Part shown: positions 1-64,000 of the stretch, piece by piece
Layout: the number at the start of each line of letters is the position of its first letter
Numbering within the stretch: position 1 is the first letter of the stretch
Origin: Actinoallomurus spadix
GTDB taxonomy: Bacteria; Actinomycetota; Actinomycetes; Streptosporangiales; Streptosporangiaceae
Assembly (NCBI RefSeq): GCF_024055725.1
Contig: NZ_JAMXMX010000003.1
Location: 248,001 to 312,000, forward strand
DNA length: 64,000 nt
Direction of reading: 5' to 3'
Notes under the pieces: generated by a model
Told to the model about the DNA's origin: nothing
The model's input: only the letters and a program-made list of their open reading frames with translations
The model's database searches: none
Position numbers and translations under genes: made by a program

Positions 1-3000
1 GAGCCGCAGGTCACGCCCGAGAGCGGGCGCGGCAGGCTGCGTACCCTTCCCGCGCAGGTCGACCTTCCCGCCCTGGAGCGCGAGGTCCTTGCCCGGTGGC
101 GGCAGGGCAAGGTCTTCCAGCGGTCCCTGGAACAGACCGAGACCGGCCCGCAGTGGGTCTTCTACGAAGGACCGCCGACCGCGAACGGCATGCCCGGCGT
201 GCACCACGTCGAGGCACGCGTGTTCAAGGACCTGTTCCCGCGCTTCAAGACGATGAAGGGCTACAGCGTCCGCCGCAAGGCCGGCTGGGACTGCCACGGC
301 CTGCCCGTCGAGGTGGCCGTGGAGAAAGAGCTCGGCATCTCCGGCAAGCGCGACATCGAGTCGTACGGCGTCGCGGAGTTCAACGCCCGCTGCCGCGAGT
401 CCGTGCTACGCCACGTCGACGCCTTCGAGGCGATGACCGAGCGCATGGGCTACTGGGTCGACCTCGCCCAGGCGTACCGCACGATGGACCCCGAATACGT
501 CGAGGCGGTCTGGTGGTCCCTCAAGACCGTCTTCGACAAGGGCCTGCTCGTCCGCGACCACCGCATCAGCCCGTACTGCCCGCGCTGTGGCACCCCGCTG
601 TCCGACCACGAGCTGGGCCAGCCGGGCGGGTACGAAACGGTCACCGACCCGTCGGTCACGGTGCGGTTCCCGATCACCGAGGGGCCGCTCGAGGGCGCCG
701 ACCTCCTCATCTGGACCACGACCCCCTGGACGCTGGTGTCCAACACCGCCGTCGCCGTGCACCCGGACGTGACGTACGTCGTCGCCGCCCGGTCCGGCGA
801 GCCGGGCCGTGTCGTGGTCGCCGAGCCGCTGTTCGCCCGCGTCCTCGGCGAGGGCTGGCACATCCTGTCCCGCCTCCAGGGCTCCGAGCTCGTCGGCACG
901 CCGTACCGCCGCCCGTTCGACCTCGTCGAGATCCCGAACGCGCACCGGGTGCTGGGCGCCGAGTTCGTCACCACCGAGGACGGCACCGGCCTCGTGCACA
1001 TGGCCCCCGCGTTCGGCGCCGACGACTTCGCGACCTGCCGGGCGGCCGGCATGCCCATCGTCAACCCCGTCAACCCGGACGGCCGGTTCGACCTGCCGGT
1101 GCCGCTCGTCGGCGGCACGTTCTTCAAGGACGCCGACGCGCGCCTCGTCGAGGACCTGCGCGAGCGCGGCCTGCTCTTCCGCGTCGAACGGTACGAGCAC
1201 AGCTACCCGCACTGCTGGCGGTGCCACACGCCGCTGCTGTACTACGCGCTGCCCGCCTGGTACATCAAGACCACCGCGATCAAGGACCGGCTCCTCGCGG
1301 AGAACGAGCGCACCAACTGGTTCCCGGCCACGATCAAGGAGGGCCGGTACGGCGAGTGGCTGCGGAACAACGTCGACTGGTCCCTGTCGCGCAGCCGCTA
1401 CTGGGGCACCCCGCTGCCGATCTGGCTGTGCGAGGACGACCACGCGGCCTGCGTCGGCTCCCTCAAGGAACTCGGTGAGCTCGCCGGGCAGGACCTCAGC
1501 GCGCTCGACCCGCACCGCCCGTACGTCGACGACGTCACCTTCGCCTGCCCCGAGTGCGGCAAGGAGGCCCGCCGCGTCCCGGACGTCATCGACGCCTGGT
1601 ACGACTCCGGGTCCATGCCGTTCGCCCAGTGGGGCGCGCCGCACCGGCGCAAGGAGATCTTCGAGGCGTCCTACCCGGCGCAGTACATCTGCGAGGCCAT
1701 CGACCAGACCCGCGGCTGGTTCTACTCGCTGATGGCCGTCGGCGCGCTCGTCTTCGACCGCTCGTCGTACGAGAACGTCGTCTGCCTCGGCCACATCCTC
1801 GCCGAGGACGGCCGGAAGATGAGCAAGCACCTCGGCAACGTCCTCGAGCCGATCCCGCTCATGGACAAGCACGGCGCCGACGCACTGCGCTGGTACATGG
1901 CCGCCGCCGGCCAGCCGTGGGCGGCCCGCCGGGTCGGGGACGCGGCACTCGAGGAGATCGTCCGCAAGATCCTCCTCACCTACTGGAACACCGCGTCGTT
2001 CTTCGCGCTGTACGCCAACGCCGCGGGCTGGACCCCGGACACGCCGGCCCCCGCGTACGCCGACCGGCCGCTGCTCGACCGGTGGGTGCTGGCCGAACTG
2101 CACCGTACGGTCCGCGAGGTGGACACCGCGCTGGAGGGCTTCGACACGGCCGCCGCCGGGCGTCGCCTCGCGGAGTTCATCGACGACCTGTCCAACTGGT
2201 ACGTCCGCCGCTCCCGGCGCCGGTTCTGGGAGGGACCGGAGCAGGACGGCACCGGAGAGAACGCCGCGGCCTTCGCCACCCTCTACGAATGCCTGGAGAC
2301 GCTGACGCGGCTCATGGCGCCGATCGCCCCGTTCGTCACCGACTACGTGTGGGACGTCCTGCGGCGTGACGGTGACGCGGACTCGGTGCACCTGGCCTCC
2401 TGGCCGGAGGTGGACGAGACGCTCCTCGACCCGGAGCTGTCCGCCCGGATGGCGCTCGTCCGGCGCCTCGTCGAGCTCGGCCGGTCCGCGCGGGCCGCCT
2501 CGGGCGTCCGCACCCGCCAGCCGCTCGGCCGCGCGCTCGTCGGCGCCGCGGGCTGGGCGTCGCTCCCCGACGAGCTGCGCGCCCAGATCGCCGACGAGCT
2601 CAACGTCCAGGGCTTCGACACGCTCGCCTCCATCGGCGGCGAACTCGTCGAGTACCAGGTCAAGCCGAACTTCCGCGAGCTGGGCAAGCGCTTCGCCAAG
2701 CAGACGCCGAAGGTCGCGGCGGCCGTCACCTCGGCCGACCCGGCCGGGCTCGTCCACGCCCTGCGCGACTCCGGCACGGCGACCGTCGACGCCGCCGAAG
2801 TCGGGAAGGTCGACCTGACGCCCGACGACGTCATCGTCACCGAACGGCCGCGCAGCGGCTGGGCGGTGGAGAGCGCCGCCGGGGAGACCGTCGCGCTGGA
2901 CCTGACCGTCACACCGGAGCTCCGCCGCGCCGGTCTCGCCCGCGAGGTCATCCGGCTCGTCCAGGACGCCCGTAAGAACAGCGGCCTGGACATCTCCGAC

Positions 3001-3183
3001 CGGATCGACCTGTGGTGGCGGACCAGCGACGCCGAGCTCGCCGACGCGCTGCGCGGGCACGGTGACGAAGTGGCCGGCGAGGTGCTCGCGGACACCTGGC
3101 AGGACGGCGAGCCCGACGCGGACCTGCCGGCCTTCCGGGACGAGGAACTGCGCCTGACCTTCTGGCTGCGCCGCTCCGCCTGA
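1..3183 (+). CDS. ileS: Isoleucyl-tRNA synthetase, type 2, 5' end cut by window edge
   Basis: This class I enzyme charges tRNA-Ile with isoleucine in the cytosol. The reading frame is open from base 1, so only a short N-terminal piece is missing; about 1,060 residues are visible, close to the family length. Landmarks are the PTANG loop, the signature motif at 196-207, the CP1 editing domain (IWTTTPWTLVSNTAV, about residues 238-252 of the visible part), the DAWYDSGS block and KMSKH at 1816-1830. The signature reads GVHH where class I enzymes have HxGH: the first His and the Gly are exchanged. Overall layout matches the IleRS2 (eukaryote-like) type, which is known to tolerate mupirocin, and altered GXHH motifs are described for hyper-resistant IleRS2 enzymes. 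A large hairpin follows the stop by 18 bases. Identity is certain; the resistance phenotype is inference. Confidence 0.96.
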   Translation, partial: EPQVTPESGRGRLRTLPAQVDLPALEREVLARWRQGKVFQRSLEQTETGPQWVFYEGPPTANGMPGVHHVEARVFKDLFPRFKTMKGYSVRRKAGWDCHGLPVEVAVEKELGISGKRDIESYGVAEFNARCRESVLRHVDAFEAMTERMGYWVDLAQAYRTMDPEYVEAVWWSLKTVFDKGLLVRDHRISPYCPRCGTPLSDHELGQPGGYETVTDPSVTVRFPITEGPLEGADLLIWTTTPWTLVSNTAVAVHPDVTYVVAARSGEPGRVVVAEPLFARVLGEGWHILSRLQGSELVGTPYRRPFDLVEIPNAHRVLGAEFVTTEDGTGLVHMAPAFGADDFATCRAAGMPIVNPVNPDGRFDLPVPLVGGTFFKDADARLVEDLRERGLLFRVERYEHSYPHCWRCHTPLLYYALPAWYIKTTAIKDRLLAENERTNWFPATIKEGRYGEWLRNNVDWSLSRSRYWGTPLPIWLCEDDHAACVGSLKELGELAGQDLSALDPHRPYVDDVTFACPECGKEARRVPDVIDAWYDSGSMPFAQWGAPHRRKEIFEASYPAQYICEAIDQTRGWFYSLMAVGALVFDRSSYENVVCLGHILAEDGRKMSKHLGNVLEPIPLMDKHGADALRWYMAAAGQPWAARRVGDAALEEIVRKILLTYWNTASFFALYANAAGWTPDTPAPAYADRPLLDRWVLAELHRTVREVDTALEGFDTAAAGRRLAEFIDDLSNWYVRRSRRRFWEGPEQDGTGENAAAFATLYECLETLTRLMAPIAPFVTDYVWDVLRRDGDADSVHLASWPEVDETLLDPELSARMALVRRLVELGRSARAASGVRTRQPLGRALVGAAGWASLPDELRAQIADELNVQGFDTLASIGGELVEYQVKPNFRELGKRFAKQTPKVAAAVTSADPAGLVHALRDSGTATVDAAEVGKVDLTPDDVIVTERPRSGWAVESAAGETVALDLTVTPELRRAGLAREVIRLVQDARKNSGLDISDRIDLWWRTSDAELADALRGHGDEVAGEVLADTWQDGEPDADLPAFRDEELRLTFWLRRSA

Positions 3184-3201
3184 CCGGACTCCCCGGCCTC
3201 C

Positions 3202-3259
3202 CCTGCGGGACCGCCTGCCCGTCTCCGCCACTCGGCGGGACGGCCGGCGGTCCCGCAGG
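3202..3259 (+). terminator. Large hairpin terminator after ileS
   Basis: Perfect 14-bp arms (CCTGCGGGACCGCC at 3202-3215 and its complement at 3246-3259) start 18 bases after the ileS stop. The enclosed bases form a second, slightly bulged stem (CCGTC-CCGCC with GGCGG-GACGG). There is no T-run, which is usual for actinomycete terminators. Confidence 0.7.
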
Positions 3260-3462
3260 CGTCCGCGCCACCGCCCCGTACCCGAGCCGACGCGTCCGCG
3301 GCCGCTCCCGACGGAGCCGAGCCGCGCCTGACAGGACCGAACGAACCCCGAGCCAGACGGAGCAAGCCGAGTTCAGGCCGGGCCACGCTGGACTGAGTCG
3401 AGCCGGCCGGATTGGACCGAGCGTCCCACGCCCAGTCGGCTCAGCGCCGTGGCCGTGGCCGA

Positions 3463-3500
3463 GGCCGGGGTCGGGGCCGGGGTCGGGGCCGGGGCCGGGA
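3463..3500. repeat. CGGGGY hexanucleotide tract
   Basis: About six imperfect tandem copies of CGGGGT/CGGGGC lie between ileS and the DUF1707 gene. In one frame this reads as alternating Gly-Arg, which artificially extends the next gene upstream. It looks like a simple slippage repeat. Confidence 0.65.
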
Positions 3501-3603
3501 CTGGAACGAACCCGGGCAGGGACGGAGCGGACCGGGTGGTCGGGGCAGGGCCGAAGGCGGGCCACGGCTGGTCACGGCCCGGTCGGTGCGGAATGATGCT
3601 CGC

Positions 3604-4359
3604 GTGGACCTTCCCGACAAGCCCGCGGCGGTTGACCCGGAGCTGATGCGCGCTTCCGACGCCGACCGTGACCGGATCGCCGACCAGCTGCGCGAGGCGC
3701 TCGCCGAAGGCCGGCTCACGGCGGAGGAGCACGCCGAACGCCTCGACACGGTGTACCAGGCCAAGACGTACGCCGAGCTCGCACCGGTCGTCGCGGATCT
3801 CCCGGGCGCCGGTGGTACGCCCGCGGCGCCGCGGATGGCGCGCGACGACCTGCCGGCCCCCTCGGCCGGCTCGCCGAACCTGGTGGCGATCCTGAGCGGC
3901 GCCGAGCGCAAGGGCCGCTGGCTGGTCGAGCCGCACACCAACGTCGTCACCGTGCTCGGCGGTGTAGAGCTCGATCTCCGCCAGGCCGTGCTGGCTCAGC
4001 GCGAGGTCACCATCAACATCACCGCAGTCCTCGGCGGTGTCTCGATCACCATTCCGCCGGGCGTGCGCGTGCTGAACTCCGTGACCTCCGTGATGGGTGG
4101 CTGCTCGCTGCCGTCCGATGACACGGTAGGTCCGGACGCGCCGGTGATCCGGCTGACGGGGATGACGTTGCTCGGCGGGATCGACGTCAAACGGCTGAGC
4201 GCGGATTCGACCACGGATACGGCGGCGGTGGCCGGCGGCCGCGATTTTCACGCGCGGCAGCGGAGCCTGCACCGCGAATTCCGGGACAAGCAGCGCGCGG
4301 TGCACCGAGAGTTCCGTGACCAGCAGCGGGAGCTGCGCCGGCAACGGCGCGCCCGCTGA
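3604..4359 (+). CDS. DUF1707 / LiaF-like C-terminal domain protein
   Basis: A 251-residue protein. Residues about 10-65 form a DUF1707 domain (MRASDADRDRIADQL, then GRLTAEEHAERLD), a short helical module common in actinobacteria. Residues about 95-175 match the beta-helical C-terminal domain of LiaF/DUF2154 envelope-stress proteins (ERKGRW, LGGVELDL, LGGVSITIPPG). There is no membrane segment, so it is probably cytosolic or peripheral. The basic C-terminus repeats HREFRD-QR twice, an amphipathic tail. I chose GTG 3604 because DUF1707 starts right after it; an in-frame ATG at 3412 only adds low-complexity Gly-Arg sequence. AATGAT occupies -12 to -7 relative to the GTG, so the mRNA may be leaderless. 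Function is unknown; a link to cell-wall stress is inferred from the LiaF-like fold. Confidence 0.78.
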   Translation: MDLPDKPAAVDPELMRASDADRDRIADQLREALAEGRLTAEEHAERLDTVYQAKTYAELAPVVADLPGAGGTPAAPRMARDDLPAPSAGSPNLVAILSGAERKGRWLVEPHTNVVTVLGGVELDLRQAVLAQREVTINITAVLGGVSITIPPGVRVLNSVTSVMGGCSLPSDDTVGPDAPVIRLTGMTLLGGIDVKRLSADSTTDTAAVAGGRDFHARQRSLHREFRDKQRAVHREFRDQQRELRRQRRAR

Positions 4360-4457
4360 ACGGCCGCCCCAGGACTTCGCCGTCTCCAGCCGCCCCGCCC
4401 CGCGAACACTGTCGCGAACCGCGCGACGAGTCTCTGACCGGGCCGCCGCGGTGGTCA

Positions 4458-4525
4458 CTTGGCCGTCGGCGTTGACGGGTCGATGACCGGTTCGCCATCT
4501 CTGGTACGTCAACGCCGACGCCAAG
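4458..4525. repeat. Long inverted repeat between convergent genes
   Basis: A 20-base arm at 4458-4477 pairs with a 19-base arm at 4507-4525, identical except for one extra C, around a 29-base spacer that itself contains GGTC-GAT-GACC. It lies in the 376-base gap 4360-4735 between two convergent genes, where no gene is evident. A bidirectional terminator is the simplest reading; the remnant of a small mobile element is possible. Confidence 0.6.
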
Positions 4526-4735
4526 GCGGCTAAGGCCTGTCGGATGGGCGAGAAGGCGCGGAGCCCGGGCGGCACGACCATGTGGCCAGGTGCCTCAGGG
4601 GGCTTCCCGCAGCCGCGTCGTTGGCGTGGATGGGGTGGCGTCGGACGGGCGGCCGCCACCCACGGGGTCGTCGGTCCCCGCGAGAAGGGCCCGGCCGCCG
4701 GTGGCCGGGCCCCGTGACGCGCGGTACGGCGCGTG

Positions 4736-6583
4736 TCAGTCGTCGTCGGGCTGGCAGACCAGGCAGGGGGTGCAGCCGCGCTCCCGTGCCGCCTCGCGCG
4801 ACAGGCTCTCCAGGTCGTCGGCGTCGTCGGCGATGTCCTCGATCAGCGCGCAGTCGGACCGGTGGTACCGCTTGGTCCCGCTCAGGATGCGCACCGTCGG
4901 GCCGCCGGCGGCCTCGACGCCGTCGGATTCGTCCGCGGACTCGGCCGTCGCCTTCTCCACGGCGTCGGCGGCCTCCGCCCTCTCCTCGACCTTCTCGGCC
5001 TTGTCGGTCTCCTCGTCCGTGGCGGCTTCCGGCGCCTGCTCCGCGGGCTCGGCGGGCGCCAACTCCGTGTGCTGGGCGGTCTGCGCCGGGGTGGAGTCGC
5101 CCGCAGGCTCCTCGCCGGTGGCCTCCTCGCCGGTGGCCTCCTCGCCGGTGGCCTCCTCGCCGGTGGCCTCCTCGGCGACGGTGGAGTCGTCGGCGGGCTC
5201 GTCGTGCTCATCGGACGCGGCGGCATCGGACTCGGACTCGTCCGCCTCCGGCGCGGACTCGGTCATCGCGCTGTCGTCCGTCTCCGTGGGCGGCGCCTCG
5301 GCGTCCGCCGGCTCTGCGTCAGGCGTGTCCGCGTCGGCCGGCGCGACGTCCGCCGGCTCGTCGTCCACCGGCTCGTCGTCCACCGGCTCCGCGTCTCGCG
5401 TCTCGGCGTCCGTGTGCTCGGTCTCGCGGGTGTCCGTGGTCTCGCGGTCCGCGGCCTCGGGCTCTGCGGTCTCCCCCTCGGGGGTTCCGGGCCGAGGCAC
5501 CTCACGTGTCACCGCGACCACGTCCGCAGCCTCGTCGGCGCCGTCGTGAGCGTCGTCCCGGGGCTCCGACGCCTCGGACTCGTCCGTGGATCGGGCCACG
5601 CCGGGCTCGTCGTCGCGGTGGGCGGCGTCCGCCGAGCCGGTGGTGCGGGTCTCGGCCGTCGCCGAGCCGGCCGCGGTCTCTTCGGCCGTGCCCGCCGCGG
5701 TCGTGTCCTCGGGGGTGGTCTCCGCGCGGTCCAGGGGCTCGAACAGGGACCGGCTGCGCCGCCTCGAACGCTCGGCGGGCGGTTCCTCCGTGACGTCGGC
5801 GGTGGTGCGCTCCGCGTCGGACGGTGGGGTGGTCGCGGACTCCGCGTCGCGGACGTCCTCGTCCACGGACCGGGGCGCCTCGGTCTCGTCGGTGGTGGCC
5901 CGGGCGGCCGTGAGGCCGTCGCGCTCTTCGGCGGACGGCGGCTCGGAGGCGGGCAGTGCTCGGGTGACCGGGATGTCGGTCCGGGTGACGTCCACCGGCT
6001 CGGCGGGCGGGCTCTGCGGCCTGGTGTCGGCGGCCGTGGCGATGTCCGCCGACCGCTGCTCGGCGGTGTCGGTGAGGGCGGCACGCGCCGCGAGCGCGGT
6101 GTCGGGCAGGCAGGCGGTGCAGGGCGTGAAGCCCTCCTCCCGCGCCTCGACGAAGGTCAGCTCCTCCTTGTCGCGGCCCGCGAGCTGACGGCAGGTCTCA
6201 AGGTGGTAGCGCTTGCGGCCGGGGACGACGTAGACGGTGGTCTCGTCGGGGACGTCGGCCGGGGAGGCGGACGTCGCCGGAATGATCGCCGCGTCGTCTC
6301 CCGCGCCGACCCGCGCCTTGGCCTTGACCGGCCTGGCGGTCGTCGTCCGGCCGGCGGACGCCTTGGCGTTCGCCGGGGCCGTGGTGGTGCCGAAGAGCTC
6401 CTTGCGCCGGAGGAACACCCCGACGGCGAGGAAGAGAGCGGAGACGATGCTGACCCCGATCGAGACGTAGATCAGCTTCAACCCGTCAAGACCGAGAATC
6501 TCATGCCCGGTGTTGCCCGTGACAATGCCCGTCACAAGAAGAGCGATCGCCAGGACGACGAGCACGCCACTCAGGATGATCAC
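4736..6583 (-). CDS. Membrane protein with two Cys-motif domains joined by a long acidic linker
   Basis: I do not recognise a named family for this 615-residue protein. Residues about 2-22 and 36-58 are two membrane helices with a short loop between them. Residues about 116-161 and 563-615 are two copies of one small domain: a beta strand ending in KRYH, then a Cys three residues later (C131; C578), and a closing PC-x-x-C-x-P motif (C155/C158; C607/C610). The Cys/His pattern suggests metal (zinc) binding. Between them lie about 400 residues rich in Glu, Asp, Ala, Thr and Pro, with GEEAT repeats, surely disordered. GTG 6583 follows a GGGAG ribosome site. The gene follows divIVA on the same strand but a strong hairpin separates them, so it is probably a separate unit. 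Confidence 0.75.
   Translation of the reverse strand: MIILSGVLVVLAIALLVTGIVTGNTGHEILGLDGLKLIYVSIGVSIVSALFLAVGVFLRRKELFGTTTAPANAKASAGRTTTARPVKAKARVGAGDDAAIIPATSASPADVPDETTVYVVPGRKRYHLETCRQLAGRDKEELTFVEAREEGFTPCTACLPDTALAARAALTDTAEQRSADIATAADTRPQSPPAEPVDVTRTDIPVTRALPASEPPSAEERDGLTAARATTDETEAPRSVDEDVRDAESATTPPSDAERTTADVTEEPPAERSRRRSRSLFEPLDRAETTPEDTTAAGTAEETAAGSATAETRTTGSADAAHRDDEPGVARSTDESEASEPRDDAHDGADEAADVVAVTREVPRPGTPEGETAEPEAADRETTDTRETEHTDAETRDAEPVDDEPVDDEPADVAPADADTPDAEPADAEAPPTETDDSAMTESAPEADESESDAAASDEHDEPADDSTVAEEATGEEATGEEATGEEATGEEPAGDSTPAQTAQHTELAPAEPAEQAPEAATDEETDKAEKVEERAEAADAVEKATAESADESDGVEAAGGPTVRILSGTKRYHRSDCALIEDIADDADDLESLSREAARERGCTPCLVCQPDDD
5108..5172 (-). repeat. 15-bp tandem repeat encoding GEEAT
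   Basis: Four near-perfect copies of a 15-bp unit (CTCCTCGCCGGTGGC on the plus strand) lie inside the acidic linker of the membrane protein. The period is a multiple of three, so copy number can change without breaking the frame. Confidence 0.85.
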
Positions 6584-6676
6584 ACAGGTCTCCCTCTACC
6601 AACCGTCGTACCGGAGATGCGCAGCAACGCTAGCGCAACTTCGGCCGGTTCGGCCGCCTCCAACCCGCTACCACTT

Positions 6677-6717
6677 GGTTTCGGAAAAGACCGTCACCAC
6701 GACGGTCGTCCGAAACC
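6677..6717 (-). terminator. Hairpin terminator at the end of the dcw cluster
   Basis: GGTTTCGG and GACCGTC pair with GACGGTC and CCGAAACC around a 5-base loop, with an internal loop of 4 and 2 bases. It starts 12 bases past the divIVA stop on the minus strand. No T-run follows. Confidence 0.7.
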
Positions 6718-6729
6718 GGGTGCCTTAGC

Positions 6730-7671
6730 TCAGCGCCGGTCGTGCGGGTTGTCGGCGGTGTGGAAGCTCCCGGTGGCGCCGTGCTGAGCGTGCTGCGGCT
6801 CGGCCTGCGGCGGCTGCTGCGGGAAGGGGTTCGCACCGGTGTTGCCCGGGCCGACGCTCGGCTGGCCGTTGCGCTGCATCTCCGGGTGCGGCGGCGGAGG
6901 GGCGACGGCGGGCTGTGCCGGCTGGGGACCCGTGTTGCCCGGTCCACCGAACGGCCCGGCGTGGCTGCCGGCCTCCAGCTCGCGCAGCTGACCCTCGAGA
7001 TAGGCCTTGAGGCGGCTGCGGTACTCGCGCTCGAAGAGGTTCAGGTCCTCGACCATGCGCTCGAGCTCCTCGCGCTGCTGGACGAGGGAGCCCATGGCCT
7101 GGCGGTGGCGCTCCTGCGCGTCCCGCTCGAGCGACTCGGCGCGGGCGCGGGCCTCGCTGACGATCTGCTCGGACTGCCGGCGGGCCTTCCCGAGGATCTC
7201 CTCGGCCTCACGCCGGGCACGCCCCAGCGTCTCGTCGGCCTCGCGGCGGGCGTCGGCGATCGCCTGGTCGGCGGTCTGCTGCGCCAGGGCGAGCACGCGG
7301 GCGGCCGTGTCCATGTTGTCCTCGCCGGGCGTGGCCATCGGCGGGGGCGGCGGGGGCGCCTGCGGGGCGGGAGGCATGCCGAGACCGCCCATCATCGGCT
7401 CCAGCTCCGGCTTCGGCTCCGGCGGTTTGGGCGGCTCGGGCAGATGCGCGATCTCCGGCTTGGGTTCGACGATCGGAGCGGCCATCGCCGGCACCTTGCC
7501 GCGGAGGCATTCGGCCAGCTTGGCGCGCAGCTCCTCGTTCTCCTGGATGAGCCGGTCGAGCTCGGCCTCGACCTCGTCGAGGAACGCGTCGACCTCCTCT
7601 TCGTCGTAGCCCGGCCGGAGCCGGGTTGTACTGAACTGCTTGTTCCGCACATCCGCGGGTGTCAGCGGCAT
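6730..7671 (-). CDS. divIVA: DivIVA/Wag31 polar growth scaffold
   Basis: A coiled-coil protein that marks negatively curved membrane at poles and septa and recruits the apical wall-synthesis machinery in actinobacteria. The 313-residue product opens with the DivIVA membrane-binding domain (TPADVRNKQFSTTRLRPGYD, then EEEVDAFLDEVE). A Pro-rich break near residues 75-115 is followed by a long coiled coil (about 120-225), then a Pro/Gly/Gln-rich disordered tail. ATG 7671 follows AAGGAG at good spacing. It ends the dcw gene run; a candidate own promoter lies in the end of the upstream yggT gene and a hairpin follows. Confidence 0.95.
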   Translation of the reverse strand: MPLTPADVRNKQFSTTRLRPGYDEEEVDAFLDEVEAELDRLIQENEELRAKLAECLRGKVPAMAAPIVEPKPEIAHLPEPPKPPEPKPELEPMMGGLGMPPAPQAPPPPPPMATPGEDNMDTAARVLALAQQTADQAIADARREADETLGRARREAEEILGKARRQSEQIVSEARARAESLERDAQERHRQAMGSLVQQREELERMVEDLNLFEREYRSRLKAYLEGQLRELEAGSHAGPFGGPGNTGPQPAQPAVAPPPPHPEMQRNGQPSVGPGNTGANPFPQQPPQAEPQHAQHGATGSFHTADNPHDRR

Positions 7672-7710
7672 CTGGTCTCCTTGGCGCGCTTGGAGTCTGT
7701 CCCCGAACGG

Positions 7711-7738
7711 ACGGTACCCGATCAGAGCGGCTGGACAA
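7711..7738 (-). promoter_or_regulatory. Candidate divIVA promoter
   Basis: On the minus strand TTGTCC (7738-7733), a 16-base spacer and TACCGT (7716-7711) fit the actinomycete housekeeping pattern. The start would fall near 7704, giving a leader of about 33 bases before divIVA. The -35 box lies within the last codons of yggT. Confidence 0.45.
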
Positions 7739-8009
7739 TGATGATCAAGAACCAGACCACGAAGAAGAGAACCGTGAAGCTCAGGTCGAGTGCAACGTTA
7801 CCCAGCCGAACGGACGGTATGAAACGGCGTAGGAGCTTGAGAGGTGGGTCGGTGACGGTGTATGTGGCCTCCGCCAGCACCAGTACCACTCCTCTGGGCC
7901 TCCACGACCGGGCGAACGCCTGAAGCGTCTCGAAGACCATCCTGCCGATGAGGAAGAGCAGGAAGAGGTACAGCGGGATGCTCAGGTAATTTCCAAGGTT
8001 CACGAACAC
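7722..8009 (-). CDS. yggT: YggT-family membrane protein (YlmG)
   Basis: A 95-residue protein with two hydrophobic segments (about residues 10-28 and 72-93) joined by an amphipathic loop ending RRFIP. YggT/YlmG proteins sit in the membrane and sit beside sepF in Gram-positive dcw clusters; a role in division or membrane-protein assembly is suggested for the family, not proven. Its start lies 15 bases after the sepF stop. Two GTG codons (8009 and 8003) are possible starts. Confidence 0.9.
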   Translation of the reverse strand: MFVNLGNYLSIPLYLFLLFLIGRMVFETLQAFARSWRPRGVVLVLAEATYTVTDPPLKLLRRFIPSVRLGNVALDLSFTVLFFVVWFLIIIVQPL

Positions 8010-8024
8010 TCTCGCTTGTGGCTG

Positions 8025-8546
8025 TCAGCTCTGATTGAAGAACCCTCGTTCTGCCATACGGGCCTTGTCCTCGGCGGTCACCTCGACGTTGGCTGGGGAC
8101 AACAGGAACACCTTGTTCGTAACACGCTCGATGCTTCCGTGCAGGCCGAATATGAGACCAGCAGCGAAGTCGACGAGACGCTTCGCGTCGCTGTCGACCA
8201 TCTCGGTGAGGTTCATGATCACCGGGGTGCCCTCCCGGAAGTGCTCGCCGATCGTGCGGGCCTCGTTGTAGGTCCTGGGGTGAAGCGTAGTGATACGAGC
8301 GAGGTCGGACACGGCGGACTCCCCAACTGGGGGGCGCCGCTCGGGCCCGAACGGCTTCTGCTCCTCCACGGCGGGCGCCTGGACTCCGGTAGGCTGCGCG
8401 GCGGAATCGTCGGACCCGCCGCGCTCGCCCCGACGCCGCTCGACGGCCTCGTCGTCGTAGACGTCGTAGTCATCGTAATCGTCGTCGTAGCGGTCGTCCT
8501 CCACGAGGCCGAGGTAGACCGCCATCTTGCGCATCGCGCTGGCCAT
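8025..8546 (-). CDS. sepF: Cell division protein SepF
   Basis: SepF tethers FtsZ filaments to the membrane and, lacking FtsA, is the main Z-ring anchor in actinobacteria. The 173-residue product has an N-terminal amphipathic helix (residues about 1-15), a very acidic Asp/Tyr-rich linker, and the SepF fold over about 85-170 ([23 protein letters not shown], then [13 protein letters not shown]). I start it at ATG 8546, which has GGAGGGGG seven bases ahead; longer readings only translate the region upstream. It sits between yggS and yggT, the standard order. Confidence 0.95.
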
Positions 8547-8647
8547 ACGCCCCCTCCGTCGTCCGCCGACAGGAGATCCCTGCGGGAAGCTTCCGCTAGC
8601 TGATCGGTTACGTTTGAGCGCGGACGCCAAGGTCCACGCTGGGGACA

Positions 8648-9346
8648 TTACCTGACGATTGCCCGTCGTCCTCCGAGCAACGCCGTACCGACTCGGACGT
8701 GTGTCGCACCACACGCGATCGCTTCTTCCAAATCGCCGCTCATCCCGGCAGAAATCATGCTTGCTCCCGGGTGAACGGCCCGTAGCGCGGCGGCGACCTC
8801 CGCCAGCCGGCCGAACGCCGCCGCCGGGTCGCCGCCCAGCGGCGCCACGGCCATGACGCCCCCGAGGGTGAGGCCGGGAGCGGAGGCGATCGCGTCGGCC
8901 AGCGCAGGCACGCCGCCAGGCCGGACGCCGCCCCGCCCCTCGGCGTCGTCGAGCGCCACCTGGACGAGACAGCGGAGCGACCGGTTCGTCCCCGTCGCCG
9001 CGCGGGACAGCGCCGTCACGAGGCGCTCGCGATCGACGGAGTGGACCACGTCGGAGTAGGAGGCCACCGAGCGGGCCTTGTTCGTCTGCAACTGCCCGAC
9101 GAAGTGCCACGTGAGCGGCAGGTCACGGCACTCGGCGGCCTTGGCCGACGCCTCCTGGTCGCGGTTCTCCGCGACGTCGGTGACGCCCAGCCCGGCCAGC
9201 AGGCGCACGTCCGAGGCGGGGAAGGTCTTCGTCACCGCGATCAGGGTGACCTCGGCGGCGGAGCGGCCGACCGCGGCGCACGCCTTGGCGACACGTTCAC
9301 GGACGGCCGCGAGGTTGGCGGCCAGGTGCTCTTCGCGGTCGGTCAT
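8648..9346 (-). CDS. yggS: YggS-family PLP homeostasis protein (YlmE)
   Basis: A PLP-binding protein of the alanine-racemase-fold III family that buffers pyridoxal phosphate; it has no known catalytic activity. The product is about 232 residues, the usual size. The PLP lysine is in [12 protein letters not shown] near residue 41, with [12 protein letters not shown] and the phosphate-binding region near the C-terminus ([15 protein letters not shown]). The common GENR-x-QE motif reads AENRDQEA. It starts 30 bases after ftsZ; GTG 9349 and ATG 9346 are alternatives. pgeF/ylmD, usually between ftsZ and yggS, is absent. Confidence 0.92.
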
Positions 9347-9376
9347 CACTGGTCGCGCATCACTGGCTGGGCATCG

Positions 9377-10801
9377 TTACTTCAGGAAGTCCGGGACGTC
9401 CAGGTCGTCGTCCTCGTCGAAGACGACGGGGCGGCGGCGGACCGGGTCGGTGCCGAGGCGCGCCGCGGTCGGCTCGTTGGCCGGCCGCGGCACCTTAGGG
9501 CGGACCGCGGACTCGCCGGAGACCGGACGCGGCGGCGTGGGCCCGCCGTCGGCCGTGCTCTCCGCCGGCTTGTCGGCCACCGGCTCGGGCTTGGTGTCCG
9601 CCGGCTTGGGCGGCTCGGCCTTCGGCTGGTCCTGCTTCGCCTCGACCGGCTTGCCGTCCACCCCCGGCAGCGGGCCCGGCTCCCGGTGCGGGGCGGGTAC
9701 GGGTGCGGGTACGGCGGAGACCCTCGGCGGCGCGGGTGGTGGCGCGGCGGGCGGGGTCACCGGGCGGGGCGGCGTCACGGGCGGGGTCGCCACGGCCGGC
9801 CGGCTCGGGGACAGGCGCTTCGGCTCCGCCTGGGGGGCCGGAGCGTGTTGCGGCCGGATCTCGTCGAAGCCCGCGGCGATCACCGTCACACGGACCTCGT
9901 CGCCCAGCGCGTCGTCGATGACGGCGCCGAAGATGATGTTCGCGTCGGGCGCGGCCGCGTTGGACACGAGCTGCGCCGCCTCGTTGATCTCGAAGAGGCC
10001 GAGATCGGACCCGCCGGAGATCGACAGCAGGACGCCGTGGGCGCCGTCGATGCTGGCCTCCAGCAGCGGGCTGGAGATCGCCATCTCGGCGGCGGCGACC
10101 GATCGGTCGTCCCCGCGTGCGGACCCGATGCCCATGAGCGCGGATCCGGCCCCGGACATCACCGACTTGACGTCGGCGAAGTCGAGGTTGATCAGACCCG
10201 GTGTGGTGATCAGGTCGGTGATGCCCTGAACACCGGAGAGGAGCACCTGGTCGGCCGCCTTGAAGGCGTCCAGGACGCTCACCTGGCGATCGGAGATCGA
10301 CAGCAGCCGGTCGTTCGGGATGACGATGAGCGTGTCGACCTCGTCGCGGAGCGTCTCGATGCCGGCCTCGGCCTGCATGGCACGCCGCTTGCCCTCGAAG
10401 CTGAAGGGGCGGGTGACCACGCCGATCGTCAGTGCGCCCAGCGACCGGGCGATGTTGGCGACCACCGGAGCGCCTCCGGTGCCGGTGCCACCACCCTCTC
10501 CGGCGGTCACGAAGACCATGTCGGCCCCCTTGAGGACCTCCTCGATCTCCTCACGGTGGTCCTCGGCCGCCTTGCGCCCGACGTCGGGGTTGGCGCCCGC
10601 GCCGAGACCACGGGTGAGTTCACGGCCGACGTCGAGCTTGACGTCGGCGTCGCTCATCAGCAGCGCTTGGGCGTCCGTGTTGATCGCGATGAACTCGACA
10701 CCCTTGAGCCCCTCTTCGATCATCCGGTTGACGGCGTTGACGCCGCCGCCGCCGATGCCGACGACCTTGATGACCGCCAGGTAATTCTGCGGTGCTGCCA
10801 C
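9377..10801 (-). CDS. ftsZ: Cell division GTPase FtsZ
   Basis: The tubulin homologue that forms the Z-ring. The 474-residue product has the GTP-binding loop GGGTGTGG (about 103-110), the T7 synergy loop NLDFAD (205-210), and the core up to about residue 317. A long Pro/Ala-rich linker of some 140 residues follows, then the C-terminal peptide [11 protein letters not shown] that binds SepF and FtsW. The linker makes it longer than most FtsZ (about 390-410), though streptosporangial and related homologues are also long. GTG 10801 has GGAAGGGG upstream. The 390-base gap before it holds a promoter, a hairpin and a palindrome, so ftsZ is probably controlled separately from the wall genes. Confidence 0.98.
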
Positions 10802-10892
10802 GACGAGGGGCCCTTCCGCTCGCTCTATCGAACCGGCCGGCGTATCACCGCTCCGGTGTTTCTTACTGAATTCACTTACGTTGGCGGGCCGG

Positions 10893-10923
10893 AACCCTCA
10901 CCCTCAAGTTGAGACTTAGAGTT
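10893..10923 (-). promoter_or_regulatory. Imperfect palindrome in the ftsZ leader
   Basis: Two 15-base arms around a central base (core CTCAAGTTGAG perfect) match at 11 of 15 positions, or 13 of 15 as RNA if G-U pairs count. TTGACA stands just upstream at 10930-10925 without a clear -10 box. It lies inside the mRNA leader predicted from the promoter at 10947-10975, so it could act as an operator or an RNA hairpin. Confidence 0.5.
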
Positions 10924-10946
10924 ATGTCAACCTAGGGCTGATACGG

Positions 10947-10975
10947 ACAGTAGGGGCGCCCCACTGCAGGGTCAA
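10947..10975 (-). promoter_or_regulatory. Candidate ftsZ promoter
   Basis: TTGACC (10975-10970), a 17-base spacer and TACTGT (10952-10947) on the minus strand. This is a near-ideal housekeeping promoter, closely like the mraZ promoter in this window. The start would be near 10940, giving a leader of about 140 bases. Confidence 0.65.
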
Positions 10976-11000
10976 CTAACCCGGCCCTGAGCACACCGGC

Positions 11001-11012
11001 GTGTCGCGACAC
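11001..11012. promoter_or_regulatory. GTGTCGCGACAC palindrome upstream of ftsZ
   Basis: A perfect 12-bp palindrome that presents GACAC on both strands, some 30 bases ahead of the ftsZ -35 box. GACAC is the reported core of WhiA/WhiB sites in Streptomyces, and ftsZ is a known WhiA target there. Binding here is inference. Confidence 0.4.
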
Positions 11013-11191
11013 CCCAGTCGTCCCATTTGATCCGATCCGGTGCGCGCCGGTCCCACCGGCCGCGCAAGGACAAGTGTCCCGCGCCCGACGATCGTTCGCC
11101 ACTTGCGGGCACCGGTGTGCGCGGCCTCCCCCTCCGGCCCGGACCGCCGCGACCGCGACGCCCCGGCCGGAACCACGACACGGCGTCGCGG

Positions 11192-11956
11192 CTACTTCGT
11201 GGTGACGACCTCCGGCGAGCTGACGTCGATCGTCTTGACCCCGCGCCGCGGCGACGCGGTCAGAAGACCGTGCAGCAGCCGGATCTTCTCCGGCCCGCGC
11301 TCCGCGGCGCCCCACACGATGGTGACGCCGTCCGCCAGCCGCAGGCTCACCGCCTCGGTCGACGGGACGTCCACGCCGGCCACCCGACGGCCGAGCCAGG
11401 AGGGCAGGCCGCGTACGACGGACAGCCCGGCCCGCAGCGCGGGATCGCTCTGCGTGGGATTCGCCACACTTAGGACCGGAAGCCCGCGTGGACGCGCGGC
11501 GGACGCGACGACGGTCACGCCGTACCGGTCGATCTGGAGGTACCGGTTGTCGTGCTGGGCGACGACGATCGGCGTGCGCTCCCGTACGACGATCCGGACC
11601 GTGGTCGGCCACCGGCGTTCGACGCGGGCGGTCTCCACGGCCTGCACCGACTCGACGCGGTCGCGTACGACGCCGGTGTCGAGTCTGGCCAGGGGCTCGC
11701 CCAGGCGGACCCGTGCCGCGGCGAGCACCTCGTCGCGGGAGACGAGCCGCTCGCCCGTCACGTCGATCCGCCGGACGACGAGCAGCCGCGACCCGAGCAG
11801 GACCCAGGTCGCCGTGCCGAGGACCCCCGCCACGAAGAGCCCGACGAACAGGACCTTCCACCGGTTGGGACGACGGCGGGCGGGCCGGGCCGGCGGGTCC
11901 GCGTCAGGAGCACCGGGATTCGTCTCCACGGTGCCCGGCACGCCCTCGCCATCCAT
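11192..11956 (-). CDS. ftsQ: Cell division protein FtsQ
   Basis: A single-pass membrane protein that links FtsL and its partners in the divisome. The product of about 254 residues has a basic Pro-rich cytoplasmic tail, one helix near residues 33-55, a POTRA domain (LVVRRIDVTGERLVSRDEVLAAA) and the FtsQ beta domain ending in VKTIDVSSPEVV. I prefer ATG 11956: GAGGAGG lies at normal spacing, whereas GTG 11962 is too close to it. It follows murC; the large gap after it marks the start of the ftsZ unit. Confidence 0.93.
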   Translation of the reverse strand: MDGEGVPGTVETNPGAPDADPPARPARRRPNRWKVLFVGLFVAGVLGTATWVLLGSRLLVVRRIDVTGERLVSRDEVLAAARVRLGEPLARLDTGVVRDRVESVQAVETARVERRWPTTVRIVVRERTPIVVAQHDNRYLQIDRYGVTVVASAARPRGLPVLSVANPTQSDPALRAGLSVVRGLPSWLGRRVAGVDVPSTEAVSLRLADGVTIVWGAAERGPEKIRLLHGLLTASPRRGVKTIDVSSPEVVTTK

Positions 11957-12029
11957 CGTCACGCCTCCTCACGCGTTCCGCGGCACCCGCGCGACCGGGC
12001 GGGAGCGCCGCTCCGGACGGGCCGGCCGC

Positions 12030-13427
12030 TCAGGCGCCGAGCAGCCGGAGGATCTCCGGGCCGAGCCTGGTCACGTCGCCGGCGCCCATCGTGATGATGA
12101 CGTCCCCGGGGACGGCCATGGCCGCGACACGCCCGGCGACCGCGCTTTCGTCGGGCTCGTACGTCACCCGTCCGTGCGGGACGGCCTTGGCGACCAGCTC
12201 CCCCGTCACGCCCGGGATCGGGTCCTCGCGCGCCGGGTAGACGTCGAGGACGACCGCCTCGTCCGCGAGCCCGAGCGCGGCGCCGAACTCGGTGGCGAAG
12301 AACCTGGTGCGGCTGAACAGGTGCGGCTGGAAGACCGCGACGATGCGGCCGCCGCCGAGCTCCTCGGCGTAGTCGCGGGTGGCCCGCAGGTCGGCGGCGA
12401 GCTCGGTCGGGTGGTGGGCGTAACTGTCGAACACCCTGACGCCGCCGATCTCGCCCTTCGGCTCCAGGCGCCGGCGCGCTCCGCCGAAGGCGGCCAGGCC
12501 CTCGGCGACGGCGCCGGCGTCGACGCCCAGCTCGACGGCAACGGCGTACGCGGCGGCGGCGTTCTGGGCGTTGTGGCGGCCGGGGACGGCCAGTGTGAGC
12601 TCCCGCCCCGCCACCGTGAACCGTGAGCCCAGCCCGCGCGGCGCGTAGCCCTCGACGCGGTAGTCGGCGCCGGGCGCCTCGCCGTACGTGCGGACGGTGA
12701 GCCCGCGCCGCGCGCCGGTCTCGCCCAGCTCAAGCGCCCCGGGGTCGTCGGCGCAGACGACGAGCAGGCCGCCCGGCTCGATCCGCCCGACGAAGTCGGC
12801 GAAGGTCTTCTTGACCTGCTCGAAGCCGCCGTAGTTGTCGAGGTGGTCGGCCTCGACGTTGGTGACGATCGCGGCGTGCGGCGTGAACATCAGGAACGAC
12901 CCGTCGCTCTCGTCGGCCTCCGCGACGAACAGGTCGCCGGAGCCCTCACCGGCGTTCAGGCCGGTGGTGACGAGCTGGCCGCCGATGCAGTACGACGGGT
13001 CGGCGCCGGCGTGCTGCAGGGCGACGGTCAGCATCGAGGTGGTCGTGGTCTTGCCGTGCGTGCCGGCCACGGCAACGCTGCGGCGGCCCGCCATCAGCGA
13101 CGCCAGCGCCGCCGCGCGGTGCAGGACGCGCAGCCCCCGCGCACGGGCGGCTGCCAGCTCCGGGTTGGTCTCGCGGATGGCGGTCGAGACGACGACCGTC
13201 GCGGCGTCGCCGACGTGCTCGGCGGCGTGCCCGACGTACGTCGCCGCGCCGGACTCGCGCAGCTCGCGCAGCAGGTCGGAGTCCTTGGCGTCGCTGCCGG
13301 AGACCGCGATGCCGCGGCCGAGCATGATGCGCGCGATCCCGGACATGCCCGCTCCGCCGACGCCGACGAAGTGCACCTTGCCCAGCCGGTCGGCGGGGAC
13401 GATCTCGACGGGTTCGACGAGGCTCAC
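12030..13427 (-). CDS. murC: UDP-N-acetylmuramate--L-alanine ligase
   Basis: Adds L-Ala to UDP-MurNAc using ATP, the first amino-acid step of lipid II precursor synthesis in the cytosol. The 465-residue product has the Rossmann start [12 protein letters not shown], the ATP loop GTHGKTTTT (122-130), the central block [10 protein letters not shown] and the C-terminal ligase domain ([20 protein letters not shown]). Its GTG start overlaps the murG stop by four bases (GTGA), so translation is coupled. Confidence 0.97.
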
Positions 13428-14515
13428 GGGGTGGGTCCTTCCGCGACGACACGGGCGACGAGGCGGGCCAGGGCGATGTCGGCGTCGCGGCGGCCCATGC
13501 GCGCCGCGGCCTCGGACATCATCGCGACCCGCTCGGCGTCGCCGAGGATGGGCAGGACGTTCGCGCGGATCCAGTCGGCGGTCAGCTCACTGTCCTCGAT
13601 GAGCAGGCCACCGCCGCCGCGGACGATCGGCTCGGCGTTCAGCCGCTGCTCGCCGTTGCCGATCGGGAGCGGGACGTACGCCGCGGGCAGCCCGACCGCG
13701 GTCAGCTCGGCGCAGGTGATGGCGCCGGCCCGGCACATGGCGAAGTCGGCGGCGGCGTACGCGAGATCCATCCGGTCGCAGTACGGCAGCATGATGTACG
13801 CCGGGTCGTCGGGGGTGAACTCCGGCTCGGCGAGGTTCTTCGGGCCGACGATGTGCAGGATCTGGATGCCGGCGGCGCGCAGCTGCGGGACGGCCTCGCC
13901 GACCGCCCGGTTGAGGGAGCGGGCGCCCTGGGAGCCGCCGAACACCAGCAGCGTCGGCAGGTCCGAGCGCAGGCCGAAGTGGGCCCGCGCCTTGTCGCCC
14001 ATGCCGAGGCGGTTCAGGGTGGAGATCTCACGGCGCAGTGGGATGCCGATCACCTCGGCGTGCGGCAGCGGCGTGTCGGGCGCGGCCACCGCGACGTGGT
14101 CGGTGAAGCGCGCGCCGAGGCGGTTGGCCAGGCCCGGCCGCGGGTTCGCCTCGTGCACGACGATCGGGATCTTGCGGCGGCGCGCGGCGAGGTAACCGGG
14201 GGTCGCGACGTAACCGCCGAAACCGACCAGCACCTCGGCCTGGGTGCGGTCGAGGATGGCCGCGGCGGCGTTGATCGCGCCGGCGAGCCGGCCGGGCACG
14301 GTCAGCAGCCGGGGGGTGAGCGTCCGCGGCAGCGGGACCGGCGGGATCATCGCGAGCTCGTAGCCTCGCTGGGGCACGATGCGGGACTCCAGGCCCCGCT
14401 CGGTGCCAAGACAGGTCACCTGAACGCCGGGGTGCTCCCGGCGCAACGCGTCGGCGAGGGCCAGGGCGGGTTCGATATGTCCGGCTGTGCCGCCACCGGC
14501 CAGGACAACCCTCAT
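13424..14515 (-). CDS. murG: Undecaprenyl-PP-MurNAc-pentapeptide GlcNAc transferase
   Basis: Peripheral membrane glycosyltransferase that turns lipid I into lipid II with UDP-GlcNAc. The 363-residue GT28 enzyme has the N-terminal [16 protein letters not shown] loop, [12 protein letters not shown] and the C-terminal [11 protein letters not shown] sugar-nucleotide motif. It overlaps murC by four bases; its start is 49 bases after ftsW. Confidence 0.97.
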
Positions 14516-14564
14516 GCTCGCGCTCCTGCTCTAATCGACTCGCTCCGTCACGGGTGCAACACCC

Positions 14565-15821
14565 TCAGCGCTTTGCCAGGCCCAGCCAGCTTAGAGCCAT
14601 TACGGCCGGTCCCGGACCACGTGCGGCGAGGGCCTGCCGGGCGCCGGGCTCGCGCTTGGCGAACGACAGCAGCATGCCCAGCACGAACAAGGTCGGGATG
14701 AGGGCGGACCCACCGTACGACACCAGAGGCAGCGGAATGCCGGTAATGGGGAGTACGCCGATCACCGCGCCGATGTTGATGATGGCCTGGCCGATCAGCC
14801 AGGCGGTCGCGCCGGACGCGGCGAGCCGCATGAACGGGTCCTTGACCCGCCGGGCGATCCGCAGGCCGGCGTACGCGAGCACACCGAACAGGCCCAGGAC
14901 GACGAGCGTGCCGATCAGGCCGAGCTCCTCGCCGATGATGGCGAAGATGAAGTCGGTCTCGGGGTGCGGCAGGTAGTTCCACTTCGCCCGGCCCTCGCCG
15001 AGCCCGGTGCCGAGCACGCCGCCCGAGGCGATGGCGTACAGCCCCTGGATGCCCTGGTAATTGGTGCTGAGCTGGTTGCCTGACTGGTCGAGGAACCCGG
15101 TCAGCCGCGCCAGGCGGTACGGCTCGACGAGGATGAGGATGGAGACCAGCACGCCCGTGAGGCCGGCCATGCCGACGAAGAGCCGGCCCGGTGCTCCCAC
15201 GACCCACATGAGCGACAGGAAGATGATCAGCAGGACGATGGTCGTGCCGAGGTCGCTGCCGAGCATGATGAACATGACGAGGACGCCCGTGCCCGGCAGC
15301 AGCGGGATCAGCAGCTGCCGCCAGTCGGTGAGCTGGCGGAGCCTCTCCTTGCGGGCCAGCAGGTCGGCACCCCACAGGACGAGGGCCAGCTTGGCCGGCT
15401 CGGAGGGCTGCAGCTGGAACGGCCCGCCGAAGCTGATCCAGCGCTGCGCTCCGTTGGCGCTCTGCCCCAGGCCCGGGGTGAGCGCGACCGCGAGGGCCAG
15501 CGCGGACAGCAGCATCAGCGGGTAGGCCGCCGTGCGGAACGTCTTGGGCGGGAGCCGGGCGGCGATCCACATCAGCGGCAGGCCGATGCCGACCCACAGC
15601 GCCTGCTTCTCGAAAAGGGTGAACGCCGACCCGGTGTTCTGGTACTGGCGGACGCTGGAGGCCGACAGCACCATGACCATGCCGAGGGCCAGCAGCAGCA
15701 GCGAACTGCCCAGCACCAGGTAGTAGGAGGTGAGCGGGCGGTCGAGCAGGCCGGCGACCCCGGACGCCCACGCGCGCGGCCCCGACCGCGGCTCCTCCTC
15801 GTCGCCGTAGGCCACGCTCAA
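14565..15821 (-). CDS. ftsW: Septal peptidoglycan glycosyltransferase FtsW
   Basis: SEDS-family polymerase that works with FtsI to build septal glycan. The 418-residue protein has about ten membrane helices, the GAQRWI and PSEPAKLALVL motifs, and the long loop with the conserved Asp region (PYRLARLTGFLD, then QGLYAIASGG). The SEDS signature GIPLPLVSYGGSA is near the C-terminus. The start appears to be TTG 15821, with GAGGAGGGGAG seven bases upstream; GTG 15815 is the alternative but is too far from that site. Confidence 0.95.
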   Translation of the reverse strand: MSVAYGDEEEPRSGPRAWASGVAGLLDRPLTSYYLVLGSSLLLLALGMVMVLSASSVRQYQNTGSAFTLFEKQALWVGIGLPLMWIAARLPPKTFRTAAYPLMLLSALALAVALTPGLGQSANGAQRWISFGGPFQLQPSEPAKLALVLWGADLLARKERLRQLTDWRQLLIPLLPGTGVLVMFIMLGSDLGTTIVLLIIFLSLMWVVGAPGRLFVGMAGLTGVLVSILILVEPYRLARLTGFLDQSGNQLSTNYQGIQGLYAIASGGVLGTGLGEGRAKWNYLPHPETDFIFAIIGEELGLIGTLVVLGLFGVLAYAGLRIARRVKDPFMRLAASGATAWLIGQAIINIGAVIGVLPITGIPLPLVSYGGSALIPTLFVLGMLLSFAKREPGARQALAARGPGPAVMALSWLGLAKR

Positions 15822-15863
15822 CGGTCGGCTCCCCTCCTCATGCGGTCCCCGCGGCCGCGGGGC

Positions 15864-17255
15864 TCACTCGGCGAGCCGCCCCACGGCCGCCGCGAACGCC
15901 TCTCCTCGCGCCGGATACCCGGTGAACATGTCCATGCTGGCCCCCACCGGGGCCAGCAGCACGGTGTCGCCGGGCCGGGCCAGCCGGGCCGCCTCGGTCA
16001 CGACGCGGTCCATGGCACCAGTGTCGGTGTCGGCGACGTCCACGACCGGGACATCCGGGGCGTGTCGCGCGAGCGCCTCGGCGATCCGGGCGCGGTCCGC
16101 GCCCATGAGGACGACACCACGCAGCCGGTCGGCGCACGACTGGACGAGCTCGTCCACCTCGGCGCCCTTGAGGAGCCCGCCGGCGATCCACACGATCGAC
16201 CGGAAGGCCGCCAGGGACGCGGCCGCGGCGTGCGGGTTGGTGGCCTTGGAATCGTTGACGTAGTCGACGTCGGCGACCGTGGCGACGTGCTCGATCCGGT
16301 GCGGGTCGGGCCGGAACCGGCGCAGACCCTCCCGGACCGCCTCCGGCGGCACGCCGTACGCGCGGGCCAGCGCGGCGGCGGCGAGGGCGTTGGCGACGTT
16401 GTGCGGGGCGAACGGCCGGACGTCGGCCAGCTCGGCCAGTTCGGCCGCCTCGCGTACCGGGTCGCCGGTGAACGCCCGGTCGACGAGGAGCTCCTCGACG
16501 ACGCCGAGCCGGCCGGGGCCGGGCACGCCGAGCGTGAAGCCGACGGAGCGCTCGGCGTTCGCCCCGAGGCGTACGGACCACTCGTCGTCGGCGTTGACCA
16601 CGGCGAGGGTGCCGGGCGCGAAGACCTTGCCCTTGGCGGCGGCGTACTCCTCGAAGGAGCCGTGCCAGTCGATGTGGTCGGGCGCGACGTTGAGGACGGT
16701 CGCGGCGAGCGGCCGGATCGAGCTCGACCAGTGCAGCTGGAAGCTGGACAGCTCGACGGCCAGCACGTCGTACGGCTCCGGGGCCGCGCCCTCGCCGCCG
16801 GCGACCACCTCGACGATGGGCGTGCCGACGTTGCCGACCGCGATCGTCCGGTGCCCGGCCGCCTCGAGCATCCGCGCCAGCATCCGCACGACGGTGGTCT
16901 TGCCGTCGGTGCCGGTGATGGCGAGCCAGGGCGGCGCGTCGGGCCCGCGCAGCCGCCACGCGAGCTCGACCTCGCCGATGACCTCGACCCCGGCCGCGGC
17001 GGCGGTCCGCAGCAGCGGGGCGGTGGGGCGCCAGCCGGGCGAGGTGACGACCAGCTCCGTGCCCGGCGGCAGCGTGTCACCGTCGCCCAGGCGCACCGTG
17101 ACGCCGGGCGCGGCGGCCTTGGCCGACAGCGACTCGTCGTCCCGCGCGTCGACGAGCGTCACCTCGGCGCCGCGCGCGGCCAGGACGCGGGCGGCGGCGC
17201 GGCCGGACAGGCCCGCGCCCGCCACGCACACCCGCAGGCCGTTCCAGGCGGTCAT
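15864..17255 (-). CDS. murD: UDP-N-acetylmuramoyl-L-alanine--D-glutamate ligase
   Basis: Adds D-Glu to UDP-MurNAc-L-Ala. The 463-residue product has the N-terminal nucleotide-binding fold (VCVAGAGLSGRAAARVL), the ATP loop GTDGKTT (115-121), VELSSFQLHW, the DHIDWHGS block and VNDSKATNPHAA in the C-terminal domain. ATG 17255 shares one base with the mraY stop (TGATG), so the genes are coupled; an upstream in-frame ATG would only add a few residues inside mraY. Confidence 0.96.
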   Translation of the reverse strand: MTAWNGLRVCVAGAGLSGRAAARVLAARGAEVTLVDARDDESLSAKAAAPGVTVRLGDGDTLPPGTELVVTSPGWRPTAPLLRTAAAAGVEVIGEVELAWRLRGPDAPPWLAITGTDGKTTVVRMLARMLEAAGHRTIAVGNVGTPIVEVVAGGEGAAPEPYDVLAVELSSFQLHWSSSIRPLAATVLNVAPDHIDWHGSFEEYAAAKGKVFAPGTLAVVNADDEWSVRLGANAERSVGFTLGVPGPGRLGVVEELLVDRAFTGDPVREAAELAELADVRPFAPHNVANALAAAALARAYGVPPEAVREGLRRFRPDPHRIEHVATVADVDYVNDSKATNPHAAAASLAAFRSIVWIAGGLLKGAEVDELVQSCADRLRGVVLMGADRARIAEALARHAPDVPVVDVADTDTGAMDRVVTEAARLARPGDTVLLAPVGASMDMFTGYPARGEAFAAAVGRLAE

Positions 17256-18313
17256 CAGTTCGGCATCCATTCGATGTAGAACAGCGACAGGCCCGCCGCC
17301 ACGCACAGCAGGGAGATCAGCCAGAACCGCACCACGATCGTCGTCTCGGCCCAGCCGGACAGCTCGAAGTGGTGCTGCAGCGGCGCCATCTTGAACACCC
17401 GTTTCCGGGTCAGCTTGAACGACCCGACCTGGATGATCACCGACAGCGTGATGAGGACCGGCAGCCCGCCCAGGATGATGAACAGCAGCTCGGTGCGGGT
17501 CATCACGGCCAGGCCGACGATCACGCCACCGAGGCCCAGCGAGCCGGTGTCGCCCATGAAGATCCGGGCCGGCGGGGCGTTCCACCACAGGAAGCCGACG
17601 AGCGCGCCCAGCACGGCCGCCGCGACGACCGCCAGGTCCAGCGGGTCACGGACCGTGTAGCAGGTCGGCCCCAGCCCGACGTAGAAGCAGCTGTTGCGCA
17701 GCTGCCAGTTGCCGATCAGGACGTACGCCCCGAGGACCGTGCCGACCGCGCCGCCCGCGAGGCCGTCCAGGCCGTCGGTGAGGTTCACCGCGTTGGACGT
17801 GCCCGCGATCATCAGCAGCGCCCAGATCACGAAGAGGTACGGGCCGACCGGCGGACCGAAGTCGCGCAGGAACGACAGGTGCACCGTGGCCGGCCTGGCG
17901 CCGTAGGCGTTCGGGAAGCGCAGCGACAGCAGCGCGAAGATCACGCCGACGATGATGATGCCGATCATCTTGGCGCCGCTGCGCAGGCCCAGGCTGCGCT
18001 GCTTGAAGACCTTGATGTAGTCGTCGACGAACCCGACCATGCCCAGGCCGGTCATCAGGAACAGCACCAGCGCCCCGGACACCGTCGGCTGGGTCCCCGT
18101 CGCCACGTGGGCGACGAAGTAGCCGATCAGCGACCCGATGATGAACACGGTGCCGCCCATGGTCGGAGTTCCCCGCTTGCTGAGGTGCGCCTCGGGCCCC
18201 TCCTCGCGGATCATCTGGCCGTACCCGAGACGGCGGACCACGCGGATCCACACCGGCGTGCCGAGCAGCCCGATGATCAGAGAGAGGGCCGACGCGACCA
18301 GGATGGTCCTCAC
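17255..18313 (-). CDS. mraY: Phospho-MurNAc-pentapeptide translocase MraY
   Basis: Membrane enzyme that moves phospho-MurNAc-pentapeptide to undecaprenyl phosphate, making lipid I. The 352-residue protein has ten membrane helices and the family signatures [39 protein letters not shown] and [12 protein letters not shown]. Its GTG overlaps the murF stop by four bases. Confidence 0.97.
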
Positions 18314-19707
18314 GCCTCGTGCCCCCCTTCGGGCATCTCCAGCACTGCCTGGGCGACCTTCTCCAGCCCGGCGACGCGCGAGCCCTTCACCAGCACGACG
18401 TCACCCGGCCGCAGTCTCTCGCCCAGCGCGGCCACCGCCGCGTCGGCATCCTCGACCCGCACGCCTTCTCCCGTCCATGACCCCACTTGTCCAGCACCCT
18501 TCAACACGGACGCGGCGGTCTCGCCGACGGCGATCAGGCCCGTCAGGCCGCCCCGCGCCGCGTGGGTACCGATCCTCTCGTGCTCACTCACCGTCGTCGC
18601 ACCCAGCTCCGCCATTTCGCCGAGCACGGCGAAAGCCCGCCGGTCACGGGCCATGTGGACCAGCGTGTCGAGCGCGGAGCGTACCGACTCGGGGTTGGCG
18701 TTGTACGCGTCGTTGATGACGGTCACGCCGTCGGGCCGCTCGGTGACCTCCATCCGCCAGCGGCTGGCCGGCGTCGCCGCCGACAGCACCTCGGCGATGT
18801 CGGCGGCCGGCATGCCCAGCTCGTGCGCGACAGCGGCGGCGGCGAGCGCGTTGCCCACCGTGTGCGCGCCGTACAGCCGGAGCGCGACCGCGGCCGAGCC
18901 CCGGGGGGTGACCAGGGTGAAGCGCGGCCGGCCGGCGTCGTCGAGGGACTCGTCCACGGCGCGGACGTCCGCCTCCGGCACCCGGCCGAACAGCGTGATC
19001 CGCGCCGGGGTGCGCGCGGCCATCGCCCGTACGAGGGGGTCGTCGGCGTTGAGCACGGCCACCCCCCGCGGGGTCAGCGCCTCCACCATCTCGCCCTTGG
19101 CCTTCGCGACGACCTCGCGGCTGCCGAACTCCCCGATGTGCGCGCTGCCGACGTTCAGCACGACGCCGATGTCGGGGCGCGCGACGCGCGCGAGGTGGGC
19201 GATGTGCCCGAGCCCGCGGGCGCCCATCTCCAGCACGAGGTAGCGCGTGCCCTCGTCGGCGCGCAGCACGGTGAGCGGATGGCCGATCTCGTTGTTGAAC
19301 GATCCGGGCGGCGCGACGGACGGCCCGAGCCGGCCGGTGAGCCGCGCGAGGAGGTCCTTGGTGGAGGTCTTGCCCGCCGACCCGGTGACGCCGATCACGG
19401 TGGTCTCGGGCAGCCGCTCCACGACCGCGCGGGCGAGCGCGCTGAGGGCGGTCTGGACGTCGTCGACGACGACCGCGGGCACGCCGACCGGCCGCTCGGC
19501 GAGCACGGCCGCCGCGCCGGCCTCCACCGCCTGGGCGGCGAAGTCGTGCCCGTCCGCGTGCTCCCCGCGGAACGCGACGAACAGCGCGCCGGGCGCGGCC
19601 TGACGTGAGTCGATGACCACGGGTCCGCTCACGACCGTCTCAGGGGACGCACCGTCCATCCTGCCCCGGGTGATCTCCGCGATCCTCGCGAGCGAGAGTG
19701 GGATCAA
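18310..19707 (-). CDS. murF: UDP-MurNAc-tripeptide--D-alanyl-D-alanine ligase
   Basis: Adds D-Ala-D-Ala to complete the pentapeptide precursor. The 465-residue product has the [15 protein letters not shown]-terminal block, the ATP loop GSAGKTST (109-116), a [11 protein letters not shown] block and the late [10 protein letters not shown] motif. It begins at TTG 19707 (AAGGAG at good spacing) and overlaps mraY by four bases. Confidence 0.96.
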
Positions 19708-19770
19708 GTCTGCTCCTTGCCGGAAGTCCGAATGGTCGGTCGGTGCCGGCGCGCGCGGCGCCGCGCGCGC

Positions 19771-21330
19771 TCACCGGTCATCGCGTCGCTCCCGGCGCTC
19801 ACGCAGGACGCGCCGCATGACCTCGCGGTCGTCGAAGGGGAGGACCGCACCGCCGACATACTGCCCCTGTTCATGACCTTTGCCGGCCACGACGACGACG
19901 TCGCCGCGCCGGGCCCGGCCGGCCGCGAGAGCGATCGCCGCGGCCCGGTCGGGCTCCACGATCACGTGCGCGCGCTCGCTCTCCGGCACGGTGAGTATCC
20001 CCTCGACCATAGCGGTGAGGACGGCCCACGGGTCCTCGGAGCGCGGGTTGTCGTTGGTGAACACCGCGATATCGGCCAGGCGCGCGGCGAGTTCCCCCAT
20101 GACGGGGCGCTTCCCGGTGTCGCGGTCGCCGCCGCAGCCGAGCACGATGATCAGGCGCCCGTCGTCGGCCACGAGCGGCCGGAGGGTCCCCAGGACGGCC
20201 TCGACGGCCCCGGGCTTGTGCGCGTAGTCGACCAGCGCCGCGAACTCCTGGCCCTCGTCCACGCGCTCCAGCCGCCCCGGAACGCCGGGCAGGCCGGCGA
20301 CGCCGCGCACCGCGGTCTGCAGGGAGATCCCCGACTCGACCAGCGCCACGATCGCGCCGAGCGCGTTGGCGACGTTGAACGGGCCGGGCAGCGGCAGCCG
20401 TACGTCGGCCTCCACCCCGCCGGGGCCGACCACCCGGAAGTCGCTGCCGTCGGGGCGCACGCGCACGTCCTCCGCCCGCCAGTCCGCGACCGCGTCACCG
20501 GACGCGGAGAAGGTCGTCATGGGGATGCCCGCGATCCCGACCAGCCGCCGGCCCCAGGAGTCGTCGACGTTGACGACGCCGATCCGGCTGTACTCCGGCG
20601 TGAACAGCCGCGCCTTGGCGGCGAAGTAGTCCTCCATCGTCGGATGATGGTCGAGATGGTCCTGCGAGAGGTTCGTGAACACGGCGACCTCGTAGAAGGC
20701 GCCGCCGACCCGGCCGAAGTCCAGGGCGTGGCTGGAGACCTCCATGGCCGCCGCCGTCACGCCGCGCTCGCGCATCAGCGCGAACAGGCCGTGCAGGTCG
20801 GTGGCCTCCGGGGTGGTCAGCGCGCTGGGCAGCACCTCCCCGGCGACCCGGATCTCGATCCCGCCGACCAGGCCCGTCTCGTGACCGGCGGCCCGCAGCC
20901 CCGCCTCCAGCAGGAAGGTGGTCGTCGACTTGCCGCTCGTGCCGGTGACGCCCAGCAGGGTCAGGTCGCGCACCGGGTCGCCGTACACCCAGGACGCCAC
21001 CCGGCCGAGCACGGCACGCGGATCGTCCACGACGAGCACCGGCAGTCCCGACTTCTCCGCCCGGATCCGGCCCTCCCGGTCGGTGAGGATTCCGGTCGCA
21101 CCGGCCTCGGCCGCCTGCGCCGCGAACACCGCGCCGTGGAACCGGCTGCCGGGCAGCGCGGCGTACAGGTCCCCTGGGAGGACCTTCCGGGAGTCGTGCG
21201 TCACACCGGTGACCATTCCCTGCGGCGGCTCGGCCCCCTCGCGCAGGCCGAGAAGGGAGACGAGCCCGGACAACGGGCGGGCGGGAACGGTCTTGGGTCG
21301 CATGAGATCGGGATCGGGTCTGTTGGACAC
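19771..21330 (-). CDS. murE: UDP-MurNAc-L-Ala-D-Glu--meso-DAP ligase
   Basis: Adds the third stem-peptide residue. The 519-residue product has the HDSRKVLPGDLYAALPG block, the ATP loop TGTSGKST (129-136), EVSSHALDFGRV and YAHKPGAVE. The DNPR motif (FTNDNPRSEDP) is the known determinant for meso-diaminopimelate, so the wall should be of the DAP type. I start at GTG 21330, 20 bases after ftsI; no good ribosome site is visible. ATG 21303 is a shorter option. The gap to murF is 63 bases. Confidence 0.96.
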   Translation of the reverse strand: MSNRPDPDLMRPKTVPARPLSGLVSLLGLREGAEPPQGMVTGVTHDSRKVLPGDLYAALPGSRFHGAVFAAQAAEAGATGILTDREGRIRAEKSGLPVLVVDDPRAVLGRVASWVYGDPVRDLTLLGVTGTSGKSTTTFLLEAGLRAAGHETGLVGGIEIRVAGEVLPSALTTPEATDLHGLFALMRERGVTAAAMEVSSHALDFGRVGGAFYEVAVFTNLSQDHLDHHPTMEDYFAAKARLFTPEYSRIGVVNVDDSWGRRLVGIAGIPMTTFSASGDAVADWRAEDVRVRPDGSDFRVVGPGGVEADVRLPLPGPFNVANALGAIVALVESGISLQTAVRGVAGLPGVPGRLERVDEGQEFAALVDYAHKPGAVEAVLGTLRPLVADDGRLIIVLGCGGDRDTGKRPVMGELAARLADIAVFTNDNPRSEDPWAVLTAMVEGILTVPESERAHVIVEPDRAAAIALAAGRARRGDVVVVAGKGHEQGQYVGGAVLPFDDREVMRRVLRERRERRDDR

Positions 21331-21350
21331 GGCGGAGAGGGTACCGCCGG

Positions 21351-23369
21351 TCACCCCTGGTCTGGGGAGATACGGATCTTCTGGGACCGGCCCGAGCTCG
21401 GCGGGACGCGCCGGCTCTGCAGCGCGAAGCTCATCACGTCCTTGAAGACCGGGGCCGCCACCTCCCCACCGTAGTAGCCGTTCTGCGGCTTCTGCAGCAC
21501 GGCCTCCACGACGAGTTGCGGATTCTCCGCGGGGGCGAAGCCGACGAACGTCGCGGTGTAGCCCCCGCCGTCGTAGCTCCCGGTCCGGGGGTTGACGCGC
21601 TGCGCGGTGCCGGTCTTGCCCGCGACGCGGTACCCGGGGATCTGCGCGGCGGGCGCGGTGCCCTCCTTCGTGGTCACCCCTTCGAGCATCTTGGTGATCT
21701 CGGCGGCGGTCGCGCTGCTGATCACCCGGTGCTGGGACGGCTTGGCGGCGGCCGTGAGGGTGCCGCGGTCGTCGGTGGTGCCGGCGATCAGGTTGGGGGT
21801 CACGCGGACCCCGTGGTTGGCGATCGTGGCGTAGACGCTGGCGACCTGCAGCGCGTTCACCGAGACGGACTGGCCGAACGCGAGGGAGTAGCGGTCGGTG
21901 CCCCACCACTGGTTCGGCGGCTTGAGCGAGCCGGCCGCCTCCCCCGGCAGGCCGACGCCGGTCTCCTGGCCGTACCCGAACGCCCGCAGGTACTGGTAGA
22001 GCTGGGCGTCGGACAGTTTGTCGGCCGCCATGATGGTACCGACGTTGCTCGACTTGGCGAGCACGCCCGCGAAGGTGAGGGGCTCGGTCGGATGCGTCTC
22101 GGAGTCGTGGAACGTCCGGTCGAACTTCGTGATGTGGTCGGGCACGTCGAACACGGTGTCCGGCGTGACGTGGCCGGCCTCCAGCGCCGCCGCCGCGGTG
22201 ACCACCTTGCTGGTGCTGCCGGGTTCGAAGTCGTCCTGAACGACCCGGTTGCCCCAGTCGCTCTCGGGATACCTGCCGTAGCTCGCCGGGTCGAAGGTCG
22301 GCGCCGTCGCCATCGCCAGGATCTGACCCGACCGGGGATCCAGCACGATGACGCTGCCGCTCTGCGCCTTGGTCGCCTTGACCTGCTTGGCGATCGCGTC
22401 CTGCGCCTTCCACTGGATGTCCTGGTCGAGGGTCAGGCGCAGCCCCTTGCCCGGGATCGGCTTGAGCTGCTGGTCCTCCCCCATGGGGATCCGCTGGCCC
22501 TTCTCGCTGACCTCGACCTTCTGCCAGCCGCTGCGGCCCTTGAGCAGCTTGTTCATGCTGGACTCCAGGCCCGCGGCGCCGTCGCCGGCGGCGTTGACGA
22601 AACCCACGACGTTCGCGGCGAGGGAGCCGCCGGGGTAGATCCGGCGGTACTCCTGCTGAGTGCCGATACCGGTGAAGTCCATGCCGGTCACCAGACGGGC
22701 GCGGTCCGGCTCCACGTGGTGGATCAGCTCCCGGTAGTGATCCATCTTCGACCGGGGCGTGAGCTTCTTGAGCAGCGTGGCGGGGTCGAGCCCGAACATC
22801 GACGCGAGCGTCGTCGCGATCTTGTTGCGGATGTTCGTGTGGTTCTTCTGCTCGTACTGCTGGATCAACGAGGGGTCGGCGTAGATCACCCGCGCGTCGA
22901 CGGTCATGGCGAGCGGCTGGCCCTGCGCGAACGTGATGGCGCCACGGACCGCGGGCAGCGGGATCCGATTGAGCCGCTGGCGGATCGCCGCCTCGGCGTA
23001 CCCCTTGGACTCCAGGCCCTGGAGCTGGACGAGGCGCCCGGCGAACAGCGACAGCACGAACGCCACCAGCAGGAGACCGACGTTCAGCCGCTTGATCGGG
23101 TCACGCCGGACGATGCGGCGCCGCAGGAGCGCCCGCGGCCGTCGCGGCGGGCCCGGCGGGCGGCCGCCACGGGCGCGCCGGGGTGCGCGCTCGGCGCCGC
23201 CGCCCCGGACGCCCGGGCGCGCGGTGGCCGCCTGACCGCGGCCGGTCTGGCCGCGGGAGCTCTGCCCGCGGGCGCCCTGGCCACGCCCGGTCTGCCCGGG
23301 GCCGCTCGTGCGGCGCGGGCCTCCGGGCGGGGAGGGGGCGGCCGGCCCGCGGCCACGCCGGGAGGTCAC
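21351..23369 (-). CDS. ftsI: Septal transpeptidase FtsI (PBP class B)
   Basis: Cross-links septal peptidoglycan as the partner of FtsW. The 672-residue product has about 90 basic, Gly/Arg/Pro-rich cytoplasmic residues with GRGQ repeats, one membrane helix (about 96-112), a PBP dimer domain (about 150-300) and the transpeptidase domain. Active-site motifs are intact: S385-T-S-K388, S440-S-N442 and K585-T-G. GTG 23369 overlaps the ftsL stop by four bases, which fixes the start; reading further upstream only re-translates ftsL. Confidence 0.96.
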   Translation of the reverse strand: MTSRRGRGPAAPSPPGGPRRTSGPGQTGRGQGARGQSSRGQTGRGQAATARPGVRGGGAERAPRRARGGRPPGPPRRPRALLRRRIVRRDPIKRLNVGLLLVAFVLSLFAGRLVQLQGLESKGYAEAAIRQRLNRIPLPAVRGAITFAQGQPLAMTVDARVIYADPSLIQQYEQKNHTNIRNKIATTLASMFGLDPATLLKKLTPRSKMDHYRELIHHVEPDRARLVTGMDFTGIGTQQEYRRIYPGGSLAANVVGFVNAAGDGAAGLESSMNKLLKGRSGWQKVEVSEKGQRIPMGEDQQLKPIPGKGLRLTLDQDIQWKAQDAIAKQVKATKAQSGSVIVLDPRSGQILAMATAPTFDPASYGRYPESDWGNRVVQDDFEPGSTSKVVTAAAALEAGHVTPDTVFDVPDHITKFDRTFHDSETHPTEPLTFAGVLAKSSNVGTIMAADKLSDAQLYQYLRAFGYGQETGVGLPGEAAGSLKPPNQWWGTDRYSLAFGQSVSVNALQVASVYATIANHGVRVTPNLIAGTTDDRGTLTAAAKPSQHRVISSATAAEITKMLEGVTTKEGTAPAAQIPGYRVAGKTGTAQRVNPRTGSYDGGGYTATFVGFAPAENPQLVVEAVLQKPQNGYYGGEVAAPVFKDVMSFALQSRRVPPSSGRSQKIRISPDQG

Positions 23370-24442
23370 CGCGTGCCGCCTCCCTGCCGGGGAGCGGCCG
23401 TCTTCGGGGCGGTCCCCTGTCCCGGAGCGGCCTTCCGCGTCTTCTGGGTGTTCTGGGTCTTCTGGGTGTTCTGCGTGTTCCCGGCGGGCCGGCGGTTCCG
23501 GGTGTTCGGGGTGCCCTGGTGCGGCGCCGGACCACCGGCCGGCGGCACGAGCGCGCCGGGCGCTCCGGTGACGGCCCCGGCCGCCGCGGCGGCGACGGCC
23601 TCGTCGGACACGCCCTGCGGCGGGGCGCCGACCTCGGTCACCCGCCCCGTGCGCGCGTCGATGAAGGCGGCACCCTGCGGGTCGACCATGCCGAGGCCAC
23701 GGGCCTTCTGGTGCAGCACCGCCGGGTCCTGCTCCCGGGCGATGTCGGACTTCAGCGCCTGCTCGCGCTCGGCCAGCTGCCGGTTGTCGCGCTGCAGCTC
23801 GCTGAGCGTGAAGGCGTCCTGGGCGAGGACGGTGTTGAGCAGCAGCAGGCTGACGAGCGCGCCGCCGAGCAGCCCGACGACGAGCAGGACGAACGGCGCA
23901 CGGGCGCGGGGCGGCGCGGACCGCCGGGGCCGCCGCGCGGCGGTCTCGGCCCGGGTCCCCGGCGTCCGGGTCGACGGCCTGCGCGTGGGCGCGGTACGCG
24001 TCCGCTCGGGCCGGGTCGCCGGTCCCCTGGTCGCCGTCCGCGCACCGGCGGTCCGTGCCGGAGCGCTCACCGGCGTGCCGGTGGCCCGGTCCGCGGCCCT
24101 CGCCGGCGTGCCGGTGGCCCGGTCCGGGGCGCTCGCCGCCCTGGTGCCGGTCTTCCCGCCTGTTCCGGCGCGCGTCCGCCCGCCGGCGGGCGCGGCCTTC
24201 GTCTTCGCCTTGGCCGCCTTGGCCTTCTTGACCGGTGGCTTGGCCGCATTGGTGGTCTTGGTGGTCTTCGCCGTCTTCGTGGTCTTGGCCGCTCCGGTGC
24301 GCTCGGTGGCCTCGGCCGGCCTGCGGCGCGGCGCCGCCTTCTCCTGCTTCCCGGCGTGCTTTCCGGCATCGCCCGCCCGGGTGGGCGCGTCCGCGCGCCG
24401 ACGGCGACGCCGGGTCTCCGGCGGCGGGGTCGTGATGGTCAT
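23366..24442 (-). CDS. ftsL: FtsL-like divisome protein with long disordered tails
   Basis: By position (between rsmH and ftsI) and topology this is FtsL, which activates FtsWI with a FtsB/DivIC partner. About 180 basic, Lys/Arg/Ala/Thr/Pro-rich residues come first, then one helix (about 183-206), then a leucine-zipper stretch ([20 protein letters not shown]). The C-terminal tail has tandem NTQKTQ repeats and Pro/Ala. At 358 residues it is two to three times the usual size; the extra length is all low-complexity. ATG 24442 follows AGGAGG and overlaps the rsmH stop by four bases. Confidence 0.88.
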
Positions 24443-25506
24443 GCGATGCCTCCTGCTCCACTCCGCCCGCTCGGCGGCTGCTCACCGAGGGGCATCGCGC
24501 CGATGCCTCGCGGACGTCGCTCCTCCCGGATCCGCTCGGCGGCGCGCAGGCGTGCCGAGGCGGCCCGGGGGTTGGTCGTGGTCTCCTCGTCGGCCGGCTG
24601 CTCCGCCCCCCGGGTGAGAAGACGGAACCGGGGCTGTGCCTCCGGCAGCGGAACCGGCAGGTCGGGTGGGGTGGTGTCAGTGGTGCGCGCGGCCAGCGCG
24701 CGCTTGACGATCCGGTCCTCCAGCGAGTGGTAGGACAGGACCGCGATGCGGCCGCCGACGGCCAGGGCGTCGAGGGCGGCGGGCACCGCGCGCTCGAGCG
24801 CGGCCAGCTCGCCGTTCACCTCCATGCGCAGCGCCTGGAAGGTGCGCTTGCCCGGATGTCCTCCGGTCCGGCGCGAGGCGGCGGGGATGGCGCCGCGGAC
24901 GACGTCGACGAGGCGGGACGTCGACGTGAGCGGGGCGCGCCCCCGCTCACGGACGATCGCCTCGGCGACGCGCCGCGCGAACCGCTCCTCGCCGTAGTCG
25001 CGCAGGATGCGCGTCAGGTCGGCGGTCGAATAGGTGTTGACCACCTCTTCGGCGGTGAGCCGCTGGGTGCGGTCCATCCGCATGTCGAGCGGTGCGTCGT
25101 AGGAGTAGGCGAAACCACGCTCGGCCTCGTCGAGCTGCGGGGAGGACACGCCCAGGTCGAAGAGGACGGCGTGCACCCGGGGCACGCCCAGGTCGGCCAG
25201 GACCCGCGGGATCTCGTCGTAGACGGCGTGCACGAGCGTGAACCGCCCGGTGTACGGCTCCAGGCGGCTCCGGGATCGCTCCAGCGCCGTCGTGTCACGG
25301 TCGAGGCCGATGAGCCGCGCCCGCGGGTGCGCGGCGAGGATCGCGGTGGCGTGCCCGGCGAGGCCCAGGGTGGCGTCGACGTAGATCGCGTCCTCATCGG
25401 AGGGTGCCGACAGTGCCGGGGCGAGCAGCGCCAGGATCCGGTCGAGCATGACCGGAACATGGCCCTGCGCGCGCGAACCCTCCTCGCGCTCGTCGTCGCC
25501 GTGCAT
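24439..25506 (-). CDS. rsmH: 16S rRNA m4C1402 methyltransferase
   Basis: SAM-dependent methyltransferase acting on 16S rRNA C1402, nearly always in the dcw cluster. The 355-residue product shows HVPVMLDR, the SAM loop [39 protein letters not shown] and [14 protein letters not shown] 25506 follows GAGGGGG. The leader upstream is 320 bases long and is annotated separately. Confidence 0.97.
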
Positions 25507-25572
25507 GGAACCCCCTCGGAACGCCACTGCTCGCGGACAGCGCTGAGACCGCGCTCGCCGTCGCCCGTCACT

Positions 25573-25590
25573 CCTGAGAGATCTTTCAGG
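25573..25590. promoter_or_regulatory. 18-bp imperfect palindrome upstream of rsmH
   Basis: CCTGAGAGATCTTTCAGG is an inverted repeat with one mismatched pair, 67-84 bases before the rsmH start. It is AT-richer than its surroundings and could be an operator or a small RNA hairpin. Confidence 0.35.
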
Positions 25591-25662
25591 AACGAAAGAA
25601 GCGACCGGTGTGGCCGTCCACCCCGTGGAAGACGCCACCCCTCCTGCTCGGCGGCTCACCGC

Positions 25663-25749
25663 TCAATGGCTGACGCCGGCCCCCGTCGGGATTTCGTCCG
25701 GCCAGGTCCCCATCCGCTGCTCCGTGAGGAAGAGCTGTGCAACGGCCAT
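25663..25749 (-). CDS. Possible 28-residue leader peptide before rsmH
   Basis: ATG 25749 opens a frame of 28 codons (product begins MAVAQLFLTEQRMG and ends GAGVSH) within the rsmH leader. Codon usage is plausible but the ribosome site is weak. It could be a leader peptide, or a chance frame over a structured RNA. I give it low confidence. Confidence 0.2.
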   Translation of the reverse strand: MAVAQLFLTEQRMGTWPDEIPTGAGVSH

Positions 25750-25826
25750 CTGGCACCGGGGAAGGTGCGCCAGCTGGGAGCGGGTGGAGACCTCGCCGAA
25801 CAAATCCGATCACCGGCGATGGTGCG

Positions 25827-26258
25827 TCAAAGAATCCCGGGCAGCACCTCCTCCGACAGGTCGGAGAACTGCTGCTCTTGGTCGGCCAGGTAGGTCTCCC
25901 ACGCCGTGGCGTCCCAGATCTCCAAGCGCGTGTTGGCCCCGATGACGGCACAGTCGCGGGTCAGGCCCGCGTAGCTCCGGAGAGCCTGCGGAATGGTGAT
26001 CCGGCCTTGCTTGTCGGGGACCTCGTCGGAGGCGCCGGCGAAGAAGACCCGGCTGTAGTCCCGCACTGCCTTGGCGGTGACCGGTGCGGTGCGAAGCGCC
26101 TCGGTGATGCGCTGGAACTCGGCCTCGGGGAAGACGTAGAGGCAGCGTTCCTGGCCCTTCGTGATCACCAATCCCCCTGACAGCTCCTCGCGGTACTTCG
26201 CCGGCAGGAACAGTCGTCCCTTGTCGTCCAGGCGCAGGGTGTGAGTGCCGAGGAACAT
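25827..26258 (-). CDS. mraZ: Transcriptional regulator MraZ
   Basis: First gene of the cluster; a ring-forming AbrB-like DNA-binding protein that represses its own operon. The 143-residue product (standard length) has two half-domains with the signature D-x-x-x-R turns: [14 protein letters not shown] near residue 10 and [14 protein letters not shown] near residue 88. ATG 26258 has GGGAGGTGGGGG upstream. Four MraZ-type boxes overlap its promoter, which supports autoregulation. Confidence 0.97.
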
Positions 26259-26296
26259 CGGCCCCCACCTCCCGCTTCGCGGGGTCGATTGCCCTC

Positions 26297-26332
26297 CCCC
26301 ACGGCGCCCCACTGTACTCCACTCTCCCCCAC
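26297..26332 (-). promoter_or_regulatory. Four MraZ operator boxes
   Basis: On the minus strand GTGGGG, GTGGAG, GTGGGG and GTGGGG occur at exact 10-base steps (boxes 26332-26327, 26322-26317, 26312-26307 and 26302-26297). Known MraZ operators are TGGGN direct repeats with five-base spacers, the same one-turn period. The boxes cover the promoter spacer and start region, so binding should block RNA polymerase. Confidence 0.85.
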
Positions 26333-26338
26333 GGTCAA
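26311..26338 (-). promoter_or_regulatory. mraZ operon promoter
   Basis: TTGACC (26338-26333), a 16-base spacer and TACAGT (26316-26311) on the minus strand. The start would be near 26304, a leader of about 45 bases. Two MraZ boxes lie in the spacer and two at or after the -10 box. Confidence 0.75.
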
Positions 26339-26637
26339 CGACCAAAACACCGGTCACGCGGCATCTCGCCACGCGTCCGGGCAGGTCAGAAGAGGGCGCC
26401 CTCGGGGGGTGCCACAGACCCCGTCAGAGCCGCCCGGCGCGGCGGTCAAGACCGGCCGGCGACCCCCGGATAGGGTCCGGCGACGGCGGGTGGGGGAAAG
26501 TGGGGGGGACCCCCGAGGCCACGACCCGTCATCAGCCGGACACGGGTCGCGCCGGCGGGGGCGCGAGCGCGTCTCACGCCGTCCTCAAGAGATCGCCGCG
26601 GTCGTTCACCAGACATCGCCGCGGCAGGGCCCGACGA

Positions 26638-26652
26638 CGTACTGTCAGTACG
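26638..26652. promoter_or_regulatory. Perfect palindrome CGTACTG-T-CAGTACG
   Basis: Two 7-base arms around a single T, about 80 bases before the moxR start. The size and symmetry suit a dimeric repressor. I do not recognise the regulator. Confidence 0.45.
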
Positions 26653-26730
26653 ACATATCGGGTGGGAGCGCTCATCCACGGCGGTGCGGCGACGCGGCAT
26701 CCGCCGCTCGGGTGGCCCGGGGAGGGGTAA

Positions 26731-27711
26731 GTGTCAGTGAGCACGCACGGGGACCTGGGCCGGGGACTGGACGGGCTGGCCCAGATCTCGAGCAAGATCC
26801 TCGGAGCCATCGAGTCCGTCATCGAGGGCAAGCCCGACGTCGTACGCCTCGCGCTGACCGTTCTCCTCGCCGAGGGCCACCTCCTCATCGAGGACGTCCC
26901 CGGCGTCGGGAAGACGATGCTGGCCAAGGCGCTCGCCAAGTCGATCGACTGCTCGGTGCGGCGGGTGCAGTTCACGCCGGACCTGCTGCCGAGCGACATC
27001 ACCGGGGTCAGCGCCTACAACCAGGAACTCCGGGAGTTCGAGTTCAAGCCCGGTCCGGTCTTCGCGAACATCGTGGTCGGCGACGAGATCAACCGCGCGT
27101 CGCCGAAGACGCAGTCGGCCCTGCTGGAGTGCATGGAGGAACGCCAGGTCACCGTCGACGGCCGCACGTACCCCCTGGACGCGCCGTTCATGGTGATCGC
27201 CACTCAGAACCCGGTCGAGATGGAAGGGACCTATCCGCTCCCGGAGGCGCAGCGCGACCGGTTCACCGCCCGGATCGCGATGGGTTACCCGGAGCCGGCG
27301 GCGGAACTCGAGATGCTCGACGTGCACGGCGGACCGTCCCCGCTCGACCGGCTGCAGCCCGTCGCCCAGGACGGCGACGTACGGGAGATGATCGAGGTCG
27401 TGCGGGAGGTGCACGTCGCGCCCGCGCTGCGCGGGTACGCCATCGCGCTCGTCGCCGCGACGCGGAACCATCCCGAGCTGCGCCTGGGCGCCTCACCGCG
27501 GGCGACGCTCCAGCTCGTCCGGGCCGCCCGCGCCTACGCGGCCCTGGACGATCGGGAGTACGTCCTCCCCGACGACCTGCAGCGCCTCGCGGTGCCCGTG
27601 CTCGCGCACCGGCTGCTGCCGACCGCCGAGGCGCAGGTCCAGCGCCGTTCACCCGAGCAGGTCGTCGCCGAACTCGTCGAACGCGTCCCGGTCCCCGACC
27701 ACCGGCGCTGA
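26731..27711 (+). CDS. MoxR-family AAA+ ATPase
   Basis: A chaperone-like ATPase that usually works with DUF58/VWA partners in assembling or maturing envelope proteins. The 326-residue product has Walker A GVGKT (EDVPGVGKTML), Walker B VVGDEIN, the sensor IATQNPVEMEGTYPLPEAQRDRF and the MoxR lid domain. GTG 26731 has GGGGAGGGG upstream. It heads a three-gene operon with DUF58 (one-base gap) and transglutaminase genes, the classic trio. Confidence 0.93.
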   Translation: MSVSTHGDLGRGLDGLAQISSKILGAIESVIEGKPDVVRLALTVLLAEGHLLIEDVPGVGKTMLAKALAKSIDCSVRRVQFTPDLLPSDITGVSAYNQELREFEFKPGPVFANIVVGDEINRASPKTQSALLECMEERQVTVDGRTYPLDAPFMVIATQNPVEMEGTYPLPEAQRDRFTARIAMGYPEPAAELEMLDVHGGPSPLDRLQPVAQDGDVREMIEVVREVHVAPALRGYAIALVAATRNHPELRLGASPRATLQLVRAARAYAALDDREYVLPDDLQRLAVPVLAHRLLPTAEAQVQRRSPEQVVAELVERVPVPDHRR

Positions 27712-27712
27712 C

Positions 27713-28945
27713 ATGGGGGGGACGCTCAGCGCGCTGACGACGCGTGGCCGTTCGTTCGTCGCGGCCGGGGCCACCGCGATCGCGTGTTCGTTCGTCCTCG
27801 GCGAGCGGGACCTCCTTCGCGCCGGCCTGCTCATCCTGGCCCTGCCGCTGCTGTCCGTGCTGGTGGTCTCGCGGACCCGCTACCGGCTGACCTGTTCACG
27901 CCGGGCGAGCCCGACCCGCTTCGCCGCCGGCGGCGAGGCCCAGGTGAACGTCCTGCTGGAGAACGTCTCGCGGCTGCCGACCGGGATCCTCCTCATCGAG
28001 GACCAGGTGCCGTACACGCTGGGCGGGCGCGCGCGGTTCGTCATCGACCGGATCGAGCCGGGCGGCGGCCGGGAGATGGCCTACCGGGTACGGGCGGACG
28101 TCCGCGGCCGGTACGCCGTCGGGCCGCTGACCGTACGCCTGGCCGACCCCTTCGGCCTGGTGGAGCTGGTCCGGTCGTTCTCGGCGGCGGACGTCATCAC
28201 CGTCACGCCCGCGATCGTTCCCCTCCCGGCGGGCCGGCCCACCGGCTCGTGGACGGGCGGCGGTGAGAGCCGGGCCCGGCTCGTCGCCGGCGCCGGGGAT
28301 GACGACGTGACGCCCCGCGAGTACCGGCACGGCGACGACCTGCGGCGGGTGCACTGGCGGTCGACGGCGCGCCGCGGCGAGCTGATGGTGCGCCGCGAGG
28401 AACAGCAGTGGCAGACGAGCGGCACCCTGTTCCTCGACACGCGCCGGACGGCGCACTGGGGAGACGGGCCGGGCGCGTCGTTCGAGCAGGCCGTGTCCGC
28501 CGCGGCCTCGATCGGGCTGCGGCTCGGCCGGGAGGGGCTCGGCCTGCGGTACGTCACCGGCGAGGGCGTGGCGCTCGCCCCGTCCGCGGCGTTCGAGGGG
28601 GCGCTCCTCGACCTCCTCGCCGTGGCCCGCACGTCGCGGGGCCGGTCGCTGCGGCCGGGCCTGGCGGCGGTGCGGGAGACGGCGAACAAGGGCGACGGCC
28701 TGATCGTCGGAGTGTTCGGGCGGCTCACTCCGGAGGACGCCCGCGAGGTCGCCGGGGCCGGGCACGGGACCGCCGCCCGCGTCGCCGTGATCGTCGGGGA
28801 GGAGAGCGCGGACCCGGAGGCCGCCCGGATCCTGCGCACGGCGGGGTGGCGGGTCCTCCCCGTCGCCTCGGCCGCCGCGCTGCGGACGGCCTGGCCCGAC
28901 GACGGCGGACCGCTCGGGCCGCAGCATCGGACGGAGGCGCGATGA
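27713..28945 (+). CDS. DUF58 membrane protein
   Basis: A 410-residue partner of MoxR. Two N-terminal membrane segments (about residues 17-50) are followed by a beta-sandwich region and the DUF58 signature YRHGDDLRRVHWRSTARRGE, which precedes a von Willebrand-like fold. DUF58 proteins have no enzymatic assignment. It starts one base after moxR and overlaps the transglutaminase gene by four bases (ATGA), so all three are co-translated. Confidence 0.9.
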   Translation: MGGTLSALTTRGRSFVAAGATAIACSFVLGERDLLRAGLLILALPLLSVLVVSRTRYRLTCSRRASPTRFAAGGEAQVNVLLENVSRLPTGILLIEDQVPYTLGGRARFVIDRIEPGGGREMAYRVRADVRGRYAVGPLTVRLADPFGLVELVRSFSAADVITVTPAIVPLPAGRPTGSWTGGGESRARLVAGAGDDDVTPREYRHGDDLRRVHWRSTARRGELMVRREEQQWQTSGTLFLDTRRTAHWGDGPGASFEQAVSAAASIGLRLGREGLGLRYVTGEGVALAPSAAFEGALLDLLAVARTSRGRSLRPGLAAVRETANKGDGLIVGVFGRLTPEDAREVAGAGHGTAARVAVIVGEESADPEAARILRTAGWRVLPVASAAALRTAWPDDGGPLGPQHRTEAR

Positions 28946-31335
28946 GGATACGCCTGACGATCGTGGCCTGCGTGGCGACACTGCTCGCCTCGCTCGCGCT
29001 GTACCCGCTGTTCAGGACGGCGGGGTGGTTCGGCAGCGGCCTCGGCGCGGTACTCACCGTCGGCGGGGCGGGCGCGCTGACCCGGCGTTTCCGCCTGCCC
29101 GCCCTGGCCTGTCCGCTGATCGCCATCGTGGCGCTCGGCTTCTACCTCAACGTGCTGTTCGCGTCCGGCGACGCGCTGCTCGGCGTCGTCCCGACTCCCG
29201 GCTCGGTGTCGTACCTGGCGGAACTGGCCGGCGACGGTTGGCGGGACTCGTTCCGCTACGCCCCGCCCGTCCCGGTGCTGCCGGGAGTGGAGCTGCTGAG
29301 CACCGGCGGCATCGGGCTGATCGCGATCCTCGTCGACCTGCTCGCCGTCCGTCTGCGCCGTGCCGCGCCGGCCGGCCTGCCCCTGCTGGCGATGTACGCG
29401 CTCCCGGCGCGGTTCCGGGAGGAGAGCACCGGCTGGCTGGTCTTCCTGCCGGGCGCGACCGGATACCTCGCGCTCCTCGTCGCCGACTCCCGTGACCGCC
29501 TCTCCGGCTGGGGCCGTCCGGTCTTCACACGGTACTGGTCGGGCGAGGCGCCGATCCGCGACCGCCCCGACTCGAGTCCCCTGGCCGTGACGGGACGGCG
29601 GATCGGGCTGACCGCCGTCGTCCTGGCGATCGTGGTCCCCCTGGCGGTGCCCGACGTCGATCCGCGCTGGCTGCCCGACGCGGGCGGCGGCGGCGCGGGC
29701 GGGCTCACGACGGTGACCACCCCGGACCCGCTGGTCAGCCTGAAACGCCAGCTCGTACGGGCGGACGACGCCGTCGTCCTCACCTACCGGACGTCGGACG
29801 AGGCCACCCCGGAGTACCTGCGGATGTACTCGCTCGACCGGTTCGACGGCGACGGGTGGACGTACTCCGCGATCCACGGGGACAAGAACGCGCGCGTGGA
29901 CGGCCGGGCCCTGCCCCCGGCACAGGGCCTGGGCCTGGACTCCTCACTCCTCCGCCCGGTGACCACCACCATCAGGGTCGACTCGCACGTGCGCGGCATG
30001 AACGTCCTGCCGGCCCCGTACCCGCCGACCAAGGTGTCGATCAAGGGCGACTGGCGGGTCGACGCCCCGACGCTGATGATCTTCTCCCCGCATGAGTCGG
30101 CGGGCGGCCGGGCCTACACGGTGTCGAGCGTCCGCCCCTCGCCGACGTACCAGCAGCTGGAGGCCACCACCCCGCTTCCCCCCGACGTCGCCGCGCGCTA
30201 CCTCGCCGTGCCGGCCCCGCTGTCGGTGGGAAGGGACGTCATCGCCCTGGCCCACCGGCTGACCGCGACGGCGCCGACGCCGTACGACCGGGCCGTCAAG
30301 CTGCAGCAGTGGTTCACCAAGCCCGGCAACTTCACGTACAGCCTCGACGCGCCCTCCCCCCGCAACGTCGCGGCGCTGCGCGACTTCCTGTTCGGCAGCC
30401 GGACCGGATACTGCGAGCAGTTCGCGGCGTCGATGGCGCTGCTGGCCCGGCTCGTCGGCATTCCGGCGCGCGTCGCCATGGGCTACACCGCCGGTGAACG
30501 CCAGGCGGACGGCGGCTGGATCGTACGGACCAAGGACACGCACGCCTGGCCGGAGCTGTACTTCGCCGGCGTCGGCTGGCTGCGGTTCGAGCCGACCCCC
30601 GCGGGAGGCATCGGCCAGGGCAGCGCGACCGTACCGGACTACACCAGCCCGCTCCTGCTCCCCGGCGCGCCGGGCAGCGGGCCCACGGGCCGGCTGCCCT
30701 CGACCGGGCAGGCCCCGGGCGGCCGCTCGGCCACCGGCTCCGGGCCGGTCCCGCGCCACCGCGCCGACCCGCTCGACCGGGGCGGCCCGGCCGGACCGCT
30801 CACCACGCCGCACCACGGCGGCCTGCCGATCGGCCGGGTCCTGACGCTGCTGGTCCTCCTGCTCCTTTTGGTCTCGGCACCCGCGGCGCTGCACCGCTTC
30901 GCGCGGGTACGCCGCTGGGCGCGCGCGGCGACCGAGGCCGACGTGGCACACGCGGCCTGGGACGAACTGCGGATCGCCGCGGTGGACTTCGGGCTGCCGT
31001 GGCGGACCGGCGACAGCCCGCGGGCCGCGGCCCGGCGGCTCACCGGGGCGCTGCCGCCGGACGGGCCGGCCGCCGAGGCCCTGAACCGGCTCGTACGGGC
31101 CGAGGAGCTCGCGAGGTACGCGCCGGCGCCCGGCCCCGGCACGGGACTTCGCGAGGACGTACTCACCGTGCGGTCCGCGTTCGCCGCGGCGGCCGGCCGG
31201 CGCGGCCGCTGGCGGGCCCGGGTGCTGCCACGATCCTCGGCGGCGCTCCCGCGCGGCGTGGCCGGGCGGGCGCTCGACGCGTTGGACCGGCTCGACTCAC
31301 TCGCCCTCCGCCGGCGACGCCGCTCCGCCGGCTGA
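28942..31335 (+). CDS. Membrane-bound transglutaminase-like protein
   Basis: A 797-residue protein with about six N-terminal helices (to about residue 240), an extracytoplasmic transglutaminase-like core, and one C-terminal helix near residues 633-650 followed by a cytosolic basic domain. The core has the papain-like dyad: Cys491 in GYCEQFA and His534 in DTHAWPE, followed by WLRFEPTP. Family members (DUF3488/DUF4129-linked) may cross-link or cleave envelope proteins; the substrate is unknown. ATG 28942 overlaps the DUF58 stop. A strong hairpin at 31471-31501 closes the operon. Confidence 0.9.
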   Translation: MRIRLTIVACVATLLASLALYPLFRTAGWFGSGLGAVLTVGGAGALTRRFRLPALACPLIAIVALGFYLNVLFASGDALLGVVPTPGSVSYLAELAGDGWRDSFRYAPPVPVLPGVELLSTGGIGLIAILVDLLAVRLRRAAPAGLPLLAMYALPARFREESTGWLVFLPGATGYLALLVADSRDRLSGWGRPVFTRYWSGEAPIRDRPDSSPLAVTGRRIGLTAVVLAIVVPLAVPDVDPRWLPDAGGGGAGGLTTVTTPDPLVSLKRQLVRADDAVVLTYRTSDEATPEYLRMYSLDRFDGDGWTYSAIHGDKNARVDGRALPPAQGLGLDSSLLRPVTTTIRVDSHVRGMNVLPAPYPPTKVSIKGDWRVDAPTLMIFSPHESAGGRAYTVSSVRPSPTYQQLEATTPLPPDVAARYLAVPAPLSVGRDVIALAHRLTATAPTPYDRAVKLQQWFTKPGNFTYSLDAPSPRNVAALRDFLFGSRTGYCEQFAASMALLARLVGIPARVAMGYTAGERQADGGWIVRTKDTHAWPELYFAGVGWLRFEPTPAGGIGQGSATVPDYTSPLLLPGAPGSGPTGRLPSTGQAPGGRSATGSGPVPRHRADPLDRGGPAGPLTTPHHGGLPIGRVLTLLVLLLLLVSAPAALHRFARVRRWARAATEADVAHAAWDELRIAAVDFGLPWRTGDSPRAAARRLTGALPPDGPAAEALNRLVRAEELARYAPAPGPGTGLREDVLTVRSAFAAAAGRRGRWRARVLPRSSAALPRGVAGRALDALDRLDSLALRRRRRSAG

Positions 31336-31470
31336 GCGAGCGGCGGAGCCCCGGGCAGGTGTCCGCTCAGGACCGGCCCCGGGGAGGCCGTCCGCTCCGG
31401 CACGCCCGGCCGGAGCCGCCCGGAGAACGCGTCCGATCGGACGGCCCGGCGGGAGGCGGCCCGGGAAGCG

Positions 31471-31501
31471 CGTCACCGCCCGGCGGTGCCGGGCGGTGAC
31501 G
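31471..31501. terminator. Bidirectional hairpin terminator
   Basis: Perfect 14-bp arms (CGTCACCGCCCGGC and complement) around a GGT loop, between the plus-strand transglutaminase gene and the minus-strand DUF3040 gene. It can serve both directions. Confidence 0.8.
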
Positions 31502-31517
31502 TGGGTCTCGGGGGAGG

Positions 31518-31916
31518 TCAAAGCTCTCCGTGGCGGCGGCGCCAGCGCTCCTCGATGCGCTCCATGAAGCCGCCCTTGGCTCTGGCCGCCTTCGGCCGCC
31601 TGCCCCGCCTGCGCGGCGCCGTATCGGCCACTCCGTTCATCCGCTTCCAGCTGGTCAGCCCCCACGCGCAGCAGGTGACCATGAGCAGGAACCCGGCCAC
31701 GCTGATCACGACGCTGATCGGCATGGTGTTCACGATGACGCCTGCCAACACCACGAACAGGCCCAGCGCGGACCCGATCGCGGCCTTCCAGATCCTGCGC
31801 CTGTAATGCACCTGTGGATCGGTCGAGCGGACCGCCGAAGCGAACTTCGGATCCTCGGCGTACAGCGCGCGCTCGATCTGGTCGAGCATGCGCTGCTCGT
31901 GGTCAGAGAGCGGCAC
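31518..31916 (-). CDS. DUF3040 small membrane protein
   Basis: A 132-residue actinobacterial protein. It starts with PLSDHEQRMLDQIERALYAEDPKFA, the DUF3040 hallmark, followed by two helices (about residues 42-62 and 65-85) and a basic Arg/Lys tail. GTG 31916 has GGGAGG five bases ahead, better than upstream starts. Role unknown; the family often lies near the dcw cluster and dinB, as here. Confidence 0.88.
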   Translation of the reverse strand: MPLSDHEQRMLDQIERALYAEDPKFASAVRSTDPQVHYRRRIWKAAIGSALGLFVVLAGVIVNTMPISVVISVAGFLLMVTCCAWGLTSWKRMNGVADTAPRRRGRRPKAARAKGGFMERIEERWRRRHGEL

Positions 31917-32099
31917 GGCGCCTCCCAAAGACAGCCCCGCGAGGGGGAATCCCACGCCGGACGGGGACTTGGCTATCGGTGATATGCCCAGAATACGAGC
32001 CCTGACGACCGGGGGAAAGAAAACGTTCGCCTGTGGGCAGGAGGATCGTCAAGTCAGCACTCCTGATCACTCGGCGTCGTCACTGCTCTCACACCCGTC

Positions 32100-33371
32100 T
32101 CATCGGTCGACATCGGTCTCCCGACCGTGGCGAGGGTCACTCTCACGGTCCGCGCGGACCAGGGCGGCGGGGCGTACGGCGCCCGCGCCGAACCGGCGGG
32201 CGGCCAGGTCCATGGCCGCCTCCGCCTGGCGCCAGCCGGTCTCCGGCTCGCCCAGGGCCAGCTGCCGCGGCGTCGTCCCGGCGGCCACGAGGTTCTCGAC
32301 GCGCACGCCCACCAGCCGCAGGGGGACGCCCTCCAGCCCCGACGCCTCGTACAGCGCGCAGGCGGTCGCGTACACCTCACGGGCGACGTCGGTCGGCTCC
32401 CGCAGCGTGCGGGCGCGGGTCACGGTGGTGAAGTCCGATCGGCGGAGCTTGACCGCCACGGTGCGGCCCGCCTGGCCGCTGCCGCGCAGCCGTGCGCCCA
32501 CCCGGTCGGACAGCCGCAGCAGTTCACGCCGGATCGCCTCCGGGTCGGCGATGTCCCGGTCGAACGTCTCCTCCGCGCCGATGCTCTTGTCCGGCACGCT
32601 CGCCGTCACCGACCGCGGATCCCGGCCCCAGGACAGGTCGTGCAGGTGCCGGCCCACCGCGTCGCCGACCTCGCGCCGCAGCGTGTCGACCGGCGTCCGC
32701 GCGAGGTCGCCGACCGTACGGAGACCCAGGCGCCGCAGGGACTCCTCGGTGCGCTCCCCCACGCCCCACAGGGCCGCGACCGGCAGCGGGTGCAGGAAGT
32801 CGACCACCTCGTCCGCGGGAACGACGAGCAGGCCGTCCGGTTTACACCTGGTCGACGCGAGCTTGGCCACGAACTTGGTGCTCGCCACCCCGACCGAGCA
32901 GGTGATGCCTTGCCGCGCGACGACCTGCTCCCGGATCATCCGGCCGATTTCGGCGGGCCGGCCCAGCCGGCGCCGCGCCCCCGCCACGTCGAGGAACGCC
33001 TCGTCGAGCGCGAGCGGCTCCACCAGCGGCGTGACGGACCGGAAGATCTCCATGACGCCCGCCGACACGGCGGCGTACCTGTCATGGCGGGGCGGCAGCA
33101 CGGCCGCCTGCGGGCAGAGCCGCCGGGCCCGGCTCATCGGCATCGCCGAGTGCACCCCGAAGGCCCGGGCCTCGTACGAGGCGGCGGCCACCACACCGCG
33201 CGGCCCGGCCCCGCCGACGACGACCGGGCGGCCGCGCAGCTCCGGGCGCTCCAGCAGCTCAACGCTCACGAAGAAGGCGTCCATGTCGACGTGCAGGACC
33301 GTGCAGCCGGTGTCGTCACCCGGCGGACCGGGCGGCGGCCCCGGCCGGTGCAACTGCTGCTTCCTGCTCAT
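32100..33371 (-). CDS. dinB: DNA polymerase IV (Y family)
   Basis: Error-prone translesion polymerase. The 423-residue product has the catalytic carboxylates in HVDMDAFFVSVE and ALDEAFLDV, the VGVASTKFVAKLAS block, an HhH thumb (LWGVGERTEESLRRLG) and the little-finger domain. The usual clamp-binding QLxLF appears as QLALGE, so beta-clamp contact may be weak. It starts 7 bases after the methyltransferase stop, so the two are probably cotranscribed. Confidence 0.94.
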   Translation of the reverse strand: MSRKQQLHRPGPPPGPPGDDTGCTVLHVDMDAFFVSVELLERPELRGRPVVVGGAGPRGVVAAASYEARAFGVHSAMPMSRARRLCPQAAVLPPRHDRYAAVSAGVMEIFRSVTPLVEPLALDEAFLDVAGARRRLGRPAEIGRMIREQVVARQGITCSVGVASTKFVAKLASTRCKPDGLLVVPADEVVDFLHPLPVAALWGVGERTEESLRRLGLRTVGDLARTPVDTLRREVGDAVGRHLHDLSWGRDPRSVTASVPDKSIGAEETFDRDIADPEAIRRELLRLSDRVGARLRGSGQAGRTVAVKLRRSDFTTVTRARTLREPTDVAREVYATACALYEASGLEGVPLRLVGVRVENLVAAGTTPRQLALGEPETGWRQAEAAMDLAARRFGAGAVRPAALVRADRESDPRHGRETDVDR

Positions 33372-33378
33372 CGGTCGC

Positions 33379-34125
33379 CTAGCGCCGGTAGGCCAGGGCG
33401 TGGAGCTGGGTGGCGACGTCCTTCAGGACGGGGTGCATGGCGACGGCGCGCTCGAGGGCGACGAGCTCGTCCGCGGCCCCGCGCTCACCGTCGATGATGC
33501 CGCTGGGTACGAGGTCGGCGAACACGCGGACCCCGTGCACCGGCCCCGACCGCAGGCCCGCCGCCTCGATCAGCTCGGCCAGCATCCCCGAGGTGAACCG
33601 GCGCGGCACCGGGTCGCGGTCGCCCCAGCGGCCCTGCGCGCTCGACAGCACCCGCCGGGCGTCCTCGAAGTGCCCGGCGAGCGCCCGGTGGAGCACCGCG
33701 GCGACCTGGTTGGCGGCCAGCACGCTGACCGCTCCGCCGGGCCGTACGGTGCGGGCGATCGCGGCCAGCGCGCCGGCCGGGTCGTCGACGTACTCCAGCA
33801 CGCTGTGGCAGATGACGAGGTCGGCGCTGTCCGGCCCCACGACGTCCAGCAGGCCGTCGGCGTCGCCCTGCGCGGCCCGGACCGCGACTCCGGCCTCGGC
33901 CGCGCGGCGCTCGAGGCCGGCGAGAGCGTCCGGGCTGGCGTCGACGACCGTGACGTGGTGCCCGAGCTCGGCCAGCGGCACGGCGAACCCGCCGGTGCCG
34001 CCGCCCGCGTCGACGACGTCGAGCCGGTCACGCCCCGACTCCTTCGCGGTCTCGTCGAGGACCTCGCGCAGGATCTCCCACACGACGGCGGTGCGCGTCG
34101 ACCGCGAGCGCGGACGATCGGTCAC
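33379..34125 (-). CDS. Class I SAM-dependent methyltransferase
   Basis: A 248-residue Rossmann methyltransferase. SAM motif I is VVDAGGGTGGFAVPLAE, motif II is VTVVDASPDAL, and HSVLEYVDDPAGAL matches the post-motif region of the UbiE/SmtA group. The substrate is unknown. GTG 34125 follows GGGAGGGGGC at five bases; GTG 34158 is possible but lacks such a site. It precedes dinB by 7 bases, a pairing seen in many actinomycetes. Confidence 0.85.
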   Translation of the reverse strand: MTDRPRSRSTRTAVVWEILREVLDETAKESGRDRLDVVDAGGGTGGFAVPLAELGHHVTVVDASPDALAGLERRAAEAGVAVRAAQGDADGLLDVVGPDSADLVICHSVLEYVDDPAGALAAIARTVRPGGAVSVLAANQVAAVLHRALAGHFEDARRVLSSAQGRWGDRDPVPRRFTSGMLAELIEAAGLRSGPVHGVRVFADLVPSGIIDGERGAADELVALERAVAMHPVLKDVATQLHALAYRR

Positions 34126-34201
34126 GGCTGCCCCCTCCCGGCTCGGTGCTTCCCTCACCCTAGAGGGTTCCGCTGGCTGGGCGTCCCCGGGAGGCGCGCG
34201 G

Positions 34202-34765
34202 TCAGAGGCGGTAGGCGTCGGCGCGCAGGTACGTGCGGACCCGTTCGGCCAGGGTCGTGGGCGAGGAACAGACCCTGTTCCGCAGGGAGCAGTCCGGTTC
34301 CGCGAGGTACCGGCGGAGCGCCGCCTTCTCCTTCGCCCGCAACGCGGCCCGGCCGAGGGCGACGCGTTCGTCCTCGTCGAGGTGCTCGGTCAGCGCCGGG
34401 TAGAGTTCCTCCTCCTCGGCCCGCGTGTGCGGCGCGGTCGTCGCCTTCAGCCGCGACAGGCGGGAGGCGAACTCCTCGCTGGTCAGATCGGGTTCGTCCA
34501 GGCTGTTCAGGACCTGCCATATCTCCCGATGCCCGGCGACGTCCTCATCGACGAGCGCCGGTCCGTGAGGGAGACGGGCCCGGACCACCGGGAAGACGTA
34601 GGTCTCCTCGGCGACCTCGTGCCGGACCACCTCGGCGATCAGCAACTCGACCAGCGAGTGCCGCAACCGGGGGAACTCGATCGTGTAACCCAGTTCGAAG
34701 TGGAGCTGCTGCAGGTCTCGGTGGTCCTGTATCAAAACGCTGACGAGGTCGTCGGGTGGGTGCAT
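34202..34765 (-). CDS. Hemerythrin HHE-domain protein
   Basis: A 187-residue four-helix-bundle protein that probably holds a di-iron centre. Candidate ligands are H15 (QDHRD), the H-E pair in VVRHEVAEETYVFP and H114/E117 in APHTRAEEEELYP. Such proteins sense or bind oxygen, NO or iron; the exact role is not set by sequence. The C-terminal 50 residues are basic and outside the domain. Confidence 0.86.
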   Translation of the reverse strand: MHPPDDLVSVLIQDHRDLQQLHFELGYTIEFPRLRHSLVELLIAEVVRHEVAEETYVFPVVRARLPHGPALVDEDVAGHREIWQVLNSLDEPDLTSEEFASRLSRLKATTAPHTRAEEEELYPALTEHLDEDERVALGRAALRAKEKAALRRYLAEPDCSLRNRVCSSPTTLAERVRTYLRADAYRL

Positions 34766-34885
34766 GATCGGCTCGCTTCGGAGCTCTGCGCTCTCACCGC
34801 GGCCCCTGCCCCGCCCCTGGCGCGCGAAACGCGTCCGTGCCGAGGATCCTCTGGCGCGGCACGCCGGTGCTCACGCGCCGTCGAA

Positions 34886-34914
34886 CCGGCCGGCGCCTTC
34901 CCGGTACCGGCCGG
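34886..34914 (-). terminator. Candidate terminator after nusB
   Basis: Two CCGGCCGG blocks, each self-complementary, flank a 13-base loop, beginning 12 bases past the nusB stop on the minus strand. They can pair as an 8-bp stem. No T-run. Confidence 0.4.
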
Positions 34915-34926
34915 CCCGTGTGGCGT

Positions 34927-35343
34927 CTAGAGCGCCAGGGAGGGTTTCAGCTCCAGCAGCCGCGACAGCAGGCCGTTGACGAACCGGGGCGACTCGTCGG
35001 TGGACAGGTCGGTGGCCAGGGCGACCGCCTCGCTGACGGCGACGCCGTCGGGAACGTCCTCGCTCCACAGCAGTTCGAACGCGCCGAGCCGCAGGATGTT
35101 GCGGTCGACGATGGGCATCCGGTCGAGGGTCCAGCCGACGGCGTACGTCGCGATCAGCTCGTCGATGCGCTCGCGGCGGGTGGCCACGCCCTCGACGAGC
35201 CGATCGACGAAGTCCTGCTCGGCGAGCCGGTGCTCCGCCTGCCGGGTGCGCCGGTCGAGGACCTCGACCGGCGGCTCACCGCGGACCTCGGCCTCGTAGA
35301 GGATTTCGAGGGCGCGTCTGCGCGCCTTGCTCCGTGCGGCCAC
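34927..35343 (-). CDS. nusB: Transcription antitermination factor NusB
   Basis: A 138-residue helical RNA-binding protein that with NusE binds boxA in rRNA transcripts. It shows RRRALEILYEAEVRG at the N-terminus and the family block DRNILRLGAFELLW, then VALATDLSTDESPRFVNGLL. GTG 35343 lies three bases after efp. It ends the aro-efp-nusB operon; bldD/pyrR, often next, are not here. Confidence 0.96.
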   Translation of the reverse strand: MAARSKARRRALEILYEAEVRGEPPVEVLDRRTRQAEHRLAEQDFVDRLVEGVATRRERIDELIATYAVGWTLDRMPIVDRNILRLGAFELLWSEDVPDGVAVSEAVALATDLSTDESPRFVNGLLSRLLELKPSLAL

Positions 35344-35346
35344 GGA

Positions 35347-35904
35347 TCAGGCACGACCCAGGTAGTCGCCCGAGCGGGTGTCGACCTTGATCTTCTCGCC
35401 GGTAGTGATGAACAGCGGGACCTGGATCGTCGCGCCCGTCTCGACCGTCGCGGGCTTGGTGCCGCCGGTGGAGCGGTCGCCCTGCAGGCCGGGCTCGGTC
35501 TCGGTCACCTCGAGCACCACGGCGGCGGGCAGCTCGATGTAGAGCGGGGTGCCCTCGTTGAAGGCGATCACGGCGTTCTGCTCCGGGAGGAGGTAGTCCG
35601 CCGCCTCGCCGACCGTCGCCGCCGGGATGTGCGGCTGGTCGTAGGTCTCGGTGTCCATGAAGACGAAGTCCTCGCCCTCGCGGTAGAGGTACTGCATCTC
35701 CCGCTTGTCGACGTTCGCCACGTCGACCTTGGTGCCGGCGTTGAAGGTCTTGTCGACGACCTTGCCGGACAGGACGTTCTTGAGCTTGGTGCGGACGAAC
35801 GCGCCGCCCTTGCCAGGCTTGACGTGCTGGAACTCCAGGACGGTCCACAGCTGGCCGTCGAGGTTCAGCGTCATGCCGTTCTTGAGGTCGTTCGTCGTCG
35901 CCAC
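35347..35904 (-). CDS. efp: Elongation factor P
   Basis: Relieves ribosomes stalled at proline runs. The 185-residue three-domain protein has the KOW-like domain I with the tip loop [10 protein letters not shown]; the Lys there is the residue modified in other bacteria. The C-terminal domain ends in [19 protein letters not shown]. Wall proteins in this window (FtsI, FtsL, FtsZ linker, MurX tails) are proline-rich, so EF-P should matter for their translation. GTG start, standard family position. Confidence 0.97.
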
Positions 35905-35940
35905 TGTGTGTCGTTCTCCCGCTTCGGCGGTCTGCCGCGT

Positions 35941-37008
35941 CTAGATGACGAGCAGGTCCTTTGTCGTCTTGGTGAGCAGCTCCGGACCGTCCGCACGGAC
36001 GACGAGCGTGTCCTCGATGCGGACCCCGCCGCGACCGGCGACGTAGACGCCGGGCTCGACGGTGATGGGAACTCGATCCATCAGTTTACCGGTCTTGTCA
36101 TACCCCATGAGCGGTGCCTCGTGGATCTCCAGGCCGACGCCGTGCCCGAGGCCGTGCGGGAAGTCCTCGCCGTGCCCGGCCTCCTGGATCACTCCGCGGG
36201 AGGCGGCGTCGACCTCCTTGGTCACCGCCTCCGGGCGCGCCGCCGTGAGGCCCGCCGCCTGGGCCGCGGCGACGAGTTCGTAGATCTCGCGTTCCCACGC
36301 GCCGGCCTCACCGACCGCGACGGTCCGGGTCATGTCGGCGTGGTAGCCGTCCCGCAGGGCGCCGAAGTCCATGGTGACCAGGTCGCCGCGCTCGATCGCG
36401 CGCCCGGACGGGACGTGGTGCGGGATCGCACCGTTGGGGCCGCTCGCCACGATGGTGGCGAACGCCGGCCGGTCCGCGCCGAGGTCGACCATCGCCCGGT
36501 CCAGGGCGATGGCGATCTCGCGTTCGGTGACGCCGGGCCGGAGCGCGGGCAGCACCGCGTCGAAGGCCCGGTCGGTGATGGCGCAGGCCTCCGCGAGGAG
36601 GACGATCTCCTCCTCGTCCTTGACCATGCGCAGTTCCTCCACGGCACGGCCGAGGGGGACGAGCTCCGGCGCGTCCGGCTCCGCGGCGAGCGCGTCGCGG
36701 GCCTCGACGGTGACGTCGTGCGCCTCGAACGCCAGCCGGCCCCGTGCCCGCCCGGCCAGGACGCCCGCGGCGGCCCGGTCGATCACGCACTCCAGGTCCG
36801 GGCACACGCGCGCGGCCGTGCCGGCGTACCGGCCGTCGGTCGCCAGCACGGCGCTCCCGTCGGCGCGCACGAGCAGCGCGGCGTTGGAACTGGCCAGCCC
36901 GGTCAGGTAGCGCACGTTGACCAGGCGGGTGATGAGGGCCGCCTCGGCGCCGCGGGCGGCGACGAGCGTGGCCAGCCGCGCACGGCGGGCCTCGTGGATC
37001 TCCGGCAT
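35941..37008 (-). CDS. Xaa-Pro aminopeptidase (M24 family)
   Basis: A pita-bread metallopeptidase of about 355 residues that removes N-terminal residues ahead of proline. Metal ligands are visible: Asp in VTMDFGALRDGYHADMTRT, His in HGLGHGVGLEIHEAP and Glu in ITVEPGVY and GVRIEDT. It is the usual neighbour of efp in actinobacteria. ATG 37008 or GTG 37017 could start it; neither has a strong ribosome site. Confidence 0.92.
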   Translation of the reverse strand: MPEIHEARRARLATLVAARGAEAALITRLVNVRYLTGLASSNAALLVRADGSAVLATDGRYAGTAARVCPDLECVIDRAAAGVLAGRARGRLAFEAHDVTVEARDALAAEPDAPELVPLGRAVEELRMVKDEEEIVLLAEACAITDRAFDAVLPALRPGVTEREIAIALDRAMVDLGADRPAFATIVASGPNGAIPHHVPSGRAIERGDLVTMDFGALRDGYHADMTRTVAVGEAGAWEREIYELVAAAQAAGLTAARPEAVTKEVDAASRGVIQEAGHGEDFPHGLGHGVGLEIHEAPLMGYDKTGKLMDRVPITVEPGVYVAGRGGVRIEDTLVVRADGPELLTKTTKDLLVI

Positions 37009-37032
37009 GCCCCGCACTCTACGCGTGCGGTC

Positions 37033-38079
37033 TCAGACGGACGCGGCCAGCTCCCGTACCTGCTCGATCAGCTTGACGCGGGACTCGTGGTCGGCGGCCA
37101 TGGGCGCGACGTTGAGCGTCGTGACGCCGGACTCCTTCAGCGCCGCCAGCCGGTCGCGGACGAAGCCCTCCGAGCCGATCAGGGAGGTCTTCTGCAGCAG
37201 TTCGTACGGCACCTTGGCCGCGGCCTCGTCCTTCTTCCCGGCGAGGTAGAGGTCCTGGATCTCCTCGGCCTCCTTCTCGTACCCGTAGCGGCGGGCGAGG
37301 TCGTTGTAGAAGTTGCGGCCCTTGGCGCCCATGCCGCCGATGTACAGCGCGGCCATCGGCCGGCCGAGGTCGAGCAGGCCCTCGACGTCGTCGCCGATCG
37401 CCAGGAACGCCTGCGCGACGATGTCCAGCTCACCGAGCGAGGGGTCGCGTTTGGCCTTGCCACGGGCGAGCGCGTCGCCCCAGACGTCACCGGCCTTCTC
37501 CGGAACGTAGAAGATCGGCTCCCAGCCCTCGGCCAGTTCGGCGGTCATCTCGACGTTCTTCGGTCCGAGAGACGCGATGAAGATCGGGATGCGCTCGCGG
37601 ACCGGGTGGTTGATCAGCTTGAGCGGCTTGCCGAGGCCGGTGCCCTCCTCGGCGGGCAGCGGCAGCTTGTAGTACCTGCCGTCGTAGACGAGGCGTTCGC
37701 GGCGCCACACCATGCGGCAGATCTCGATGATCTCCCTGGTCCGCCCGATCGGCGCGGTGTACGGGACGCCGTGCCAGCCCTCGATGACCTGCGGGCCGGA
37801 CGCGCCGAGGCCGAGCACGAACCGCCCGCCGGAGACGTAGTCGAGGCCGGCCGCCGTCATCGCGGTGAGCGTCGGGGTCCGCGAGTAGAGCTGGAGGATG
37901 CCCGAGGCGATCTGCAGCCGCTCGGTCCGCGCCGCGATGAAGCCCATCTGGCTGACCGCGTCGAAGCTGTACGCCTCCGGCACGAACACGATGTCGAGGC
38001 CGGCCTTCTCATAGTCCGCCAGCTCGTCGACGGTCTCCCTGAAACCGCCCGCGTAGTTGAGGGACATCCCGATGCGCAT
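37033..38079 (-). CDS. F420-dependent LLM-class oxidoreductase
   Basis: A 348-residue luciferase-like TIM-barrel enzyme expected to use coenzyme F420. Hallmarks are the MRIGMSLNYAGG start, VFVPEAYSFDAVSQMGFIAART and the RFVLGLGASGPQVIEGWHG loop. Substrate unknown. It sits between aroQ and the Xaa-Pro peptidase gene, whereas those two are normally adjacent, so it looks inserted into the aro-efp operon. Codon use is like its neighbours. Confidence 0.92.
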   Translation of the reverse strand: MRIGMSLNYAGGFRETVDELADYEKAGLDIVFVPEAYSFDAVSQMGFIAARTERLQIASGILQLYSRTPTLTAMTAAGLDYVSGGRFVLGLGASGPQVIEGWHGVPYTAPIGRTREIIEICRMVWRRERLVYDGRYYKLPLPAEEGTGLGKPLKLINHPVRERIPIFIASLGPKNVEMTAELAEGWEPIFYVPEKAGDVWGDALARGKAKRDPSLGELDIVAQAFLAIGDDVEGLLDLGRPMAALYIGGMGAKGRNFYNDLARRYGYEKEAEEIQDLYLAGKKDEAAAKVPYELLQKTSLIGSEGFVRDRLAALKESGVTTLNVAPMAADHESRVKLIEQVRELAASV

Positions 38080-38168
38080 GTCGCCGCTCCTGATCCTGAC
38101 CTGAACCGCCGAGTAACCGAATGACGTTCAGTCTTACCGTACCCGGGGCGGTCCCGGCATCCCCGGTG

Positions 38169-38615
38169 TCAGTTCCCGCTCTCCGCGAGGAGCTCGGCGA
38201 TCGCCTGCAGCGCCAGCACGTACGACAGGAACCCGAAACCGGCGATCGTGCCCGTCGCCACCCCCGCGACGACCGAGTTGTGCCGGAACTCCTCCCGGGC
38301 CGCCGGGTTGGACAGGTGCACCTCGATCAGGGGGGCGGTGCGCTGCGCGATGGCGTCGCGCACGGCGTACGAGTAGTGCGTGAACGCCGCCGGGTTCAGC
38401 ACGACCGGGATCCTGCCGTCGGCGGCCTCGTGCAGCCACGAGAGCAGCTCGGCCTCGTCGTCGGTCTGGCGCACCTCCGCGTGCAGGCCCAGCCGCCGCG
38501 CGGTGTCCCGGCACAGCGCGGTGAGGGCCTCGAAGTCCGCCGCGCCGTACACGTCGGGTTCGCGGCTGCCCAGCCTGCCGAGGTTCGGCCCGTTCAGGAC
38601 GAAGACCTCACTCAT
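38169..38615 (-). CDS. aroQ: 3-dehydroquinate dehydratase, type II
   Basis: Third shikimate step: dehydrates 3-dehydroquinate. The 148-residue dodecameric-type protein has GPNLGRLGSREPDVYG (usual GPNLNLLG; catalytic Arg and Tyr kept), NPAAFTHYSYAVRDAI and EVHLSNPAAREEFRHNS. It starts 31 bases after aroB. Confidence 0.95.
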   Translation of the reverse strand: MSEVFVLNGPNLGRLGSREPDVYGAADFEALTALCRDTARRLGLHAEVRQTDDEAELLSWLHEAADGRIPVVLNPAAFTHYSYAVRDAIAQRTAPLIEVHLSNPAAREEFRHNSVVAGVATGTIAGFGFLSYVLALQAIAELLAESGN

Positions 38616-38646
38616 CGACCGCCCGCCTCCGTCCGTCGCCCGGCGC

Positions 38647-40207
<1,561 letters not shown>

Positions 40208-40211
<4 letters not shown>

Positions 40212-41386
40212 TTGATCACCAGCGTTGAGAGGTAGCCCTGCAGATTACGCGCCGTCTCCTCGACGGAGTCGCCGCCGAACTTCTCGACCACGGCTTCGGC
40301 CAGCACCAGCGCCACCATCGCCTCGGCGACGACCCCGGCCGCGGGGACCGCGGTCACGTCACTGCGCTGGTTGATCGCCTTGGCCGGCTCCCCGGTCGTC
40401 ACGTCCACCGTGTCCAGCGCGCGCGGCACGGTCGAGATCGGCTTCATCGCGGCCCGGACCCGGACCGGATCGCCGGTCGTCATGCCGCCCTCGATGCCGC
40501 CGGCGCGCGCGGTCCGCCGCCGGATGCCCTCGGGGGTGTTCTCGATCTCGTCGTGCGCCCGCGAACCGGGGCGGCGTGCGGTGGTGAACCCGTCGCCGAC
40601 CTCCACGCCCTTGATCGCCTGGATGCCCATCAGGGCCCCGGCCAGGCGGGCGTCGAGCCTCCGGTCCCAGTGCACGTGGCTGCCCAGGCCGGGCGGCAGG
40701 CCGTAGGCGATGACCTCCACCACGCCGCCGAGCGTGTCACCGGCCTTGCGGAGCTCGTCGATGTGGGCGACCATCGCGGCGCTCGTCTCCGGATCGGCGC
40801 AGCGCACCGGGTCCGCGTCGATCCGCTCCAGGTCGTCGGGGCCGGGAAGCACGCCGTCCGGCGCGGCGATCTCGCCGAGCGCCACGACGTGGCTGACGAT
40901 CCGGGTGCCCGCGACCTGCGCCAGGAACGCCTTGGCCACCTCGCCGATCGCGACGCGCGCGGCGGTCTCGCGGGCGCTGGCCCGCTCCAGGATCGGCCGG
41001 GCGTCGTCGAAGCCGTACTTCTGCATGCCCGCAAGGTCGGCGTGGCCGGGCCGGGGCCGGGACAGCGGGGCGTTGCGCGCCTGGGCGGCCAGCTCGTCCG
41101 CGTCCACCGGATCGGCCGCCATGACCGTCTCCCACTTCGGCCACTCACTGTTGGCGACCTCGATCGCCACCGGGCCGCCCTGCGTGCGGCCGTGCCGGAT
41201 CCCGCCGACGACCGTCACCTTGTCCTGCTCGAACTTCATGCGGGCGCCCCGCCCGTGTCCGAGCCGGCGGCGGCGCAGCGCCTCGGCGATGTCGGCCGAG
41301 GTCACCTGGACCCCGGCGGGCAGCCCTTCCATGATCGCGACGAGGGCCGGGCCATGAGACTCCCCCGCGGTCAACCAGCGCAGCAT
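40208..41386 (-). CDS. aroC: Chorismate synthase
   Basis: Last shikimate step: FMN-dependent removal of phosphate from EPSP. The 392-residue product has [44 protein letters not shown] and [18 protein letters not shown] start at ATG 41386, which opens the family N-terminus and follows GAAGGA; a longer frame upstream is spurious. First gene of the aro run. Confidence 0.97.
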
Positions 41387-41462
41387 GAGGTGAATCCTTC
41401 CATCCCCACGGAAGGCTACGCGCAACTGTCCGCAGCCTGAGACGACCCCACCCCGCGACGGG

Positions 41463-42128
41463 TCAGGGGAAGCGGTGGAAGGGGAAGCGGCGGCGGGGGA
41501 AGAAGAAGCGGCGGCCGCGGACGCGGGGCAGCCCGACACGCGGCGGCCGGACGGCCCGGTCGACGCAGATGACCCGGCGGCCGCGCCAGTCCACGCCCTC
41601 GAAGTACGGGTCGAAGTGGCAGCCCATGGAGAGTTCGGGCCAGCCGATCCATCCGGTGAACTCCAGGTTGGGGCTCTCCCGGAACGGCCGGCCCCGGCGG
41701 AACCGGTTCCTGAACGAGTCGTTCGCGTTCTGCCCGTCGCCGTTCGTTCCGTTGTCCTCCGGCGCGATGACGACCGTCTCTCCACCGGCGGCCGTGCCCG
41801 CCGGGCTCGGGGACGGCGTCTCCGCCGGGGCGGCGGACGGGGACGGCGACGCGATGTTGACGTTGTCACCCCCGCCGGCCGTGGCCGCCGGGCTGGGCGA
41901 CGCGGACGGCGACGCGGACGGCGACGCGATGATGACGGTCTCTCCGCCGCCGGCCGTCGCCGGGCCTGCGGCCGGGGACGGTGAGGTACGCGGCCCGGCT
42001 CCCCGCCGCGCCGGTCCGGCCGCGGATGCGGGGTACGCGGCGGCCGGCGCCGTCTCCCACGACGTCATGGCCGGAAGCAGCCCGGCCGAGCCGGCGGTCA
42101 GCACGGCGATCCACCTGCGAGCAGTCAA
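41463..42128 (-). CDS. Secreted protein with repeated GGGETVIIA motifs
   Basis: I do not recognise this 221-residue protein. A signal peptide covers about the first 35 residues (basic start, hydrophobic stretch, [10 protein letters not shown]). Residues about 58-122 repeat [20 protein letters not shown] and [10 protein letters not shown], joined by Ser-Pro-Ala spacers that look like a cell-wall linker. The C-terminus has two Cys residues (MGCHFDPYF and VICVD, a likely disulfide) and a very basic Arg/Phe-Pro tail. TTG 42128 follows GAGGGGCGA. It sits between the prepilin-peptidase-like gene and aroC, an unusual insertion. A structural or adhesive surface role is a guess. Confidence 0.7.
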
Positions 42129-42267
42129 TTGTCGCCCCTCATCCGATCGATCCCGTTAAGACGGGTTCAGCGCGCCGCCTTCGCCCGGGCAAGGCCGCCC
42201 GGTCGGGATACCCGCCCAGGGTCAAGGGGCGTTCCACGCGAGGGCAAAGAGGCGGTCCGGCGTGGTC

Positions 42268-42831
42268 TCAGGGGTGCGCGAGCACCGCCACCAGCACTCC
42301 GGCCAGCATGAACGGCCCGTATGGGATCTGGGTCTTGAGCGTCGCCCGACGGCTCGCCAGGAGCGCGAGCGACCACACCGCCGCGACGACGTACCCGGCG
42401 CCCACCCCGAGGACCCAGCCCGCGAGGCCGAGCCAGCCCAGGTACAGCCCGAGCACGCCCGCCAGCTTCACATCGCCCAGGCCGATCTGGTTCGGCGCGA
42501 TGAGCCACTGCAGGGCGTACAGCGCGAACAGCGCCGCCATGCCGAGCAGCGCGTGCGTGAACCGCGTGCCGCCGCGGTCGGTGAAGAGGGCAGCGAGGCC
42601 GAGCAGCAGCAGGCCGGCGGCGTACGACGGGAGCGTCACCGGGTCGGGCAGCCGCTTGAGCGCGACGTCGATGAACGCCAGCGCGACGCCGGCCACGGCG
42701 AGGTACCCGAACGCCGGGAGGTCGGGCGCCGGGCCGACCCGCCACGCGACGAGCGCGAGGACGAGCACGGCGACCGTGGTGACGGCGAGCCGCCGCCGGA
42801 GCACCGGCTCGGCCCAGTCGGGGGTGGTCAC
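42268..42831 (-). CDS. A24-type prepilin peptidase-like membrane protein
   Basis: A 187-residue membrane protein with about six helices. The two catalytic aspartates of the type IV prepilin peptidase family are present: D55 in AFIDVALKRLPD and D120 in GLGDVKLAG (the GxGD motif). The N-terminal methylase domain with its Cys cluster is missing, as in TadV/FppA-like short forms. No pilin or secretion ATPase genes are nearby. It starts 9 bases after the SseB-like gene. In actinobacteria such a gene commonly stands near aroC. Confidence 0.85.
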   Translation of the reverse strand: MTTPDWAEPVLRRRLAVTTVAVLVLALVAWRVGPAPDLPAFGYLAVAGVALAFIDVALKRLPDPVTLPSYAAGLLLLGLAALFTDRGGTRFTHALLGMAALFALYALQWLIAPNQIGLGDVKLAGVLGLYLGWLGLAGWVLGVGAGYVVAAVWSLALLASRRATLKTQIPYGPFMLAGVLVAVLAHP

Positions 42832-42840
42832 CCGGGCAGA

Positions 42841-43527
42841 TTAACCGCGGACGACGCCGATCTCGACGCCTCCGGACACGTGCCCGCGGAGGCGTTCGGC
42901 GAGGCGGTCCGCGGCGGTCCGTACCTGCTCCGCGCCGGCGCCGTCGGCCAGCCGGAGGCGCACGGCGAGTTCGGCCCGCTCCCCGGGCTCCACGCGCACG
43001 CCGGTGATGCCCGGCAGGCCGTCGACCGCCCCGTGCACGGCCATCAGGACGTCGGGGTCCTCGTGCGGCGCGGTGATCGCGCCGCCGTTCGCGAGCACGT
43101 GCAGCCGGGCGCCTTCGATGGCGTACGGGACGGGGCCCGCGACGTCGACGACGAGCGCGTCGGCGGACTCGTCGACGGCGGCCTGGCACGCCTGCCGGGC
43201 GTGCACCGCGACGGGCCGGGCGTCCGGGCGCCAGCGGGCGAGGCTCTCGGTGGAGGTGAAGGCCAGGACCGCGCGCCGGCCGTCCTGCCCGACGAGGGTG
43301 GGGAGCGCCATCTCGCTCTCCTTCTCCCGCCGCAGGCCGTCGACGGTCTCGTCCTCGGTCAGCACGGCGACGACCGGGACGAGCAGGCGGGTATCGGCGA
43401 GCGCCGCGAGCACGGCCCGCTCCCCCGCGCGGCCCTCGGCGTAGTCGCTGAGCGCCCGCTCGACCTCGGCGGGCGTGCGCCCGTCGTCGTCGGGGAACTG
43501 TGGCTGCGGGATGCGGTGTCCGGACAC
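42841..43527 (-). CDS. SseB-family protein
   Basis: A 228-residue cytosolic protein. Residues about 25-125 match the SseB N-terminal domain (LLVPVVAVLTEDE, then LPTLVGQDGRRAVLAFTSTESLARW). The C-terminal part (VRVEPGERAELAVRLRLADG) is also typical of actinobacterial members. Function unknown. I start at GTG 43527 (SGHRIPQPQFPDDDG); the frame further upstream runs antisense to the aminotransferase gene. Confidence 0.85.
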   Translation of the reverse strand: MSGHRIPQPQFPDDDGRTPAEVERALSDYAEGRAGERAVLAALADTRLLVPVVAVLTEDETVDGLRREKESEMALPTLVGQDGRRAVLAFTSTESLARWRPDARPVAVHARQACQAAVDESADALVVDVAGPVPYAIEGARLHVLANGGAITAPHEDPDVLMAVHGAVDGLPGITGVRVEPGERAELAVRLRLADGAGAEQVRTAADRLAERLRGHVSGGVEIGVVRG

Positions 43528-43562
43528 GACAGCCCAGCGTATCCGAGCCCCGCGACCGGCCG

Positions 43563-44732
43563 TCAGAGACGGCGCAGCCGCTCGACGGCCTCGTCGATCA
43601 CCTCGTCGCGCTTGCAGAAGGCGAACCGGACGTACGGGTCGCCGGCGTCGGAGTCGTAGAACACCTGCGTCGGGATGGCGACGATGCCGGCGCGCTCGTG
43701 CAGGGCGGTGACGAACTCCCGCCCGTCGCCGAACCCGAGCGGGCGCACGTCGGCCTGGACGAAGTAGGTGCCCTGCGGCCGGAACGTCGTGAGCCCGGCG
43801 GCGGTGAGCCCGTCGCTGAGCCGGTCGCGCTTGGCGCGCAGCGACACGCGCAGGTCCTCGGCCCACTCGCGTTCCTCGCGCAGCGCGTACGCGACCGCGC
43901 GCTGGTAGGGGGCACTGGCGGTGAACGTGAGGAACTGCTTGACCGTCTGCACCGCGCGTACGAACCGCGGCGGGGCGGTGATCCAGCCGACCTTCCAGCC
44001 GGTGACCGAGAAGGTCTTGCCGGCCGAGGAGATCGCGACCGTGCGCTCGCGCATGCCGGGCAGGGTCGCGAGCGGCACGTGCGCGGCCGGGCCGTCGTAG
44101 GTCAGGTACTCGTAGACCTCGTCGGTGACGGCGATGAGGTCGTGTTCACGGCAGACGTCCGCGATGATCTCCAGCTCCTCGCGGGTGAACACCGTGCCGG
44201 TCGGGTTGTGCGGGGAGTTCAGGAGCAGCACCCGGGTGCGCGGCGTCACGGCGGCGCGCAGCTCGCCGGCGTCGAACGTGAACCGCCCGCCGTCGGGCCG
44301 CAGCGTGACCGGCCGGCGCACGCCGCCGGCCAGCGCGATGATCGCCGCGTACGAGTCGTAGTAAGGCTCGAAGACGACGACCTCCTCCCCGGTCTCGACG
44401 AGGGCGAGGATGACTGCGGCGATCGCCTCGGTGGCGCCGACGGTGACGAGGACCTCGCCGTCGGGGTCGTACGTCAGGCCGTAGCGGTCCGCGCGCTGCG
44501 CGGCGACGGCCTCCCGCAGCTCCGGCAGGCCGGGGCCGGGCGGGTACTGGTTCGCGCCGCCCATGATGGCCTCGGCCGCGGTCTCCAGCAGCTTGGCCGG
44601 GCCGTCGGTGTCCGGGAAGCCCTGGCCCAGATTGATCGCGCCGGTGCGGATCGCCAGCGCCGTCATCTCCGCGAACACGGTGGTGCCGAAGCCCTGCATG
44701 CGGGCGACGAGCGGGTCGTTCTCAAGGGTCAC
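43563..44732 (-). CDS. PLP-dependent aminotransferase, DapC-like
   Basis: A 389-residue class I/II aminotransferase. It has INLGQGFPDTDGP, NQYPPGPGLPELREAV, the NSPHNPTG loop, the ITDEVYEYL block and the PLP lysine in SSAGKTFSVTGWKVGW. It closely resembles mycobacterial Rv0858c, annotated DapC (N-succinyldiaminopimelate aminotransferase). That would suit the meso-DAP wall implied by MurE, but related enzymes act on kynurenine or methionine-type substrates. GTG start; divergent from the nitrilase gene. Confidence 0.9.
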   Translation of the reverse strand: MTLENDPLVARMQGFGTTVFAEMTALAIRTGAINLGQGFPDTDGPAKLLETAAEAIMGGANQYPPGPGLPELREAVAAQRADRYGLTYDPDGEVLVTVGATEAIAAVILALVETGEEVVVFEPYYDSYAAIIALAGGVRRPVTLRPDGGRFTFDAGELRAAVTPRTRVLLLNSPHNPTGTVFTREELEIIADVCREHDLIAVTDEVYEYLTYDGPAAHVPLATLPGMRERTVAISSAGKTFSVTGWKVGWITAPPRFVRAVQTVKQFLTFTASAPYQRAVAYALREEREWAEDLRVSLRAKRDRLSDGLTAAGLTTFRPQGTYFVQADVRPLGFGDGREFVTALHERAGIVAIPTQVFYDSDAGDPYVRFAFCKRDEVIDEAVERLRRL

Positions 44733-44809
44733 CGGATCAGCGTAAGTGAACGAGGCTCCGGCGCCGGAGATCGGTACGGTGGTGGAAGGACGAGATGAGG
44801 AGGCCCGTC

Positions 44810-45601
44810 ATGCGGATCGCCCTGTGCCAGATCCCGGTCGGCGACGACCCCAAGGAGAACCTGGAGCATGTCCTGGAGGCGCTCGCCGTCGCCTCGGAGG
44901 CCGACCTGGCGATCTTCCCGGAGGCGGTGCAGGTGCGGTTCGGCCGCGCCATGGCCGCGGCGGCCGAGCCCCTCGACGGTCCCTGGGTGAGCACGCTGGC
45001 CGAGGCGGCGCGCAGGCACCGTACGGCCGTGATCGCGGGGGTGTTCGAGCCGGCGCCCGACGGACGGGTGTACAACACCGCGGTCGCGATCGACACCGAC
45101 GGCCGCCGGGCGGGCGCCTACCGCAAGATCCATCTGTTCGACGCGTTCGGATTCCGCGAGTCGGAGCTGATCGCGCCCGGGGACACACCCGTGGTGGTCG
45201 AGCTCGCCGGGGCGCGGATCGGCCTGATCACCTGCTACGACCTGCGCTTCCCCGAGCTGGCCAGGGCGCTCGTCGACCGCGGCGCCGACCTGCTGACCGT
45301 GATCGCCTCCTGGGCGCAGGGCAACTTCAAGGAGGAGCACTGGGTCACGCTCGTCCGCGCCCGCGCCATCGAGAACACCGTCTGGACGGCCGCCGTCGAC
45401 AAGGCCCCGGACCCGCCGCAGGCGCCGGGCGGCGCGATCGGGGTGGGACGCAGCCTGCTCGTGGACCCGATGGGCACGGTGCAGACCGACCTGGGGCCGT
45501 TCCCGGGCGTGCGCGTGGTGGAGATCGACGACGTGGTCACCGAACACGTGCGGAAGACCCTCCCCGCGCTGGAACACCGCCGCCCCGACCTGTTCGGCTG
45601 A
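44810..45601 (+). CDS. Carbon-nitrogen hydrolase (nitrilase superfamily)
   Basis: A 263-residue amidase with the Glu-Lys-Cys triad intact: E38 (FPEAVQVRF), K106 (YRKIHLFDAF) and C142 (ITCYDLRFPE). It resembles omega-amidase and deaminated-glutathione amidase types, which repair or recycle alpha-keto acid amides made by aminotransferases; a divergent aminotransferase gene is next door. ATG 44810 has GAGGAGG six bases ahead, better than ATG 44795. Its last 65 bases overlap the convergent permease gene. Confidence 0.92.
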   Translation: MRIALCQIPVGDDPKENLEHVLEALAVASEADLAIFPEAVQVRFGRAMAAAAEPLDGPWVSTLAEAARRHRTAVIAGVFEPAPDGRVYNTAVAIDTDGRRAGAYRKIHLFDAFGFRESELIAPGDTPVVVELAGARIGLITCYDLRFPELARALVDRGADLLTVIASWAQGNFKEEHWVTLVRARAIENTVWTAAVDKAPDPPQAPGGAIGVGRSLLVDPMGTVQTDLGPFPGVRVVEIDDVVTEHVRKTLPALEHRRPDLFG

Positions 45602-46910
45602 CCCGGTACCGCAGGGCGACCAGGACGAGCCCGATCAGGAGCCAGGCGCCGCCGACGATCTTCGCCATCGTGGTCGCCGACACGATGATCCAGATCGAGA
45701 CGGCGGCGCCCGCGGCCGGCACGAGCAGGTGCGGCAGCCACGCCCGGCTCCGCCGGCGTACGACGAAGTATCCGGCGACCGACGCGTGCAGCAGGGTGAA
45801 GGCGACGAGGGCGCCGATGTTCACGATCGACACGAGCACGTCGAGGCCGTTGGACAGCCAGGCCGCCCAGATCGACACGACGGCCGCCACGCCCGCCGTC
45901 GTGAGGAGCGCCGCCCGCGGCACCCGGGTGCGGGAGTCGACGGTCGCGAGCGCCTTGGGCAGGCCGTGGTCGCGGGCCATCCCGTACATCAGCCGGGACG
46001 CGGCCGCGACCGCGGACATCGCGGAGAACGCCGGGCCGACGCCCTTCACGACGACGAACGCCAGGTGGAGCCAGGACCCGAAGGCGGTGTCGGTCATCGT
46101 GTAGAACGCCGTGCCCTGCTCGGCGGGCGCGGCCGCGAGGTGGCGGGGGCTCATGGGCATGAGCAGCCCCGCCAGGTACGTCTGGACGACGAACAGCAGG
46201 CCGGCGAGGGCCAGGCAGAACAGGACCGCGCGGCCGACCTGGCGCTCGTCGCCGGTGTTCTCCTCGGCGAAGGAGGCGATCCCGTCGAAGCCGAGGAAGG
46301 ACAGCACGGCGACGGAGACGGCCCCCATGACGGCGGGCGCGGTCATCCCGCCGGCGCCGCCGAACGGCGACGTCCACGGCCGGGCCGGGCCGTGCGCGAT
46401 CAGTACGGCGATCGCGGCGACCACGAAGACCGCCAGCAGCACGATCTCGATCACCAGCACGACGAACCCGACCCGCGCGGCGAGGCGGACGCCGGCCAGG
46501 TTGAACGCCGTGGTCAAGGCGAACGCGACCGCGGTGAAGACCCAGGCGGGCACCGAGGGCACCTGCGAGTGCAGGGCGATCCCGCAGAACAGGTACGCCA
46601 CCGCGGGGATCAGGAGGTAGTCCAGCATCGCCATCCAGCCGGCCAGCAGCCCCGCCGGCCGGCCGAGCCCCGCGCTGGCGTAGGCGAACACCGAACCGGC
46701 GTTCGGGATCCGGCGCGACATCTGCGCGTACGACAGGGCGGTGAAGCCCATCGCGACCGTCGCGACCAGGTAGACGAGGGCGACCGCCCCGGAGCTCTTG
46801 GCGTCGAGGACGCCGAAGACGCCCACCGGCGCGAGCGGGCCGATGAACAGCAGCCCGTAGACGATGAGGTCGCGCAGCGACAGGCTGCGGCGAAGTGCCT
46901 GCGGCTCCAA
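45537..46910 (-). CDS. APC-superfamily amino acid permease
   Basis: A 457-residue transporter with about twelve membrane helices. The APC pattern is clear: GPLAPVGVFG in helix 1, the FLGFDGIASFAEE segment in helix 6, and an AFSAMSAVAAASRLMYGMARDHGLP loop. Substrate unknown. TTG 46910 follows GGGAGAT. Its final 22 codons run into the nitrilase gene on the other strand and are basic and low-complexity, so the stop may have drifted. Confidence 0.9.
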   Translation of the reverse strand: MEPQALRRSLSLRDLIVYGLLFIGPLAPVGVFGVLDAKSSGAVALVYLVATVAMGFTALSYAQMSRRIPNAGSVFAYASAGLGRPAGLLAGWMAMLDYLLIPAVAYLFCGIALHSQVPSVPAWVFTAVAFALTTAFNLAGVRLAARVGFVVLVIEIVLLAVFVVAAIAVLIAHGPARPWTSPFGGAGGMTAPAVMGAVSVAVLSFLGFDGIASFAEENTGDERQVGRAVLFCLALAGLLFVVQTYLAGLLMPMSPRHLAAAPAEQGTAFYTMTDTAFGSWLHLAFVVVKGVGPAFSAMSAVAAASRLMYGMARDHGLPKALATVDSRTRVPRAALLTTAGVAAVVSIWAAWLSNGLDVLVSIVNIGALVAFTLLHASVAGYFVVRRRSRAWLPHLLVPAAGAAVSIWIIVSATTMAKIVGGAWLLIGLVLVALRYRVSRTGRGGGVPARGGSSARVR

Positions 46911-46990
46911 AAGGGATCTCCCGGGGGGATTCGGATGTACCCGTATGTCGGAATGTATCCGCCCGCGATTCGGGACCCCAAAGCGTTTTA

Positions 46991-47017
46991 CCAGGTCAGA
47001 TGGTTTCCATGACCTGG
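46991..47017. promoter_or_regulatory. Inverted repeat upstream of the permease gene
   Basis: CCAGGTCA plus TGG pairs with CCA plus TGACCTGG around a TTT loop, with a two-base GA bulge (11-bp stem). It lies 81 bases before the permease start and beyond the end of the DsbA-like gene. It could be an operator or a processed hairpin; no T-run follows in either direction. Confidence 0.45.
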
Positions 47018-47039
47018 GACCGGCTCACTCGCCCCGCTT

Positions 47040-47160
47040 GCCCCAGCGGACCCGCCTGTGCCCGCCCGCGGGCCTGGGCGCGGGCCCGGCGGACCGGGCA
47101 CGGATCAGACGCGGGCCGGGCGCGGGCCTGGGCGCGGGGCAGGCGCGGGGCGGGCGCGGA
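47040..47160. repeat. GC-rich degenerate repeat tract
   Basis: GCGCGGGCCTGGGCGCGGG appears twice with intervening GCGGGC and GGGGCGC motifs, between the DsbA-like and permease genes. It looks like slippage-prone filler. I see no gene in it. Confidence 0.55.
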
Positions 47161-47778
47161 TCAGGAGGCCTTGGCGGCGACCTCCGCGAGGGCGCTGCCG
47201 AAGAACTCCCGTGACTGCGCCCCGGACACCGCCCAGGTGCCCTCGAAGACGAAGAACGGGACGCCGGTGACACCGATCGCCCGCGCCGTCTCCAGCTGCG
47301 CGGTGACCGCCGCGTCGCCCTCCCCCGCCGCGAGGCGCTCCGCCACACCCGCCAGACCGGCCTCGGCGGCGAGCTCGGCGAGCGCCCCGTGGTCGTTCAG
47401 GTCCCGGCCCTCGGCGTGGTGGGCACGGAAGAGCCGGCCCACGACGGCGTCCTGGACACCCGCCTCACCGGCCAGCGCGATCACGCGGTGCGCGTCCCGG
47501 GTGTTGGCGCTCAGCGCCTTCTCCGGCGCGTACGGCAGGCCCTCGGCCGCCATCAGCTCCCGCATCCGCGCGTGCGCCTCGGCGACGCGGTCGGCGCCGC
47601 CGAACTTCCCGGCGAGGGCGTCGTCCATCAGCCCGCCGCCGGAGGCGCCGGGATCGAGCTGGTACGGCCGCCAGGTGACGTTCACCTCGCCGCCGAAGTC
47701 GCGGACGGCGGCCTCGAACCGCGCCCGTCCCAGGTAACACCAGGGGCATACGACATCCGAGAAGATCTCAACATTCAC
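47161..47778 (-). CDS. DsbA-family (FrnE-like) thiol oxidoreductase
   Basis: A roughly 205-residue protein of the DsbA/FrnE (2-hydroxychromene-isomerase-like) group. It has the CPWC active site in FSDVVCPWCYLGR and the cis-Pro loop TGVPFFVFEGTWAVSGAQ. No signal peptide, so it acts in the cytosol. Family members are oxidoreductases linked to stress or polyketide pathways. GTG 47778 opens at NVEIFSDVV, the usual family start; ATG 47811 gives 11 more residues. Confidence 0.9.
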   Translation of the reverse strand: MNVEIFSDVVCPWCYLGRARFEAAVRDFGGEVNVTWRPYQLDPGASGGGLMDDALAGKFGGADRVAEAHARMRELMAAEGLPYAPEKALSANTRDAHRVIALAGEAGVQDAVVGRLFRAHHAEGRDLNDHGALAELAAEAGLAGVAERLAAGEGDAAVTAQLETARAIGVTGVPFFVFEGTWAVSGAQSREFFGSALAEVAAKAS

Positions 47779-47884
47779 AACGGTTGGCAACCGGCCCGGC
47801 GGTACGCGCATTCCACCGGCCGCACGGCCGTCTCAGGTGGATACGCTGGGGAACTCGATATCACCGACAATGAGAGACATCCCC

Positions 47885-48259
47885 ATGGCGCTTGAGCGAC
47901 CCGAGATCGACTTCCCCGAGGGCGAGCCGCCCGCCGACCTGCAGATCACCGACATCACGGTCGGCGACGGCGCCGAGGCGACCCCCGGGTCGACCGTCTC
48001 GGTGCACTACGTCGGCGTGGCGCACTCGACCGGCGAGGAGTTCGACGCCTCCTGGAACCGCGGTGAGCCCTTCAGCTTCCCGCTCGGGGCGGGCCGCGTC
48101 ATCCAGGGCTGGGACCAGGGCGTCGCCGGCATGCGCGTCGGCGGGCGCCGCAAGCTCGTCATCCCGCCGCACCTGGGCTACGGCAACCGCGGCGCGGGCC
48201 GCGCGATCAAGCCGGGCGAGACGCTGATCTTCGTCGTCGACCTCCTGGGCGTCCGCTGA
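47885..48259 (+). CDS. FKBP-type peptidyl-prolyl cis-trans isomerase
   Basis: A 124-residue single-domain FKBP that speeds prolyl isomerisation. Core motifs are VSVHYVGV, FDASWNRGEPFSFPLGAGRVIQGWDQGVAGMRVGGRRKLVIPPHLGYG and ETLIFVVDLL. No signal peptide. ATG 47885 follows GAGAGA. A long hairpin terminator follows the stop. Confidence 0.95.
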   Translation: MALERPEIDFPEGEPPADLQITDITVGDGAEATPGSTVSVHYVGVAHSTGEEFDASWNRGEPFSFPLGAGRVIQGWDQGVAGMRVGGRRKLVIPPHLGYGNRGAGRAIKPGETLIFVVDLLGVR

Positions 48260-48278
48260 CCGGACCCCGAAGGCCCGC

Positions 48279-48320
48279 GCGACGGCCCCGTCACCGGAGT
48301 TCCGGGGACGGGGCCGTCGC
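48279..48320. terminator. Bidirectional hairpin terminator
   Basis: Perfect 14-bp arms (GCGACGGCCCCGTC and complement) with a smaller CCGG stem in the loop, between the FKBP gene and the convergent NAD(P)-binding gene. The stops lie 20 and 12 bases away. Confidence 0.8.
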
Positions 48321-48331
48321 CCGTCCGAGGG

Positions 48332-48967
48332 TCAATGCGCGATCCAGACGTGCCGCCGCACCGTCGAGCCGTCGGGGACCATCGCGAGGATGCCGGTGGC
48401 GAGGTCGGCGCGGGAGATCGACACGCCGCCGCGGATGCTGCGGTCGGCCGCGGTGTGGTACCTCCCGGTGCCCTCCTTGTCGGTGAGCCGCGGCGGCCGG
48501 ACGATCGTCCAGTCGAGGTCGCTGCCGCGGACCTCCTCCTCCGCCCGCCTCATGTCGGCGAAGCCGTTGCGCAGGATCCGCTGCAGGATCGGTTTGGCGA
48601 CGTAGCGCGTCAGCGGCCCGTCACCGGGGTCCGTGACCATGCCCGCCGCGCTGACCATGAGGAACCGGCGGACGCCGGTCTCGCTCATCGCCGCGATGGC
48701 GCTGCGGGCACCGTCCCGGCAGACGGTCGTCGGGCCGGTGCCGCGGTGGCCGAGCGCGGAGACGACGGCGTCGGCCGCGGCGACCGCGGGCGTGACGGCG
48801 GCCGGATCCATCACGTCGGCGGTGACGACGTCCAGGCGCTCGTGGGCGGGGACGTCGAGCCGTGCCGGGTCGCGCACCACGGCGGTCACCTCGTGACCGC
48901 GCTCCAGCGCCTGCCGGACCAGCTGCGTGCCGGTCCCCCCGGTCGCCCCGAGGATCGTGAGTCTCAT
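48332..48967 (-). CDS. NAD(P)-binding SDR-like protein (NmrA/YwnB type)
   Basis: A 211-residue atypical short-chain dehydrogenase fold. The nucleotide loop ILGATGGTGTQLV is at the N-terminus, then VSALGHRGTGPTT, the FLMVSAAG strand and WTIVRPPRLTD. Members act as redox sensors, reductases or biliverdin-reductase-like proteins; the substrate is not set here. ATG 48967 opens MRLTILGATGG directly. Confidence 0.88.
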   Translation of the reverse strand: MRLTILGATGGTGTQLVRQALERGHEVTAVVRDPARLDVPAHERLDVVTADVMDPAAVTPAVAAADAVVSALGHRGTGPTTVCRDGARSAIAAMSETGVRRFLMVSAAGMVTDPGDGPLTRYVAKPILQRILRNGFADMRRAEEEVRGSDLDWTIVRPPRLTDKEGTGRYHTAADRSIRGGVSISRADLATGILAMVPDGSTVRRHVWIAH

Positions 48968-49296
48968 GAGCCGTCCGCCCTTCGTAGTCCGCGAGCCATG
49001 GTCAGTACCTTCCAGCAGGCGTTCGTCCGGCACTTCGCCGAGGGGCCCGATGCCACGCCGGTGCCGGACGCGACGGTGACCGCCCTGAGCGCCACGCTGC
49101 TGCGCGCCCTCGGCATGGGCTGAGACCCACCACACCCTGGTCCGGGGGCCCGAACCCGCCCTGAGACCGGGGCCGCACCGCCCGCACGATCCCACCGCCG
49201 CCCGAAGTGACGGTGGATTGCCCGAACCTGGCCGCCACTTCCGCGCATCAACCCCTATGCGGATACTTAAGATCCACTGAGGGGAAGCTGGGATGA
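48968..49296. other. Divergent region with possible 41-codon ORF
   Basis: These 329 bases lie between the NAD(P)-binding gene and the first deacetylase. A plus-strand frame at 48998-49123 (product begins MVSTFQQAFVRHFAEG, ends LLRALGMG) has G or C at almost every third position. It has no clear ribosome site and could be a small gene or the tail of a decayed one. The rest (49124-49296) should hold the deacetylase promoter; I see no clear one. Confidence 0.35.
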
Positions 49297-50127
49297 ATGC
49301 GTGAAATGCGGTTGATCGCGTCGTGCGTGCTCGCGGCGGCACTCGGAGTCGCCTCCGGCGTGTGGCCCGACATCCGGGGACGGGCGGAGAGCTCTCCCGC
49401 GCGGACCGCGGGCCCGCCCGCGATGGCGCAGGTCATGGCCCCACCGCGCTGGCCCGCGCCGAAGCCCGGCACCTGGCAGGTCGCGTACCAGCGGCGCGGA
49501 GACGGCCTGCCACCGGTGGTCGACCGGATCCAGACCAACGACAAGGTCGTCTTCATCACCATCGACGACGGCTGGGAGCACGACACCCGCTTCGTCGACG
49601 TGGTCCGGAGGCAACGGGTACCGATCATGGTCTTCCTCACCGACCAGGCGGCACGCACCGGCTACGAGTACTTCTGGGCGCTGCAGCACGCCGGCGCGCC
49701 GATCGAGGACCACACCATGGACCACGCCGCGCCGTACAACGACATGCGGCGGCTGTCCTCGGCGGCGCAGCACCGGCAGATCTGCGACTCGGCCGACATC
49801 GACGCCCGGCAGTACGGGCGGCGGCCGCAGATCTTCCGGCCGCCCGGCGGATCGTACGACCAGGTCACCCGGACGGCGGCCCGCGACTGCGGGATGAAGT
49901 CGGTCGTCATCTGGTCCGTGGAGTTCTACAACGGCCTGTCCGGGAAGCTGGCCCGCATGGACGGGGGCTCGGACCTGCGGCCCGGCGACATCATCCTGAT
50001 GCACTTCCGCCCCGGTCTCGCCGGCGACTTCGAGCGCCTGCTCACCTGGATCCGGCAGGCGGGACTACACCCCGCGGCGCTACAGAACTACCTCCCCCGC
50101 TCCCTGGGCGGAGAGGCGGCGGGGTGA
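49297..50127 (+). CDS. Secreted polysaccharide deacetylase (NodB domain)
   Basis: A 276-residue exported carbohydrate esterase 4 protein. Signal peptide about 1-30, then the NodB domain. Catalytic/metal residues are D90-D91 (TIDDGWEH), H139 and H143 (DHTMDH) and Arg in RPPGGSYD. It likely removes acetyl groups from peptidoglycan or another surface glycan. A close paralogue follows 97 bases downstream, on the same strand. Confidence 0.92.
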   Translation: MREMRLIASCVLAAALGVASGVWPDIRGRAESSPARTAGPPAMAQVMAPPRWPAPKPGTWQVAYQRRGDGLPPVVDRIQTNDKVVFITIDDGWEHDTRFVDVVRRQRVPIMVFLTDQAARTGYEYFWALQHAGAPIEDHTMDHAAPYNDMRRLSSAAQHRQICDSADIDARQYGRRPQIFRPPGGSYDQVTRTAARDCGMKSVVIWSVEFYNGLSGKLARMDGGSDLRPGDIILMHFRPGLAGDFERLLTWIRQAGLHPAALQNYLPRSLGGEAAG

Positions 50128-50224
50128 GCCATCCCACGTCCACGCCCTCGGGCGAACAGGTTGATCCCCCCTCGAAACGGGACAGCCTGATGACCGTCGT
50201 ACCGCCATTGCGAAGGGACATCCG

Positions 50225-51100
50225 ATGCCACAGCTGCGTGCTCTGACCGCGGCCGCCCTCGCGGTGCTCACCGCCGGCGGCCTGACGGCCTGCGGCCACG
50301 CCTCCCACGCCAGGACGGCCGCGCCCGTCGCCTCACGGGGCGCGGACGGCGGCCGGCCGAGCCAGACCCCCGGTAACGGGCCGCCGTCCTCGCCCAGTCC
50401 GCTGACCCCACCCCCCTCGCCCCCCTCGCCTCCCGCGTCGGCGACGCCGAGCGGTTCGCCGACGGGGTCGCCCACCACGACGACGCCCTCAGGGTTCCCC
50501 CGATCGCGGAATGGGCTGCCCCCGGTCATCAGCCGTATCCCGGTCCAGGACAAGATCGTCTTCATCACCATCGACGACGGCTGGGAGAAGGACGCCGACT
50601 TCGTGCGGCTGATCCGCGACGAGCGGATCCCGGTGACGCTGTTCCTGGCGAACATGGCGGTGAAGAAGGACTACGGGTACTTCCGCGAGCTCCAGCAGGC
50701 GGGCGCGCTGATCGAGGATCACACGATGACGCACCCGTACCTGCCCCGGCTGTCGTACAAGCGGCAGAAGCAGGAGATCTGCGACTCGGCCGCCATCTAC
50801 GCCACGCAGTACGGCACGCGCCCGACGCTGTTCCGCGCGCCGTACGGTGCGACCGACCACGACACGCTGCGGGCCGCGCGGGACTGCGGGATGAAGGCGA
50901 TCTTCTTCTGGCGCGAGGTGGTCAGCAACGGGAAGATCGCCTACCAGGTGCCCGGCAAACTACACCGGGGCGACATCCTGCTCGTGCACTTCAACCCGCA
51001 CATGACCCCCGACTTCAAGCGGATGCTCCGCACGATCAAGAAGCAGGGCTTCACGCCCGCCGCGTTCCGCGACCATCTCCCCCCGCAATTTTTCGAGTAG
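50225..51100 (+). CDS. Lipoprotein polysaccharide deacetylase (NodB domain)
   Basis: A 291-residue paralogue of the preceding gene. It has a lipobox (LTAC, Cys23), so it should be anchored to the membrane, then a Pro/Ser/Thr linker (about 35-95) and the NodB domain. D117-D118 (TIDDGWEK), H166 and H170 (DHTMTH) and RAPYGATD make up the active site. GAAGGGA precedes ATG 50225. The pair suggests division of labour between released and anchored enzymes. Confidence 0.92.
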   Translation: MPQLRALTAAALAVLTAGGLTACGHASHARTAAPVASRGADGGRPSQTPGNGPPSSPSPLTPPPSPPSPPASATPSGSPTGSPTTTTPSGFPRSRNGLPPVISRIPVQDKIVFITIDDGWEKDADFVRLIRDERIPVTLFLANMAVKKDYGYFRELQQAGALIEDHTMTHPYLPRLSYKRQKQEICDSAAIYATQYGTRPTLFRAPYGATDHDTLRAARDCGMKAIFFWREVVSNGKIAYQVPGKLHRGDILLVHFNPHMTPDFKRMLRTIKKQGFTPAAFRDHLPPQFFE

Positions 51101-51170
51101 TGCGATGGGCCGGGGTATGGGGGAGAGACGACGAGACGGTCTCGCGGACGATGGCGGCCAGGAGGCGCGG

Positions 51171-51746
51171 GTGGAGTTGAGCATGTCGGCCTACGTGGTG
51201 CTCGGCCTGATCGCCCGGCATGGCCCCATGACCCCGTACGAGCTGAAGGCGCGGGTGGAGGAGAGCGTCGGGTTCTTCTGGCCGATCCCGCACGCGCAGC
51301 TCTACCGGGACCCGCCCCGGCTCGCGGAGCTGGGTCTCCTCCGGGAGGAGGCCGAGGAGGGCGGCCGGCGGCGGCGCTTCTTCCACCTCACCCCCGAGGG
51401 CGAACGGGCGCTGGACGCGTGGCTGGCCGCGCCCGAGGCGCCCCCGGCCGACAACCGCGACCCCGCGCAGCTCAGGCTGGCGTTCGCCGACCTCGGCGAG
51501 CCTGAGGACCTCGTGCGCCTCGCCCGCAGCCAGGCCGAACAGCACCGGGAGAAGGTGGAGCGGTACCGCCGGCGCCGCGCGGCGCTGGACCCGGACGGGC
51601 CCGGCCGGGCCCGCGACCACACGCTCTCCCTCGGCATCCTCCATGAGCAGGCGCACGCCGCCTTCTGGGAGACCATCGCCGCCGCGGGCGACGAGGACGA
51701 CGACATCCCGGACCTGTCCCCCCGCGACCGCTGGCGCGACAACTGA
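51171..51746 (+). CDS. PadR-family transcriptional regulator
   Basis: A 191-residue winged-helix regulator. SAYVVLGLIARHGPMTPYELKARVEESVGFFWPIPHAQLYR is the PadR DNA-binding domain; the C-terminal half is a helical dimer domain (AQLRLAFADLGEPEDLVRLARSQ). The ligand is unknown. GTG 51171 has AGGAGG at good spacing; an upstream ATG at 51105 is less likely. It follows the deacetylase gene by 70 bases and may regulate its neighbours. Confidence 0.88.
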   Translation: MELSMSAYVVLGLIARHGPMTPYELKARVEESVGFFWPIPHAQLYRDPPRLAELGLLREEAEEGGRRRRFFHLTPEGERALDAWLAAPEAPPADNRDPAQLRLAFADLGEPEDLVRLARSQAEQHREKVERYRRRRAALDPDGPGRARDHTLSLGILHEQAHAAFWETIAAAGDEDDDIPDLSPRDRWRDN

Positions 51747-51867
51747 GCCTGGCGCGTCGAGCCCGGCGCGTCGAGCCCGGCGACCCGCGCGAACGGGCCA
51801 CCGCGAATGCCGCCGCGCCGCGCGACCCAGGCCGCGCCGCGCGAACGGGGCGCCCCTTCGGACGGGG

Positions 51868-51883
51868 CCGCCCCTGCGGGCGG
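51868..51883. terminator. Candidate hairpin between convergent genes
   Basis: CCGCCC pairs with GGGCGG around CTGC, between the padR-like gene and the ALDH pseudo-domain gene. A tandem 14-base repeat (GGCGCGTCGAGCCC twice, from about 51753) lies earlier in the same gap. Confidence 0.4.
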
Positions 51884-51892
51884 TCGGGTCGC

Positions 51893-52747
51893 TCAGATGC
51901 CGACCGGGTGCCAGACGGTCTTCGTCTCCAAGAACGCGGTCATCCGCGCGGTGCCGGGGTCGGCGGCCCAGTCGTCGGCGACGGGACGGCGCACCCGCTT
52001 GAGGTTGTCCGCCGCCGCGCGCTCGCAGTCGGCGGCCAGGTCACCGGGCGCGCCGGTCAGGTCGATCGCGTTCACGTCCTGGTGCGAGGCGAGCCAGGGG
52101 GCCAGCTCGGCGCGGTGGCCCGTGAGCAGGTTGATCACGCCGCCGGGCACGTCGGAGGTCGCGAGGACCTCGGCCAGGGTGATCGCCGGGAGCGGCGCGG
52201 ACTCGGCGGCGACGACGACCGCCGTGTTGCCGGTGACGACGACCGGGGCGAGCACCGAGACCAGCCCGAGCAGCGGCGAGTCCGGGGCGATGACGCCGAC
52301 GACGCCGGTGGGCTCGGGCGTGGAGAAGTTGAAGAACGGCCCGGAGACGGCATTGGCCGACCCCGTCACCTGGGCGATCTTGTCGGCCCACCCGGCGTAC
52401 CAGACCCACCGGTCGATCGCCCCGTCCACCTCCGCGGTGGCCGCCGCCTTGCCCAGGCCGGAGCCGCGCAGTTCCTCGACGAACTGGCCGCGCCGGCCCT
52501 CCAGCATCTCCGCGACGCGATAGAGGATCTGGCCGCGGTTGTACCCGGTCCGCGCCGCCCAGCCGGCCTGGGCCTTGCGCGCGGCCACGACCGCGTCCCG
52601 GACGTCCTTGCGCGAGGCGCGCGCGGCGTTGGCCAGGAACCTGCCCTTGGCGTCGTTCACGATGACGGTCCTGCCGGACTCCGACCGGGGGAACGCGCCC
52701 CCGATGAACAGCTTGTAGGTCTTGCGAACACTCAACCGCTCGCTCAC
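51893..52747 (-). CDS. Truncated aldehyde-dehydrogenase-fold protein (ALDH16-like C-terminal half)
   Basis: A 284-residue protein with only the N-terminal, nucleotide-binding half of the ALDH fold (YKLFIGGAFPRSESG ... GVVGVIAPDSPLLGLVSVLAPVVVTGN). The catalytic Cys region is missing, and no ALDH C-terminal half follows, so it should not be active alone. Its GTG overlaps the stop of the full ALDH gene by four bases. In ALDH16 enzymes a catalytic ALDH domain is fused to just such a degenerate domain, so this looks like a split ALDH16. Confidence 0.82.
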   Translation of the reverse strand: MSERLSVRKTYKLFIGGAFPRSESGRTVIVNDAKGRFLANAARASRKDVRDAVVAARKAQAGWAARTGYNRGQILYRVAEMLEGRRGQFVEELRGSGLGKAAATAEVDGAIDRWVWYAGWADKIAQVTGSANAVSGPFFNFSTPEPTGVVGVIAPDSPLLGLVSVLAPVVVTGNTAVVVAAESAPLPAITLAEVLATSDVPGGVINLLTGHRAELAPWLASHQDVNAIDLTGAPGDLAADCERAAADNLKRVRRPVADDWAADPGTARMTAFLETKTVWHPVGI

Positions 52748-54168
52748 CGCAGGTACGCCTCCAGTCCGTGCCGTCCGCCCTCACGCCCGAAACCGGACTC
52801 CTTGTACCCGCCGAAGGGCGAGGCGGGGTCGAACTTGTTGAAGGTGTTCGCCCAGACGACCCCGGCCCGGAGCCGCTCGGCCATCCAGAGGATCCGCGAC
52901 CCCTTGTCGGTCCAGATGCCCGCCGACAGGCCGTACGGGGTGTTGTTGGCCTTCTCGACCGCCTCGGCCGGTGTCCGGAACGTCAGCACCGACAGGACGG
53001 GGCCGAAGATCTCCTCGCGGGCGATCCGGTGCGAGGCCGCGACGCCGGTGAACACGGTCGGCGCGAACCAGAATCCGCGTTCGGGCAGCTCGCAGGGCGG
53101 GGACCAGCGGGTCGCCCCCTCCGCCTCGCCGCTGTCGGACAGCTCGCGGATCTTCGCGAGCTGGGCGGCCGAGTTGATGGCGCCGACGTCGGTGTTCTTG
53201 TCCAGGGGATCGCCGACCCGCAGGGTGGCCATCCGCGCCTTCAGCCGGTCGAGCAGCTCCTCGGCGACCGACTCCTGCGCGAGCAGCCGCGAACCGGCGC
53301 AGCACACGTGCCCCTGGTTGAAGAAGATCCCGTTGACGATGCCCTCGACGGCCTGGTCGAGGGGCGCGTCGTCGAAGACGATGTTCGCGGCCTTGCCACC
53401 GAGCTCCAGCGTGAGCCGCTTGTCCGTGCCGGCGACGGAGCGGGCGATCAGCCGGCCGACCTCGGTCGAGCCGGTGAAGGCGACCTTGTCGATCCCGGGG
53501 TGCTCGACCAGCGCGCGGCCCGTCTCCCCCGCGCCGGTGAGGATGTTCACGACGCCGGGCGGCAGCTCCGCCTGCGCGCAGATCTCGGCGAACGCCAGCG
53601 CGGTCAGCGGCGTCGTCTCGGCCGGTTTGAGGACGACCGTGTTGCCGCAGGCCAGCGCCGGAGCGATCTTCCACGCCAGCATCAGCAGCGGGAAGTTCCA
53701 GGGGATGACCTGCCCGGCGACGCCCAGCGGCCGCGGGGCCGGGCCGAACCCGGCGTAGGGCAGCTTGTCGGCCCAGCCGGCGTAGTAGAAGAAGTGCGCG
53801 GCGACCAGCGGCAGGTCGACGTCCCGGGACTCGCGGATCGGCTTGCCGTTGTCGAGGGACTCCAGGACCGCCAGCTCGCGTGACCGCTCCTGGATCAGCC
53901 GCGCGATCCGGAAGAGGTACTTCGCGCGCTCGGCGCCCGGCATCGGGCCCCAGACCGTGTCGTACGCGCGGCGGGCCGCAGCGACGGCGCGGTCGACGTC
54001 GTCGGCGCCGGCCTCGGCGACCTCGGCGAGGGTCTCCTCGGTGGCCGGGTCGATCGTCTTGAAGGAGTTCTTCGCCTCGACGAACTCCCCGTCGACGAAC
54101 AGGCCGTACGACGGCTTGAGGTCGACGATGTCCCGTGACTCCGGCGCGGGGGCGTACTCGAAACTCAT
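52744..54168 (-). CDS. Aldehyde dehydrogenase, catalytic subunit (ALDH16-like)
   Basis: A 474-residue NAD(P)-dependent aldehyde dehydrogenase. It has PWNFPLLML, KPAETTPLTA, FTGSTEVGRLI, the base Glu255 in LELGGK and the nucleophile Cys289 in FNQGHVCCAGSR, then EIFGPVLSV and NPFGG-like SPFGGYKESGFGRE. Start ATG 54168 lies 4 bases after deoC. The three genes deoC-ALDH-pseudoALDH are co-translated; the acetaldehyde released by DeoC is a plausible substrate. Confidence 0.92.
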   Translation of the reverse strand: MSFEYAPAPESRDIVDLKPSYGLFVDGEFVEAKNSFKTIDPATEETLAEVAEAGADDVDRAVAAARRAYDTVWGPMPGAERAKYLFRIARLIQERSRELAVLESLDNGKPIRESRDVDLPLVAAHFFYYAGWADKLPYAGFGPAPRPLGVAGQVIPWNFPLLMLAWKIAPALACGNTVVLKPAETTPLTALAFAEICAQAELPPGVVNILTGAGETGRALVEHPGIDKVAFTGSTEVGRLIARSVAGTDKRLTLELGGKAANIVFDDAPLDQAVEGIVNGIFFNQGHVCCAGSRLLAQESVAEELLDRLKARMATLRVGDPLDKNTDVGAINSAAQLAKIRELSDSGEAEGATRWSPPCELPERGFWFAPTVFTGVAASHRIAREEIFGPVLSVLTFRTPAEAVEKANNTPYGLSAGIWTDKGSRILWMAERLRAGVVWANTFNKFDPASPFGGYKESGFGREGGRHGLEAYLR

Positions 54169-54172
54169 CCGC

Positions 54173-55117
54173 TCAGTCCATCGTGAAGTAGTCGGGACCG
54201 CCGTACACGCCGGTCGTGAGCTTGCGGCGCTGCATCAGCAGGTCGTTGAGGAGGCTGGAGGCGCCGAGCCGGAACCACTCGGGCGTCAGCCAGTCCGGCC
54301 CGGCCGTCTCGTTGACGAGCACGAGGTACTTGATCGCGTCCTTGGTCGTGCGGATGCCGCCCGCCGGTTTGACGCCCACCTGGCGGCCGGTCGCCGCGCG
54401 GAAGTCGCGGACGGCCTCCAGCATGACCAGGGTGACCGGCAGCGTGGCGGCCGGGCTCACCTTGCCCGTGCTCGTCTTGATGAAGTCGGCTCCGGCGAGC
54501 ATCGCCAGCCACGACGCCCGGCGTACGTTGTCGTAGGTGACCAGCTCGCCGGTCTCCAGGATGACCTTCAGGTGGACGTCGCCGCACTCGGCCTTGACCG
54601 CGACGATCTCGTCGAACACCTTCTGGTGGTCGCCCGCGAGGAACGCGCCGCGGTCGATCACCATGTCGATCTCGGAGGCGCCGTCGTCGATCGCCCGGCG
54701 GGTGTCGGCGAGTTTGGCGTCGAGGGGCGCCCGCCCCGAGGGGAACGCCGTCGCGACGCTCGCGACGCCGATGCCCGTGCCGTCCAGGGCTCGGACCGCC
54801 TCGCCGACGAGGTCGGAGTAGACGCAGACCGCCGCGACCTTCGGCACGCTCGCGTCGGCCGGGTCCGGGTGCGCCGCCTTGGCGCACAGTGCCCGCACCT
54901 TGCCGGGGGTGTCCGCGCCCTCGAGCGTCGTCAGGTCGACCATCGAGATCGCCAGGTCGATGGCGTACGCCTTCGCCGACTTCTTGATCGAGCGGGTCGC
55001 CAGCCGGGCGGCCCGCTCCTCCGCTCCCACCTGGTCCACCGGTGGCAGACCGCGCAGGAGGCCGCGGAGCTCGGCCGGTGCGGCGGCCGCGTCCGCGAAG
55101 GTCGACAGGTCAGGCAC
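54173..55117 (-). CDS. deoC: Deoxyribose-phosphate aldolase
   Basis: Class I aldolase that cleaves 2-deoxyribose-5-phosphate to acetaldehyde and glyceraldehyde-3-phosphate. The 314-residue product has the Schiff-base lysine region FIKTSTGKVSPAAT and the phosphate-binding VGVKPAGGIRTTKDA. It is longer than the 220-260 residue bacterial form, matching the class with an extra N-terminus. It heads the deoC-ALDH operon. Confidence 0.95.
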   Translation of the reverse strand: MPDLSTFADAAAAPAELRGLLRGLPPVDQVGAEERAARLATRSIKKSAKAYAIDLAISMVDLTTLEGADTPGKVRALCAKAAHPDPADASVPKVAAVCVYSDLVGEAVRALDGTGIGVASVATAFPSGRAPLDAKLADTRRAIDDGASEIDMVIDRGAFLAGDHQKVFDEIVAVKAECGDVHLKVILETGELVTYDNVRRASWLAMLAGADFIKTSTGKVSPAATLPVTLVMLEAVRDFRAATGRQVGVKPAGGIRTTKDAIKYLVLVNETAGPDWLTPEWFRLGASSLLNDLLMQRRKLTTGVYGGPDYFTMD

Positions 55118-55247
55118 GTCTCCCCCTGTGTTCGAGTGTCCGACCGAGGATAACGCCGGACGCCGCGGACCCGTACGGCGCGCTCGCGCGGCCGGATGGC
55201 GCCCGGCCGGGGGTGCCGCGCGGCCGGTCCACCGTCCAGAGCACGGC

Positions 55248-55838
55248 TCAGCGGGCGTTCTCGGGCCTGCGCCGCCGGCGGCGTATCCTCCGTGTCAGCC
55301 GCCACCCGATCAGGACGAACACGATCAGGAACAGGATCACGAGCACCGGGACGAGGACCGCGACGAGGCTCATCACCAGTGACATCGTGTCCTCCGCCGC
55401 GCTCACGAAGGGCGTTCCGACGCCGGCCGTGCCGACGTTGACGACGGGACGCACGCCGGCCTTGGTGACGTGCACGCACAGCGCGACGACGATGCCCAGG
55501 GTCCAGCCCACCCAGGGGTGATCGGTCATCCAGCCGGAGTGGTCGATCTTCGCGGCCGCGTCCGAGGCCGCGAAGACGGCGCCGCCGGCCGCGGGCCGTA
55601 CGAATGTCTGGATCGCGTCGTTGACATGGTCGACGATGGCGACCTTGTCCAGCACGACCTCCGCGGCGAGCAGGACCGCCACGGCGGTGAGCGCCCATCC
55701 GTTGCCCATCCACGCGAACTGGTGCGGGAGCGCGATCACGTCGGTGAAGCGGGCGAGCAGGCCGACCACCAGGATCGGGATATAAGCGTTCAGACCGGCC
55801 GATGCGGACAGGCCGAGCCCGGTCAACGTCGCGAACAT
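55248..55838 (-). CDS. DUF4126 membrane protein
   Basis: A 196-residue protein with about five membrane helices. GLSASAGLNAYIPILVVGLLARF at the start and the later VRPVVNVGTAGVGTPFVSAAEDTMS are DUF4126 hallmarks. Function unknown. A basic tail (RRIRRRRRRP) follows the last helix, as expected inside the cell. No obvious operon partner; folD lies 64 bases upstream on the same strand. Confidence 0.88.
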   Translation of the reverse strand: MFATLTGLGLSASAGLNAYIPILVVGLLARFTDVIALPHQFAWMGNGWALTAVAVLLAAEVVLDKVAIVDHVNDAIQTFVRPAAGGAVFAASDAAAKIDHSGWMTDHPWVGWTLGIVVALCVHVTKAGVRPVVNVGTAGVGTPFVSAAEDTMSLVMSLVAVLVPVLVILFLIVFVLIGWRLTRRIRRRRRRPENAR

Positions 55839-55902
55839 GCCAGGTAAGACGTGTTCGAGGCGGAGGAAGGTTCCTCCGGGCTCACCGCGCCGTTCCGCGC
55901 GC

Positions 55903-56781
55903 TCATCCCACTCCCGCGCCGGGGTCCAGGCCGAGCTGCCGGGCCGCCGCGTCCACGGTCTGCTCGAGGAGGACGGCGATCGTCATGGGGCCGACGCCAC
56001 CAGGGACGGGCGTGATGAGGCTCGCGCGGGTCCGGGCGGTCTCGAAGTCCACGTCGCCGACGTTGCCGGGGTTGTACCCGGCGTCGATCACGACGGCTCC
56101 GGGCTTGACGTCCTCGCCGCGGATGAACCGCGGCCGGCCGACGGCGGCGACCAGGATGTCGGCCTGCCGCACGATCGACGCCAGATCGGCCGTGCGCGAG
56201 TGGCAGTACGTGACCGTGGCGTCCCCGGCCAGCAGCATCATCCCGACCGGCCTGCCGAGGATGGCGCTGCGGCCGACCACGACGGCGTGCCGGCCCGTGA
56301 GCTCGACGTCGTACTCCGCCAGCAGCCGCATGATGCCGCCGGGGGTGCAGGACGCGAAGCCCGGCAGCCCGAAGCTCTTCGCGGCGAACGAGTGCAGGGT
56401 GAGCCCGTCGACGTCCTTGTGCGGCGCGATGGCCTCGAACGCGGCGCGCTCGTCGATGTGCGGCCCGGCCGGATGCTGGAGCAGGATGCCGTGCACCCCG
56501 GGGTCCCGCGACAGGGCGGTGACCGCGTCGACCAGCTCCGCCGTGGTGGTCGTGGCCGGCAGTCCGACGTGCCGGGAGGCGATGCCGGCCTTCTCGCAGC
56601 GGGCGCGCTTCATCCGGACGTACGTCACGGACGCGGGGTCGTCGCCGACCAGCACGGTGGCCAGGCACGGCGGCGTGCCGGTCTCCCGGCTGATCCACGC
56701 GGCCCTGGCGGCGCTGCGCTCGACGATGCGGCGGGCCGGGCCGGTGCCGTCCATGAGACGGGCGGTGGAGGTCTGGGTCAC
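55903..56781 (-). CDS. folD: Methylenetetrahydrofolate dehydrogenase/cyclohydrolase
   Basis: Interconverts 5,10-methylene- and 10-formyl-THF with NADP. The 292-residue product has YVRMKRARCEKAGI with the catalytic Lys, KDVDG, GRSAILGRPVGMMLL, YCHSRT and the C-terminal TPVPGGVGPMTIA. The common QLPLP motif reads QHPAGPHID, a divergent folate-site variant. GTG 56781 follows AGGAGC; an upstream frame lacks support. Confidence 0.9.
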   Translation of the reverse strand: MTQTSTARLMDGTGPARRIVERSAARAAWISRETGTPPCLATVLVGDDPASVTYVRMKRARCEKAGIASRHVGLPATTTTAELVDAVTALSRDPGVHGILLQHPAGPHIDERAAFEAIAPHKDVDGLTLHSFAAKSFGLPGFASCTPGGIMRLLAEYDVELTGRHAVVVGRSAILGRPVGMMLLAGDATVTYCHSRTADLASIVRQADILVAAVGRPRFIRGEDVKPGAVVIDAGYNPGNVGDVDFETARTRASLITPVPGGVGPMTIAVLLEQTVDAAARQLGLDPGAGVG

Positions 56782-57013
56782 GGCTGCTCCTGAACGGTCG
56801 AAATGACTCGGCCCAGGCGCACGACCCAACATGTGTGCGGGCCGCTCCCCGGTGGTGCTCCACCTCAGCGCCAGTCACGGCCCCAGCCGTACCGTACCGC
56901 TTTCCGAGATCGGGGACGTCCGTCGCCGGCCGGCCACGGCAGGTTTCGGTGGAACGTTCCCGCCTGGCGGAAAAGAGTTCGGCGCGGCGCCTCCCGCTCA
57001 GTACGGTGTGCCG

Positions 57014-57079
57014 GTGATCAGTGAGGCGACCTGGTTCGAGAAACGTCTCGGCCACCGCGCGGGCGAGGACGCCACGTGA
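57014..57079 (+). CDS. Possible 21-residue leaderless ORF coupled to the TauE/SafE gene
   Basis: GTG 57014 opens 21 codons (MISEATWFEKRLGHRAGEDA-T) whose TGA overlaps the next gene's GTG by four bases (GTGA). TACGGT occupies -12 to -7 relative to the GTG, the right place for a leaderless start. The peptide has no homology I recognise. It may simply drive translation of the exporter. Confidence 0.3.
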   Translation: MISEATWFEKRLGHRAGEDAT

Positions 57080-57816
57080 GCGGCGGATGGCCAGCGGAGC
57101 TGATCCTGGGCGGGATCATCCTGGCGGGCGCGTCCGTGCAGCGGCTCGCGGGCATCGGGTTCGCGCTGGTCGCGGCGCCCGCGCTCGTGCTACTGCTCGG
57201 CCCCGCGCAGGGGGTCCTGCTGTCGAACGCGGCGTCCGGCGCGATCAGCCTGATCGGCCTGGCAGACGGATGGCGGCGGGTGCGGCTGCGGGCGATGGTG
57301 CCGCTGGTCGCCGCCGCCGCCTGCACCGTGCCCGCCGGCGCGTGGGTGGCCGCCCGGCTGCCGCAGAGCGTGCTGCTCGCCGGTATGGGCGCACTGGTGA
57401 CCGCGGCGGTGCTGCTCGTGGCGTACGGTGCCCGGCTGCCCGCCCTGCGCGGGTCTCCCGGGGCCCTGGCGGCCGGCGCCGCGAGCGGCTTCATGAACTC
57501 CTCGGCCGGTGTCGGCGGCCCCGCGATGTCGCTGTACGCGGTGAACGCCGACTGGCCGGTGCGGGAGTTCGTGCCGAGCGCGCAGTTCTACGGCGTCGCC
57601 GTCAACGCCCTGTCCCTCCTGGTCAAGGGCGCGCCCCGGCTCACCGGCCCCGCCTGGCTGCTGGCCACGGCCGGGATCGCGGGCGGCGCCGTCGTGGGGA
57701 AGGTCCTCGCGGACCGGATACCGGAGGTCAAGGCGCGCCGGCTCGTGCTGTTCCTCGCTCTGGCCGGCGGCCTCACCACGTTGGCCAAGGGCCTGTGGGA
57801 ACTCGCCCCTCGCTGA
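57076..57816 (+). CDS. TauE/SafE-family membrane transporter
   Basis: A 246-residue protein with about eight helices in two repeated halves. GFALVAAPALVLLLGP and LLSNAASGAISL in the first half and ASGFMNSSAGVGGPAMSLYAV in the second match the TauE/SafE (DUF81) pattern for export of sulfonates, sulfite or organic anions. Substrate unknown. It starts at GTG 57076, overlapping the small frame before it; it ends 16 bases before the convergent NCS2 gene. Confidence 0.88.
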   Translation: MSGGWPAELILGGIILAGASVQRLAGIGFALVAAPALVLLLGPAQGVLLSNAASGAISLIGLADGWRRVRLRAMVPLVAAAACTVPAGAWVAARLPQSVLLAGMGALVTAAVLLVAYGARLPALRGSPGALAAGAASGFMNSSAGVGGPAMSLYAVNADWPVREFVPSAQFYGVAVNALSLLVKGAPRLTGPAWLLATAGIAGGAVVGKVLADRIPEVKARRLVLFLALAGGLTTLAKGLWELAPR

Positions 57817-57832
57817 TCGCCGGCGGTCGCCC

Positions 57833-59239
57833 TCATCGTGCGTCTCCGCCGAGGTCGGGGCGGCGCTCGGGCGCGTCGGGGACGACGTCGCGCTCACCCG
57901 GGGCGATGACGCCCGCGCCGGTGTCGCGCGGGGTGCGCTGGACGGCGTTCAGGACGTGGTAGCCCAGCAGCACGGCGACGGTGCCGAGAGCGATGCCCTG
58001 CAGCGGGAAGTCCCCGGTGATCTTCAGCGTGACGTCGCCGATGGCCAGGATGAGGCCGGCCGCCACGGGGACGAGGTTGACCGGATCGCCGAAGTCGACG
58101 CGGTTCTCGATCCAGATCTTGGCGCCGAGCAGGCCGATCATGCCGTAGAGCACGACGGTGATGCCGCCGAGGACGCCGCCGGGGGTCGCGGCCACCAGCG
58201 CGCCGAACTTCGGGCACAGGCCGACGAGGATCGCGACGATGGCGGCGACGTAGTAGGCGGCGGTCGAGTAGATCCGCGTGGCGGCCATGACGCCGATGTT
58301 CTCGGCGTACGTCGTGGTCGGGGCGCCGCCGACCGCGGTGGCCAGGACGGTCGTGGCGCCGTCGGCGGCGATGGCCCGGCCGAGGTACGGGTCGAGGTCC
58401 GCGCCGGTCATCGCGGCGACGGCCTTGACGTGGCCGGTGTTCTCCGCGATCAGCGCGATCACCGGGGGCAGCGCCACGAGGATGGCCGAGGTCTTGAAGT
58501 CCGGTGCGTGCAGGTGCGGCAGACCGAACCAGTCCGCGCCCTTCACGCCGCTCAGGTTCACGCGGAAGTGGGAGGTGACCGTGCCGGTGCCGTCGGGGGC
58601 GGTGATCCGGCCGGCCGTCCTGTCGAGGATCCACGACAGCAGGAAGCCGAAGACCAGGCCGATGAGGACCGCGATCCGCGACCAGAAGCCGCGCAGGACC
58701 ACGGCGCACAGGACGACGACGGCCAGGGTGGCGAGCGCGACCCACTGGTCCTGCGGCCAGTAGACGTCGGCGACGACCGGCGCGAGGTTGAAGCCGATCA
58801 GCATGACGACCGCGCCGGTGACCACGGGCGGGAAGATCCGGTGAATGACGCGGGCGCCCAGGACGTGGATGACCACGCCGACGACGGCGAGGACCGCGCC
58901 GGCGACGAGGATCGCGCCGGTCACCTGGGCGGTGCCGCCGCCGGCCGCGCGGATGGACGCGACGGCGCCGACGAAGGACGCGCTGCTCCCGAGGTAACTG
59001 GGCACCTTCCCGGCGGAGACGAGCAGGAAGATGATGGTCGCGATCCCGGACATCAGGATCGCGAGGTTCGGGTCGAGCCCCATCACGACCGGGAACACGA
59101 ACGTCGCGCCGAACATCGCGACGACGTGCTGGGCGCCGATGCCGGCGGTGCGGCCCCAGGACAGGCGCTCGTCCGGCCCGACGACCTCGCCGGGCGCGGG
59201 GGTGCGCCCGTCGCCGTGCAGTTTCCAGCCGATCGCCAT
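57833..59239 (-). CDS. NCS2-family nucleobase permease (uracil/xanthine type)
   Basis: A 468-residue proton symporter with about fourteen helices. QHVVAMFGATFVFPVVMGL, the GGAPTTTYAENIGVMAAT motif and GDPVNLVPVAAGLILAIGD are hallmarks of UraA/PyrP-type uracil carriers. ATG 59239 has GGGAGG close ahead; GTG 59260 would add seven residues. It is downstream of pucR, on the same strand. Confidence 0.92.
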   Translation of the reverse strand: MAIGWKLHGDGRTPAPGEVVGPDERLSWGRTAGIGAQHVVAMFGATFVFPVVMGLDPNLAILMSGIATIIFLLVSAGKVPSYLGSSASFVGAVASIRAAGGGTAQVTGAILVAGAVLAVVGVVIHVLGARVIHRIFPPVVTGAVVMLIGFNLAPVVADVYWPQDQWVALATLAVVVLCAVVLRGFWSRIAVLIGLVFGFLLSWILDRTAGRITAPDGTGTVTSHFRVNLSGVKGADWFGLPHLHAPDFKTSAILVALPPVIALIAENTGHVKAVAAMTGADLDPYLGRAIAADGATTVLATAVGGAPTTTYAENIGVMAATRIYSTAAYYVAAIVAILVGLCPKFGALVAATPGGVLGGITVVLYGMIGLLGAKIWIENRVDFGDPVNLVPVAAGLILAIGDVTLKITGDFPLQGIALGTVAVLLGYHVLNAVQRTPRDTGAGVIAPGERDVVPDAPERRPDLGGDAR

Positions 59240-59309
59240 CTGTCCTCCCGGGGGGGTCACCGCGGGCCCGGCGCACCGGCCCGCCCGCGCTGTGGAGCCG
59301 AATGCCCGC

Positions 59310-59327
59310 CCGCCCGCGAGCGGGCGG
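59310..59327 (-). terminator. Candidate hairpin after pucR
   Basis: CCGCCCG pairs with CGGGCGG around a CGAG loop, beginning 9 bases past the pucR stop on the minus strand. No T-run. It lies in the 96-base gap before the permease gene. Confidence 0.45.
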
Positions 59328-59335
59328 TCAGGGCC

Positions 59336-61084
59336 TCAGATCCCGCGCATGCGCAGGACGTGCAGCGCGAGCGTCAGGTTGAGGCGCAGATGGGCGTCGT
59401 CGGTGAACGGTCCCAGCAGGCGCTCCAGCTTACCGATGCGGTAACGGAGCGTGTTGTAGTGGAAGTGCAGGCGGCGGGCGGTCTCGGCGACGTTGAGGTT
59501 CGTCTCCAGCAGCACCTGCAGGGTGCGCCGCAGGTCGACGGCCTCGGAGTCCTGGTCGCCGGCGAGCTCACCGAGGGTCTCCTGGACGAAGGAGTGCAGC
59601 TCGGCGGTGTCCTCGACCAGGCTGAGCAGCCGGAAGACGCCGAGTTCGTCGAAGTGCACGACGGCCCCGTCGCCGTTCATCTGACGCCCGACGCGCACCG
59701 CCCGGACCGCCTGGTCGTACGCGGACGGCAGGTCGCCGGGCTGCTGCGCCACGCGGCTCACGCCGGTGGAGAAGGTCCGGTCCTGGTCGGCGAAGACGGC
59801 GGCGGCGTCCTTGGCCAGGGCCGGCGCGTCGCACGCGTCGGCGGCGACGACCGCGACGACCCCGCCCGAGAAGCCGGCCACCGCGCCCTTGCGGTCCCGG
59901 CGCCGGACCGCCGAGGTCCACGCGGTCACCAGGCGGTCCTGGAGCACGCGTTCCTCGGTGCCGCCGCGCGCCGGTCCCTGGTCGGGTTCGGCGACGACCA
60001 CGGTGGCGGGACGGCCGAGGTCCCAGCCGAAGCTCGCGCTGTGCGCGATCACGCGCTCGTCCGCTCCGGACCGGCCGGTGAGGACGTCGCGCAGGAAGTA
60101 GGCGCGGTACTTGCTCTCGACCGCCGACACGGCGTGCTGCCTGGTGATGACGAGGGCGACGACGGTGGCGACGCGTTCGAGGACGCCGGTGTCGGCCGCC
60201 GAGACGCCGAGCACCGCCATCCGCCCGTAGGTGAACCCGCCCGCGACGACGGGCACCACGAGGTGCCCGTCCGGCGCGGTTCCCGGGCCGTCGCCGGTGT
60301 CCGGGCCGTCGAGTCCGGGCGCGGGCTCGCGCGGCGCGGCGCCGGCGGGCCAGGAGGCGGGGACGCCGGCCGGTGGAACGTGATCGAGGACGCCCGGTGC
60401 CGGCGCCTCCTCCTCGGCGGCCGGCGGGAGTCCCGCGAGCGCGCCCCGAAGCCGGGTCAGGAGCGCCTCGTCGCCGGAGGCCGCGAGTTGCCGGCCGTCG
60501 CCGTCGAGGACGGTGACGGCGGCGCCCAGGAGCGTGGCGACCTCGTCCGTCACCTCTTGCAGGCCGCCGCCGCACAGGACGATCTGCACGAGGGCGCGGT
60601 GCACCTCCTCGCCGCGGGCCAGCGCGGCGGCCCGCCGGTCGAGGATCCGGGCGAGGACCTGGTTGAGGATGTCGTCGAACCCGGCGTCCTCGGGCAGCCG
60701 GATCAGGGGGAGGCCGAGCCGGTCGGCCTGTTCGAGCATCTCGTCCGGCAGGCGTTCGAGGTAGCGGCCGGGTTTGACGGCGAGGGCCGTCAGGTTGCAG
60801 GCGTTCAGGTCGGCGACGAGGCGGCCGAGGGTACCGGAGGTATGGCGCAGCGGATAGCCGGTGGTCAGCAGGAGTTCGTTCGGCTTGACCCAGCCGAAGA
60901 CGTCGGGGACCTCCATGACGTTGAGGCGCTCCACGACGCGGTCGAGGCCGCCCGCCCCGGCGACGAGCCGGGCGCCCGCCAGAGTCGGCAGGCCCAGAAC
61001 CTCTTCAACGGACAGTCCGTACGCCGGGATACCGGAGCCGGCGGGACGCAGAGCCGGAGGACGAGATCCGCACGAAGACGACAT
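59336..61084 (-). CDS. PucR-family transcriptional regulator
   Basis: A 582-residue regulator. Residues about 25-150 form the PucR N-terminal domain (GLSVEEVLGLPTLAGARLVAGAGGLDRVVERLNVMEVPD), then a central GGDEF-like region (about 330-480), and the C-terminal PucR helix-turn-helix (LLETNLNVAETARRLHFHYNTLRYRIGKLERLLG). The family controls purine uptake and catabolism. ATG 61084 is the likely start, but no strong ribosome site confirms it. The permease gene downstream and the divergent DUF2877 gene are probable targets. Confidence 0.9.
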   Translation of the reverse strand: MSSSCGSRPPALRPAGSGIPAYGLSVEEVLGLPTLAGARLVAGAGGLDRVVERLNVMEVPDVFGWVKPNELLLTTGYPLRHTSGTLGRLVADLNACNLTALAVKPGRYLERLPDEMLEQADRLGLPLIRLPEDAGFDDILNQVLARILDRRAAALARGEEVHRALVQIVLCGGGLQEVTDEVATLLGAAVTVLDGDGRQLAASGDEALLTRLRGALAGLPPAAEEEAPAPGVLDHVPPAGVPASWPAGAAPREPAPGLDGPDTGDGPGTAPDGHLVVPVVAGGFTYGRMAVLGVSAADTGVLERVATVVALVITRQHAVSAVESKYRAYFLRDVLTGRSGADERVIAHSASFGWDLGRPATVVVAEPDQGPARGGTEERVLQDRLVTAWTSAVRRRDRKGAVAGFSGGVVAVVAADACDAPALAKDAAAVFADQDRTFSTGVSRVAQQPGDLPSAYDQAVRAVRVGRQMNGDGAVVHFDELGVFRLLSLVEDTAELHSFVQETLGELAGDQDSEAVDLRRTLQVLLETNLNVAETARRLHFHYNTLRYRIGKLERLLGPFTDDAHLRLNLTLALHVLRMRGI

Positions 61085-61309
61085 AGCCGCCCAATCTCCC
61101 GAAGTTGACCCCCGAGTAACCATCACACGATGACGAGAAATACGAACGCTGGCAACCATTCTTGTCAGGATTCTCCATACGGCCATGGCCCGGACGGGTT
61201 TACGTTCACGACCGTGACCGCCCCCGGCCGGGGCCGCGACCGGGCCTGAGCGCCCCCGTCCGGCGGGCCGGACGGGGCGATCCGACCCATCGCGCCGCGG
61301 GAGGTCCGG

Positions 61310-62218
61310 ATGACGGCGTCCACCACCGCGGGGCGGCGACGCGGCCCGCGCACCGCCCCGGCCCTGAGCCTGCCGGGCGCCGCCAGCCTCGGCGTCCGCG
61401 CCGTCCTCGGCGGCCCCCGGCGCGCCGCCCGGGTCGTCGCCGTGTTCCCCGCGACGGCCTACCTGCGGGTCGACGGCCCCGCCGAGCCGACCGTCGTCGC
61501 ACTCGTCACCACGGACGCCGTACGCCCGCCGAACGCCGTGGTCCTGGCCGCGCCCGCCCGGCAGGAGCCGTTCCGCGGCGTCCGCGAGGGCGACGTGGCG
61601 TTCGCCGGTGACGGCGGCGTGGAGCTCGCCGGCCGGCTCGGGGTGCGGATCCGGCGCTGGTGGGATCCGACCCCGGTGCTCGGCCCCCTCTCACTCGCCC
61701 GGCTCGCCCACGGGACCCGCGCGCTCGGCGACCTCACCGGACCCTGGGGGCTGAGCGGGCACCCCGTCCCGGAGGTCCTCGCCGACAGCTGCGCGGCCGG
61801 CGACCTCGCCCACGCCGTCGACGCGGCGGAACGGATCGTCGGCCTCGGGCCGGGCCTCACCCCCAGCGGTGACGACGCGCTCGCCGGTCTGCTGCTCGCG
61901 CTGCGCCTGCTCGGCGGCGCGGTCCCCGGCGGGGGCCGGGCCGTCCGGCTCGCCGACTGGATCGGCGCCGCCGTCACCGCGTACGCGTGCGAGCGCACGA
62001 CCGCCCTGGCGGCGACCCTGCTGCAGTGCGCCGCGCGGGGGCAGGCGAGCGTGGAGGCCGCGGCCGTCCTGCGCGGCATCGCCGGCCAGGAGCCCCTCGG
62101 GCCCGCCGCGCGCCGTCTCGTCGAGGTCGGGCACACCTCCGGCAGTGACGTCGCCTGGGGTCTGCTGACCGGCTGCCACGCCGCCCTCGCGCTGAGCCGC
62201 CCGCAGCGCGGCGGGTGA
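61310..62218 (+). CDS. DUF2877 protein (AllH-like)
   Basis: A 302-residue protein with the DUF2877 hallmark GLGPGLTPSGDDALAGLLLALRLL near residue 185, a glycine-rich anion-binding-like turn. The E. coli member YlbF/AllH is part of the oxamate carbamoyltransferase complex in allantoin use; no FdrA/AllG partner is in view. ATG 61310 has GGGAGG at good spacing. Divergent from pucR, which suggests a purine-catabolic link. Confidence 0.85.
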   Translation: MTASTTAGRRRGPRTAPALSLPGAASLGVRAVLGGPRRAARVVAVFPATAYLRVDGPAEPTVVALVTTDAVRPPNAVVLAAPARQEPFRGVREGDVAFAGDGGVELAGRLGVRIRRWWDPTPVLGPLSLARLAHGTRALGDLTGPWGLSGHPVPEVLADSCAAGDLAHAVDAAERIVGLGPGLTPSGDDALAGLLLALRLLGGAVPGGGRAVRLADWIGAAVTAYACERTTALAATLLQCAARGQASVEAAAVLRGIAGQEPLGPAARRLVEVGHTSGSDVAWGLLTGCHAALALSRPQRGG

Positions 62219-62284
62219 ACCGCCGCTCCCGGTGAGCCCCGACCCGCGAAAATCAGTCGAAAACCCACCGGCCACAATCGACCC

Positions 62285-63190
62285 ATGACACTTTCCGGGA
62301 ACCAGTACGAGATCGCCGCCGGTCCGTACACCGCCGTCGTCACCGAGCAGGGCGGTTCGCTGCGGGCGCTGTCCAGGGACGGCCGGCCCCTCGTCCTCTC
62401 GCACGACGCGGACGTGCAGCCGCCGGCCGCGTCGGGACAGCTGCTGGCACCGTGGCCGAACCGCATCGACCGGGGACGCTATGAGTTCGGCGGCGAGGCG
62501 TACCAGTTGCCGGTCAACGAGCGCGCGCTCGACAACGCCATCCACGGCCTCGTACGCGAGGGCTCGTGGGCGGTGGCCGAGCACGAACCGCACCGGGTGC
62601 GCCTCACGTACCGCCTGCTCGGGCACTCCGGCTACCCGTTCCGCCTGGACCTGACCGTGGACTACTCCCTCGACGCCGAGGACGGCCTGACCGTGCGCCT
62701 GTCGGCGCGCAACGCCGGCTCGCGGCCCGCGCCGTACGGGCACGGCGCGCACCCCTACCTCACCCTGGGCCGCCCGCTGGACGAGTGCACCCTGACGGTC
62801 CCCGCCGACCGGTACCTGGAGGTCGACGACCGCGCCGTTCCCGAACCCGCGGCACGGGACGTCGCCGGAACCGCGTACGACCTGCGGGAGGGGCGGCTCC
62901 TCGGTGACCTGAGGATCGATCATCCCTTCACGGGCCTGCGCCGGGACGCGGACGGGCGCGCGTGGGTGCGCCTGGAGGACGGCGCCCGCTCGGTCGCGCT
63001 CTGGGCCGACGAGGCACACCCCTGGCTGGAGATCTTCACCGCCGACACGGCACCGGGCGCCATGCGCCGCGCGGGCGTGGGCGCCGAGCCGATGACCTGC
63101 CCGCCGAACGCCTTCGTCACCGGAACCGACCTGATCACCCTCGAACCGGGCGCCGAGTTCGGCGGCTCCTGGGGCATCGTCGGCGGCTGA
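62285..63190 (+). CDS. Aldose 1-epimerase family protein
   Basis: A 301-residue galactose-mutarotase-like beta-sandwich enzyme. Active-site candidates are H in DNAIHGLVRE, H in PYGHGAHPYL and the general base Glu in LITLEPGAEF. The N-terminal APWPNRIDRGRYEF block is typical. Sugar unknown. It lies 66 bases after the DUF2877 gene, on the same strand. Confidence 0.92.
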   Translation: MTLSGNQYEIAAGPYTAVVTEQGGSLRALSRDGRPLVLSHDADVQPPAASGQLLAPWPNRIDRGRYEFGGEAYQLPVNERALDNAIHGLVREGSWAVAEHEPHRVRLTYRLLGHSGYPFRLDLTVDYSLDAEDGLTVRLSARNAGSRPAPYGHGAHPYLTLGRPLDECTLTVPADRYLEVDDRAVPEPAARDVAGTAYDLREGRLLGDLRIDHPFTGLRRDADGRAWVRLEDGARSVALWADEAHPWLEIFTADTAPGAMRRAGVGAEPMTCPPNAFVTGTDLITLEPGAEFGGSWGIVGG

Positions 63191-63342
63191 CCGCGCGATC
63201 GCCGCGAACCGACCGGCGCGAACGGCGATCAAAATCCCCGAAGGCGTTCCACCGGCCCGGTGCCCGCCCGCCGGCGCTCGCCGCCGCCGGGCGGGCCGGA
63301 TCGGTAGCGTGTGCACGACGCGGTGTCCTTGGAGAGGAACTC

Positions 63343-64000
63343 ATGAAGCTGACCCTGTCCTCCGTCGACGACCTGAGCGCCCGGGTCGAGGAGGCGCGCG
63401 CGGAGTACGAACGCCGGCACCCGGGCCGGCCGGACGAGCGCCGCCCGGTGCACACCCTGTACGTCCCGGCCGACCGGTTCACCGCGACCACCCCCGCCGA
63501 CCTGGGTAAGGAGGCGCTGCGGCTGCTCGAGACGCACGTCACGGACGCCGCCGCGGCGGCGAGCGCGTTCGGTATCGACACGACCCTGGCCGAGACCGTG
63601 CACGAGCGGGTCGCCGCGAAGCTGGCCCGCGAACCGGTGGAGGACCTGCGCATCGACTTCGAGGACGGGTACGGCGTCCGCGACGACGCGGAGGAGGACG
63701 GGCACGTCGCCGCCGCCGTCGAGGCGGTCGCCCAGGCGTACGAGACGCGCTCCCTCCCCTACTACTGGGGGCTGCGGGTCAAGTCGTTCGCGGACGGCGG
63801 GCACCGCCGGGCGATGCGCACCCTCGACGGCTTCCTCACCGGGCTGGCCGAGCGTCTCGGCCGGCTGCCGGGCGGCTTCCTCGTGACCTTCCCCAAGATC
63901 GTAACGCCCGACCACGTGCGGATCTTCGTCGACTTCCTCTCGCGCTTCGAAGCGGAGATCGGCCTGCCGGAGGGGCTGCTCCGCATGGAGGTCCAGATCG
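63343..64000 (+). CDS. DUF6986 aldolase/citrate-lyase-like protein, 3' end cut
   Basis: The frame is open from ATG 63343 (GGAGAGGAAC ahead) to the window edge; about 219 residues are visible. IDFEDGYGVRDDAEEDGHV has the acidic metal-site pattern of the HpcH/HpaI aldolase superfamily, and LRVKSFADGGHRRAMRTLDGF fits DUF6986. Actinobacterial members are often annotated as phosphoenolpyruvate-related and found near purine-catabolic genes; that link is from memory and weak. Confidence 0.75.
   Translation, partial: MKLTLSSVDDLSARVEEARAEYERRHPGRPDERRPVHTLYVPADRFTATTPADLGKEALRLLETHVTDAAAAASAFGIDTTLAETVHERVAAKLAREPVEDLRIDFEDGYGVRDDAEEDGHVAAAVEAVAQAYETRSLPYYWGLRVKSFADGGHRRAMRTLDGFLTGLAERLGRLPGGFLVTFPKIVTPDHVRIFVDFLSRFEAEIGLPEGLLRMEVQI

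Follow-up and report, generated by a model that had tools for sequence, protein, structure and literature searches.

Class I synthetases carry an HXGH signature at the position where the isoleucyl-tRNA synthetase (IleRS) considered here reads GVHH. An exchanged form of the signature, G/AXHH, has been described in type 2 IleRS (IleRS2), together with its mechanism and the mupirocin hyper-resistance that goes with it (Brkic et al., 2023; PMC10485003). In the available text of that study the motif occurs in 86 of 379 sampled IleRS, every one of them type 2, and lifts the Ki for mupirocin up to a thousandfold. As explained there, the active site of IleRS2 is shifted, so that the third-position histidine can replace the first histidine without hitting the adenine, and the same third-position histidine clashes with mupirocin, which brings the Ki into the millimolar range (PMC10485003). 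For the IleRS of Streptomyces griseus a Ki of 10 mM is given in the accessible part of PMC4861432, and according to PMC10485003, which refers to the S. griseus work, an IleRS2 gene may be the sole one. PMC10485003 also divides IleRS2 into two clades and has the motif arising at least twice.

The ileS gene of the window and its type

The window, that is, the whole stretch of 64,000 nucleotides that was analyzed, begins within an ileS gene of the IleRS2 type (1..3183, + strand; codons 4-1063 and the stop). The ATG precedes the window by 9 bases, which leaves the first three codons outside it; the full protein has 1063 aa, and the reading frame runs unbroken from base 1 to its stop at 3183. At 196..207 (+), the codons GGC GTG CAC CAC encode GVHH as residues 66-69 when numbered in the window frame; this is the class I HIGH signature in swapped form, and the sequence around it reads EGPPTANGMPGVHHVEAR. 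An earlier sequence-only reading had described an exchange of the first histidine and the glycine at these bases, which the codons and the open frame show to be exact, and it was also right in calling the KMSK intact, as the KMSKS-loop signature reads KMSKH (1816..1830, +) with both lysines kept. The fifth residue of this signature, histidine and not serine, is shared by 49/49 genes of the window type examined in this order, counting that of the window. In the editing domain, all 7/7 residues of WTTTPWT (712..732, +) are invariant in a 29-row alignment, as are His333 and Asp342 of the editing-site segment HMAPAFGADD (997..1026, +). An AlphaFold2 model built from 29 aligned sequences (mean pLDDT 91.3) has a helix starting at residue 67 (residues 67-85), so that GVHH sits at the helix tip, as expected.

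The protein matches the NCBIfam ileS model TIGR00392 with 929.7 bits (cut-off 621.4) over profile positions 3-850 of 861. In a sequence search of the PDB, the P. megaterium IleRS2 chains scored best (928-940 bits), the closest solved structure being 8c8w, the GVHH mutant of that enzyme (939.7 bits), followed by 1ile of T. thermophilus. Lower scores were obtained by the P. megaterium IleRS1 chains (340-349 bits; 326-349 together with 1ffy) and by 8wnf (244). A fold search with the model placed 8c8v and 8c8w on top (TM 0.82), and its first four matches were all P. megaterium IleRS2 entries. The PDB matches and a 99-row tree both group the protein with IleRS2 and not with IleRS1, which bears out the IleRS2 frame proposed earlier.

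Distribution of the swapped motif

The order to which the window genome belongs was sampled with 121 genomes (the window's own included, completeness at least 90, mostly one family), and in 120 of these a single ileS match reaches E <= 1e-100, with 119 of the matches over the cut-off. The motif was read in 50 of these genomes, again including the window's; they comprise the 30 best-scoring loci and 20 picked to include the lowest scorers, and are not a random draw. GVHH was found in 48 of them, GAHH in one and GVHT in one, the last in a different enzyme (genome G108, discussed below), which gives GXHH in 49/50. In one of the 48 GVHH genomes (G109) a frameshift in the gene leaves the motif on an open piece of its own. 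GVHH is the usual form in this order and no oddity of the window genome.

In a wider genome scan, the named loci are the best 80 of at least 593. Among these best 80, G-x-H-H is found in 12, namely in Actinomadura, Planobispora, two Streptomyces (GAHH), Mumia and seven MAGs assigned to Actinomycetota (two), Myxococcales, Bacilli, Gemmatimonadetes, Ignavibacteriaceae and Woesebacteria, while HYGH is found in 24, including Mycolicibacterium, Nocardia, Gordonia, Tsukamurella, Demequina, Promicromonospora, Actinotignum, Nocardioides and Prauserella; three of the remaining loci lack the region and the others have different HXG-type or archaeal-type motifs. In the 99-row tree, calculated with FastTree only and with composition warnings for 58/99 rows, the window protein falls inside a GXHH subclade of 19 rows (support 96), which is sister to a canonical subclade of 27 rows, and a minor clade of 11 rows lies outside both. 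The nearest named rows are Actinomadura (78% identity) and Planobispora, with Streptomyces (GAHH) close by. The tree agrees with the two clades and at least two motif origins that PMC10485003 reports in the text available.

The gene is almost certainly a housekeeping GXHH-type IleRS2, presumably with active-site chemistry and mupirocin resistance as in its relatives. It would serve as the isoleucyl-tRNA synthetase of an actinomycete near Actinomadura and Planobispora; to judge from the relatives, the third-position histidine would do the job of the first and clash with mupirocin, and the Ki for mupirocin would be expected to be millimolar. The motif was presumably inherited with the lineage and not recently acquired. 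A possible alternative, which we consider rather unlikely, is that the motif, although real and old, was not selected by mupirocin, being neutral or reflecting chemistry that was selected otherwise, with resistance as a by-product. The presence of the motif throughout the read order genomes and in several phyla is in line with this, as is its retention in a second clade in which the other signature has changed too; against it, exchanging the motif changes the Ki by ~175- to 820-fold in the tested enzymes (ratios computed from Table 1 of PMC10485003, in the part available). This alternative concerns the origin of the motif and not its present function.

Copy number and neighborhood of ileS

A search for a second ileS, as the sequence-only reading had proposed, returned none: the gene is the only one over the TIGR00392 cut-off in the whole assembly (8.02 Mb, 71 contigs, completeness 98.3), where a further copy could still lie in a gap. 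The other strong matches to the profile are two valyl-tRNA synthetases (ValRS) and one LeuRS, the latter recognized by its own motifs, and the weakest lie on contigs C69 and C22. The two ValRS (L002, 1393-3921, and L003, 694-3279, both on the - strand; contigs C55 and C28) differ in type: one matches the alternative form (alt_ValS 1460 bits, cut-off 900), the other the ordinary bacterial form (1164 bits, cut-off 704).

Upstream of ileS are a 110-aa ORF, lspA and a pseudouridine synthase gene. Downstream follow a DUF1707 SHOCT-like/LiaF-like protein (3412..4359, +; the same gene as L187:13412-14359), DivIVA (6730..7671, -; L187:16730-17671), a YGGT protein (7722-8009) and an alanine-racemase-N protein (8648-9349), both between DivIVA and FtsZ, and FtsZ itself (9377..10801, -), beyond which lie FtsQ-type, Mur ligase, MurG-type, FtsW/RodA-type and MraW genes. 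This neighborhood is a housekeeping one. Between the DUF1707 gene and DivIVA, the window also encodes an acidic and repeat-rich protein of 615 aa (4736-6583, -) with a sub-threshold DUF6233 match. When 23 of the 54 other ORFs chosen from the window were scanned with Pfam, they gave cell-division, housekeeping or general families or no clear match; ten of them, located from 28 to 61 kb, belong to primary-metabolism or general families, with two lacking a match, and no evident biosynthetic cluster was seen among the 23. No tRNA genes were found in the window. Two ORFs of more than 1000 aa (34837-38124 and 57956-61108, both +) have no Pfam match at 1e-8 and a weak coding signal (GC3-GC2 of 0.26 and 0.25), and may be spurious frames.

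That the gene is instead a paralog serving self-protection or secondary metabolism, and that a different, canonical IleRS does the housekeeping, is very improbable. Such pairs do exist, as two genomes of one genus, G274 (L146/L159) and G351 (L147/L160), each have two IleRS2 genes, one GVHH and one HYGH (2/246 genomes of the phylum sample), and duplicated aaRS genes for self-resistance are reviewed in the accessible text of PMC9437257. A third genome of this genus, G343 (L148), has, at E <= 1e-60, the HYGH gene alone, and G133 and G241 were not counted as pairs because their two matches cover complementary parts of the profile and represent split genes. Against a paralog stand the single match over the cut-off in the window genome, the one match per genome in 120/121 genomes of the order, the lspA and cell-division locus, and the scanned ORFs, which show no evident cluster. 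The chance of a sequencing or assembly error at 196-207, which had been named as a possible refutation, is negligible and the idea not credible, because restoring HXGH (GGC-GTG-CAC to CAC-GTG-GGC) takes four base substitutions in an open frame and because 49/50 read order genomes, the window's included, carry GXHH, as do the named relatives L017-L021.

The reading of the gene as a housekeeping enzyme with an altered motif is thus supported by the sole match over the cut-off and by the cell-division locus; the motif is usual in the order, and that a housekeeping IleRS2 may have it is already stated in PMC10485003, in whose available text the link between the motif exchange and hyper-mupirocin-resistant IleRS2 is likewise found. 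The finding is correct and well reasoned but already explained in print. With the window, a resistance mechanism known from the literature gains one more ordinary case, which also shows how firmly it is fixed in this order.

Relatives with both signatures rewritten

The minor clade of the tree is represented in the order of G286 (Actinomycetota), a genome assembled as a single contig. In this order, 57/61 genomes have an ileS match at E <= 1e-80, exactly one in 56 of them, whereas the two neighboring matches in the 57th (G418) are parts of a single ileS gene. The motifs were read in 52/61 genomes (49 plus G286, G228 and G316; L150-L154, L169-L176, L213-L261), the other nine having either no match (four) or partial or split genes (five). 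In these 52 genomes KMSKS is eroded to [PAE]MH[KRGS]: lysine is found at the first position in 0/52, with Pro, Ala or Glu instead, and the fourth position has Lys in 24 genomes, Arg in 5 and Gly/Ser in the remaining 23, and hence is not basic in 23/52. The fourth residue of HIGH is Thr in 15/52 (GVHT, AVHT, AIHT), always together with Gly/Ser at KMSKS position 4. Across the clade, the lysines of KMSKS and the histidines of HIGH disappear step by step. The minor-clade enzyme is the only IleRS detected in the G286 order and looks like a housekeeping enzyme.

Among the papers listed for the IleRS MHKS and KMSKS literature, as far as titles and the beginnings of abstracts go and with the supplements of PMC10485003 excluded, no published account of this erosion was found, nor of the combination of a rewritten KMSKS with a swapped HIGH in a seemingly essential enzyme; the HIGH swap is covered by PMC10485003. 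Precedents for a missing second KMSKS lysine, in the accessible portions of the sources, are human TyrRS, in which potassium stands in its place, and the KMSAS/KMSST forms of TrpRS. Outside the minor clade, both motifs are altered in the IleRS of a Bacilli MAG (L024 4001-6988; GIHH and KMHKS), and single changes (HXGT, EMHKS) occur in archaeal alignment rows.

Sixty rows (52 minor-clade genomes, G108, G288, four f48 genomes, L039 and L087) were compared for a residue that might stand in for the lost lysine. Where KMSKS position 4 is Gly/Ser, 24/25 rows have Lys/Arg directly after TAN, in the loop that precedes HIGH, as against 0/35 of the other rows; the one deviating row, L232, carries its Lys four residues further upstream (GPKTAN), and four MHYS rows have neither the position-4 lysine nor Lys/Arg after TAN. 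On a quick IQ-TREE tree without the motif columns, which gave long-branch warnings, there are 3 changes for the lysine loss and 2 for the Lys/Arg gain, and the tree also suggests that one subclade regained Lys/Arg at position 4. Only 3 independent pairs are available (one changing the same way, two without difference) and the association is not significant, so that it lacks statistical support because of the very few evolutionary events.

The GVHT enzyme of G108, a genome of the window's own family, is a 1032-aa IleRS with GVHT for HIGH and EMHGS for KMSKS (L126 689-3787, +/L168; L188), and is the single, divergent ileS match of its genome (628 bits, just over the cut-off). It adjoins a RiPP-type cluster with a RiPP radical SAM C-methyltransferase (611 bits, cut-off 282), two SagB-like dehydrogenases (both under the cut-off), a MATE exporter, an S9 peptidase, a methyltransferase and TPR proteins, and has a BTAD regulator on the opposite side. 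A window-type ileS was not found in the G108 assembly, nor was lspA, for which the same model was successful in four other genomes tested (the window's included), and the ftsZ contig breaks off about 2.2 kb beyond ftsZ; the usual ileS-lspA locus of G108 is probably in an assembly gap. The enzyme was considered as the only IleRS of G108, an idea that was dropped in view of the missing lspA and the early end of the ftsZ contig. As the ileS-lspA region is absent from the assembly, the gene is most likely a second copy, which by analogy may have a self-resistance or biosynthetic role like SbzA, the precedent given for a biosynthetic role in the available text of PMC9437257. Relatives of the enzyme were not found in the viral contigs scanned with six peptide patterns.

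The observed changes in these enzymes can be joined into one reading, which we put forward tentatively and regard as somewhat less probable than not. The minor clade would be the sole active housekeeping IleRS of a whole order although both its signatures are rewritten, from GVHH to GVHT/AVHT and from KMSKS to [PAE]MH[KR]S and to EMHGS, which has no basic residue at position 1 or 4; the Lys/Arg after TAN would contact the phosphate in place of the missing KMSKS lysine; and G108 would have borrowed such an enzyme into its RiPP-type cluster, probably for self-resistance. The relatives matter more than the window: if this reading is true, which signature residues are truly needed becomes directly testable.

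Compared with known systems, the window enzyme shares with the G/AXHH IleRS2 of S. griseus and Deinococcus radiodurans the swapped HIGH residues, with Gly at position 1 and His at position 3, the retained KMSK and type 2, while it has GVHH as opposed to the GAHH of the two Streptomyces rows compared (S. griseus itself not among them), and KMSKH as in its close relatives. The canonical HXGH IleRS2 of Mycolicibacterium, Nocardia, Gordonia and Actinotignum are of the same type and of similar length, but have HYGH, are about 39-40% identical to the window protein (best segment) and form the separate subclade of 27 rows. The minor-clade enzymes (GVHH to GVHT/AVHT, MH[KRGSY]S) are likewise full-length IleRS2 with a swapped HIGH, but are 39-43% identical to the window protein (four genomes), with KMSKS rewritten and GPPTANG mostly changed to GP[IV]TAN[NK]. 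MupA and MupB are also mupirocin-resistant IleRS families, but the window protein scores 783.3 and 758.1 bits against their 1900-bit cut-offs, far too low for either. The window enzyme belongs to the published GXHH subclade of IleRS2, and nothing in it changes the kind.
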